Shown: positions 1 through 38,473 of the stretch, piece by piece
How the letters are laid out: each line of letters begins with the position of its first letter
How positions within the stretch are numbered: the stretch's first letter is position 1
Source of the DNA: an uncultured Lachnospiraceae bacterium
GTDB taxonomy: Bacteria > Bacillota > Clostridia > Lachnospirales > Lachnospiraceae
Assembly: GCA_902781215.1 (NCBI GenBank)
Contig: CACZIO010000029.1
Span: 1 to 38,473 of the forward strand
Direction: 5' to 3'
DNA length: 38,473 bases
Made by a program: the position numbers and the translations under genes
Notes under the pieces: model-generated
What the model saw: the letters and a program-made list of their open reading frames with translations, nothing else
Databases searched by the model: none
Told to the model about the DNA's origin: nothing

Positions 1-1
1 G

Positions 2-1072
2 GCGATCCTGAATATCGGCGCCAAGTCCGATGGTATCCTTACCAGGAATGAGTACACGAACGATCATTCTGTTGATCTCACAGAAGTCCTGCACGTAGGA
101 GACAAGCTGGAAGTCAAGATCCTGAAGGTGAATGACGGTGACGGCCAGGTCGTCCTTTCCTACAAGCGCCTCGCAGCAGACCGCGGCAACAAGCGGATCG
201 AAGAGGCCTACAACAATCACGAAGTCCTCAAAGCCAAGGTTACGCAGGTCCTTTCCGGCGGCCTGAGCGTTGTTGTCGAGGAAGTCAGGGTCTTCATTCC
301 CGCAAGCCTTGTATCCGACACCTATGAGAGAGACCTGAGCAAGTACCTCGATCAGGAAATCGAATTCGTGATCACCGAGTACAATCCGCACAGGCGCAGA
401 TATATCGGCGACCGCAAGCAGCTCCTTGTTGAGAAGCGCAAAGAGATGCAGCGCAAGCTTTTCGAGACCATCCATCCCGGCGATACAGTCGAGGGTACTG
501 TCAAGAACATCACCGATTTCGGTGCTTTCATCGACCTGGGCGGCGCAGACGGACTGCTGCACATCTCCGAGATGAGCTGGGGCCGCGTCGAGAATCCCAA
601 GAAGGTCTTCAAGGTTGGCGAGCAGCTCCGCGTCCTGATCAAGGACATCCAGGGCACCAAGATCGCTCTTTCCCTGAAGTTCCCCGAGGAGAATCCCTGG
701 GTTGGCGCTGCTGAGAAGTATGCTGCCGGCACGATCGTTACCGGCCGTGTTGCCAGAATGACTGACTTCGGCGCTTTCGTAGAGCTTGAGCCCGGCATCG
801 ACGCCCTGCTTCATGTCTCCCAGATCGCCCGCGAGCACATCGACAAGCCTTCAGATGTCCTCAAGACCGGTCAGGAAGTCACCGCCAAGATCGTGGACTT
901 CAACGAAGACAGCAACAAGATCAGCCTGAGCGTCAAGCAGCTCCTCATCGACAAGGAGCGCGAGAGACGTGCCGCTGAGCGCGCAAACGCGGATGCGGAT
1001 GTCGTGTCTGTTGATGTCGATGCTTTCGTCAATGCACAGAGAGCAAAGGAAGAGGCTGAGGGCGAGGAATAA
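2..1072 (+). CDS. rpsA: 30S ribosomal protein S1 (RpsA), 5'-truncated
   Basis: The window opens inside this gene; the reading frame is open from base 2, leaving about 356 C-terminal residues. S1 repeats bind single-stranded mRNA and help place it on the 30S subunit. A partial S1 repeat (ending near residue 50) is followed by three complete repeats at about 74-141, 160-226 and 243-310. The last two carry the typical ITDFGAF / MTDFGAF cores and GLLHISE / ALLHVSQ strands. The tail is charged and Glu-rich. In many Clostridia S1 is fused to IspH, which cannot be judged here because the 5' end is missing. A strong terminator follows the stop. The family assignment is secure. Confidence 0.93.
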   Translation, partial: AILNIGAKSDGILTRNEYTNDHSVDLTEVLHVGDKLEVKILKVNDGDGQVVLSYKRLAADRGNKRIEEAYNNHEVLKAKVTQVLSGGLSVVVEEVRVFIPASLVSDTYERDLSKYLDQEIEFVITEYNPHRRRYIGDRKQLLVEKRKEMQRKLFETIHPGDTVEGTVKNITDFGAFIDLGGADGLLHISEMSWGRVENPKKVFKVGEQLRVLIKDIQGTKIALSLKFPEENPWVGAAEKYAAGTIVTGRVARMTDFGAFVELEPGIDALLHVSQIAREHIDKPSDVLKTGQEVTAKIVDFNEDSNKISLSVKQLLIDKERERRAAERANADADVVSVDVDAFVNAQRAKEEAEGEE

Positions 1073-1188
1073 TTCGCTGTACAGGCTTCTGACGGACGTA
1101 GATTCGTAATACGAGTGAGATGAAATCAAGGCTGCGGCAGCCGCAGCTGACCCCGCTCCGTATCATGCGAATATGGTTCTGAATTTTC

Positions 1189-1226
1189 GGGGCCGGAATC
1201 CAGGCGGGTTCCGGTCCCTTTTTTCT
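1189..1226 (+). terminator. Intrinsic terminator of rpsA
   Basis: A 13-bp stem (1189-1201 with 1206-1218, two G-T pairs) with a 4-nt loop is followed directly by a T-run. It ends S1 transcription. It also rules out a start at 1173 for the next gene, since that ATG lies before the hairpin. Confidence 0.9.
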
Positions 1227-1244
1227 ATACGAATGGGAATTGCC

Positions 1245-2396
1245 ATGGATTTACAGAAGATACCTGTCTTTGTGGAGGACATGGAAGGGCTCTGTGCCAG
1301 TCCCCTGCTGGCGGAATTATGTGGAAAAACTGTCCTCGTCACGGGAGCCACCGGCCTGATCGGCCAGACGCTGGTCTCCGCTTTGCTCCGCTGCAGGAAG
1401 CCGGCCGGTGAGGCCGGGATCATTCGGGATCCGCAGGCGGAAGCGGGGGAGCCCGAAGCATCGCGGGATACGCGGCAGCTGCCTGACGACAGGATCCGGG
1501 TCATCGCCTGTGTGCGCGATGAGGAAAAGGCGCGCAGGATGTTCGGCGGGATCGACGCCGGCAACCTCGACCTTCTGGTCGCGGATATCACGGACCTGCC
1601 TGCGGAGAAGCTGCCGCAGCGGGTCGACTATATGATCCACGCCGCCAGCCAGACATCCAGCCGGGCCTTTATCGACCAGCCAGTCGAGACCATCTTCACG
1701 GCGGTCGACGGCACCAGGCGGGCGCTTGAATTCGCTCGCGTCAACAAAGTGCGGGCCTTTCTGTATCTCTCTACCATGGAGGTCTACGGAACGCCGGCAG
1801 ATGATCACAAGATCGATGAAAAACACGGGACCAACCTGGATACCATGCAGCCCAGGAGCTGCTACCCGGAGTCCAAGCGGCTCTGTGAGATGCTGTGCAC
1901 CAGCTGGCAGAAGGAGTACGGCGTGCCCGTCAGGGTCATGCGGCTGACCCAGACCTTCGGTCCGGGCGTCAAATATGACGACGGACGTGTCTTTGCGGAG
2001 TTTGCCCGCTGCGCCCTGGAGGGCCGGGACATTGTCCTCAAGACCGCGGGACTGACCTGCCGGAACTACCTGTATACGGCGGATGCCGTGTCTGCCATGC
2101 TGACGGTCCTGCTGCGCGGGGAAGACGGAGAGGCCTACAATGCCGCAAACGAGGCGACCTACTGCAGCATCCGGCAGATGGCGGAGCTGGTGGCATCGGA
2201 ATGCGCCGGCGGCAGGATCGGGGTCCGGATCGAGGCGGAGGAGGATCCCTCCAGCCTGGGTTACGCGCCGACCCTGCACATGAACCTGGATACGACAAAG
2301 CTGCAGGCGCTCGGCTGGCAGCCGGTCTGCGGGCTGGCGGAGGCCTACCGGCGCATGATGGAAGCTATGAAGATGCAGGGCCCGGCAGTTCCTTAA
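1245..2396 (+). CDS. NAD-dependent epimerase/dehydratase (extended SDR family)
   Basis: A 383-residue extended short-chain dehydrogenase, the family that epimerises, dehydrates or reduces nucleotide-activated sugars. The Rossmann motif GATGLIG lies at residues 34-40, and the catalytic Tyr-x-x-x-Lys is Y207/K211 in CYPESK. A C-terminal LDTTKLQALGW segment is typical of the substrate-binding part. The start at 1245 was chosen because the terminator at 1189-1226 excludes 1173; an ATG at 1233 is an alternative, and neither has a strong ribosome binding site. It is followed closely by a TarI-like cytidylyltransferase and a GT2, so it probably modifies a CDP-linked sugar or polyol for a surface glycan. 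The exact substrate is unknown. Confidence 0.82.
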   Translation: MDLQKIPVFVEDMEGLCASPLLAELCGKTVLVTGATGLIGQTLVSALLRCRKPAGEAGIIRDPQAEAGEPEASRDTRQLPDDRIRVIACVRDEEKARRMFGGIDAGNLDLLVADITDLPAEKLPQRVDYMIHAASQTSSRAFIDQPVETIFTAVDGTRRALEFARVNKVRAFLYLSTMEVYGTPADDHKIDEKHGTNLDTMQPRSCYPESKRLCEMLCTSWQKEYGVPVRVMRLTQTFGPGVKYDDGRVFAEFARCALEGRDIVLKTAGLTCRNYLYTADAVSAMLTVLLRGEDGEAYNAANEATYCSIRQMAELVASECAGGRIGVRIEAEEDPSSLGYAPTLHMNLDTTKLQALGWQPVCGLAEAYRRMMEAMKMQGPAVP

Positions 2397-2450
2397 GCGG
2401 GCCGGGATGCATCGGGATCAGGAAAAAGAGGAGAAAGAGGAGAAAGAATC

Positions 2451-3167
2451 ATGAATCTGGCAGTGATTTTTGCGGGCGGATCTGGAAAAAGAATGCATGC
2501 CAAGGACAGGCCCAAGCAGTTCCTGTTCGTCCACGGCAAGCCGATCATTGTCCACACCATCGAGATCTTTAACAGCCATCCGGAGATCGACGGGATCGTT
2601 GTCGTCTGCATCGAGGACTGGATCCCCTATATGAAGGAGCTGCAGTACACCTACCGCCTGGACAAGATCGCCTCGATCGTGCCCGGCGGTGAGACGGGTC
2701 AGATGTCGATCTACAACGGCCTGGCGGAGGCGGCGCGCATCTATGGCCGCAAGGACAACATCGTCCTCATCCACGACGGTGTCCGCCCGCTGATCGATGC
2801 CGACCTGATCACGGCCAATCTGCGCTCCGTGGAGAAGCACGGCACCAGCATCAGCTGCGGACCTGTGAGCGAGACGGTCGTCCTGATCGGAGGCTCGGAG
2901 CATGTCGAACAGGTCGTCAACCGGGACAACTCGCGTGTCGCCAAGGCGCCGCAGGGCTACTGGCTGGATGACGTTCTGTCTGTCGAGGAACAGTCGATCC
3001 GGGACGGCCTGACCAATATGATCGACACCTGTACACTGATGCGGCACTACGGGCGGGAACTCTCGATCGTCGACTGCCGGGCGGACAACGTCAAGATCAC
3101 GACACCCGAGGACTTCTTCATGTTCCGCGCTGTGGCGGACGCCAGGGAGAACGAACAGCTGGGTTGA
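2451..3167 (+). CDS. IspD/TarI-family cytidylyltransferase
   Basis: A 238-residue GT-A-like nucleotidyltransferase. The nucleotide-binding loop AGGSGKRM is at residues 8-15, followed by the RPKQF motif. Further landmarks are HDGVRPLID near residue 107, KAPQGYW near 165 and the VKITTPED signature near 220. Family members make CDP-methylerythritol (IspD) or CDP-ribitol (TarI) from CTP. Context (epimerase 54 bp upstream, GT2 downstream) favours a TarI-like role in supplying a CDP-activated alditol for a surface polymer over the isoprenoid role, but the sequence alone does not settle it. A purine-rich ribosome binding site (repeated GAGGAGAAA) precedes the ATG. Confidence 0.8.
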   Translation: MNLAVIFAGGSGKRMHAKDRPKQFLFVHGKPIIVHTIEIFNSHPEIDGIVVVCIEDWIPYMKELQYTYRLDKIASIVPGGETGQMSIYNGLAEAARIYGRKDNIVLIHDGVRPLIDADLITANLRSVEKHGTSISCGPVSETVVLIGGSEHVEQVVNRDNSRVAKAPQGYWLDDVLSVEEQSIRDGLTNMIDTCTLMRHYGRELSIVDCRADNVKITTPEDFFMFRAVADARENEQLG

Positions 3168-3318
3168 GCCCGCGGATTTCCCGGGGCCGGCAGGCCTGTC
3201 TGTTCTGAACAGTCGCGGTTTCATAAAGAATCTGTTTCATCATGACGCTGTGTCCTCACTACCCTGTACGGGCAGCCTTTTCTGACAGCAGCACGGAACA
3301 TCTTCGCAAGAGGTAAAC

Positions 3319-4311
3319 ATGGAAAAAATACTGAGTGTATCGATCGCTTCCTACAATGTAGAAAAGTTCATCCGCAAGTCACTGGATTCCTGCTGTGTGC
3401 CGGAGATCATGGACCGGCTGGAGGTCCTCATCGTCAACGACGGGTCGACCGACGGCACGCTGGAGATCGCGCGCGAATATGAGAGCAGATATCCGGACAC
3501 CTTCCGTGTGATCGACAAGGAAAACGGCGGGTACGGATCCACGGTGAACGCCTCAATCCGGGCGGCGGCCGGAAAATATTTCCGCCTGCTGGACGGCGAT
3601 GACTGGTTCGACGCGGAAGGCCTCCAAAAACTGATCGAGGAGCTCGAAGAAGCGGAAGAGGATATGATCATCGCGCAGTTCAAGCGCGTCTTCGAGGAGG
3701 ACGGGCACGAGGAGCTGCGTGACGAGGCAAAGGATATCGACGGGAAAGTGATGCGTTTCGAGGAGCTGGGAGACCACGACTGGTTCACCATGCATGCCAT
3801 CGTCTACCGGACGAAGATCCTGCAGGACCACGGCGTCCGCCTGACCGAGCACTGCTTCTATACCGACCAGGAATACGACCTGCTGCCGCTCCCCTGGGTG
3901 GAGACCGTGCGGATCTTCCCGCACGTGGTCTACTGTTACCGGATCGGGCGGGGAGAGCAGAGCGTCAGCCTGGAAGGCCTGGAGAAGCACTACAATGACC
4001 AGACCATCGTCCTGAAGCGGCTGTATTCGGTCTACCCGGATGTCGGCCTGAAAAAGACGGCGAAGGACAGGTATATCTTCAACTACTTCCTGCTGCGGAC
4101 CTTTATGCAGATCAGGGTTCTGCTCATGATCTCCAAATCCCCGCTGCACAAGCAGGAACTCAAAAACTTCATCGGTTTCCTGAAGAGGGAACAGCCCCTG
4201 ATCTATAAGGAGTACCGCCGCACCAGCAAGGTCCTGAACATCCTGCTGCTGACAAGGTACGGCGCCTACGGATTCCTCCATGACCGGCTCCGCAGGGACT
4301 ACCGCTTTTAA
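3319..4311 (+). CDS. Glycosyltransferase family 2
   Basis: A 330-residue cytosolic GT-A glycosyltransferase. The N-terminal strand VSIASYNVEKF, then VNDGSTDGT near residue 40, and the metal-binding D92-G-D94-D95 motif in LLDGDDWFD are classic GT2 features. The C-terminal ~130 residues have no obvious membrane span but contain amphipathic and basic stretches (ending RLRRDYRF) that could contact the membrane. The ribosome binding site AGAGG lies 5-6 nt before the ATG. It is separated by 151 bp from the cytidylyltransferase and probably belongs to the same glycan-synthesis group. Donor and acceptor are unknown. Confidence 0.85.
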   Translation: MEKILSVSIASYNVEKFIRKSLDSCCVPEIMDRLEVLIVNDGSTDGTLEIAREYESRYPDTFRVIDKENGGYGSTVNASIRAAAGKYFRLLDGDDWFDAEGLQKLIEELEEAEEDMIIAQFKRVFEEDGHEELRDEAKDIDGKVMRFEELGDHDWFTMHAIVYRTKILQDHGVRLTEHCFYTDQEYDLLPLPWVETVRIFPHVVYCYRIGRGEQSVSLEGLEKHYNDQTIVLKRLYSVYPDVGLKKTAKDRYIFNYFLLRTFMQIRVLLMISKSPLHKQELKNFIGFLKREQPLIYKEYRRTSKVLNILLLTRYGAYGFLHDRLRRDYRF

Positions 4312-4412
4312 AATCTGACGCAGGCCGTTCTACAGAGACCATCCGGACGCCGGCTGTCCTGCCGGTCAAAACGGAAGAATAATAAAGAAGAGGGAAACCG
4401 GAACCCGAAAAA

Positions 4413-4454
4413 CAAAAAAGCAGCCCTGCGGGAGAAATACTCCCGCAGGGCTGC
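4413..4454 (-). terminator. Terminator of the cytidylate-kinase-like gene
   Basis: A perfect 15-bp stem (4420-4434 with 4440-4454) has a 5-nt loop. On the minus strand it is followed by a six-T run (AAAAAA at 4414-4419 on the plus strand). It may also stop plus-strand transcripts leaving the GT2 gene, though it has no T-run on that side. Confidence 0.88.
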
Positions 4455-4546
4455 TGCAGTTAAGACCGATATACGGGTAAATCCGGGCGCTGCACTATCC
4501 GCCGGTCAGACCGGCTGTCCCGTCAGGTGCGCGGAGCGATGTCCGC

Positions 4547-5128
4547 TCAGTCCTGTTTGACGTAATATTCAATCAGATCCACAACCTTGTCGATGCCGAT
4601 CGCGCTGTTGATGCAGGCATCATAATTCTTATAATCGCCGAAGCGATAGCTGGTGAAGTGGTTGTAGTAGTCTCTGCGCTCTTCATCTTTGCGCTTGATC
4701 ATGTTGGGATAGGCCGCCAGGTCGTCGCCGTAGACTTCCTTTGCGCGTTTTGCGCGCAGCTCCTTCGGGGCATAGATGAAGAATTTCTTGAGGTTCTCGC
4801 GGTCCTTCAGGATGTAGTCGCCGCAGCTGCCTACGATGACGCAGCTGCCCTTGTCCGCAAGTTCATTGAGGACTTTCCTTCTGGCACTGAAGATCCTGTC
4901 CGGAATCGGAATGATGCCGCGCGCGGCATTGATGCCGTAGAAGAAGCCGGAGACTTCTTTTTCAGCCCAGTTGTGGATCGTCTCCTCGCTCAGGCCGCTC
5001 TCCTTGGCCAGCATGGTGATGATCTCCTTGTCGTAGAAATCGATCCCCAGCCTCTCGGCCAGCTTTTTACCGATCTCACGCCCGCCGGAACCATACTCTC
5101 TACTGATTGTAATGATAATGTTCGCCAT
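4547..5128 (-). CDS. Cytidylate-kinase-like P-loop protein
   Basis: A 193-residue protein of the cytidylate-kinase-like (AAA_26-type) family, common in Clostridia. The N-terminus ISREYGSGGREIGKKLAERLG carries a Gly-rich phosphate-binding loop (residues ~14-21) in which the usual GKS/T is replaced by GGREIG. DFYDKEII follows, as in relatives. The middle holds a VIVGSCGDYIL strand and the Arg/Lys-rich ELRAKRAKEV lid-like helix. True Cmk phosphorylates CMP/dCMP; the substrate of this diverged branch is not established, so no gene symbol is given. Ribosome binding site GGGGAGG lies 7-8 nt before the ATG. It has its own TTGACA/TAGAAT promoter, a ~160-nt leader and a terminator, so it is monocistronic. 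Confidence 0.82.
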   Translation of the reverse strand: MANIIITISREYGSGGREIGKKLAERLGIDFYDKEIITMLAKESGLSEETIHNWAEKEVSGFFYGINAARGIIPIPDRIFSARRKVLNELADKGSCVIVGSCGDYILKDRENLKKFFIYAPKELRAKRAKEVYGDDLAAYPNMIKRKDEERRDYYNHFTSYRFGDYKNYDACINSAIGIDKVVDLIEYYVKQD

Positions 5129-5201
5129 GATATTACCTCCCCATCATCGGACCGCCCTTGCTGTTCTGCAGGGCTTCTGAGTCCACGCTGCATGTGCCAT
5201 A

Positions 5202-5275
5202 AATCAGGCTTATAAGCATTTTCATGGAAACGAACCACACATATTTTCCCTAAGCATCAGATATTCAGCCTGATT
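5202..5275 (-). other. Possible structured 5' leader element
   Basis: Inside the ~160-nt leader of the cytidylate-kinase-like gene, AATCAGGCT and AGCCTGATT (5267-5275 and 5202-5210) form a perfect 9-bp closing stem around ~56 nt. The enclosed part holds a smaller GGAAA/TTTCC pairing. This resembles the closing-stem layout of cis-regulatory RNAs, but it matches no riboswitch class I recognise. Confidence 0.35.
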
Positions 5276-5297
5276 AAATACCTGTTTACTTAGTTAT

Positions 5298-5326
5298 ATT
5301 CTACAATAATGGCATAAAGCTGTCAA
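5298..5326 (-). promoter_or_regulatory. Sigma-A promoter of the cytidylate-kinase-like gene
   Basis: On the minus strand a consensus -35 TTGACA (5321-5326) and -10 TAGAAT (5298-5303) are separated by exactly 17 bp. Transcription would start near 5291. The rest of the 5129-5456 gap holds the leader of this gene on one side and no recognisable gene on the other. Confidence 0.8.
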
Positions 5327-5456
5327 ATATTTTGGGATAATTGCACAGTATACACAGATTATTTTGTCTTATACAGCCCCCGGCTCAAACATCGAGGTCT
5401 TTTTTGCGGCTTTATCACTGCTTTCTGCGCGGAACCTGTCCGGACAGAGGAGGGGG

Positions 5457-6602
5457 TCATTGTGCAGGCGCCTTCGCCTTCCGCGGCGCCTTCTGCGGGA
5501 AGAGGATGTGATGGAGGACGTAGGCGGCGTAATCCGAGAGGGCGTCCCGGTCCTTTTTCATATCGTCGGAGAGTTCGAAAAAGATGTCGCTGTCCTCGAA
5601 GCGCCGCTTGAAAAAGGGCGTCCGGTAGAGACTCCACTGGGGCAGATAGGAGGCAGTCTTGCGGGTGTAGCAGGTCTGCGGCTTGGCCTGGACCCGGTGG
5701 TCAGGCTCCACGTAGGTGGCGATGTATTTGTGGACGGCCATGTCTTCCCGGGGAAGGTAGTAGTAATCCTTGTAGTTGGCGTAAAAGTATTTCATCTCCT
5801 CGGTGAAGAGCGGGATCTTGAGGATGCCGCTGTCCTTTTCGATCTTGAGATAGCAGTGGTCCGCGCCGGCGTAGATCCGCACCGGCAGGGCGAGGTCCAT
5901 GCGGAAGCGGACCAGGAGCTCCTCGGCCTGTTTCCCTTCATAGTCCCGGAAATAGTTGGCCTGCGCCTGCGTGACAGTCAGCTGCATGTCCTCCAGCCGG
6001 GCAAAGGCGGAGAGGGGCAGGAGACGGATGAGCCCGGTGACATTGGCCTCGTTGTGGGAGACCAGCCGGTCCAGCATGGCGGAGGAGGGCAGCAGCAGAT
6101 ATTTTTTATAGGCTTCGATCATGGCCTTGCCGTCGGCGTCCTCCGTGCGGCCGGTCTGCATGGTCTGCTCAAGCGTCTGCTGACGGTAGTCGGGAAGCCC
6201 CAGCAGGTGGCGGTAGGGGGCGATGTAACCGTACAGATCGATGGACTCCATGGAGAGGAAAGCGGCGCTGTCCTGCAAAAGACCGTGGTGTTCGGCGCGG
6301 GCGCGCAGAAAGGGGAGATCAAAGCGGTTGCCGTTGTAATTGATGATGTAATGATACCTGCTGCAGAAGATCAGAAAGGATGAGAGAAGGGTCTTTTCGT
6401 CCAGTCCCGTATCATCGAACCACTGGGTCATCTGCCAGCCGTCAGGCTGCAGGCAGATACAGCCGATGAGATAGACGGCGCTGTTCGCCCGGCTGATCCC
6501 GGTGGTCTCGATATCCAGGAACAGCACCTCCTGTGCATCCGCCGGAATGTCCGGCAGGGAGAAAGCGGTGCTCTCCTCCAGCATTTTACTGATAATACGC
6601 AT
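5457..6602 (-). CDS. Ribonuclease H-like (YprB-type) 3'-5' exonuclease-family protein
   Basis: A 381-residue protein of the YprB/RNase_H_2-like group. The DEDD exonuclease motif I is intact as LDIETTG (D30, E32), and a motif II-like YNGNRFDLPFL lies near residues 90-100. At the motif III position, where relatives usually read HN-x-x-D, this protein has HNEAN with Asn187, so the last metal-ligand Asp may be missing. The C-terminal half is unassigned and ends in a basic KAPRKAKAP tail. The start at 6602 was chosen over 6629 because AGGAGG sits 8 nt upstream. Biochemical role in these bacteria is unknown, with nucleic-acid processing inferred from the fold. Confidence 0.75.
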   Translation of the reverse strand: MRIISKMLEESTAFSLPDIPADAQEVLFLDIETTGISRANSAVYLIGCICLQPDGWQMTQWFDDTGLDEKTLLSSFLIFCSRYHYIINYNGNRFDLPFLRARAEHHGLLQDSAAFLSMESIDLYGYIAPYRHLLGLPDYRQQTLEQTMQTGRTEDADGKAMIEAYKKYLLLPSSAMLDRLVSHNEANVTGLIRLLPLSAFARLEDMQLTVTQAQANYFRDYEGKQAEELLVRFRMDLALPVRIYAGADHCYLKIEKDSGILKIPLFTEEMKYFYANYKDYYYLPREDMAVHKYIATYVEPDHRVQAKPQTCYTRKTASYLPQWSLYRTPFFKRRFEDSDIFFELSDDMKKDRDALSDYAAYVLHHILFPQKAPRKAKAPAQ

Positions 6603-6742
6603 GAAAAAAACCTCCTGCCAGCATCTCACTTCATTTCCGCTCTGCTTCCGTTTCGCAGCGGGCCGATGTCACGGCATTCGCCGCACACGTTCAGTTTAAC
6701 ACATTTCCCCGGAGAATTCGCCGGGAAATCCGTCTTTATCCT

Positions 6743-6771
6743 TTGTATTACTTACCGAATTGTGATATAGT
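6743..6771 (+). promoter_or_regulatory. Promoter of thrC
   Basis: TTGTAT (6743-6748) and TATAGT (6766-6771) lie 17 bp apart, giving a start near 6778 and a ~220-nt leader before thrC. Confidence 0.6.
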
Positions 6772-6777
6772 TTTACT

Positions 6778-7000
6778 TTGGTTTTGTGTCGGCGTTCACA
6801 CGCGGACCGGGCCTGCCGGCGGCTGGAAGACAGTGACCGCTGGAAGCGGGATGTGCAGCCGGATGACCGCGGCTGCGATCCGGGCCGGGAAGAGCCGGCA
6901 GACTCCCGGCAGGTCTGCCGGTCAGAGCGTTTTCTATAAAAAGAAAGTTCAGAATGAAAACAGTTCAGAATAAGACAGTTCAGGAGAGGGAGGAGCGCAC
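6778..7000 (+). promoter_or_regulatory. Structured leader of thrC
   Basis: This 223-nt untranslated leader contains several hairpins. The best is CCGGCAGAC/GTCTGCCGG (6895-6903 with 6913-6921), followed within 8 nt by a short T-rich stretch, so it could be a weak attenuator. Three GTTCAG repeats (6947, 6963, 6978) lie between that hairpin and the ribosome binding site. No T-box or known threonine-responsive motif is recognisable. Confidence 0.35.
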
Positions 7001-8488
7001 ATGAAGGAAATAATGTATAAGAGCACGCGGTCGGACAGCGCGCCGGTCACCGCATCCAGGGCGATCCTGATGGGGCTGGCGGAGGACGGAGGCCTTTTTG
7101 TCCCCACAGAATTCCCTGTGCTGGACAAGAGTCTTTCCGAGCTTGCGAAGATGGACTATCAGGGTGTGGCGTATGAGGTGATGAAGCTCCTGCTCTCCGA
7201 CTTTACGGAAAAAGAGCTGAAGTCCTGCATCCGCAATGCCTACGGGACCAGCTTTGACACAGAGGAGATCGTGCCCCTGCGCAGGGCGGAGGGCGCCTGG
7301 TATCTGGAGCTTTTCCACGGCCCGACCATCGCCTTCAAGGACATGGCTCTGCAGATCCTCCCGCACCTGATGACGACGGCGGCCCGCAAGAACGGCGAGA
7401 ACAAGGAGATCGTCATCCTGACGGCGACGAGCGGCGATACGGGCAAGGCGGCCATGGCGGGCTTTGCCAATGTGCCCGGCACGCGGATCATGGTCTTTTA
7501 TCCCAAGAACGGCGTCTCCTCCATCCAGGAGAAGCAGATGCTGACCCAGAAGGGTGTCAACACAAGGGTCGTCGGTATCCGCGGCAATTTTGATGACGCG
7601 CAGACGGAGGTCAAGCGGATCTTCAGCGATGAGGCCCTGCGCGCGGAGATGGCGGAGAAGGGATTTGTCTTTTCCTCCGCGAATTCCATCAACATCGGCA
7701 GGCTCGTGCCGCAGATCGTCTACTATGTATATGGATACACACGGCTTCTGGAGAAGGGCGTCGTCCGGGAGGGAGACCCGGTCAACATCGTCGTTCCGAC
7801 CGGCAATTTCGGCAACATCCTCGCGGCCTACTACGGGGCCAGACTCGGCCTGCCTGTCGGCAAGCTGATCTGCGCCTCCAATTCCAACAAGGTCCTCTTT
7901 GACTTTTTCACGACGGGAACCTACGACCGCAACCGCGATTTCATCCTGACATCCTCCCCGTCCATGGACATCCTGGTGTCCAGCAACCTGGAGCGTCTGC
8001 TCTATCACATCAGCGGGGATGACGCCGCGGCGACGGCGGCCCTCATGGAGGACCTGAACACGAAGGGCGTCTACACCATCACGGATCAGATGAAAGAGGG
8101 CCTGGACAAGTTTGCCGGCGGCTATGCCACCGAGGCGCAGACGGCTGAAGCGATCCGCAGGATCTACGACGCGGAGCAGTATGTGATCGACCCGCACACG
8201 GCGGTGGCGGCCCATGTATACGGTGATTACCGGGCACAGAGCGGCGACGGGACAACGGCCCTGATCGCATCGACGGCCAGCCCCTTCAAATTCGAGAACA
8301 GTGTCATGCAGGCGCTGGGTGAGCCGGCCTATCTGCCGGATCTGGAGCTGGCGGACCGCCTGAGTGAGAAGGCGGGCGTCGCGGTGCCGGAGGCGGTCAA
8401 TATCCTGCGCACGGCCCTCATCCGTCACAATATCGTGTGTAACAGAAATGAGATGAAGCAGGAAGTCAGGCGCTTCCTGGAACTGTAA
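7001..8488 (+). CDS. thrC: Threonine synthase
   Basis: A 495-residue PLP enzyme that converts O-phospho-L-homoserine to threonine in the cytosol. The N-terminal YKSTRSDSAPVTASRAILMGLAEDGGLFVP-type region, split here as YKSTRSD and EDGGLFVP, is diagnostic of the ThrC branch. The PLP lysine is K113 in the IAFKDMALQ motif, and the TATSGDTGKAAMAGF phosphate-binding segment and VVPTGNFGNI loop are present. Length fits the family (~470-500). The ribosome binding site GGGAGGAG precedes the ATG by about 5 nt. It is preceded by its own promoter and leader. No other threonine-pathway genes are in the window. Confidence 0.95.
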   Translation: MKEIMYKSTRSDSAPVTASRAILMGLAEDGGLFVPTEFPVLDKSLSELAKMDYQGVAYEVMKLLLSDFTEKELKSCIRNAYGTSFDTEEIVPLRRAEGAWYLELFHGPTIAFKDMALQILPHLMTTAARKNGENKEIVILTATSGDTGKAAMAGFANVPGTRIMVFYPKNGVSSIQEKQMLTQKGVNTRVVGIRGNFDDAQTEVKRIFSDEALRAEMAEKGFVFSSANSINIGRLVPQIVYYVYGYTRLLEKGVVREGDPVNIVVPTGNFGNILAAYYGARLGLPVGKLICASNSNKVLFDFFTTGTYDRNRDFILTSSPSMDILVSSNLERLLYHISGDDAAATAALMEDLNTKGVYTITDQMKEGLDKFAGGYATEAQTAEAIRRIYDAEQYVIDPHTAVAAHVYGDYRAQSGDGTTALIASTASPFKFENSVMQALGEPAYLPDLELADRLSEKAGVAVPEAVNILRTALIRHNIVCNRNEMKQEVRRFLEL

Positions 8489-8578
8489 ATAATCCTTCCC
8501 CGGGACTGTAGATATACAATTTCTGCGAGAGCAGACATTCACTTCCTGTGACTGCAGGTGTTCCTGCCCGGGACTGTA
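8474..8578 (+). repeat. Four degenerate copies of a ~15-nt repeat after thrC
   Basis: Variants of TTCC-[CTG]-GGGACTGTA occur at 8474-8487, 8496-8510, 8543-8556 and 8561-8578. The first overlaps the last codons of thrC and the rest fill the spacer before the aminopeptidase gene. The copies differ at several bases, so this is an old or loosely conserved duplication. Confidence 0.5.
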
Positions 8579-8613
8579 AACACTTATTTGAAACTGGAGA
8601 CATATAAACAACA

Positions 8614-10527
8614 ATGAGTGGAGCAATCAACAGAGAGCGGCTCGCGGCGCTGCGGGCCATCATGACAGAGGAGAAGATCGATTATTATCTGATCCCGACG
8701 GCGGACTATCACAATTCGGAGTATGTCGCACCCTTTTTTCAGACAAGACACTATTTCAGCGGATTTTCGGGATCCAGCGGGACCCTGGTCGTCGGCCGAA
8801 AGGAGGCCGGCCTGTGGACGGACGGAAGATATTTCATACAGGCGGAAAAGGAACTGGCCGGGACCGGCGTCGACCTCTACAGAGATATGGAGGAGGGCGT
8901 CCCGACGGTATCGGAGTGGCTGGCGGACCGCCTGCCTGCCGGAGGCACCCTTGCCTTTGACGGACGCTGCCTGAACGTCGTGACCGTCCGGAACCTTCGG
9001 AAAAAACTGGCGGACAAAAAGATCCGCTTCCGCATTGACCGCGATCCCGCGGAGGGGATCTGGCAGGACCGCCCGGCGCTGCCCTCGCATCCCGCCTTTG
9101 TACTGGATGAAAAGTACAGCGGGGAGAGCGCGCAGGATAAACTCGGACGGCTGCGGGCCGCCATGCGGAAGGCTGGCGCGGGCGTCTACGTGGACAGCAT
9201 GCTGGACAACCTCATGTGGCTCTTCAATCTGCGCGGCCGCGATGTGGAGTGCACACCTGTCGCCCTGAGCTTCGGCGTCGTGACCCAGGACCGTCAGATC
9301 CTCTTCCTGCAGGAGAATGAAGTGACCGCGGAGGTCCGGTCCTATGCCGACTCGATCGGCCTGGAGCTCAGGCCCTACGACGCGGTCTACGCCTTTCTCG
9401 AGGACCCTGCCCTCTACCTTCCGGCAGACGGTGCACAGGGCAGTGAGAAAACAAAGGTCATGTGCGATCCCTCCGGCCTCAGCATCTGTCTGTGGAATTC
9501 CATCAGACGGGGGAGGTTCGGCGGAGAGGATGCGGACGGATCCGGTCCCGCGGAAGTCCGGCCGGAACCTGTGACCGGGATCGTGGAGCGCCGCAGCCCT
9601 GTCGTGGCCTTCAAGGCGGTCAAGAACGAGACGGAGCTCGCCAACATCCGCGCCTGCTACCGGGACGACTCGGCGGCAGTCTGCAGATTCCTCTACTGGA
9701 TCGATCAGCATGTCAAAAACGGGACCGTCGGCAGCCTGACGGAGCTGACGGCCGCTGACCATATGGACGGCCTGCGGGCGCAGATCGATGACTTTGTGGA
9801 GCTGTCCTTCGGGACGATCTCGGCCTACGGGCCCAATGCGGCCATGATGCACTACAGCGCAAAGCCGGACGACTGCGCGCAGCTCAGGCCCGAGGGAATG
9901 CTGCTGGTCGACTGCGGAGGTCAGTACCTGCGCGGCACGACGGATGTGACGAGGACCACGGCGCTCGGGCCGGTCACGGACGAGATGCGCCGCCACTACA
10001 CCCTCACGGCGGTCGGCAATCTCCAGCTGCTGGACGCGGTCTTCCTGTACGGCTGCACCGGCAGGAACGTGGATATCCTGGCCCGCCAGCCCCTCTGGCG
10101 CACCTTTGTGGATTACAAGTGCGGGACCGGCCACGGCATCGGCTATCTGCTGGGCGTCCACGAGGGACCCCAGAATATCCGCTGGCGCTTTGCCAACGGT
10201 ATGCAGGAGGCTGTCCTGGAGCCCGGCATGATCGTGTCGGACGAGCCCGGCGTCTACATTGAGGGCCGGTACGGCATCCGGATCGAGACCATCCTCGAGG
10301 TGGTCGAGGCGGCGAAAAACGGCGACGGCAGGTTCCTGCGCTTTGCGCCCCTCACCCTGGTCCCTCTGGACAGAAACCTCATCGACCCCGCATACCTGAC
10401 CCCGCAGACCAGGGAGGTCCTCGACCGCTACCACGCCCGCGTCTACGAGGAGGTCGGCCCCCTGCTGACACAGGAGGAGCGGGACTGGCTCCGCGAACAG
10501 ACCCGCCCGGTCGAAACGGCTGTCTGA
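8614..10527 (+). CDS. Xaa-Pro aminopeptidase (M24B, aminopeptidase P)
   Basis: A 637-residue cytosolic metallopeptidase of the three-domain eukaryote-like aminopeptidase P type, which removes N-terminal residues ahead of proline. Two creatinase-like N-terminal domains (e.g. YYLIPTADYHNSEYV, FSGSSGTLVVG, LWTDGRYFIQAEKEL) precede the C-terminal pita-bread domain. That domain holds the dinuclear metal ligands: Asp in LLVDCGGQYL and TTDVTRT, His in GTGHGIGYLLGVHEGP, and Glu in VSDEPGVYIE and GIRIET. Residues ~290-315 hold a charged insertion. The ribosome binding site is weak (GGAG ~12 nt upstream). It probably works with the M18 enzyme downstream in peptide use. Confidence 0.92.
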   Translation: MSGAINRERLAALRAIMTEEKIDYYLIPTADYHNSEYVAPFFQTRHYFSGFSGSSGTLVVGRKEAGLWTDGRYFIQAEKELAGTGVDLYRDMEEGVPTVSEWLADRLPAGGTLAFDGRCLNVVTVRNLRKKLADKKIRFRIDRDPAEGIWQDRPALPSHPAFVLDEKYSGESAQDKLGRLRAAMRKAGAGVYVDSMLDNLMWLFNLRGRDVECTPVALSFGVVTQDRQILFLQENEVTAEVRSYADSIGLELRPYDAVYAFLEDPALYLPADGAQGSEKTKVMCDPSGLSICLWNSIRRGRFGGEDADGSGPAEVRPEPVTGIVERRSPVVAFKAVKNETELANIRACYRDDSAAVCRFLYWIDQHVKNGTVGSLTELTAADHMDGLRAQIDDFVELSFGTISAYGPNAAMMHYSAKPDDCAQLRPEGMLLVDCGGQYLRGTTDVTRTTALGPVTDEMRRHYTLTAVGNLQLLDAVFLYGCTGRNVDILARQPLWRTFVDYKCGTGHGIGYLLGVHEGPQNIRWRFANGMQEAVLEPGMIVSDEPGVYIEGRYGIRIETILEVVEAAKNGDGRFLRFAPLTLVPLDRNLIDPAYLTPQTREVLDRYHARVYEEVGPLLTQEERDWLREQTRPVETAV

Positions 10528-10556
10528 CAAAGACCTGCCGGCAGAAAAAATATACA

Positions 10557-10613
10557 GCAGCACTGCGTGGAAAATTGCGTTTTTTCATAATGAACGAATA
10601 TGTGCAGTGCTGC
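10557..10613. repeat. Inverted repeat between the aminopeptidase gene and the 6S-like RNA
   Basis: GCAGCACTGC (10557-10566) is complementary to GCAGTGCTGC (10604-10613), with a 37-nt loop that includes a T6 run. It may act as a loose transcription stop, but the T-run is inside the loop, so it is not a standard terminator. Confidence 0.35.
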
Positions 10614-10621
10614 GAAGAAAG

Positions 10622-10650
10622 TTGTCTAACAGATGGCAGTGTGGTATAAT
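10622..10650 (+). promoter_or_regulatory. Promoter of the 6S-like RNA
   Basis: TTGTCT (10622-10627) and a consensus TATAAT (10645-10650) are spaced by 17 bp. The predicted start near 10657 falls 2 nt before the first base of the RNA's closing stem, which supports the RNA call. Confidence 0.78.
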
Positions 10651-10656
10651 AATCTC

Positions 10657-10846
10657 AACCTGAGATGCCACTCATCTGCTATTTTGAACCTACAATTACT
10701 TTAAACGGGAATCCTACATTGCTGTGCGGATGTCAGGCCTTCCGTGCGAAAGCACCGGCAGAGGAAGACAGGAAACACATGCTGCGGACACCCACCTGGC
10801 ATGCGTGCTAGGAGTCAAAATGCAGGTTCGGCGTTTCAGGCCTTTC
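10657..10846 (+). ncRNA. ssrS: 6S RNA candidate (RNA polymerase regulator)
   Basis: A ~190-nt segment with its own promoter folds by hand into a long interrupted rod. CCTGAGATGCC (10659-10669) pairs over 11 bp with GGCGTTTCAGG (10830-10840). GAACCTACA (10686-10694) pairs with 10821-10829 with one mismatch. TCCTA (10712-10716) pairs with TAGGA (10809-10813), and ATGTCAGG (10730-10737) with CCTGGCAT (10795-10802). A GTGC-GAAA-GCAC hairpin sits near the apex. Between the second and third helices is a large bubble (10695-10711 opposite 10814-10820). A bubble in a ~190-nt rod is the hallmark of 6S RNA, which mimics an open promoter and sequesters the sigma-A holoenzyme. No T-box motif is present. 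The 3' end is approximate. Confidence 0.62.
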
Positions 10847-10879
10847 TGTGCGCGTAACTTTGAGCCATGCGCACATAAT

Positions 10880-10933
10880 AGCGGGAACGCCGTCGTGAGC
10901 CAGCTCACGAATGCGGTCCCGCTTTTTATTTTT
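10880..10933 (+). terminator. Terminator after the 6S-like RNA
   Basis: A long hairpin has an outer stem AGCGGGA/TCCCGCT (10880-10886 with 10917-10923), a short middle helix and a perfect inner TCGTGAGC/GCTCACGA stem, followed by TTTTTATTTTT. It either ends the RNA precursor or acts as an attenuator ahead of pheS. Confidence 0.82.
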
Positions 10934-10991
10934 GAGGCGGAGCCGCAAAAATTGCATACAGGCGAATGCCGCGACATCGAACCATGATACC

Positions 10992-11020
10992 TGTACGGTG
11001 CATGCACCTTTACATATAAG
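10992..11020 (+). promoter_or_regulatory. Possible pheS promoter with palindromic spacer
   Basis: TGTACG (10992-10997) and TATAAG (11015-11020) are 17 bp apart, 34 bp before pheS. The -35 is poor. The spacer holds a perfect 12-bp palindrome, GGTGCATGCACC (10997-11008), which could be a regulator site. Confidence 0.4.
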
Positions 11021-11053
11021 TACCACTTAACCAGCAATAAGAAGGATATCGGT

Positions 11054-12076
11054 ATGATCAAAGAAGAACTGGAAAAAATCAGACAGGAAGCGCAGGAGCA
11101 TATTGCACAGTCCGACACGCTCGACAGGATCAATGAGATCCGCGTCAGTGTCCTCGGCAAGAAAGGCAGCCTCAAGGAGATCCTCAAGGGCATGAAGAAC
11201 GTCCCCGCCGAGGAGCGTCCGGCCGTCGGTCAGATGGTCAATGACGTCCGCGTGCAGATCGAGGAAGCCATCGCGGAAGCCCAGAAGACCATCGAGAGAA
11301 GGGTGCAGGAGCAGCGCCTGGCGGCGGAGACCATCGACGTCACCCTCCCGGCCAAGCGCCTTCCCATGGGCCACAGCCACCCCAATGTGATCGCCCTCAA
11401 GGAGATGGAACGCATCTTTATCGGCATGGGCTACGAGGTCATTGAAGGCCCCGAGGTCGAGCGCGACTACTACAACTTTGAGGCCCTCAACATTCCGGCG
11501 GACCACCCCGCCAAGGACGAGCAGGACACCTTCTATATCAACGGAGATATCCTCCTTCGCACACAGACCTCCTCCACCCAGATCCACGCCATGGAGAGCG
11601 GCCGCATTCCGATCCGCATGATCGCGCCCGGCCGTGTCTACCGGTCAGACGCCGTGGATGCCACCCATTCCCCGACCTTCCACCAGGTCGAGGGCCTGGT
11701 CGTCGACAAGGGCATCACCTTTGCCGACCTCAAGGGAACTCTGGATGATTTCGCCAAAAAGCTTTTCGGCGAGGAGACCAAGACCCGTTTCCGTCCCCAC
11801 CACTTCCCCTTCACGGAGCCCAGCGCCGAGATGGATGTCAGCTGCTTCAAGTGCGGCGGCAAGGGCTGCAGCTTCTGCAAGGGCGAGGGCTGGATCGAGA
11901 TCCTCGGCTGCGGCATGGTGCACCCCCATGTTCTGGAGATGAGCGGCATTGATCCGGAAGTTTACAGCGGCTTCGCCTTCGGCGTCGGCCTCGAGCGCAT
12001 CGCCCTTCTCAACTATGAGATCGATGATATGCGCCTCCTGTACGAGAACGACGTGCGTTTCCTGAAGCAGTTCTAA
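11054..12076 (+). CDS. pheS: Phenylalanine--tRNA ligase alpha subunit
   Basis: A 340-residue catalytic subunit of the (alpha-beta)2 enzyme that charges tRNA-Phe. An N-terminal coiled coil (about residues 1-90, rich in Lys/Glu) binds tRNA. The class II catalytic core follows: the [13 protein letters not shown] motif, motif 2 [22 protein letters not shown], the Cys-rich [17 protein letters not shown] insertion typical of bacterial PheS, and motif 3 [11 protein letters not shown] near the C-terminus. Length is standard. The ribosome binding site AAGAAGGA lies ~7 nt before the ATG. It is paired with pheT 221 bp downstream. Confidence 0.97.
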
Positions 12077-12297
12077 GTGGAAGGCTGCAGGATCTGCAGA
12101 TCAGGAAGCAGCTTCGGCTGACTGATAAGGCCGGCGGCTGCCGGATCTGCTGTTTCCGCTTCATTTGGATCAAAGATCAAAGATTAAGGATCATGGATCA
12201 TGGGCGCCTGTGCCGCAGGACCATCAAAGCCTGCAGCCTGCGCAGCGGCTCCTGTGGATTTAATCGTGTCCCCGTGGATTTATTATTGAGGTAAAAA

Positions 12298-14805
12298 ATG
12301 AACACACCTATTTCATGGCTGAAAGCATATGTGCCGGAGCTGGCATGCACCGACAAGGAATACAATGACCGGATGACGATGACGGGCACCAAGGTGGACG
12401 GCGTCTCTCGTCTGGACAAAAATCTGGAAAAAATCGTTGTGGGCAGAGTCCTGTCCATCGAAAAGCACCCCGATGCGGACAAGCTGATCGTCTGCCAGGT
12501 GGACGTCGGCATGGAGACCGTGCAGATCGTCACTGGCGCCCACAATGTCTTTGAGGGAGCCCTGGTTCCCGTCGTCCTGGACGGCGGACGCGTGGCGGGC
12601 GGCCACGACGGCGGTCCCCTTCCCGAGAACGGCATCAAGATCAAGGCCGGCAAGCTTCGCGGCGTGCCGTCCGCCGGCATGATGTGCTCTGTCGAGGAAC
12701 TCGGCAGTGACCGCAATGCCTATCCCGAGGCCCCGGAAGAGGGCATCTACATCTTCCCCGAGGCTCTGGGCCCGATCACGGAGGAGGAGACGGTCGAGCT
12801 CGCAAGGGCCGGTAAGCTGGACAGCGAGGAAGCCCGCGCCATGCACCCCGTCGAGCCCGGCATGGATGCCGTTGAGCTCCTGGGCCTGCGCGACACCGTT
12901 TTTGAATATGAGATCACATCCAACCGCGTGGACTGCTACAGCCTGCTGGGGATCGCCCGCGAGGCGGCCGTCACTTTCGGCGCGTCCTTCGTGGAGCCCG
13001 ACGTGACCCCCGCAGAGGATGAGCAGGGCGATGTCAACGACTACGTCTCCGTCGAGGTGAAGGATCCCGACCTGTGCAGCCGCTACATCGGCCGTGTCTG
13101 CACGGATGTCAAGATCGGCCCCTCCCCCTACTGGATGCAGAGGCGTCTGGCCGCGAGCGGCATCCGCCCCATCAACAACCTGGTCGACATCACCAACTAT
13201 GTCATGATCGAGCAGGGCCAGCCCATGCACGCCTTTGACCTGGACACCGTCGCGGACCACAAGATCGTTGTGCGCCGCGCCCAGGACGGCGATATGTTCC
13301 AGACCCTGGACGGCCAGATGCGTCAGATGGACCACGACGTCCTCATGATCTGCGACGCGGAGAAGGAGATCGGCATCGCCGGCATCATGGGCGGTGAGAA
13401 TTCTAAGATCACCGACGAGGTGAAGACCGTTCTCTTTGAGGCGGCCACCTTCAACGGCCCCAACATCCGTAAGTCCGCCAAGCGCATCGGCCTGCGCACC
13501 GATTCCTCCGGAATTTTCGAGAAGGGTCTGCATCCCACCAGCGCCGAGGCGGCCGTCAACCGCGCCTGCCAGCTCATGAAGGAACTGGGCTGCGGGACGC
13601 CGGTCAAGGGCATGGTGGACGTCTGTGAGCCCATCCCGGATCAGGTCCGCATTCCTTTCAATGCCAGAGAGATCAATGCCTTCCTGGGCACCCACTACGC
13701 GCCCGAAGTCATGCTGGACATCTTCGCCAAGCTGGAGATGGACTATGACATCGAAAAAGAGGAGGTCATCGTCCCCTACTTCCGCCAGGATGTGAAGGCC
13801 ATGTGCGACCTGGCCGAGGAAGTGGCCCGTTTCACCGGCTACGAGAATATCCCCATGACCCTGCCGGGCGGCTCCTCCGTCATGGGCGGCCTCACCGTCA
13901 AGATGCGCATTCAGGACAAGGCCCGCGAGGCGGCCATGTTCAACGGCTTCTCCGAGGCCATGACCTATTCCTTCGAGAGCCCCAGGGTCTTTGACCGCCT
14001 GCTCTTCGCGGAGGATGCTCCCGAGCGCCGGGCCATCCGCATCTCCAACCCTCTGGGAGAGGATTTCTCCATGATGCGGACTACCCCCCTACACGGCATG
14101 CTGACCAGCCTGTCCACCAACTACAACCGCCGCAATAAGGACGCCCGCCTCTTTGAGCTGGCCAACGTCTACATCCCGAAAGCCCTGCCCCTGACCGAGC
14201 TTCCCGATGAGCGGTCCATGTTCTGCCTGGGCATGTACGGCGAGGGCGACTTCTTTGTCATGAAGGGCGTCATCGAGGAGTTCTTTGAAATGGCGGGCAT
14301 GCACGGCAAAATGACCTGCGATCCCAAAGCCGGAAAGCCCTTCCTGCATCCCGGCCGCCAGGCCCTCGTGCAGTATGAAGGCGAGACCATGGGATACTTC
14401 GGCGAGGTCCATCCGGACGTTGCGAACGGCTACAGCATCGGCGGCAGAGCCTATATCGCCGTGATCGACCTGGAGAATGTCATTCCGCACACCAGCTTCG
14501 ACTACCACTACACCGGCATTGCCAAGTATCCGGCGGTTTCCCGCGATATCAGCATGCTGGTGCCCCGCGATGTCATGGCGGGCCAGATCGAGGCCGTCAT
14601 CGCCCAGCGCGGCGGCAGGATCCTTGAGTCCTACCACCTCTTCGACATCTACGAGGGCAAGCAGGTCCGCGAGGGCTTCAAGTCCATCGCCTACAACCTG
14701 ACCTTCCGCAACCGCGAGAAGACCCTCGAGGAGGCGGAGATCACCGCGGCCATGAAGAAGATCCTCAACGGCCTCGAGAGCCTGGGAATCGAGCTCAGGA
14801 GCTGA
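12298..14805 (+). CDS. pheT: Phenylalanine--tRNA ligase beta subunit
   Basis: An 835-residue beta subunit, somewhat longer than the usual ~790-800. Order of domains: an N-terminal segment ISWLKAYVPEL, an EMAP-type tRNA-binding domain (IEKHPDADKLIVCQVDVG), the B3/B4 editing domain with SNRVDCYSLLGIARE and GIRPINNLVDITNYVM, the B5 domain, the catalytic-like core (GSSVMGG to NRRNKDARLFELANVYIPK), and the C-terminal FDX-ACB anticodon-binding fold (YPAVSRDISMLVP to LTFRNREKTLEEAEI). The extra length seems to lie in a charged segment near residues 160-195, between the EMAP and B3/B4 parts. The ribosome binding site GAGGT lies 6 nt before the ATG. Confidence 0.96.
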   Translation: MNTPISWLKAYVPELACTDKEYNDRMTMTGTKVDGVSRLDKNLEKIVVGRVLSIEKHPDADKLIVCQVDVGMETVQIVTGAHNVFEGALVPVVLDGGRVAGGHDGGPLPENGIKIKAGKLRGVPSAGMMCSVEELGSDRNAYPEAPEEGIYIFPEALGPITEEETVELARAGKLDSEEARAMHPVEPGMDAVELLGLRDTVFEYEITSNRVDCYSLLGIAREAAVTFGASFVEPDVTPAEDEQGDVNDYVSVEVKDPDLCSRYIGRVCTDVKIGPSPYWMQRRLAASGIRPINNLVDITNYVMIEQGQPMHAFDLDTVADHKIVVRRAQDGDMFQTLDGQMRQMDHDVLMICDAEKEIGIAGIMGGENSKITDEVKTVLFEAATFNGPNIRKSAKRIGLRTDSSGIFEKGLHPTSAEAAVNRACQLMKELGCGTPVKGMVDVCEPIPDQVRIPFNAREINAFLGTHYAPEVMLDIFAKLEMDYDIEKEEVIVPYFRQDVKAMCDLAEEVARFTGYENIPMTLPGGSSVMGGLTVKMRIQDKAREAAMFNGFSEAMTYSFESPRVFDRLLFAEDAPERRAIRISNPLGEDFSMMRTTPLHGMLTSLSTNYNRRNKDARLFELANVYIPKALPLTELPDERSMFCLGMYGEGDFFVMKGVIEEFFEMAGMHGKMTCDPKAGKPFLHPGRQALVQYEGETMGYFGEVHPDVANGYSIGGRAYIAVIDLENVIPHTSFDYHYTGIAKYPAVSRDISMLVPRDVMAGQIEAVIAQRGGRILESYHLFDIYEGKQVREGFKSIAYNLTFRNREKTLEEAEITAAMKKILNGLESLGIELRS

Positions 14806-14859
14806 GCATACCGGATGAACCAGCCGGGCGGCGATGCCCGGAAATAGAAACGTAAATCA

Positions 14860-14889
14860 GGGCGGGAGAGGACTTGTGTCTCCCCGCCC
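14860..14889 (+). terminator. Hairpin after pheT
   Basis: GGGCGGGAGA pairs with TCTCCCCGCCC (one bulge) across a 9-nt loop, followed by ATTTG. The T-run is poor, so termination would be partial. A second small GCGGG/CCCGC hairpin (14905-14919) sits just before the next ribosome binding site. Confidence 0.4.
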
Positions 14890-14939
14890 ATTTGATGTGT
14901 AAATGCGGGTTCTGCCCGCGTTTGCAAAAGGAGATAACA

Positions 14940-16403
14940 ATGGAACGACTCAATGCCTGGAACACCTATGATCTGCCCATGCAGGACGCCTGCATGGAAT
15001 TTGCAAAAGACTACATGAATTTCCTCGACGAGGGCAAGACCGAGCGCGAGTGCGTGGACTTTTTCGTTGCGGAGGCGGAGAAGAACGGTTACATGGAGCT
15101 GGGCCGCGCGATCGCGGAGAACAAGCAGCTCAAGGCCGGCGACTGTGTCTACAGCGTCTGGATGAACAAGTCCATGGTCCTCTTCCGCATCGGCGAGAAG
15201 CCCTTTGAAGAGGGAATCAACATTCTCGGCGCCCACATCGACTCCCCCCGCCTGGATGTCAAGCAGAACCCCCTCTACGAGGACGGCGGGATCGCATATC
15301 TCGACACCCACTATTACGGCGGCATCAAGAAGTACCAGTATGTGACCCTTCCCCTGGCGATCCACGGCGTCGTGGTCAAAAAGACGGGAGAGACCATCAT
15401 TGTCAATATCGGAGAGGAGGAGGACGACCCGGTCTTCTTTATCTCGGACCTTCTGCCCCACCTGGCCCAGGACCAGATGAAGAAAAACGCTGCAACTTTT
15501 ATTGACGGAGAGGCCCTCGACCTGGTCATCGGCAATAAGCCCGTCACCATCGACGCGGATACAAAGCCCGTGAAAAAGGGAGATTCCGCCGAAAAGGCCG
15601 AGGACAAGGAAGAGAAAAAGGCAGGTAAGGAAGGCGTCACCAAGGCTCTTCTCCGGATCCTGAAGGATGAGTTTGGCATCGAGGAGGAGGACTTCATTTC
15701 CGCGGAGCTGGAGATCGTCCCCGCCGGCAATGCACGCGACGCAGGCTTTGACCGCAGCATGGTCCTGGCCTACGGGCAGGATGACCGCGTCTGCGCCTAT
15801 CCCTCCTTCCGCGCCCAGATGGAGGTCACGGACATCGCCCGCACCAGCTGCACCCTGCTTGTGGACAAGGAGGAGATCGGCAGCGTCGGCGCGACCGGCA
15901 TGCAGTCCCGCTTCTTTGAAAATGCCCTCGCCGAGGTCATGCAGCTCTGCGGTCAGTACTCCGAGATCGCCATGCGCCGGACCCTGGCCAACAGCGCCAT
16001 GCTCTCCTCCGATGTCAGCGCGGCCTTCGATCCCTCCTACGCCGCGGCGTTCGAGAAAAAGAACGCCTGCCTGATGGGCGGCGGCATGGTCTTCAATAAG
16101 TTCACCGGTTCCCGCGGCAAGTCCGGCTCCAATGACGCGAACGCAGAGTACATCGGCGCCCTGCGCAAGGTCATGGATGACGACGAAGTGATCTACCAGA
16201 CCGCGGAGCTCGGCAAGGTCGACCTGGGCGGCGGCGGCACCATCGCCTACATCCTGGCCCTCTACGGCATGAACGTCATCGACAGCGGCGTGCCGGTGCT
16301 GAGTATGCATGCCCCCTGGGAAGCCACCAGCAAGGCCGACATCTACGAGGCCTTCCGCGGCTACAAGGCCTTCCTGAGAAAAATGGATTTCCGCAACGCA
16401 TAA
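14940..16403 (+). CDS. M18-family aspartyl-type aminopeptidase
   Basis: A 487-residue zinc aminopeptidase of family M18, which in yeast and mammals prefers N-terminal Asp/Glu; bacterial preferences vary. Metal and active-site motifs are visible: AHIDSPRLD (first His and Asp), GQDDRVCAY, DKEEIGSVGATG (Glu pair) and the C-terminal SMHAPWE His. A Lys/Glu-rich insert (KKGDSAEKAEDKEEKKAGKE) lies near residues 205-230, in the lid domain region. The start at 14940 was chosen because AAAAGGAG lies ~7 nt upstream; an earlier in-frame ATG at 14874 lies in the hairpin region without a site. It likely shares a peptide-degradation role with the Xaa-Pro aminopeptidase. Confidence 0.93.
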   Translation: MERLNAWNTYDLPMQDACMEFAKDYMNFLDEGKTERECVDFFVAEAEKNGYMELGRAIAENKQLKAGDCVYSVWMNKSMVLFRIGEKPFEEGINILGAHIDSPRLDVKQNPLYEDGGIAYLDTHYYGGIKKYQYVTLPLAIHGVVVKKTGETIIVNIGEEEDDPVFFISDLLPHLAQDQMKKNAATFIDGEALDLVIGNKPVTIDADTKPVKKGDSAEKAEDKEEKKAGKEGVTKALLRILKDEFGIEEEDFISAELEIVPAGNARDAGFDRSMVLAYGQDDRVCAYPSFRAQMEVTDIARTSCTLLVDKEEIGSVGATGMQSRFFENALAEVMQLCGQYSEIAMRRTLANSAMLSSDVSAAFDPSYAAAFEKKNACLMGGGMVFNKFTGSRGKSGSNDANAEYIGALRKVMDDDEVIYQTAELGKVDLGGGGTIAYILALYGMNVIDSGVPVLSMHAPWEATSKADIYEAFRGYKAFLRKMDFRNA

Positions 16404-16482
16404 GTGAGAAAATGCGGGCTCGTCGTGAAGGCCCGTCCCAACAGCGCGACAACCCCGTATTTATACTGTATTTGGTTTTAAT

Positions 16483-17556
16483 ATGAATGCTAACAAAGAA
16501 CACACGGCCTCGCGCGAGGTGCCCCTCGGGCACCGCACCGCGGACTACTATTTTGACCTGCCGCAGGAACTGATCGCGCAGGATCCCCTGGAGGACCGCT
16601 CGTCTTCCAGGCTCCTGGTGCTGGACCGGCGGACAGGAAATCGGACCCATGGCACCTTCCGCGATATCCTGAAATATCTGGAGCCCGGGGACGCCATGAT
16701 CCTCAATGATACCAAGGTGATCCCGGCCCGGCTCCTGGGGACCCGCGAGGGGACCGGGGCGGCTGTGGAGATCCTCCTGCTCAAAAGGCTGGAGGCGGAT
16801 GTCTGGGAGTGCCTGGTGCGGCCGGGCAAAAAGCTGCGGCCGGGCGCCCGGGCCGTCTTTGGCGACGGGAGCCTCAAGGCGGAGATCCTGGAGGTCGCGG
16901 AGGGCGGCAACCGCCTGGTGCGATTTGAGTTCGAGGGCATCTTCGAGGAGGTGCTGGACCGGCTGGGCGAGATGCCCCTGCCGCCCTACATCACCCACAA
17001 GCTGCAGGACAGAGACCGCTATCAGACCGTGTACGCAAAATACGAGGGCTCTGCGGCGGCGCCGACGGCGGGGCTGCACTTTACCCCTGAGCTCCTCGAT
17101 GAGGTGCGCGCCAAAGGCGTGAACATCGGTTTTGTGACCCTGCATGTCGGGCTGGGCACCTTCCGTCCCGTCAAGGTGGACGATGTGGAGCAGCACACCA
17201 TGCACACCGAGTGGTACAATGTTCCCCCGGAGACGGCGGACCTGATCAACCGCACCCATGCGGAGGGGCACAGGGTCATCTGTGTGGGCACGACCAGCTG
17301 CAGGACCATTGAGAGCGCGTCGGATGAAAACGGCCTTGTCCATGCCGGCAGTGCCGACACCTCCATCTTTATCTATCCCGGATATTCTTTCCGCACCATG
17401 GATGGGCTGATCACCAACTTCCACCTGCCGGAATCCACCCTGATCATGCTGGTGTCCGCCTTTGCGGGCAGGGAAAACGTACTGGCCGCCTATGAGGAGG
17501 CGGTTCAGAAGCATTATCGCTTTTTCAGCTTCGGGGATGCCATGCTGATCGTGTGA
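16483..17556 (+). CDS. queA: S-adenosylmethionine:tRNA ribosyltransferase-isomerase
   Basis: A 357-residue enzyme of queuosine synthesis. QueA moves the ribosyl part of SAM to preQ1 at the wobble base of tRNAs with GUN anticodons, giving epoxyqueuosine. Family signatures are [23 protein letters not shown] near the N-terminus (seen as DLPQELIAQ and [11 protein letters not shown]), [32 protein letters not shown] (seen as [10 protein letters not shown]) and [11 protein letters not shown], then [16 protein letters not shown]. It has ~15 extra residues at the N-terminus. No good ribosome binding site precedes the ATG. A 45-bp copy of its 3' end follows the stop. Confidence 0.96.
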
Positions 17557-17624
17557 CCGCTTTGTACGGGAGCCGGCCTTCGGGGATGCCATGCTGATCA
17601 TATGACCGACTTGATACAGGGAGC
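17529..17624 (+). repeat. Tandem duplication of the queA 3' end
   Basis: Bases 17529-17573 (last codons, stop and following sequence of queA) recur as an imperfect copy at 17578-17624, starting 49 bp later. Both begin CTTCGGGGATGCCATGCTGA and end in GGGAGC. The copies differ at about six positions. The second copy is out of frame with queA and runs into the terminator stem. Confidence 0.8.
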
Positions 17625-17653
17625 AGAGCCCGGGGCCTGCTCCCTGTTTTTTG
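17616..17653 (+). terminator. Terminator of queA
   Basis: CAGGGAGCAG (17618-17627) pairs with CTGCTCCCTG across a 10-nt G/C-rich loop and is followed by T6. The remaining part of the 17557-17882 gap shows only the duplication and the promoter of the next gene. Confidence 0.9.
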
Positions 17654-17845
17654 ACCTGTGCCGGCACGGCGGGCTTCCTGCCTGTGCAGGACCGGCCATG
17701 GAATATGGAAAAAACTGATTTGAACGGCGCGCGGCTCATCCGCGAAGCGGATTTAACATAGCTGCACGCAGGTCACTGATATACCCCCCGATTGGGCGTG
17801 TACAGTAACAGCCGGTCAGAAGCGGATTCCGCCCGCATGCAGTGG

Positions 17846-17875
17846 TGTACATCCGAACGCAATGTGTGTTAGAAT
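17846..17875 (+). promoter_or_regulatory. Possible promoter of the polysaccharide cluster
   Basis: TGTACA (17846-17851) and TAGAAT (17870-17875) are 18 bp apart. The predicted start would fall at or next to the ATG at 17883, suggesting a leaderless or very short-leader transcript. Confidence 0.45.
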
Positions 17876-17882
17876 AGGAGCC

Positions 17883-19019
17883 ATGAATGCGAATGTAAAC
17901 TACAGAATTGAGAGAAATATACATCGGACAGGGATCCTGCTCTCGGTGATCATTCCATCCCACAATGCGGAAAAAACGCTGCGGCGGGCGGTGGATAGCG
18001 TGGTCCGGGCCATACAGGTCATCGCTGAGAACGCGACGCTGTCAGCCCGCAAGGCGCAGGAAGCAGACGGGAGCGGTCCCGGGACGGCGCCGCTCTGTGA
18101 GATCCTGGTCATCGAGAACGAGTCGGAGGACGGGACGGCGGCACTGGCCCTGGAGCTGCAGGCGGAGCACCCGGAGTGCGTGTTTGTGCTCCATTCCAAA
18201 TCCGGCGTCTCCTATGCCCGCAACCGGGGGCTGGAGGCGGCGAGAGGAGAGTGGATCCTCTTCCTGGATGCGGATGATTACCTCATGGAGGGGGCAGGGG
18301 AGGCCCTGCGGGATGACCTGCTTTTTACAGGGACGGACCTCATCGTCCACAGCTATGAGTCCGGCGACCGGGTGGTGAGCATCTGCGCCTCCCAGGGGGA
18401 GCGCTTTGCCGGCAGAGACCTCATGCCGGCCTGCGTGCGGATGATCGAGAACCCGACCAGGTACACGTCTGTCTGGTCCAAGCTCTTCCGCAGGGAGCGG
18501 ATCGAGTACGCGCACCTGCGCTTTGATACAGACCTCAGGCTGTCGGAGGACAGCCACTTCCTGATCCGCTATCTGGCGGCATGCAGGCGGATCCGCATGG
18601 TGGACCGGCCGTTTTATCACTATTCGACGGACAACGCCTCGGTGGTGCGCACCTGGGACGGCAGAAAGGAAGAGGGCTACCGGAAGGCGCTGGCTGAGGT
18701 ACAGAAATACCTGGCGACGCAGCCGGAGCAGATCCGCGCCGCCTTTGCGGGCTACGGTATGATGCAGTTCAATCTCCTCATGGTAAGGGAGGTCTTTGCC
18801 GCGGGCGCCCGCATGTCGCTGGCGGACAAGATCCGGAATATGAAGCGGATCAGTCAGGAGGAACCTTTTGCCACAGCCATCCGGGGCTATGACCCGGACC
18901 GGCACAAGGGGGCAAGATATCTTCCCATCCGTCTTCTCATCAGGGGCTTTGCGCCGGGCGCGGCTGCGGTCTATGAGGCGCGCGTCCTGCAGAACGCCCG
19001 CAAAGAACGCATGCATTGA
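17883..19019 (+). CDS. Glycosyltransferase family 2
   Basis: A 378-residue GT-A glycosyltransferase, first gene of the main surface-polysaccharide cluster. SVIIPSHNAEKTLRRAVDSV begins the fold, followed by VIENESEDGT (in place of the more usual VNDGSxDGT), SYARNRGLEAARGEWILFLDADDYL with the metal-binding DADD motif, and a C-terminal region without clear membrane spans. A Gly/Ala/Glu-rich insert of ~25 residues (near 45-70) splits the N-terminal fold. The start at 17883 is uncertain: an AGGAG lies only 2-3 nt upstream, too close for normal use, while 17862 has no site at all. Substrates are unknown. Confidence 0.83.
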   Translation: MNANVNYRIERNIHRTGILLSVIIPSHNAEKTLRRAVDSVVRAIQVIAENATLSARKAQEADGSGPGTAPLCEILVIENESEDGTAALALELQAEHPECVFVLHSKSGVSYARNRGLEAARGEWILFLDADDYLMEGAGEALRDDLLFTGTDLIVHSYESGDRVVSICASQGERFAGRDLMPACVRMIENPTRYTSVWSKLFRRERIEYAHLRFDTDLRLSEDSHFLIRYLAACRRIRMVDRPFYHYSTDNASVVRTWDGRKEEGYRKALAEVQKYLATQPEQIRAAFAGYGMMQFNLLMVREVFAAGARMSLADKIRNMKRISQEEPFATAIRGYDPDRHKGARYLPIRLLIRGFAPGAAAVYEARVLQNARKERMH

Positions 19020-19177
19020 TTCCTGTGCCGCCGGAACAACTTCAGGGGGCGCGCAGACTGTTTTTTGTCAGATTGAATCATTACCTTTTAACGAAAAAAT
19101 AACCTCTAAAGAAATAAGATCTGAAGACACATGGAATCGTCTTCAGGAGAGTCTTCCCTGAAGGACAGGAGACAGAG

Positions 19178-20332
19178 ATGTACAACATCCTCGTATTCGG
19201 CATGACGGAGAACCCCGGCGGGGTGGAGAGCTTTCTCATGAATTATTACCGGCGGATGGACAGGAGCCGGTTCCAGCTGGATTTCCTGTGCAATTCCTTT
19301 GCGCCGGTCGCCTTTGAGGATGAGATCCTGGCGCTGGGAGGGCACACCTTCCACTTTACCTCGAGGAGAAAGAACCCGGTCCGCTTCCACAGGGAACTGG
19401 GGGCCTTTTTCCGCGAGAATGCAGGGAAATATCAGGCCATCTGGGTCAATGTCAACAGCCTGGCCAATATCGACTACCTCAAGATGGCAAAACAATACGG
19501 CATACCGGGCAGGATCATCCACAGCCACAACGCGCAGAATATGGATACGAAGCTGCGCGGTGTCCTGCATGAGATGAACCGGGGCGCAGTCGGCAGATAC
19601 GCCACTGACTTCTGGGCCTGTTCGGAGTATGCGGCAAAGTGGTTCTATGCCGGGCCGGGCGGAAAGGGCCGCCTGCATCATCCGGCCGTGGTCATTCACA
19701 ACGCCATCGATGTGGAGCGGATCCAGGCGGGCATCGCCTGCAGGGAGAAATACCGGAAGGAACTGGGCTGGGAGGACAACTATGTGCTGGCCTGCATCGG
19801 CCGGCTCCACTTTCAGAAAAATCAGAAATTCGCCCTCGATGTGATGCGGGTCCTGCAGGGCAGGATGCCCGACGCGAGGCTCCTCCTGATCGGTCAGGGG
19901 GAGGACGAGGATATGCTGCGGACCATCGCCCGGGAGTACGGGCTGGGAAAACGGGTCCGTTTTGCCGGCGTCGTCGAGGATGTGGCCGGATGGCTGGGCG
20001 CCGCGGACTTTTTCCTCTTCCCGTCGGTCTTTGAGGGACTGGGGATCGCGGGCCTGGAGGCCCAGGCGGCAGGGCTGCCGACCCTGGCTTCCGCGCGCGT
20101 CATTCCAAAGGATATCGCCGTGACGGACCTGCTCCGTTTTTATCCCCTGGAAAAGGGGCCTGAAAAATGGGCGGAAATGGTCGTGCAGATGCGCAGGCGC
20201 ATGCCCGCAAGACCGCAGTCCGCAGAGGATCCGGCCTTTGCCGGGATCGTCGATGCATTTACACAGAAGGGATATAACAGCGCGGTGGAGATCCGCCGGC
20301 TGGAGAAGCTTCTGGAGGAGGCTTGCAGATGA
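19178..20332 (+). CDS. Glycosyltransferase family 4 (GT-B)
   Basis: A 384-residue GT-B glycosyltransferase. The N-terminal acceptor domain starts ILVFGMTENPGGVESFLMNYYR, and HSHNAQNMDTKLR follows near residue 110. The C-terminal donor domain has IGRLHFQKNQKFALDVMRVL, LLIGQGEDEDMLR, VRFAGVVEDV and the family-4 signature PSVFEGLGIAGLEAQAAGLP with the E-x7-E pattern. This arrangement is typical of bacterial surface-glycan enzymes. The ribosome binding site is AGGAGA. A CTTCAGG/CCTGAAG hairpin (19141-19162) sits just upstream. The stop overlaps the next start (ATGA), indicating translational coupling to licD. Confidence 0.88.
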   Translation: MYNILVFGMTENPGGVESFLMNYYRRMDRSRFQLDFLCNSFAPVAFEDEILALGGHTFHFTSRRKNPVRFHRELGAFFRENAGKYQAIWVNVNSLANIDYLKMAKQYGIPGRIIHSHNAQNMDTKLRGVLHEMNRGAVGRYATDFWACSEYAAKWFYAGPGGKGRLHHPAVVIHNAIDVERIQAGIACREKYRKELGWEDNYVLACIGRLHFQKNQKFALDVMRVLQGRMPDARLLLIGQGEDEDMLRTIAREYGLGKRVRFAGVVEDVAGWLGAADFFLFPSVFEGLGIAGLEAQAAGLPTLASARVIPKDIAVTDLLRFYPLEKGPEKWAEMVVQMRRRMPARPQSAEDPAFAGIVDAFTQKGYNSAVEIRRLEKLLEEACR

Positions 20333-21186
20333 AAAAACTGACACTGGATGAGATCCGCGGTCTGGAACTGGAGATCCTGGATGCCTTTGCGGCGCTCTGC
20401 GAGCGCAATCATATATATTTCACACTGGGCGGAGGGACCCTGCTGGGCGCGATCCGTCACCACGGCTTTATTCCCTGGGATGACGATATCGATGTCATGA
20501 TGCCCCGGCCCGATTACGAGCGGCTCTTTCACCCGGAGGATCTGGACCTGACCGGTTTCCCCTCCTACCTGGAGTTCAAGAGCTACCGGGACGGGAGCCT
20601 CAGCTACCCCTTTATCAAGATCGTGGATACCCGCACCCATGTGGAATTCCCCTACTACGACAGCGAGGAGAATGTCAACCAGGTCTGGATGGATGTATTC
20701 CCGATCGACGGCAATCCGGTCGACAAGAAGGAAAACCGCCGCCTGTATGAGAAGTCCCTGCGCCTCAGGAAGCTGATCTTTATCAAGATCGCCAAGAAGG
20801 GAGAGGGAAAGACGGCCCTCAAGCGCCTCCTCAAGCCGGCTGTGATCGCGGCCCTCAAGGTCGCCGTTCCCATGAACAGGCTGCTGGAGAGGATCGACAG
20901 GCTCTCACAGACCGTGCCCTATGACAGCACGCCCTATGTCGGCTGTGTCATGTGGGGGTACGGGCCCCGCGAGCGCATGTCGCGCAAAAAGTTCATGATC
21001 CCGGTCATGGTTGATTTCGAGGGGCGGAAGATGCCGGCGCCCTCCAATTATGACCACTATCTGCGCGGCCTGTTTCACGATTATATGAAGCTGCCGCCGG
21101 TGGAGAAGCGCGTCATGCACGGCATGGATGCCTGGCTCCTGGAGGACGGCGAGACCGCAGCGGATATCACGGATGCGGACAGATAA
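20329..21186 (+). CDS. LicD-family phosphotransferase
   Basis: A 285-residue LicD-family protein, the group that attaches phosphocholine or other phospho-polyol units from CDP donors to surface polymers. The nucleotidyltransferase-like core is clear: GGGTLLGAIRHHGFIPWDDDIDVMM near residues 35-60 with the metal-binding DDDID. QVWMDVFPIDG comes later, and a WGYGPRERM segment with the C-terminal Arg-rich part follows. The ATG at 20329 overlaps the upstream TGA, with GGAGGA 11 nt before it; a TTG at 20323 is less likely. The TarI-like cytidylyltransferase at 2451 could supply its CDP-linked donor. Donor identity cannot be read from sequence. Confidence 0.88.
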   Translation: MKKLTLDEIRGLELEILDAFAALCERNHIYFTLGGGTLLGAIRHHGFIPWDDDIDVMMPRPDYERLFHPEDLDLTGFPSYLEFKSYRDGSLSYPFIKIVDTRTHVEFPYYDSEENVNQVWMDVFPIDGNPVDKKENRRLYEKSLRLRKLIFIKIAKKGEGKTALKRLLKPAVIAALKVAVPMNRLLERIDRLSQTVPYDSTPYVGCVMWGYGPRERMSRKKFMIPVMVDFEGRKMPAPSNYDHYLRGLFHDYMKLPPVEKRVMHGMDAWLLEDGETAADITDADR

Positions 21187-21198
21187 TGGAGGAAATCC

Positions 21199-24180
21199 AT
21201 GGTTTTTGACAGCAGGGCTGTCCGGCTGAGGATCCCGCAGGAGGATGTGCGGGTGCGGCTGGATGAGCTCATGACCTTTGCGGGACTCATACTCTGGATC
21301 CTGCAGGCCTATATCGATGACACCGGCTTCGGCGTCATCTTCGGGACGGAACTGGGCAAGCTCATCAGGTATTTCTGCCTGCTGCTCTTCCTGGTCAGGA
21401 TCCTGCTCTCCGATATGCACCTGGCGGTCCGGGCGGTCTGTACGGCCGCGGTCGGCTTCTGCTACCTGATGATGATTCAGCAGATGGCGGGCGCAGGGAT
21501 CAAATTTCTGCAGCTGTTTGTCATGATGATGGCGATCCGGGGGATCTCCTTCCGCCGGCTCTGCAAGGTCATGTTCTGGAGCTGCCTGTTGTGTTATCTG
21601 GGAACCTTGTTTTTTGACGGCGTCGGCCTGATCTGGCAGCCGCCCCTGATCGACGGGAACCGGGTCCGCGACTACATGGGATTCCGCTTCGTGTCCTTCC
21701 CCGCGATCTATCTCTTCAACCTGTTTTTCTGCGGATGTTACGCCTATACGGATCATCCTGACCAGGCCGGTGAAAAAAGGCAGCGCGGTACACATGTACA
21801 GAAGATGCCCCTGTGGGCGCTCTTTCTGCTGGAAGCGGTCAATGTCCTGGTCTACGTGCGGACCAACACCAACATCCCTTTCCTGGTCATCAGCCTCTTC
21901 GTCGTGCTGTATCTCATCTGCATGTACGGGGGCGTGGAGCTGTTTCCGGACTGCGGCCTGATGCGCTTTCTGGCAGGGATCTGCTATCCCGTGCTGGCGT
22001 ATTTTACCTACTGGGTCGTCTCGCACTACAATGCCAACAACAGCCGCTGGGTCAAGATCGATGACAAGCTGACGCACTTTCGCATCCGCCATGCCGCGGA
22101 GGGACTTAAACGCTACGGGATCCGGCCCTTCAGCCAGGTCGTCTATCAGAACGGTGACCTGCAGTCGCCCAACTATTTTTATATCGACAGCGCTTACATG
22201 AAGGTCCTGATCAACTACGGTCTGGTCTTTGCCGTGATCCTGTTTGGAATCTACGCCATGATCTCTGTGGCCGCGGTCAAAAACCGCGACACCACACTCT
22301 GCATCTGGATGGTCTGTATCGCAGGCTACAGCCTGATGAACAATGTCCTGCTGGATCCGGAACAGTGCTGCACCCTCTTTGCCTTCTGGTATGCCCTGGA
22401 GGTGTTCGGCATCGGAAAAAAGAAGGCCCTGTCGCCGCCGGATGGAAACAGCGGTCACGGGCCTGTCACGGCCAGCCGGCCGGCTTCACCGGGCGCAGGG
22501 CGGGAAGAGTCCCGTGGTTTCTCTGCTGTAGCTGTGCCGGGTTTATCTGAAAGAAATGTAACAGAGGAAACGGAAACACGGAGAGGATCAGTGAAAGCGG
22601 GTGAGCCGGTTATAAAAAACGTCCCGGAAACAGAAAGCGGACCGGCAGAACCGGAGGCGGACTCCCTGAATAAGTCCGGGACCGGAGCTCCGTCCGACGC
22701 CGGCAATCCCAAAAAGAAAAAGAACGACGAGCCCAGTGTCCGCCTGAATTTCATCCTGAGCATGGCCTATCAGGTCCTGGTCGTCGTCCTGCCCATGATC
22801 ACGGCGCCCTATGTCTCCCGGGTTCTCGGGGCGGATAAAAACGGCATCTACAGCTTCACGGCGTCCTACCAGACCTATTTTTCCATGTTTGCGGCCCTGG
22901 GGACTGTCTCCTACGGTTCGAGGGAGATCGCACGCAACCGCAAGGACCGGCCGCTCCGCTCGAAGCTCTTCTGGGAGATCGAGCTGATGACGGTCCTGAC
23001 ATCGACGGTCTCGCTCATTGCCTTCATCGCCTTTTTCATGCTGCGGGACCGCTACCGGATCTACTATGTGCCGCAGGTGATGGCCATTCTGGCGGTCATG
23101 TTCGATATCTCCTGGTTCTTTACAGGCATTGAGGAGTTCCGCTATATCGTGACCAAAAATGCCGCCTTCAAGCTCCTGGGCGCCGTGCTGATCTTTACGC
23201 TGGTGCACAGGCCGGAGGACCTGCTGATCTATATCACGATCCTGTCCGCGACGACCATGATCGGGAACATGTCCATGTGGATCCATATGCCGCGCTTTCT
23301 GGACAGGGTGGATTTCAAGAGCCTCCGGGTCCGCAGGCATCTGAAGGAGACCATGGTCTACTTCGTCCCCTCGATCGCGACGTCCGTCTACACCGTGCTG
23401 GACAAGACACTGATCGGTGAGATCACCCGCAACGAGGCGGAAAACGGATATTATGACCGGGTCGTCCAGCTGATCAACATCATGAAGGCCCTGACCTTCA
23501 CTGCCCTCAACAGCGTCCTGGGGGCGAGGATCTCCTACCTGTTCGCGGAGAAGAGGTACGATGAGATCCGCCGCAGGATCGAGACGTCGATCAACTATAT
23601 CCTCTTCATGGGCCTGGGGATCTGCTTCGGCCTGTCCGCGGTCGCCCCGCGGTTCATCCCCTGGTTCCTGGGACCGGGCTATGAGCGGTCGATCACCATG
23701 CTGATCCTGATGAGCCCGATCGTCGTGATCATCGGCGTCAGCAACTGCCTGGGATCCCAGTACTTTACACCGGCGGGCAAGCGCGCCCAGAGCGCGCGGT
23801 TCATTATCGCCGGTTCCTGTGTCAACCTGGTCCTGAACCTGATCCTGATCCCCCGCTATTGGGGGTACGGGGCGATCATCGCATCGCTGATCGCGGAGCT
23901 GACGATCACGGTCCTGTATGTCGCCTTTTCGGGGGAGTCTTTCCATCCGGCTGTTCTCATACGGGACGGGTGGAAAAAGCTCCTGGCAGCGGCGCTCATG
24001 TTCGCGGCGGCGCGTATGATCGACCCGCTGTTTCACGCAAATTTCCCCGCCCTGGCGGCAGAGGTCCTGCTCGGGGGCAGTGTTTATATCGCAGTACTTT
24101 TCCTGCTCCGCGACGGCTTCATGACCGGCTTCTGCATGGATGCCGTTCGCAGTGTGCTGAAGAGGCGCGGCAAAAAATAA
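21199..24180 (+). CDS. Fused polysaccharide polymerase (Wzy-like) and flippase (Wzx-like)
   Basis: A 993-residue integral membrane protein with two modules in one uninterrupted frame. Residues ~1-405 form a multi-span hydrophobic module with the O-antigen-polymerase layout: many helices, then an outward loop with DDKLTHFRIRHAAEGLKRYG followed by YFYIDSAYMKVLINYGLVFA. Residues ~406-513 are a hydrophilic, Pro/Gly/Glu/Ser-rich linker ending in a Lys run. Residues ~514-993 are a MOP/MviN-like flippase of the PST type (VLPMITAPYVSRVLGADKNG, SIATSVYTVLDKTLIG, then ISYLFAEKRYDEIRRRIE). These are normally two genes. The ribosome binding site GGAGG lies 6 nt before the ATG. A GTG at 22591 with GAGAGG ahead could allow internal translation of the flippase half. 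Confidence 0.82.
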   Translation: MVFDSRAVRLRIPQEDVRVRLDELMTFAGLILWILQAYIDDTGFGVIFGTELGKLIRYFCLLLFLVRILLSDMHLAVRAVCTAAVGFCYLMMIQQMAGAGIKFLQLFVMMMAIRGISFRRLCKVMFWSCLLCYLGTLFFDGVGLIWQPPLIDGNRVRDYMGFRFVSFPAIYLFNLFFCGCYAYTDHPDQAGEKRQRGTHVQKMPLWALFLLEAVNVLVYVRTNTNIPFLVISLFVVLYLICMYGGVELFPDCGLMRFLAGICYPVLAYFTYWVVSHYNANNSRWVKIDDKLTHFRIRHAAEGLKRYGIRPFSQVVYQNGDLQSPNYFYIDSAYMKVLINYGLVFAVILFGIYAMISVAAVKNRDTTLCIWMVCIAGYSLMNNVLLDPEQCCTLFAFWYALEVFGIGKKKALSPPDGNSGHGPVTASRPASPGAGREESRGFSAVAVPGLSERNVTEETETRRGSVKAGEPVIKNVPETESGPAEPEADSLNKSGTGAPSDAGNPKKKKNDEPSVRLNFILSMAYQVLVVVLPMITAPYVSRVLGADKNGIYSFTASYQTYFSMFAALGTVSYGSREIARNRKDRPLRSKLFWEIELMTVLTSTVSLIAFIAFFMLRDRYRIYYVPQVMAILAVMFDISWFFTGIEEFRYIVTKNAAFKLLGAVLIFTLVHRPEDLLIYITILSATTMIGNMSMWIHMPRFLDRVDFKSLRVRRHLKETMVYFVPSIATSVYTVLDKTLIGEITRNEAENGYYDRVVQLINIMKALTFTALNSVLGARISYLFAEKRYDEIRRRIETSINYILFMGLGICFGLSAVAPRFIPWFLGPGYERSITMLILMSPIVVIIGVSNCLGSQYFTPAGKRAQSARFIIAGSCVNLVLNLILIPRYWGYGAIIASLIAELTITVLYVAFSGESFHPAVLIRDGWKKLLAAALMFAAARMIDPLFHANFPALAAEVLLGGSVYIAVLFLLRDGFMTGFCMDAVRSVLKRRGKK

Positions 24181-24198
24181 GAAATGGGAGGAAGTGTT

Positions 24199-25650
24199 TT
24201 GAGCAATCAGAATTATCTGCACCGCAATCAGACGGACGCAAAGATGCGGGAGGTGAGCCTGCCCAGGCTCCTGCTGCTGACTCTGCGCAGGTGGCGGAGC
24301 ATGCTGGTCGTCGGCCTGGTCCTGGCGGTCCTGCTGGCCGGCATGAAGGTCGTGCGCGAGTACCGCAACAGGGGCGTCTCCAATACGGCGCATGAGGAAT
24401 ACCTGGCCGCGATGGAGATCTACAATACCTCTGTCGAGTCCTACACGACGGCGATCGAACGCTTCCAGACCAAGATCGACGCCAAGCAGAAGTATTTCAA
24501 TGAATCGCTCCTGATGCAGATCGACCCGCACAATGAGTGTGCATCCACGGTCACCATGGTCGTGCGCACGCCCGGCCTGGAGCAGGCGGACCAGAAGACG
24601 CCCGAGGCGGGGGACACCCAGAGTGCCGCTGTGGTCAATGCCAGCAATGTCGTCCATGCCTACACGGATTACATCATGAACGGGATCTCCTATGACGAGA
24701 TCGCCGCTTCGCTGGGCGTGACGGAACAGAGCGTCCGGGAACTGGTCCTGGTCTCGGCAGACCAGTTCCATTTCAGCAGTGAGTTCAAGATCCAGGCGCG
24801 CAGCATGAATATGGACACCTCCAAACAGATCATGGATCATATCCTGGAGGAGCTCGACAGGAACAGAACAGCCTTTGCCGGATCCCTGGGCCAGTATGAG
24901 ATCAGTCAGGTCAGCCGGAGTGAGGAGTCGGTGGTCGACACCATCCTGCTCCAGCAGCAGACCGAGCTCCAGAACTCGATCGCGACCCTGCAGAGGAACC
25001 TGCAGACCTCCCAGACCAGCCTCAAGGAGCTGATCAAGCCCACCGAGGCGACCGGGGCTTCCACGAAGACCATCATCAAGCACGGGATCAAGTACGGTGT
25101 CGTCGGCATGGCCGGCGGGATCTTCCTCATGATCCTGCTGTACGCAGTGCGGATCCTCCTCAAGGGCAGGATCCTGACAGACGACGAGCTCACCCTGGCC
25201 TACGGCGTGCGCAACCTCCTGACCTTCCCGGCAGGAAAGGGCAGGAAGGAAAAGCGCTTCCCGGTCGACAGACTGGTGGAGTCCCTGATCAATGATTCTC
25301 CCGATATGAGCGTCGCCGAGGCCTGCGATGTCCTGATCGCCAAGGCGGAGGCCTTTACGGGAGCTTCCTCGCAGAACAAGAACATCATGCTCACGGGGAC
25401 CATCGGCGAGGGACGGCTCAATTCCTTTGCTTCCACCCTCTCCAAACGGGCGAAAGAATCGGGAAGCCCGCTTTCATTCTCGGCTGCCCCGGGGATCGAC
25501 AGGAACGCGTCGGCGGTGCGCAGTCTCAGGAACGCGGATGCCTGCATCGTCGTGGAGGAAATCGGCGGCAGCGTCTACCGCGAAGCTTCACAGGAGGTCG
25601 AACTGATCCTGGCCTCCGGAACACCCCTTCTGGGAACCGTCTATCTGTGA
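24199..25650 (+). CDS. Wzz-like chain-length/capsule biosynthesis protein with kinase-like tail
   Basis: A ~483-residue polysaccharide co-polymerase-like protein. A short cytosolic N-terminus leads to a first membrane span (~residues 33-55, SMLVVGLVLAVLLAGM). A ~245-residue outside region with helical, Gln-rich stretches follows, then a second span (GMAGGIFLMILLYAVRIL). The ~160-residue cytosolic tail resembles a BY-kinase (Wzc/CpsD) fold, but the Walker A reads GEGRL instead of GEGKS/T and no Walker A' LLIDxD is seen, so it is probably inactive. The TTG at 24199 was chosen because GGGAGG lies ~8 nt upstream; an ATG at 24184 overlaps that site. It is the last gene before the cluster terminator. 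Confidence 0.8.
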   Translation: MSNQNYLHRNQTDAKMREVSLPRLLLLTLRRWRSMLVVGLVLAVLLAGMKVVREYRNRGVSNTAHEEYLAAMEIYNTSVESYTTAIERFQTKIDAKQKYFNESLLMQIDPHNECASTVTMVVRTPGLEQADQKTPEAGDTQSAAVVNASNVVHAYTDYIMNGISYDEIAASLGVTEQSVRELVLVSADQFHFSSEFKIQARSMNMDTSKQIMDHILEELDRNRTAFAGSLGQYEISQVSRSEESVVDTILLQQQTELQNSIATLQRNLQTSQTSLKELIKPTEATGASTKTIIKHGIKYGVVGMAGGIFLMILLYAVRILLKGRILTDDELTLAYGVRNLLTFPAGKGRKEKRFPVDRLVESLINDSPDMSVAEACDVLIAKAEAFTGASSQNKNIMLTGTIGEGRLNSFASTLSKRAKESGSPLSFSAAPGIDRNASAVRSLRNADACIVVEEIGGSVYREASQEVELILASGTPLLGTVYL

Positions 25651-25661
25651 TGAACAGTGCA

Positions 25662-25691
25662 GCGCCTGCCTTTTTACGGCAGGCGCTTTTT
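25662..25691 (+). terminator. Terminator of the polysaccharide cluster
   Basis: GCGCCTGCC (25662-25670) pairs perfectly with GGCAGGCGC (25678-25686) across a 7-nt loop, followed by TTTTT. It begins 12 bp after the Wzz-like stop codon. Confidence 0.93.
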
Positions 25692-25720
25692 ATGATTGTA
25701 AAGCTTCAGCAGCTCCTGGC

Positions 25721-25860
25721 GGATGTCCTGCCTTTTGCAGGCCGCAGGAGCAATCCGTCAGGTGCCCCGCGGACGGGAAACCGTGATACCTCCGGGGAGA
25801 TGTGCTGCCTCTTATGTGCCGCAGGAGCAATCCGGCAGGCGCCCCGCGGACGGAATACCG
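25721..25860 (+). repeat. Tandem duplication with 77-bp period upstream of the CotH-like gene
   Basis: A ~63-bp unit at 25721-25783 is repeated imperfectly at 25798-25860. The best-conserved core begins GCCGCAGGAGCAATCCG in both copies (25741 and 25818) and runs on to GCGGACGG. The segment lies in the 5' region of the CotH-like gene and has no recognised function. Confidence 0.75.
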
Positions 25861-25890
25861 GCGGGGCGGAGGAGAAGGAATCAGATATCA

Positions 25891-27768
25891 ATGAACATGT
25901 GGAAAAACAAAACCATCCTTGCTCTCCTGACGGGAGTTCTGGCGGCGGGATGCCTGTATGTGCTTTCCCTGGAGGGAGGCACGGCCTTTTCCGGCGGAAC
26001 GGGCGCGGCAGGAGATGGATTCGGCCCGGTCCGGATCCTGGAGGCGGACGAATACAGGCAGAAGACGGAAGGAAAGGCGGAGGAGCCTTTTTTCGGGGAT
26101 GACCTGGTCTGGCAGGGCGGCAGGGCTGCCTGCGAGGCATCGGCGTCCGCTGTCTACATCCCCTGTGACCCGGAGATGCTGCAGACCTGGGAGTCGGCCT
26201 GGACCGGACAGGATGATGAAACTGCATCCGCAGGAGCGACGGAAGCGGGCCGGGACGACGGCAAAAGGGAAGATAAAACCGAGGACGGGATCCCGCGCGT
26301 GAATGATCAGTGGGAAGAGCTCCTGGAGGAGCTGGCACCTGCCTCCGGGAAGGGAGAGATATTCTTACAGGAGGATCCGTATCTGATGACACCGGCGGCT
26401 GCCATGCGGGAGGGCCACGCCTTCCGGGCCTGCCTGTGCACAGAGGAGAGTGCACGATCATTTTCCATCGTCCTGACGGGTCTCCCGGCCGTCTGCATGA
26501 CGAAGACAGACCAGGAGGAGATTCAGAGAAAAGAGGTCCATACAGGCCTGATCACTGTGATCGAACCGCGGACGGTTCAGGATCCTGCGGCCGGTCCGGC
26601 TGAGGCCGGGCAGACAGAATCCGGGCGGAACGGCACGGGCGCGGGCGCTGGTCCGCTCCGCTGCACCTTCCATGTGCGGGGCAATGTGACCTCCACACTG
26701 GCCAAGAAGCCCTACCGGGTCTCGCTCCTGGATGCGGCCGGCGGCAAGGCCAAAGTCAGCTGGCTGGGGCTGCGCAGCGATGACGACTGGATCCTCAACC
26801 CGCTCTATACCGATGCCACCCGGGTGCGGGAGAAGACCGCCTACGCCCTGTGGGAGGAGGCGGCTGCCTGCGCGGAGGCCCCGCAGCCTTCGTCGCACCT
26901 GCGGTATGTGGAGCTCTTTATGGACGATGCCTGTCAGGGGATCTACTGCCTGATGGAGCCGGTGGACGGGAAGCAGCTGGGACTGGAGACGGGGGATCTC
27001 CTCTACAAGATCGACCGCTGGGACTATGAATATCCCTACCTGGACCTGTACGGGGACGCCCAGGCAGCGCAGGAGACGGAGATCTACAATGACTACGGCT
27101 ACCCCTGCGTGGAGATCAAATATCCCCGGACCTGGGACGGGACCGCGTCCTGGGACCCCATGCGGCTCTACCATGATTTTTCCTTCCGGACCGGCGATCC
27201 GGCGGCGCTGACGGAAGCGGGGCTGCAGACGGACCTGGACAGCGTCGTCACGCTGAGCCTCTTCTGTGCCATGACCCACGCCATGGACAACAACTGGAAG
27301 AACAGCTTCCTGATCGCATATGCTGCGGACGGCGCGGCAGAAAAGACCGGAGAGGGCAGCTATGTGCTGCGCCGGACGACCTGGGACCTGAACTATGTTT
27401 TCGGGGATGTCTTTTTGTTTGATCCGGAAAAAGGCTATACGGAGTTTGACCCGGGGACGGCCTTTCTGTACACGCCCGGGCAGGACAGCACCTTTGATTT
27501 CGAGGCATTTCTGGCGGCGGATCCGTCCCTGGAGGATGCCCTGCGGGATAAATGGGCGGTCTGGCGGAAGGCCGGGATCAGTGCAGACCGGATCATCGCC
27601 CTCGCCCGGGAAAACCGTGACCTGCTCCTGCAGAGCGGGGCCATGGAGCGGGAGAAAAGCCTGTGGCCGCAGGAGACGGACGATGAGGAGGCCATGGACC
27701 GGATGGAGACCTGGATCCGGAGAAGATTCCTTTTTCTGGATGAAATTTTCGGATATCAGGAACCCTGA
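25891..27768 (+). CDS. CotH kinase family protein, membrane-anchored
   Basis: A 625-residue protein of the CotH family, atypical protein kinases first known from spore coats. A basic N-terminus and hydrophobic span (residues ~8-27, ILALLTGVLAAGCLYVLSL) predict surface anchoring; AAGC could be a weak lipobox, but the hydrophobic stretch continues past the Cys. CotH features: FHVRGNVTSTLAKKPYRVSL, WLGLRSDDDWILNPLYTDATRVREKTAYALWE, YVELFMDDACQGIYCLMEPVD and, near the C-terminus, TTWDLNYVFGD. In that last motif the second acidic residue of the usual WDxD is Asn. The ATG at 25891 was chosen for GAAGGAA 10 nt upstream and because the membrane span follows. Substrate unknown. Confidence 0.82.
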   Translation: MNMWKNKTILALLTGVLAAGCLYVLSLEGGTAFSGGTGAAGDGFGPVRILEADEYRQKTEGKAEEPFFGDDLVWQGGRAACEASASAVYIPCDPEMLQTWESAWTGQDDETASAGATEAGRDDGKREDKTEDGIPRVNDQWEELLEELAPASGKGEIFLQEDPYLMTPAAAMREGHAFRACLCTEESARSFSIVLTGLPAVCMTKTDQEEIQRKEVHTGLITVIEPRTVQDPAAGPAEAGQTESGRNGTGAGAGPLRCTFHVRGNVTSTLAKKPYRVSLLDAAGGKAKVSWLGLRSDDDWILNPLYTDATRVREKTAYALWEEAAACAEAPQPSSHLRYVELFMDDACQGIYCLMEPVDGKQLGLETGDLLYKIDRWDYEYPYLDLYGDAQAAQETEIYNDYGYPCVEIKYPRTWDGTASWDPMRLYHDFSFRTGDPAALTEAGLQTDLDSVVTLSLFCAMTHAMDNNWKNSFLIAYAADGAAEKTGEGSYVLRRTTWDLNYVFGDVFLFDPEKGYTEFDPGTAFLYTPGQDSTFDFEAFLAADPSLEDALRDKWAVWRKAGISADRIIALARENRDLLLQSGAMEREKSLWPQETDDEEAMDRMETWIRRRFLFLDEIFGYQEP

Positions 27769-28162
27769 AAAGCAGAACATCTACCACATCTCGTGTTTTT
27801 CTTTCACTGAAGAACGAGATAGCAGAATCGCCCTTGTGAATGCCATGTATGCAAAAACGAACAATTTTTGCCCTGTATAGGGCAATTCCATCGGGCAGGA
27901 ATTTGAAATCTGCATTATAATAAGCCTGTATGCTTTGTAAACAGATTGCCGGACTTTGTCCGAAAAGGCTCTGTGCGCGGTTTTGAACAGGAGGGACTGC
28001 AGGAGGTCCTGCCGGGGCTGACGTATGCACAGGGCGCGGACGCATGGAAATCTGGAACAGGCTATTTTGGAACAATCTGTCCGACAGAGGCAGCACTGTG
28101 GGGGTGTGTTTGCCGCGGACAGTGTTCATAGTACCATTTGGAGGAAAGGGAGGAGCTAACAT
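27769..28162 (+). promoter_or_regulatory. Rnf upstream region with palindrome and -10 element
   Basis: This 394-bp gap has no gene. TTGCCCTGTATAGGGCAA (27868-27885) is an 18-bp near-perfect palindrome. A consensus TATAAT lies at 27916-27921, without a good -35, which would place the palindrome centre near -51, a position fitting an activator. The predicted ~235-nt leader has small hairpins (CGGAC-TTT-GTCCG; GCAGGA/TCCTGC) and a strong GGGAGGAG ribosome binding site before rnfC. No riboswitch class is recognised. An ATCTCGT/ACGAGAT inverted repeat (27788-27820) follows the CotH-like gene, without a T-run. Confidence 0.45.
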
Positions 28163-29485
28163 ATGTTTTTCAAATCCAGGCATTTGAACAGCATTAACGC
28201 CGGCCACCACAAACACACGGCCGGAAGTGCGACAGAGGTCATGCCGGTTCCTGCTACTGTCAGGATCTCCATGTCGCAGAACATTGGTGCGCCCTGCAAG
28301 CCCCTTGTCAAGAAGGGGGACACGGTCCTGGTGGGCCAGAAGATCGGTGACACGGATGCATTTCTGCATGTCCCCGTGCACGCCAGCGTCTCAGGTACGG
28401 TAACCGGCATCGAGACGCAGAGGAATGCCATGGGCGGCATGGACACGCTGGTCGTGATCGAGTCCGACGGACAGCAGACCATGGATCCGGATCTCAAGGC
28501 ACCGGTCATCACCAACCACAAGGAATTCGTGGATGCTGTCAAGGAGAGCGGACTGGTCGGTCTGGGCGGTGCGTCGTTCCCTACGTGGCTGAAATTCAAC
28601 CCGAAGGATATGGACGGCGTCAAGACCCTGATCATCAACGGCGCGGAGTGTGAGCCTTTTATCACTTCCGACCACCGGACAATGCTGGAGGATGCCCAGA
28701 ACGTGATCGACGGCGCGCTCGCCGTCATGAAGTATCTCGAGATCGATGAGTGCTACATCGGCATCGAGGACAACAAGCAGGATGCCATTGACAATTTCGA
28801 TATGATGTTTGCGCAGCAGGGACTGAACAACATGTTCACATTCCCGCTCAAGGCAAGCTACCCCAAGGGAGCAGAGCGCGTGCTGATCTATGAAGTGACC
28901 GGCAAGACCTGCGACGCGGGCGTGCTTCCCGCAGACCTGGGCTGCATCGTCTCGAACGTCACATCCATCGCATTCCTGGGCCAGTATCTCAAGGACGGCA
29001 TTCCGCTCATCAAAAAGCGCATGACCGTGGACGGAGACGCTGTATCCAATCCCAAGAACATCGTGGCGCCCATCGGCACCGAGATCCACGATATCATCGA
29101 GTTCTGCGGCGGCTACCGCAAGCCTCCGAAGAAGATCCTGATGGGCGGCCCCATGATGGGACGCGCGATCTTCTCCGACAGGATGCCTGTCGTCAAGAAC
29201 AACAATGCGATCCTCGCATTCTCCAGGGAACAGGCATGGATTCCCGAGGAGACGGCCTGCATCAACTGCGGACGCTGCCACAAGGCATGTCCGTTCGGCC
29301 TTCTGCCCACCGGATTCGCGGATGCGTATGAGTCCGGCAATGTGGAGCGCCTGAATGACCTCAAGGTCATGCAGTGCATGGAGTGCGGCAGCTGCTCGTT
29401 CGTCTGCCCCGCACACCGTCCGCTGGCCTTTATGAACAAGCTGGGCAAGGCAATGGTGAAGGAGGCAAGCAGCAATGGCAAGTAA
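28163..29485 (+). CDS. rnfC: Rnf complex subunit C
   Basis: A 440-residue peripheral subunit of the ion-pumping ferredoxin:NAD oxidoreductase. RnfC carries the NADH/FMN-binding domain and two [4Fe-4S] clusters. Visible motifs are GLGGASFPTWLKF and INGAECEPFITSDHR in the flavoprotein part, KILMGGPMMGRA, and the ferredoxin-like cysteines CINCGRCHKACPFGLLP and CMECGSCSFVCPAHRP (about residues 370-425). The N-terminal barrel-like domain starts with HLNSINAGHHKH. First gene of the operon, with a strong ribosome binding site; it overlaps rnfD by 11 bp. Confidence 0.96.
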   Translation: MFFKSRHLNSINAGHHKHTAGSATEVMPVPATVRISMSQNIGAPCKPLVKKGDTVLVGQKIGDTDAFLHVPVHASVSGTVTGIETQRNAMGGMDTLVVIESDGQQTMDPDLKAPVITNHKEFVDAVKESGLVGLGGASFPTWLKFNPKDMDGVKTLIINGAECEPFITSDHRTMLEDAQNVIDGALAVMKYLEIDECYIGIEDNKQDAIDNFDMMFAQQGLNNMFTFPLKASYPKGAERVLIYEVTGKTCDAGVLPADLGCIVSNVTSIAFLGQYLKDGIPLIKKRMTVDGDAVSNPKNIVAPIGTEIHDIIEFCGGYRKPPKKILMGGPMMGRAIFSDRMPVVKNNNAILAFSREQAWIPEETACINCGRCHKACPFGLLPTGFADAYESGNVERLNDLKVMQCMECGSCSFVCPAHRPLAFMNKLGKAMVKEASSNGK

Positions 29486-30542
29486 TACAAAATATTATGA
29501 TAATCTGACTGTATCCTCCTCGCCCCATCTGGTGACGAGCCTGGATACAACCAAAACAATGCTGTATGTTGTGGCGGCGCTCTGCCCCGCCGCAGTGATG
29601 AGCGTCCTGTATTTCGGCATTCCCGCGCTCGTGATGATCGCGGTCTGCATGGCATCCAGCGCGTTCTTTGAGTGGGGCTATGAGAAGATCCTCAACAAGC
29701 CCAACACCGTGCGCGACGGCAGCGCCCTGGTCACCGGCCTGATCCTGGCCCTGAACCTGCCCGCCAACCTCACGCACCTGAAGGACATTGAGTATCCCAT
29801 CTTCATGCCGATCCTGATCTGCATCATCGGCAGCTTCGTCGCCATCGTTGTTGTCAAGCAGCTCTTCGGCGGCATGGGAAGGAACTTCGCGAACCCGGCG
29901 ATCGTCGGCCGTATCACCCTGTTCCTGTCCTTCACATCCTATATGTCCACATGGCCCCTGACCAGATTCCAGAAGGCCGGCCTCGACGCCGTCACCGGCG
30001 CGACCCCTCTCGGCTATCTGGCGGACGGCGACCTCACCTATGCCCCGACCCTCAAGAACATGTTCCTGGGCAACATCGGCGGCGCCATGGGTGAGACCTG
30101 CGTCATCGCCATCCTGATCGGCGCGATCTTCCTGATCGCCATGAAGATCATCTCCCCGATCATCCCCTGCTGCTTCGTGGGTACCGTGTTTGTCTTCGCG
30201 TTCCTCTACTACGCCATCAGCGGCAGCGCTCCCGGCGGCCTGTCCCCTCTGTACATGGCCTGCTTCCATGTCTGCGCGGGCGGCGTGATGTTCGGCGCGG
30301 TCTTCTGCGCGACGGACTATGTCACCTCCCCGATCATGACCATGGGCAAGGTGATGTTCGGCATCGGCTGCGGTCTGGTCACCATGATCATCCGCCTGTT
30401 CTGCTCTTATCCCGAAGGTGTCTCCTTCGCGATCCTGTTCATGAACATCATGACTCCTCTTCTGGATTCGATCGCCCAGGACCGTTTCTACGAGATCAAG
30501 AAGCGCAAAAAAGCAGCTGCAGCAGCTGAGAAAAAAGCATAA
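29475..30542 (+). CDS. rnfD: Rnf complex subunit D
   Basis: A 355-residue integral membrane subunit with about ten predicted spans, related to NqrB. It carries covalently bound FMN on the Thr of DAVTGATPLG (near residue 175-180), the ApbE target motif in this family. Other conserved parts are VRDGSALVTGLILALNLP and GGMGRNFANPAIVGR. The C-terminus is a Lys/Ala-rich tail. It overlaps rnfC and is followed 12 bp later by rnfG, so the operon is tightly packed. Confidence 0.96.
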   Translation: MASNTKYYDNLTVSSSPHLVTSLDTTKTMLYVVAALCPAAVMSVLYFGIPALVMIAVCMASSAFFEWGYEKILNKPNTVRDGSALVTGLILALNLPANLTHLKDIEYPIFMPILICIIGSFVAIVVVKQLFGGMGRNFANPAIVGRITLFLSFTSYMSTWPLTRFQKAGLDAVTGATPLGYLADGDLTYAPTLKNMFLGNIGGAMGETCVIAILIGAIFLIAMKIISPIIPCCFVGTVFVFAFLYYAISGSAPGGLSPLYMACFHVCAGGVMFGAVFCATDYVTSPIMTMGKVMFGIGCGLVTMIIRLFCSYPEGVSFAILFMNIMTPLLDSIAQDRFYEIKKRKKAAAAAEKKA

Positions 30543-30554
30543 GGAGGGTGTGAA

Positions 30555-31145
30555 ATGAATAAAAAAGAGAGTTTCGCGGCACCCGTCGTGGTGCTGAGCG
30601 CCATCTGCCTTGTGGTCTCACTTGCGCTGGCATTTACTTACAAGATTGCGAACCCGATCATTATCCGCAACACCGAGGCGGTCGCGGTCGCGGCCAGACA
30701 GGAGATCCTGCCTGCAGCGGACAGCTTCACCAAGGTTGAGGATGCTGAGATGCAGGGTTCCGAGGACGGCAAGGCTGCAGTCCAGGAAATCTACGCGGCT
30801 GACAACGGCTCCGGTTATGTGATGACCGTCGAGACCACTTCCTTCGGCGGCGCGCTGACCATGATGGTCGGTATCGACGGCGAGGGCGCCATCACGGGCG
30901 TCAAGGTCACTGAGCACGCGGACACCCCCGGTGTCGGTACCAAGGACCAGGATCCCGCCTATCTGGCACAGTACAGCGGTCTCACGGCCCTGAACAATGC
31001 TTCCGATGTCAAGAAGGAGAACGCTGATCTTGCATCCGGCGGTACCTTCGCATTCATCTCCGGCGCGTCCGTATCCGGACAGGCCATCCACTCCGGTGTG
31101 GCTGCCGCCCTGAGTCAGTATGCAGCGATGGGAGGTGCACAGTAA
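30555..31145 (+). CDS. rnfG: Rnf complex subunit G, FMN-binding
   Basis: A 196-residue protein with one N-terminal membrane span (residues ~10-30) and an outer-face FMN-binding domain that takes part in electron transfer between RnfD and other subunits. VTEHADTPGVGTKDQDPAYLAQYSG is the conserved core (seen as EHADTPGVGTK and QDPAYLAQ). The covalent FMN site reads ISGASVSGQAI, with Ser172 where most relatives have Thr; ApbE-type attachment to Ser is plausible but not shown. The ribosome binding site GGAGGG precedes the ATG. The stop and the rnfE start share one base. Confidence 0.94.
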   Translation: MNKKESFAAPVVVLSAICLVVSLALAFTYKIANPIIIRNTEAVAVAARQEILPAADSFTKVEDAEMQGSEDGKAAVQEIYAADNGSGYVMTVETTSFGGALTMMVGIDGEGAITGVKVTEHADTPGVGTKDQDPAYLAQYSGLTALNNASDVKKENADLASGGTFAFISGASVSGQAIHSGVAAALSQYAAMGGAQ

Positions 31146-31834
31146 TGGAAAAAAAGAGTAAACTTGCGATCCTGGCCAATGGCCTGATCAAGGAAAACCC
31201 GGTTCTGGTCCTTGTCATCGGAACCTGCCCGACACTGGCGACATCCACTTCCGTCACCAACGGCTTCGGCATGGGCATTTCCGCCATGGCGGTTCTGGTC
31301 TGCTCCAACATCGTTATCTCGATGCTGCGCAAGATCATTCCCGACAGCGTGCGTATCCCCTGCTACATCACCGTCATTGCGGGCTTCGTCACGATCGTTC
31401 AGCTGGTCGTCAAGGCGTTTGCGCCGGCCCTGGACAAGTCCCTGGGCCTCTACCTGCCCCTGATCGTCGTTAACTGCATCATCCTGGGCCGTGCGGAAAT
31501 GTTCGCCAACAAGAACTCGATCTTCGATTCCGCACTCGACGGCATCGGCATGGGCCTCGGTTTCACCCTGACCCTGGTCGTCATGGGCTCCATCCGTGAG
31601 CTCCTCGGCTCCGGCACATGGTGCGGCATCCCGGTCCTGTCCAGGATCATGCCCGGCATGAGCATCATGACTCTGGTTCCCGGCGGTTTCTTCGTCTATG
31701 CGATCGTCATGGCTTTTGTCCACTACATCACGACCGACAAGAGCAAGATCAAGGACGGCTTCGGCTGCGACGGCTGCGCGAGCGCTGATGAGTGCTCCGA
31801 CGGCAGCGCATGCGTCAAAGGGGAGGTGGCATAA
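31145..31834 (+). CDS. rnfE: Rnf complex subunit E
   Basis: A 229-residue membrane subunit with about six spans, paralogous to RnfA; together they form the pseudo-symmetric core that holds an intramembrane [2Fe-2S] cluster. ENPVLVLVIGTCPTLATST and LGLYLPLIVVNCIILGRAEMFA contain the conserved Cys residues (ligands in this family). The C-terminal tail DGFGCDGCASADECSDGSAC is unusually Cys-rich, with four Cys after the last span. It follows rnfG directly and precedes rnfA by 3 bp. Confidence 0.95.
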   Translation: MEKKSKLAILANGLIKENPVLVLVIGTCPTLATSTSVTNGFGMGISAMAVLVCSNIVISMLRKIIPDSVRIPCYITVIAGFVTIVQLVVKAFAPALDKSLGLYLPLIVVNCIILGRAEMFANKNSIFDSALDGIGMGLGFTLTLVVMGSIRELLGSGTWCGIPVLSRIMPGMSIMTLVPGGFFVYAIVMAFVHYITTDKSKIKDGFGCDGCASADECSDGSACVKGEVA

Positions 31835-31837
31835 TCC

Positions 31838-32416
31838 ATGATTAAATATGTAATCATCATTATCAGCATGGTCCTCGTCAACAACTATCCCCTGGCACAG
31901 TTCCTGGGCATCTGCCCCTTCCTCGGTGTTTCCAAGGACATGGACAGCGCCACCGGCATGGGCATCGCCGTTACCTTCGTTATGGTTCTGGCGACTGCCG
32001 TTACATGGCCGATCCAGCAGCTGCTCAACAGCCAGGGCATCGGCTACCTGCAGACTGTCGTCTTCATCCTCGTTATCGCGGCCCTCGTGCAGCTGATCGA
32101 GATGTTCATGAAGAAAAACATGGTCGGTCTGTATAAGTCTCTGGGAATCTACCTTCCCCTGATCACCACCAACTGCGCCGTCCTCGGTGTCTGCATCAGC
32201 AACATCGACAGCGGTTACAACTATCCCCAGTCCCTCTTCAACGCGTTCGGCGCGGGCCTTGGTTTCCTCTTCGCGATGATCATCATGGCAGGCGTCCGTT
32301 CCAAACTCGTGGACCAGAGCCGTATCCCGAAGTCCTTCCAGGGCGTTCCGATCATCCTGATCACTGCGGCCATCATGTCCCTGAGCTTCATGGGATTCGG
32401 CGGAATGTTCTCGTAA
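31838..32416 (+). CDS. rnfA: Rnf complex subunit A
   Basis: A 192-residue membrane subunit with six predicted spans, homologous to NqrE and partner of RnfE. MVLVNNYPLAQFLGICPFLGVS near the N-terminus and LGIYLPLITTNCAVLGVCI in the middle carry the conserved Cys of the family. It has no tail beyond the last span. The ribosome binding site lies within the end of rnfE (GGGGAGG). It ends 16 bp before rnfB. Confidence 0.96.
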   Translation: MIKYVIIIISMVLVNNYPLAQFLGICPFLGVSKDMDSATGMGIAVTFVMVLATAVTWPIQQLLNSQGIGYLQTVVFILVIAALVQLIEMFMKKNMVGLYKSLGIYLPLITTNCAVLGVCISNIDSGYNYPQSLFNAFGAGLGFLFAMIIMAGVRSKLVDQSRIPKSFQGVPIILITAAIMSLSFMGFGGMFS

Positions 32417-32432
32417 GGAAGGAGGTTAACAG

Positions 32433-33368
32433 ATGACCCAGATCATTATTCCGGTCGTACTCGTTGTCGTCGTCGGACTGATCGCATCCATTATCCTTGC
32501 GTACGCTTCCAGAGTTTTCCATGTTCAGGAAGATGAGAAGTTCATCGCCCTGCGCGCAGAGCTCCCCGGCGCAAACTGCGGCGGCTGCGGCTATGCGGGC
32601 TGCGATGACTATGCACACGCTCTGACGGACGATCCCGACGGTGTCCCCTGCACCAAGTGCGCGGTCGGCGGCCCCGCCTGTGCCGAAAAGCTCGCTGCCA
32701 TCCTCGGCAAGAGCGCGGACGGCATGGAGAAGGAAGTTGCCTTTGTCATGTGCAACGGCACGACCAACAATGCCAAGAAACTGTATGAATATGCGGATAT
32801 CCCGACCTGTAAGGCTGCCAAGCAGCTCTTCGGCGGCTCCAAGGCCTGCCCGAACGGATGTCTGGGACTGGGCGACTGCGAAGCGGCCTGCGAATTTGAC
32901 GCGATCCACGTCCGCGACGGTGTCGCTGTCGTCAACCGCGACAAGTGCACCAGCTGCAGCGCCTGCGTCAAGGCCTGCCCCAACAGCCTGATCAAGATCG
33001 TGCCCGAGGCCAAGGCCAAGATCAATGTCCGCTGCCACAACACCCAGAAGGGTGCGGATGCGCGCAAGGGCTGCGATGTCGCCTGCATCGGCTGCGGCAT
33101 GTGCGAAAGAACCTGCAAATTCGACGCCATCCACGTCGAGAACAACCTCGCATCCATCGATCCCGAGAAGTGCAAGAAGTGCGGCATGTGCGTTGTCAAG
33201 TGCCCGACCGGCGCTATCCAGGACCTTCTCCATTCCTCCGAGCAGCTTGAGAAGATCAAGACCAGCCTGAAGGCTATGGAAGCCAAGGAAGCTGAGAAGA
33301 AGAAACAGGCTGCTCTTGCAGCTGCAGAGGCCAAGAAGAAGGCAGCTACGGAGGCAGCAAAGGCTTGA
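32433..33368 (+). CDS. rnfB: Rnf complex subunit B
   Basis: A 311-residue iron-sulfur subunit that takes electrons from ferredoxin. An N-terminal span (residues ~5-27) is followed by the Fe-S domain CGGCGYAGCDDYAHAL with a further CTKCAVGGPAC. After these come a cysteine cluster CPNGCLGLGDCEAACEF and two ferredoxin-like pairs, CTSCSACVKACPNSL with CIGCGMCERTCKF and CKKCGMCVVKCPTGAI. The C-terminus is a Lys/Ala/Glu-rich helix-like extension (~50 residues). Last gene of the operon, followed by a strong terminator. Confidence 0.96.
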   Translation: MTQIIIPVVLVVVVGLIASIILAYASRVFHVQEDEKFIALRAELPGANCGGCGYAGCDDYAHALTDDPDGVPCTKCAVGGPACAEKLAAILGKSADGMEKEVAFVMCNGTTNNAKKLYEYADIPTCKAAKQLFGGSKACPNGCLGLGDCEAACEFDAIHVRDGVAVVNRDKCTSCSACVKACPNSLIKIVPEAKAKINVRCHNTQKGADARKGCDVACIGCGMCERTCKFDAIHVENNLASIDPEKCKKCGMCVVKCPTGAIQDLLHSSEQLEKIKTSLKAMEAKEAEKKKQAALAAAEAKKKAATEAAKA

Positions 33369-33403
33369 TGACTCTTGCCTGAAACGCATAGCGTAAAATA
33401 GTG

Positions 33404-33439
33404 AACCGCCCGTGCTCATAATGAGCCCGGGCGGTTTTT
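33404..33439 (+). terminator. Terminator of the rnf operon
   Basis: ACCGCCCG (33405-33412) and CGGGCGGT (33428-33435) pair fully, and inside them GCTCAT pairs with ATGAGC, giving one long stem with single mismatches and a one-base loop as drawn. TTTTT follows. Confidence 0.92.
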
Positions 33440-33466
33440 GGCGACAAACCCGCATTTGTCACACTC

Positions 33467-33499
33467 AAAAGGAGCCCCGGGACAAAGTCCCGAGGCTCC
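33467..33499 (-). terminator. Terminator of the flavin reductase gene
   Basis: GGAGCC and CGGGAC (33471-33483) pair with GTCCCG and GGCTCC (33487-33499) around an AAA loop. On the minus strand the hairpin is followed by TTTT. It faces the rnf terminator from the other side. Confidence 0.85.
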
Positions 33500-33549
33500 C
33501 TGCTGTTTACCTGAATAAATGACCCATAAGCAGATGCTGATGGATTACC

Positions 33550-35673
33550 TTACTTGCCGTTTTCGCACCAATCCACGGCACTGTCGCTGGCGATCTTGCC
33601 GAAGACGACGATATCTGCCACGGCATTGCCGCCGATGCGGTTGCCGCCGTGGACGCCGCCGACGACCTCGCCTGCGGCGAAGAGTCCGGGGATGGGCTTG
33701 TCATTGGTGTCGATGACCCTGGCGCTGGTGTCGATGTGGACGCCGCCCATGGTGTGGTGGATGCCGGGTGCGATCTTGATCGCGTAGTAGGGTGCCTGGC
33801 TCAGGTCTTTTTCCATACCTGTGTCGCGGCCGAAATCAGGATCCTTCTGGTCTGCCACGTACTGGTTCCACTTGCTGAGAGTATCCGCGAGGGTCGCGGG
33901 ATCCACCTCGATCTTTTCTGCCAGCTCTTCGATGGTGTCGCCCTGGACGGTGATGCCGGTCGAGACGTATTTTTCGATCGCCTTCAGGCCGTCGCGGAGG
34001 CGCTGGTCAAAGATGATGTAGGCGTAGCTGCCGGGCTGCTCGAGCTCGGCTGCGGAGACGACATCGCGGGTGAGAAGCTCATCCGTGAAGCGCTTGCCGT
34101 CCTGGTTGACCAGGATGGCGCCGTCGCCGCGGACGCTCTCGGTGATCAGCATGCTGGTCTTCTGCTCGACGGTGGGATGGAGCTGGATCTGTTCGATATC
34201 GGTCAGGTCCGCGCCGACCGCCTCGGCCATGACGATGCCGTCGCCGGTGATGCCGGGGGCGCTGGTGGTGACGGTGCCCTCGAGGTCGCTGCGGTAGTTG
34301 ACGATCATATCCTCGTTGTTGCCGAATCCGCCGGTGGCCAGGATCACGGCCTTTGCGTGGATGGTGTAATAGTTTTCCTCGTCCTCTGCCATGACGCCGT
34401 TCGCTGTGCCCTCAAGGGTCATGATGTCGGTCGCCGTCGTGTTGTACATGACCTTGATGTTGTCGAGCTCATCGATCTTTTTGAGCATGGCGGTCACGAG
34501 GTAGGCGCCGACACCGGAGCCGTCCTCGGGGGCATGGATGCGGGCGTTGGTCGCGCCGCCTGAGAAGGAGACCTTGGAGAGGGGAGCGCCAATAGAATCC
34601 AGCCAGTCGATACCTTCCGCCGAATTCTCCGCCATGATGGTGACGAGATCCTTGTCGTTGATATTGTGGCCGCCCTCCATGGTGTCCTCAACGAACTGCT
34701 CGACGCTGTCGTCGATGCCCTGTTCCTTCTGGTAGTGGGTCTCCGCGGCGTTCATACCGCCGGTGGCCTTGGTCGTGTTGCCGCCCGCATAGGGCATCTT
34801 CTCCAGGAGGATGACATCCTTGCCGGCCTGGGCGGAATTGATCGCTGCGGTCATGCCGGCGCCGCCTGCGCCGATGATCACGATATCGGTATTGAGTTCT
34901 TCATATTTCTTTCTGGAAGCGGTATCGTCCTCTTTGGCCGGGAAGGCCTCCAGGTCCGCACCTGCGGCCTTCAGGTCCTTTTTGAAGGCTGCGAGGATAG
35001 CATTGCTGGTGACGGTCGCGCCGGTCAGGGCGTCCACGTTGGGGCTCTGTGCCTCCATGATCCGTCCGCCCATCATCTGGACTGCGAAGGAACCGATATT
35101 CTCGGTCTCGTGGTCGCCGACGATCTGCACGTCCTCGATCGCGTTCTCGGAGACGGTCGTCGTGACGGTCACATCGCCGCCGAAGCCCGTGGCGGTCTCC
35201 GTGTAGGTGCCCGGGATGAAGAGATTTCCGTCCGCTGCCTTCGGGCCTGTCGCAACCTCGCCGCCGCCGGCCTGGGCAAGCGCATCCGCTGCAGCTGCCT
35301 TGACGGCGTCGCTGGTGAAGGTCGCGCCGGTCACACCGTCCACATCCGCATTCTGCGCGGTCAGGATGGCCTGCTGCAGGAGCGGGATGGCGGCGCCGCC
35401 GACGTCGGGCGTCTCACCCTCTCCCTTAATGGACATGTCCGTGATTCCGCCGTTGTCACCGATCTGCATGGTGACCTCCACGGGGCCGCCGAAGCCGTCA
35501 GCAGTCGCCGTGTAGGAGCCCGGCGAATACCCGCCCTCAATATCCTCACTCACGGAAAAGACATTGCTCTGCAGGTAAATACAGAGGACGCCGGCAAGCA
35601 CGAGGCTTATGACGCCCATGATGATCAGGCTGGTGATCCCACCCGGCTCTGACCAGTGTCTTTCCTTTTTCAT
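33550..35673 (-). CDS. FAD-dependent fumarate-reductase-like enzyme with two FMN-binding domains
   Basis: A 707-residue surface flavoenzyme. After a basic N-terminus and one membrane span (residues ~13-35) come two FMN-binding domains, each with an ApbE-type attachment motif: DGVTGATFTS (Thr118) and DALTGATVTS (Thr220). Then follows an FAD-binding fumarate reductase/succinate dehydrogenase-like domain: IVIIGAGGAGMTAAI with LLEK, IQLHPT, GKRFTDELLTRD, APGIHHTMGG, and GNRIGGNAVADIVVFG. The His and Arg residues match those used for fumarate reduction in flavocytochrome c, so fumarate or a related enoate is likely, but specificity cannot be read. It is anchored outside and could accept electrons from the membrane. 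The ribosome binding site is AAGGGGGA. Confidence 0.88.
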   Translation of the reverse strand: MKKERHWSEPGGITSLIIMGVISLVLAGVLCIYLQSNVFSVSEDIEGGYSPGSYTATADGFGGPVEVTMQIGDNGGITDMSIKGEGETPDVGGAAIPLLQQAILTAQNADVDGVTGATFTSDAVKAAAADALAQAGGGEVATGPKAADGNLFIPGTYTETATGFGGDVTVTTTVSENAIEDVQIVGDHETENIGSFAVQMMGGRIMEAQSPNVDALTGATVTSNAILAAFKKDLKAAGADLEAFPAKEDDTASRKKYEELNTDIVIIGAGGAGMTAAINSAQAGKDVILLEKMPYAGGNTTKATGGMNAAETHYQKEQGIDDSVEQFVEDTMEGGHNINDKDLVTIMAENSAEGIDWLDSIGAPLSKVSFSGGATNARIHAPEDGSGVGAYLVTAMLKKIDELDNIKVMYNTTATDIMTLEGTANGVMAEDEENYYTIHAKAVILATGGFGNNEDMIVNYRSDLEGTVTTSAPGITGDGIVMAEAVGADLTDIEQIQLHPTVEQKTSMLITESVRGDGAILVNQDGKRFTDELLTRDVVSAAELEQPGSYAYIIFDQRLRDGLKAIEKYVSTGITVQGDTIEELAEKIEVDPATLADTLSKWNQYVADQKDPDFGRDTGMEKDLSQAPYYAIKIAPGIHHTMGGVHIDTSARVIDTNDKPIPGLFAAGEVVGGVHGGNRIGGNAVADIVVFGKIASDSAVDWCENGK

Positions 35674-35712
35674 AGACTCCCCCTTTCAAATAAGTAAATA
35701 CGATTGGATGCA

Positions 35713-35750
35713 AGACGTCGGAATGTTTGAAAAAAACAAAATTGACGTCT
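35713..35750 (-). promoter_or_regulatory. Inverted repeat at the start of the reductase transcript
   Basis: AGACGTC (35713-35719) and GACGTCT (35744-35750) are exact reverse complements, 24 bp apart, right at the predicted transcription start. They may be an operator or a 5' hairpin. Confidence 0.4.
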
Positions 35751-35756
35751 GAAAAA

Positions 35757-35785
35757 ATTATCTCAAACAGACAAAATAGTGTCAA
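35757..35785 (-). promoter_or_regulatory. Promoter of the flavin reductase gene
   Basis: On the minus strand TTGACA (35780-35785) and GATAAT (35757-35762) are spaced 17 bp. The start would be near 35750, giving a ~77-nt leader. The 35674-36067 gap is AT-rich and holds this promoter, a terminator and a direct repeat, but no gene. Confidence 0.8.
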
Positions 35786-35846
35786 GCAATAGAAGATATT
35801 TGGCAAAGATGTACAAGCTGAAATCAGCAGAAGCACGAAAAAATGA

Positions 35847-35880
35847 TAAAAAAGCCTCCTGCCGTTAAAATGCAGGAGGC
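35847..35880 (-). terminator. Terminator of the Gx/NusG-II operon
   Basis: GCCTCCTGC (35854-35862) pairs with GCAGGAGGC (35872-35880) over a 9-nt loop, followed on the minus strand by T6. Confidence 0.9.
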
Positions 35881-35977
35881 AATGGAAAAGTTGGAAGCGG
35901 TGTCAGTGAAATAGAAATTACACGCCATGCACGGCGTGGCCGGCAATGGAAAATATGGCAGCAGTGTCAGTGAAATA
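35878..35977. repeat. 36-bp imperfect direct repeat
   Basis: 35878-35913 and 35942-35977 share GGCAATGGAAAA at one end and GTGTCAGTGAAATA at the other, differing at about five bases. Between them lies a CACGCC/GGCGTG hairpin (35921-35938). It lies between the reductase promoter and the Gx gene. Confidence 0.75.
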
Positions 35978-36067
35978 AGGAGGATGGGACTCTTTGATAT
36001 TTCACGAAAAGAAGTCAGGAGAATCGAACAGGACATGTCGGTTCTCCGCCACAGCCTTCCTAAGTGC

Positions 36068-36655
36068 TCAGCGGAACAGTTTCGCCGGGATCCTGTCCAC
36101 CAGGATCTGCGCGCCGATGCCGACGATGATGCCGGCGATGATACCGGACATGATCAGCACGGGCATGTAATGGATCAGCTGCAGTCCTGAGACGGCGGCC
36201 ATGGCGACGCAGAGCTGGCCCAGGTTGTGGAAGACACCGCCGGCCATGCTGACGCCGATGATGGAGAAGAGGCTGGTCCTTTTGCAGATCCACATGACCA
36301 GGAAGCTGACGATGCAGCCGGCGAGCGAGTAGAGGGCGGCAAAGGCGCCGGTAAAAAGGAGGCCGGCCAGGGCTACGCGGATCAGGTTGACCGCGGCGGC
36401 ATAGCGGGCGTCCAGCCGGTAGAGCACGATGAGCGGGACCAGGTTGGCCAGACCCAGCTTGACGCCCGGGACACCGGCATTGAAGGGCACCAGCGCTTCC
36501 ACATAGGAAAAGATCAGGGCGAGCGAGGCCAGCAGACCGGCTGTGGCGACGCGGCGGGCGGCAGAAGAGGAGTCTGCAGAGCGATCCGGTCCGGCGGCTG
36601 AACCGGAGGCAGAGGACTGATGATCTTTATTTGACGACGCTGTCGATGGCTTCAT
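36068..36655 (-). CDS. Gx transporter family protein
   Basis: A ~195-residue membrane protein of the Gx-transporter family (also labelled heptaprenyl diphosphate synthase component I, a name with weak support). A ~30-residue Ser/Ala-rich hydrophilic N-terminus leads into about five or six spans: ATAGLLASLALIFSYVEALV, the GVPGVKLGLANLVPLIVLY signature, and GGVFHNLGQLCVA. The ATG at 36655 was chosen over 36661 because AGGAGG then lies ~8 nt upstream. It overlaps the end of the NusG-II gene, so the two are translated together. This pair is often found with flavinylated redox proteins, like the reductase next door. Transported substrate unknown. Confidence 0.8.
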   Translation of the reverse strand: MKPSTASSNKDHQSSASGSAAGPDRSADSSSAARRVATAGLLASLALIFSYVEALVPFNAGVPGVKLGLANLVPLIVLYRLDARYAAAVNLIRVALAGLLFTGAFAALYSLAGCIVSFLVMWICKRTSLFSIIGVSMAGGVFHNLGQLCVAMAAVSGLQLIHYMPVLIMSGIIAGIIVGIGAQILVDRIPAKLFR

Positions 36656-37019
36656 CTTCATTCTCCTCCTCTCCGATGATCTCCACCACCACCTGGTTGG
36701 GCAGGCAGACGATCAGGTCGCCGCTGCGGGAGATGGTGCCGGTATTGACGCAGACCTGGTTGCGGCAGTCAGCGCTCTCCATGTGCACGGTGCCCCCGTG
36801 GATGGAGACAAGATTGTGGTGGTCTCCGCTGGCGACATCGACCTCCCGGTCCTCTCCCAGGGGGAAAATGCCGTAATCCTCTCCGCGGCAGGTGATCCGC
36901 ACGAGCTGCGAGGAGGAAGCCGGCCTGCTCAGAGGAAGAAAGGCGGTCAGAGCGGCAGCCAACACAAATATGAAAAGAAGAACAAAATCGCCCTTTCGAA
37001 GAATCTTCCTGTACTGCAT
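36627..37019 (-). CDS. NusG domain II-containing protein
   Basis: A 130-residue small membrane-anchored protein. One N-terminal span (residues ~12-30, FVLLFIFVLAAALTAFLPL) is followed by an outside NusG-II-like beta domain with the conserved VHMESADCRNQVCVNTG region (two Cys) and LIVCLPNQVVVEI. The acidic C-terminus is EEENEDEAIDSVVK. It shares the fold name only and has no link to transcription. It is paired with the Gx gene. The ribosome binding site CGGAG lies ~6 nt before the ATG. A TAAGAT -10-like element lies ~25 bp upstream (37044-37049) with a poor -35. Confidence 0.8.
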   Translation of the reverse strand: MQYRKILRKGDFVLLFIFVLAAALTAFLPLSRPASSSQLVRITCRGEDYGIFPLGEDREVDVASGDHHNLVSIHGGTVHMESADCRNQVCVNTGTISRSGDLIVCLPNQVVVEIIGEEENEDEAIDSVVK

Positions 37020-37366
37020 AAAAACTCCGGTCTTATGAAAAGAATCTTACCCTGAATGATCCGGATCTGGAAATGTTCCCGGCTGGACATGGTCACGCAA
37101 ATGTCTCCGGGAAGGCGTGAACATGCTTGCGCTGCGCGTGGCAAATACAAAGCTTTGCATGATCAATACGCTTTGTGTGTGCCGCATGCCGTTCAATGCG
37201 GGTTATGCGTCGAAATCACAAAAACGCCTCAAATATGAGACAGCCTGAACGGCAGCCCCGGACAGTATGTCCATTATATGCAGAGGGGGGCTTTCTTGCA
37301 ACCGGAGAGAACGCGTGATACACTCGTTTTAACACTGGACGCAGGCCGTACTAAGGAGAAATTGAG
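37020..37366. promoter_or_regulatory. Divergent intergenic region
   Basis: The gap between the NusG-II gene (minus) and the SHOCT gene (plus) contains a weak minus-strand -10 near 37044 and, on the plus strand, TTGCAA (37296-37301) and TACACT (37319-37324) 17 bp apart, a reasonable promoter for the SHOCT gene. The middle part shows no coding sequence or known RNA. Confidence 0.55.
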
Positions 37367-37924
37367 ATGTATTACCAGTTTGACAGCAGACTGAATATGC
37401 CGGCGATTCTGTTTGATGATGACAGGCTCGTTGTAGGCAAAAACGAGTATGATTACAATGATCTGGTTCAGATCCGGATCGCGAAGGCGCCCCTTCTGGC
37501 GACCTACGGTATTGTGGAACTGAAGACGAAGGAAGACAGGACGATCCCTGTCCCTTTTTTTAAAGGTGACCTGCACCGCCTGCGCGTGGCAGTCCAGGAA
37601 CTGTCACATCTTCTTGAAGTCAGGAATGCAGAGGCAGCAAGAACTGTGACCGCCGGACAGACAGGAATGGAAGGTGGAACTGCCGATGCGCGCAATGCCG
37701 CCGGGGCGGATATACCGACCGGTACAGCTGTCGGAGACAAAGAATGCCCTGTTTCCGATCAGGGTTCCTCCGCAGGCGGTTCGCGGAAGTCGGTGGAGGA
37801 AGTAACCCGGAGCAACACCTTGGATCCCTATGAGGAAATGAAGAAGCTCAAGGAGCTTCTGGATCTGGACATTATCACGAGGGAGGAGTTCGACCGCAAA
37901 AAGAAGGAGTTGCTGGGACTGTGA
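37367..37924 (+). CDS. SHOCT domain-containing protein
   Basis: A 185-residue soluble protein of unknown function. The N-terminal ~85 residues form a compact beta-rich module (AILFDDDRLVVGKNEYDYNDLVQIRI, TYGIVELKTKEDRTIPVPF) resembling a PH-like fold. Residues ~90-140 are a Gly/Ala/Thr-rich disordered linker. The last ~35 residues are a SHOCT domain (DPYEEMKKLKELLDLDIITREEFDRKKKELLGL; seen as MKKLKELLD and ITREEFDRKKKELL), a short oligomerisation motif usually at the C-terminus. The ribosome binding site AAGGAG lies ~9 nt before the ATG. It has its own promoter and is transcribed alone. Confidence 0.82.
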   Translation: MYYQFDSRLNMPAILFDDDRLVVGKNEYDYNDLVQIRIAKAPLLATYGIVELKTKEDRTIPVPFFKGDLHRLRVAVQELSHLLEVRNAEAARTVTAGQTGMEGGTADARNAAGADIPTGTAVGDKECPVSDQGSSAGGSRKSVEEVTRSNTLDPYEEMKKLKELLDLDIITREEFDRKKKELLGL

Positions 37925-37935
37925 CCTGACAGCCG

Positions 37936-38085
37936 ACCTGCGGAGAGAGTCCGGTGAATCAGAACGTATGGCTGCGAAGAGGGTTCGGCGGATCAGAGCG
38001 TATGGCTGCGAAGAGGGCTCGGCGCATCAGAGCGTATAGCTGCGGAGAGGACCCGGTGAATCAGAGTGCATGGCTGCGGGGGGAC
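37936..38085 (+). repeat. 34-bp tandem repeat, about 4.4 copies
   Basis: Units begin at 37936, 37970, 38004 and 38038 with a partial fifth at 38072. The shared pattern is GGCTGCG-AGAGG-CGG--ATCAGAGCGTAT; neighbouring units 2 and 3 differ at only two bases. The repeats follow the SHOCT gene, and 34 is not a multiple of three, so they are non-coding. Confidence 0.88.
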
Positions 38086-38190
38086 AGGCAAACCAGTATC
38101 CGGCGGGAGTGAAAACCGTCAACTGTCCGACAGATAAAGGTGAACGTAAAAACGATAAAATATTTTCTTTAAAAAATTTCAAAAAAAGGC

Positions 38191-38219
38191 TTGCATTCCC
38201 GGTACTTGTCCTATATAAT
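38191..38219 (+). promoter_or_regulatory. tRNA promoter
   Basis: TTGCAT (38191-38196) and TATAAT (38214-38219) are spaced 17 bp and lie ~31 bp before tRNA-Val. An A/T-rich block just upstream could act as an UP element. Confidence 0.82.
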
Positions 38220-38250
38220 GGCTTTTGTTGACAGCGAACAGCTGCCGGAT

Positions 38251-38324
38251 GGAACCGTAGCTCAGCTGGGATGAGCGTCCGCTTGACGTGCGGGAGGTCA
38301 TGGGTTCGAGCCCCGTCGGTTCCA
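38251..38324 (+). tRNA. tRNA-Val (GAC anticodon)
   Basis: A 74-nt cloverleaf: acceptor GGAACCG/CGGTTCC, D-arm GCTC/GAGC, anticodon stem TCCGC/GCGGG with loop TTGACGT (anticodon GAC), and T-arm ATGGG/CCCGT with TTCGAGC. The discriminator is A; CCA is not encoded. Confidence 0.95.
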
Positions 38325-38382
38325 CTTTCCGAAGATGTGAGAGCTTCACGGAATCGGAGTTTTACAAATTTCATATTTGTGC

Positions 38383-38465
38383 GCAGGAGTGGCGGAATGG
38401 CAGACGCGCAGGCTTCAGGTGCCTGTTATGGCAACATAGTGTGGGTTCAAGTCCCATCTCCTGCA
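38383..38465 (+). tRNA. tRNA-Leu (CAG anticodon)
   Basis: A type-II tRNA of 83 nt: acceptor GCAGGAG/CTCCTGC, anticodon stem CAGGC/GCCTG with loop TTCAGGT (anticodon CAG), a long variable arm TATGGCAACATAG, and T-arm TGGG/CCCA with TTCAAGT. The discriminator is A; CCA is not encoded. It probably shares the promoter of tRNA-Val. Confidence 0.95.
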
Positions 38466-38473
38466 TCTTCCTT

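Follow-up and report, generated by a model that had tools for sequence, protein, structure and literature searches.

A probable Wzy-type polymerase joined to a Wzx/TacF-type flippase in one reading frame in Lachnospiraceae

Introduction

Can the flippase and the polymerase of a glycan pathway be one protein? In the Wzx/Wzy pathway, which makes O antigen and ECA in E. coli, the two are separate. A long-standing question is whether Wzx contacts Wzy, and the evidence is mostly indirect. According to passages of PMC10030265 (2023), complementation data led to a proposed Wzx-Wzy-Wzz complex. Passages of PMC4863624 (2015) state that only the interaction of Wzy with Wzz had been confirmed.

We examined a stretch of 38,473 nucleotides ("the window") from an uncultured Lachnospiraceae bacterium (contig CACZIO010000029.1 of assembly GCA_902781215.1). 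The window comes from a 3.33 Mb draft genome with 132 contigs and 94.67% completeness. From the sequence alone, it had been predicted that one gene in the window encodes both an O-antigen-type polymerase and a flippase. The parts of this gene are:

21199..24180, + strand: fused gene for a probable Wzy-type polymerase and a Wzx-type flippase (993 amino acids, calculated mass 111.9 kDa)
21188..21193, + strand: GGAGGA, a likely ribosome-binding site as judged by its sequence, 5 bases before the ATG of the fused gene
21199..22413, + strand: polymerase half, residues 1-405, with 12 membrane helices (segmented on the structure model) and a large loop at 276-341
22414..22737, + strand: linker, residues 406-513, hydrophilic, lysine-rich at both ends, and predicted to be disordered
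22738..24177, + strand: flippase half, residues 514-993, with a MOP fold of the TacF/Wzx type

Results

One frame with two membrane domains

With the standard genetic code, the frame that starts with the ATG at 21199 translates to 993 residues, with a stop codon only at its end (24180). This agrees with the uninterrupted frame of the original prediction, whose boundaries (1-405, 406-513, and 514-993) also fit the protein. An altered genetic code is not needed to explain the fused gene, since the standard code already yields an open frame.

The last 480 or so residues had been predicted to be a flippase of the PST/MOP type, and three kinds of evidence agree on this. Residues 4-261 of the flippase half match PF01943 (Polysacc_synt; E = 1.2e-26, 94.2 bits, as compared to a cut-off of 28.2); structure comparison finds a MOP fold like those of MurJ and WzxE; and the only solved chain that the sequence of this half matches is 9xzn, which is named teichoic acid subunit flippase and which we take to be TacF. 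The assignment of the C-terminal half as a Wzx/TacF-type flippase is secure. Its putative substrate would be a lipid-linked oligosaccharide.

The first 405 residues are harder to classify. They match no Pfam model, so of the two halves, only the flippase half could be placed directly by profile search. PDB profile searches with the polymerase half found no significant match, and neither did Foldseek. The AlphaFold2 model of this half has a pLDDT of 89, and in a structure comparison, its nearest folds were the ligase WaaL and the polymerases FtsW and RodA. Wzy polymerases share a fold with WaaL and the SEDS polymerases, and they have a large outer loop that bears conserved charged residues. In the polymerase half, R295, Y326, D330, and G341 lie in the loop at 276-341 and are invariant in 47 homologues, and H293 is invariant across the 20 closer homologues. 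This loop is probably outside the cell. Two of the 47 homologues match PF04932 (Wzy_C), although weakly (best E = 3e-4), and the half from the window does not. Also, a polymerase gene is usually found beside a flippase gene and a Wzz-like gene, and gene order links the polymerase half to a flippase, to glycosyltransferases, and to a Wzz-like gene. Together, the fold, the conserved residues, the gene order, and the two Wzy_C matches back the prediction of a polymerase-like domain without a direct family match. The N-terminal half is probably a Wzy-type polymerase and so would polymerize glycans, but its identity is less strongly supported than that of the flippase half.

The genes around the fusion

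The fused gene lies among other genes for making a glycan:

17862..19019, + strand: GT2-family glycosyltransferase (PF00535, E = 7.2e-24), the first of a small set of glycan genes after queA
19178..20332, + strand: GT4-family glycosyltransferase (PF00534, E = 1.3e-24)
20323..21186, + strand: LicD-family protein, a transferase of phosphocholine or a similar phospho-group (PF04991, E = 1.1e-42), whose gene overlaps the GT4 gene
24184..25650, + strand: protein of 488 amino acids resembling chain-length regulators (Wzz/PCP), starting 3 bases past the stop of the fused gene
25723..27768, + strand: CotH-kinase-like protein (PF08757, E = 6.9e-21) that has a single membrane helix at its N terminus

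GT2, GT4, and LicD genes all precede the fused gene at every one of the nine other fused loci (described below). The Wzz-like protein has hydropathy-predicted membrane helices at 39-57 and 306-324, around a loop of about 250 residues, which is the architecture of Wzz-type regulators. Just 2 of 23 members of its family match PF02706 (Wzz), and weakly (best E = 1.5e-4); the copy in the window does not match, nor does any other protein in the window's genome. A PDB profile search with the Wzz-like protein returned only chance-level results.

Elsewhere in the window's genome, there are two sugar-phosphate initiating transferases, three further places with LicD, and one match to choline kinase (PF01633) over the cut-off, in a 627-aa frame. 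The best reading of the locus is that its genes would make up a short pathway of the Wzx/Wzy type for a surface glycan decorated by LicD, resembling the pneumococcal pathway with TacF and TarP, but with one tethered chain for both flipping and polymerization. Separately, an NAD-dependent epimerase (1173-2396) adjoins an IspD-family cytidylyltransferase (2451-3167) in the window. Our guess is that this pair, with LicD nearby, might make a CDP-activated alditol.

The fusion is shared by ten genomes

It had been argued that a simple sequencing join was less likely, although an indel artefact was possible. A search of related genomes answers this concern. We compared the polymerase half to 62 genomes from the genus and considered matches of E = 1e-140 or better to be strong. 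Some match was found in 39 genomes, of which 34 were strong; the other 28 genomes had no match or a weak one. Among the 34 genomes with strong matches, the frame that contains the polymerase half is 961-1059 amino acids long in 10 and 418-521 amino acids long in 24. In other words, a single frame recurs in nine genomes besides the window's. A separate scan of 49 loci identified nine fused ones, and these are from nine of the ten fused genomes. One is NZ_FNFZ01000010.1 from Sarcina sp. DSM 11001, a genome that is named with a culture-collection number and that we take to be from an isolate. The other genomes with fused loci are titled as MAGs or as uncultured. One is from sheep duodenum, and several have RUG names, which presumably indicate rumen genomes.

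Apparently, the fusion arose once and was inherited. The ten fused proteins lie on one side of a single branch with support of 100/100 in both the flippase tree (41 rows) and the polymerase tree (44 rows). The ten genomes are also on one side of a single branch in a four-gene tree of the hosts (30 rows; support of 100 by a quick method).

To see where the fused gene came from, consider the close relatives that lack it. In 23 of 25 close non-fused loci (L110-L134), wzx is directly behind wzy as a separate gene, with an overlap of 8-32 bases. (We used the nearest wzx start; L130 has an alternative start 2 bases past the wzy stop.) Counting back from the last base of the wzy stop codon, the wzx starts lie 7-31 bases upstream, and all are in the same other frame. 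For the 12 split pairs whose wzx starts we read, 9 start with TTG and 3 with ATG, and 10 have a site containing AGG ahead of the start. As for the two remaining loci, L125 ends at a contig edge, and L111 has no flippase match beside wzy. (At L111 9290-10134, where the flippase would be, there is a reading frame that by eye resembles a secreted transglutaminase.)

The fused and split genes occupy the same place. Upstream, queA is found in 23 of the 25 non-fused loci, in 7 of the 9 other fused loci, and at the window's locus too; the rest are cut by contig ends. Downstream, rnfC is found in all nine of the other fused loci and in 13 of the 25 non-fused loci, and it is absent from the stretch examined in several of the long loci without the fusion, including L110, L113, and L117. 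Because the close relatives have an overlapping wzy-wzx pair behind queA, the fused gene descends from such a pair at the same place. To join the two genes, the frame had to change and DNA for the linker had to be added.

The window's genome has no sign of an unfused copy of the pair. It contains six matches to PF01943, and besides the window's, just one of these proteins matches the fused protein by sequence, with 22% identity. We therefore saw no unfused copy by sequence match.

The linker drifts but stays open

The original prediction described a hydrophilic linker of about 108 residues without stops, which agrees with its composition, its translation, and the low confidence of the AlphaFold2 model (pLDDT below 50 over residues 411-518). 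We compared the linkers of the 10 fused genes (the window's and those of the nine loci; 45 pairs). They range from 62 to 174 residues, and every one is in frame. (L108 has the longest one, but a run of N within it makes this length uncertain.) P, G, A, S, T, Q, and N make up 49-65% of these linkers and I, L, V, M, F, W, Y, and C just 8-13%.

On average across the 45 pairs, the linkers are 37.5% identical, as compared to 79.9% for the polymerase half and 84.7% for the flippase half. Similarly, the mean pN/pS is 0.61 for the linker, versus 0.19 and 0.15 for the polymerase and flippase halves. In one species, the linker contains 2.8 copies of a 72-base (24-codon) tandem repeat. If the bases of a linker are shuffled, keeping the composition, then an open frame results in 1-7% of trials for nine genes; for the gene with the shortest linker, the rate is 43%. 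The low identity, the high pN/pS, and the low rate of open shuffled linkers indicate that the linker's sequence drifts but its reading frame is retained. The other two frames of the linker both contain stops in all but one of the 8 fused genes that we read; in the exception (G009), one of them is open as well. We considered whether the linker might be a former domain, but its low identity and the low model confidence rule against this.

There are at least two lysines or arginines in the first six residues of the linker in all 10 fused genes, and in the last twelve residues in 9 of 10. MOP proteins have a cytoplasmic N terminus. From these two points, we infer that the linker is on the cytoplasmic side.

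Other fusions and composite proteins

We also searched samples of genomes from the family, the class, and the phylum; like the genus search, these were all within the window's phylum. In the family sample, the flippase profile matched 116 of 397 genomes at E = 1e-20 (with up to four first-look candidates scored per genome). The matches in frames of over 700 amino acids were the window's and those from two other genomes, G901 (931 amino acids) and G876 (about 784-788 amino acids), which have different partners. In the class sample, 43 of 391 genomes matched the flippase profile, and apart from the window's, no match was in a frame of over 530 amino acids. In the phylum sample, PF01943 was found in 296 of 299 genomes, and among the best matches, which were the ones listed, no frame was over 692 amino acids.

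The frame from G901 (L151 4662-7457, contig C164) encodes a flippase (PF01943, E = 2.4e-33) followed by a Wzz-like homologue. A profile of the Wzz-like family matched 3 of 48 proteins: this fusion (E = 2.5e-25), the separate Wzz-like gene that adjoins it (E = 3.7e-33), and one frame in L056 (E = 1.1e-18). The frame from G876 (L152 3262-5616, - strand, contig C34) encodes a flippase and a LicD domain, so a transporter shares one frame with an enzyme that might modify the transporter's substrate. As in the window, a flippase of the same broad family is joined to a pathway partner, but the partner differs. Each was found in one draft genome among the 397 from the family. That flippases are joined to three different partners from the same pathway suggests a membrane complex.

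Some long frames proved not to be fusions of a polymerase and a flippase. A 966-aa frame in G005 is really a 509-aa flippase with its own start, and a 962-aa frame in G031 contains a Wzy-like part that is extended at the N terminus. The Wzy-like frames of L090-L093 (genus g26; 1085-1385 amino acids) have no tblastn match to the flippase half and no PF01943; a long C-terminal part follows the Wzy-like part.

Other composite proteins turned up as well. At L060 7899-10397 (- strand; G030, contig C26), one protein combines a sugar-phosphate initiating transferase (PF02397) and a flippase. The flippase's match to PF01943 starts at position 116 of the profile, and the protein looks like a fusion by deletion. 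L156 4643-7054 and L056 6016-8826 (- strand) are Wzy-like frames of 803 and 936 amino acids that have no Pfam match; their N-terminal multi-helix extension has, by eye only, the appearance of an acyltransferase-type domain. L155 3247-5835 (G739, contig C24) is an 862-aa frame, of uncertain true start, that combines a GT2 glycosyltransferase domain with a membrane domain that is weakly similar to Wzy.

Discussion

Our preferred explanation, which we think is probably correct, is that this is a genuine fusion of Wzy with Wzx/TacF, which apparently arose once from an overlapping gene pair and was inherited, and which likely yields one tethered polypeptide. The overlapping wzy-wzx pair would have come into one frame. 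The product would most likely be a single uncut chain, with two membrane domains and a floppy cytoplasmic linker. The GT2 and GT4 enzymes would build a repeat unit on undecaprenyl, and LicD would decorate it. The flippase half would move the repeat unit to the outer face, where the adjacent polymerase half would link flipped units together, and the Wzz-like neighbor would set the length of the chain. The tether would fix a 1:1 ratio of the two domains and would hold flipped units near the polymerase.

If so, the fusion would couple flipping to polymerization. More tentatively, the single chain might couple the two steps physically and perhaps kinetically, with each flipped unit passed directly to the polymerase, and along with the L151 fusion, it might be evidence for a membrane complex of polymerase, flippase, and regulator. 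We view this as possible, but somewhat doubtful.

Alternatively, the fusion might be neutral: an indel merged the genes, the two domains act independently, and the tether has no functional effect. Only the openness of the linker seems to be kept, given how much its length and sequence vary and its tandem repeat, and two separate genes suffice in 23 of the 25 close relatives. But the fused gene persists in 10 species that have diverged greatly at synonymous sites, and the flippase fusions in two other genera, to a regulator-like protein and to LicD, hint at recurrence (albeit from one draft genome each). We consider a neutral fusion to be unlikely. Or the gene might give rise to two proteins, either because a protease cuts the linker or because the flippase is also translated from an internal start. 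A long disordered linker would be an easy target for proteases, yet at 37.5% mean identity, we saw no conserved stretch in it that might be a cleavage site. As for internal starts, two sister species (L108 and L109) have a good ribosome-site-like sequence (AGGAG or AGGAGG) ahead of the flippase domain, whose first codon is an in-frame GTG, and these species could make a separate flippase besides the fused protein. However, 7 of the 10 fused genes, including the window's, have no such sequence of at least 4 bases at the in-frame starts near the flippase domain, and L107 has just a weak GTGA. There is also an in-frame ATG 8 codons into the flippase domain in 9 of the 10 fused genes (it is TTG in L103), but it is not preceded by a ribosome-site-like sequence, and initiation there would cost the domain its first residues. 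Two proteins from one gene seems quite unlikely.

The N-terminal half might instead be a ligase that, like WaaL, transfers glycan to a carrier or to a protein. Its fold is like that of WaaL, as well as those of FtsW and RodA (proteins that it does not match by sequence and that have a different gene setting), but it adjoins a flippase and a Wzz-like gene, which is the usual setting for a polymerase. Also, we recognized no other candidate for the polymerase among the genes of the window that we scanned. A ligase is thus improbable. Finally, two genes might have been joined by an error in assembly or sequencing, as the window is from a draft with 132 contigs and the other fused copies are mostly from metagenome assemblies. 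Against this, the same single frame is found in 9 further genomes, including one with a culture-collection number, and the linkers differ in length and are all in frame. We give an artefact almost no credence.

We return to our preferred explanation, a genuine and inherited fusion, and compare it to known systems. The window has the same two kinds of proteins as the E. coli pathways for O antigen and ECA, with a Wzz-like neighbor and glycosyltransferases nearby, but in the window they form one polypeptide. The pneumococcal system with TarP (the polymerase), TacF (the flippase), and LicD is also similar, in that the flippase half has a TacF-type sequence match and LicD adjoins. TarP and TacF are separate proteins. 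Passages of PMC13385700 (2026, on TacF) state that no direct interaction of TacF with TarP or TarQ is reported. In the literature that we searched, we found no report of a natural Wzy-Wzx fusion (most subscription papers and preprints were outside this scope); in passages of PMC11340318, "fused" refers to cloned flanks. The protein families and the pathway are known, and the natural Wzy-Wzx chain seems to be the new part.

Ten species have retained this natural fusion, which sets the stoichiometry of the two proteins and makes the debated contact between Wzx and Wzy directly testable. More broadly, the presence of the fusion in one group of animal-gut bacteria is a natural test of whether flipping and chain-joining cooperate.
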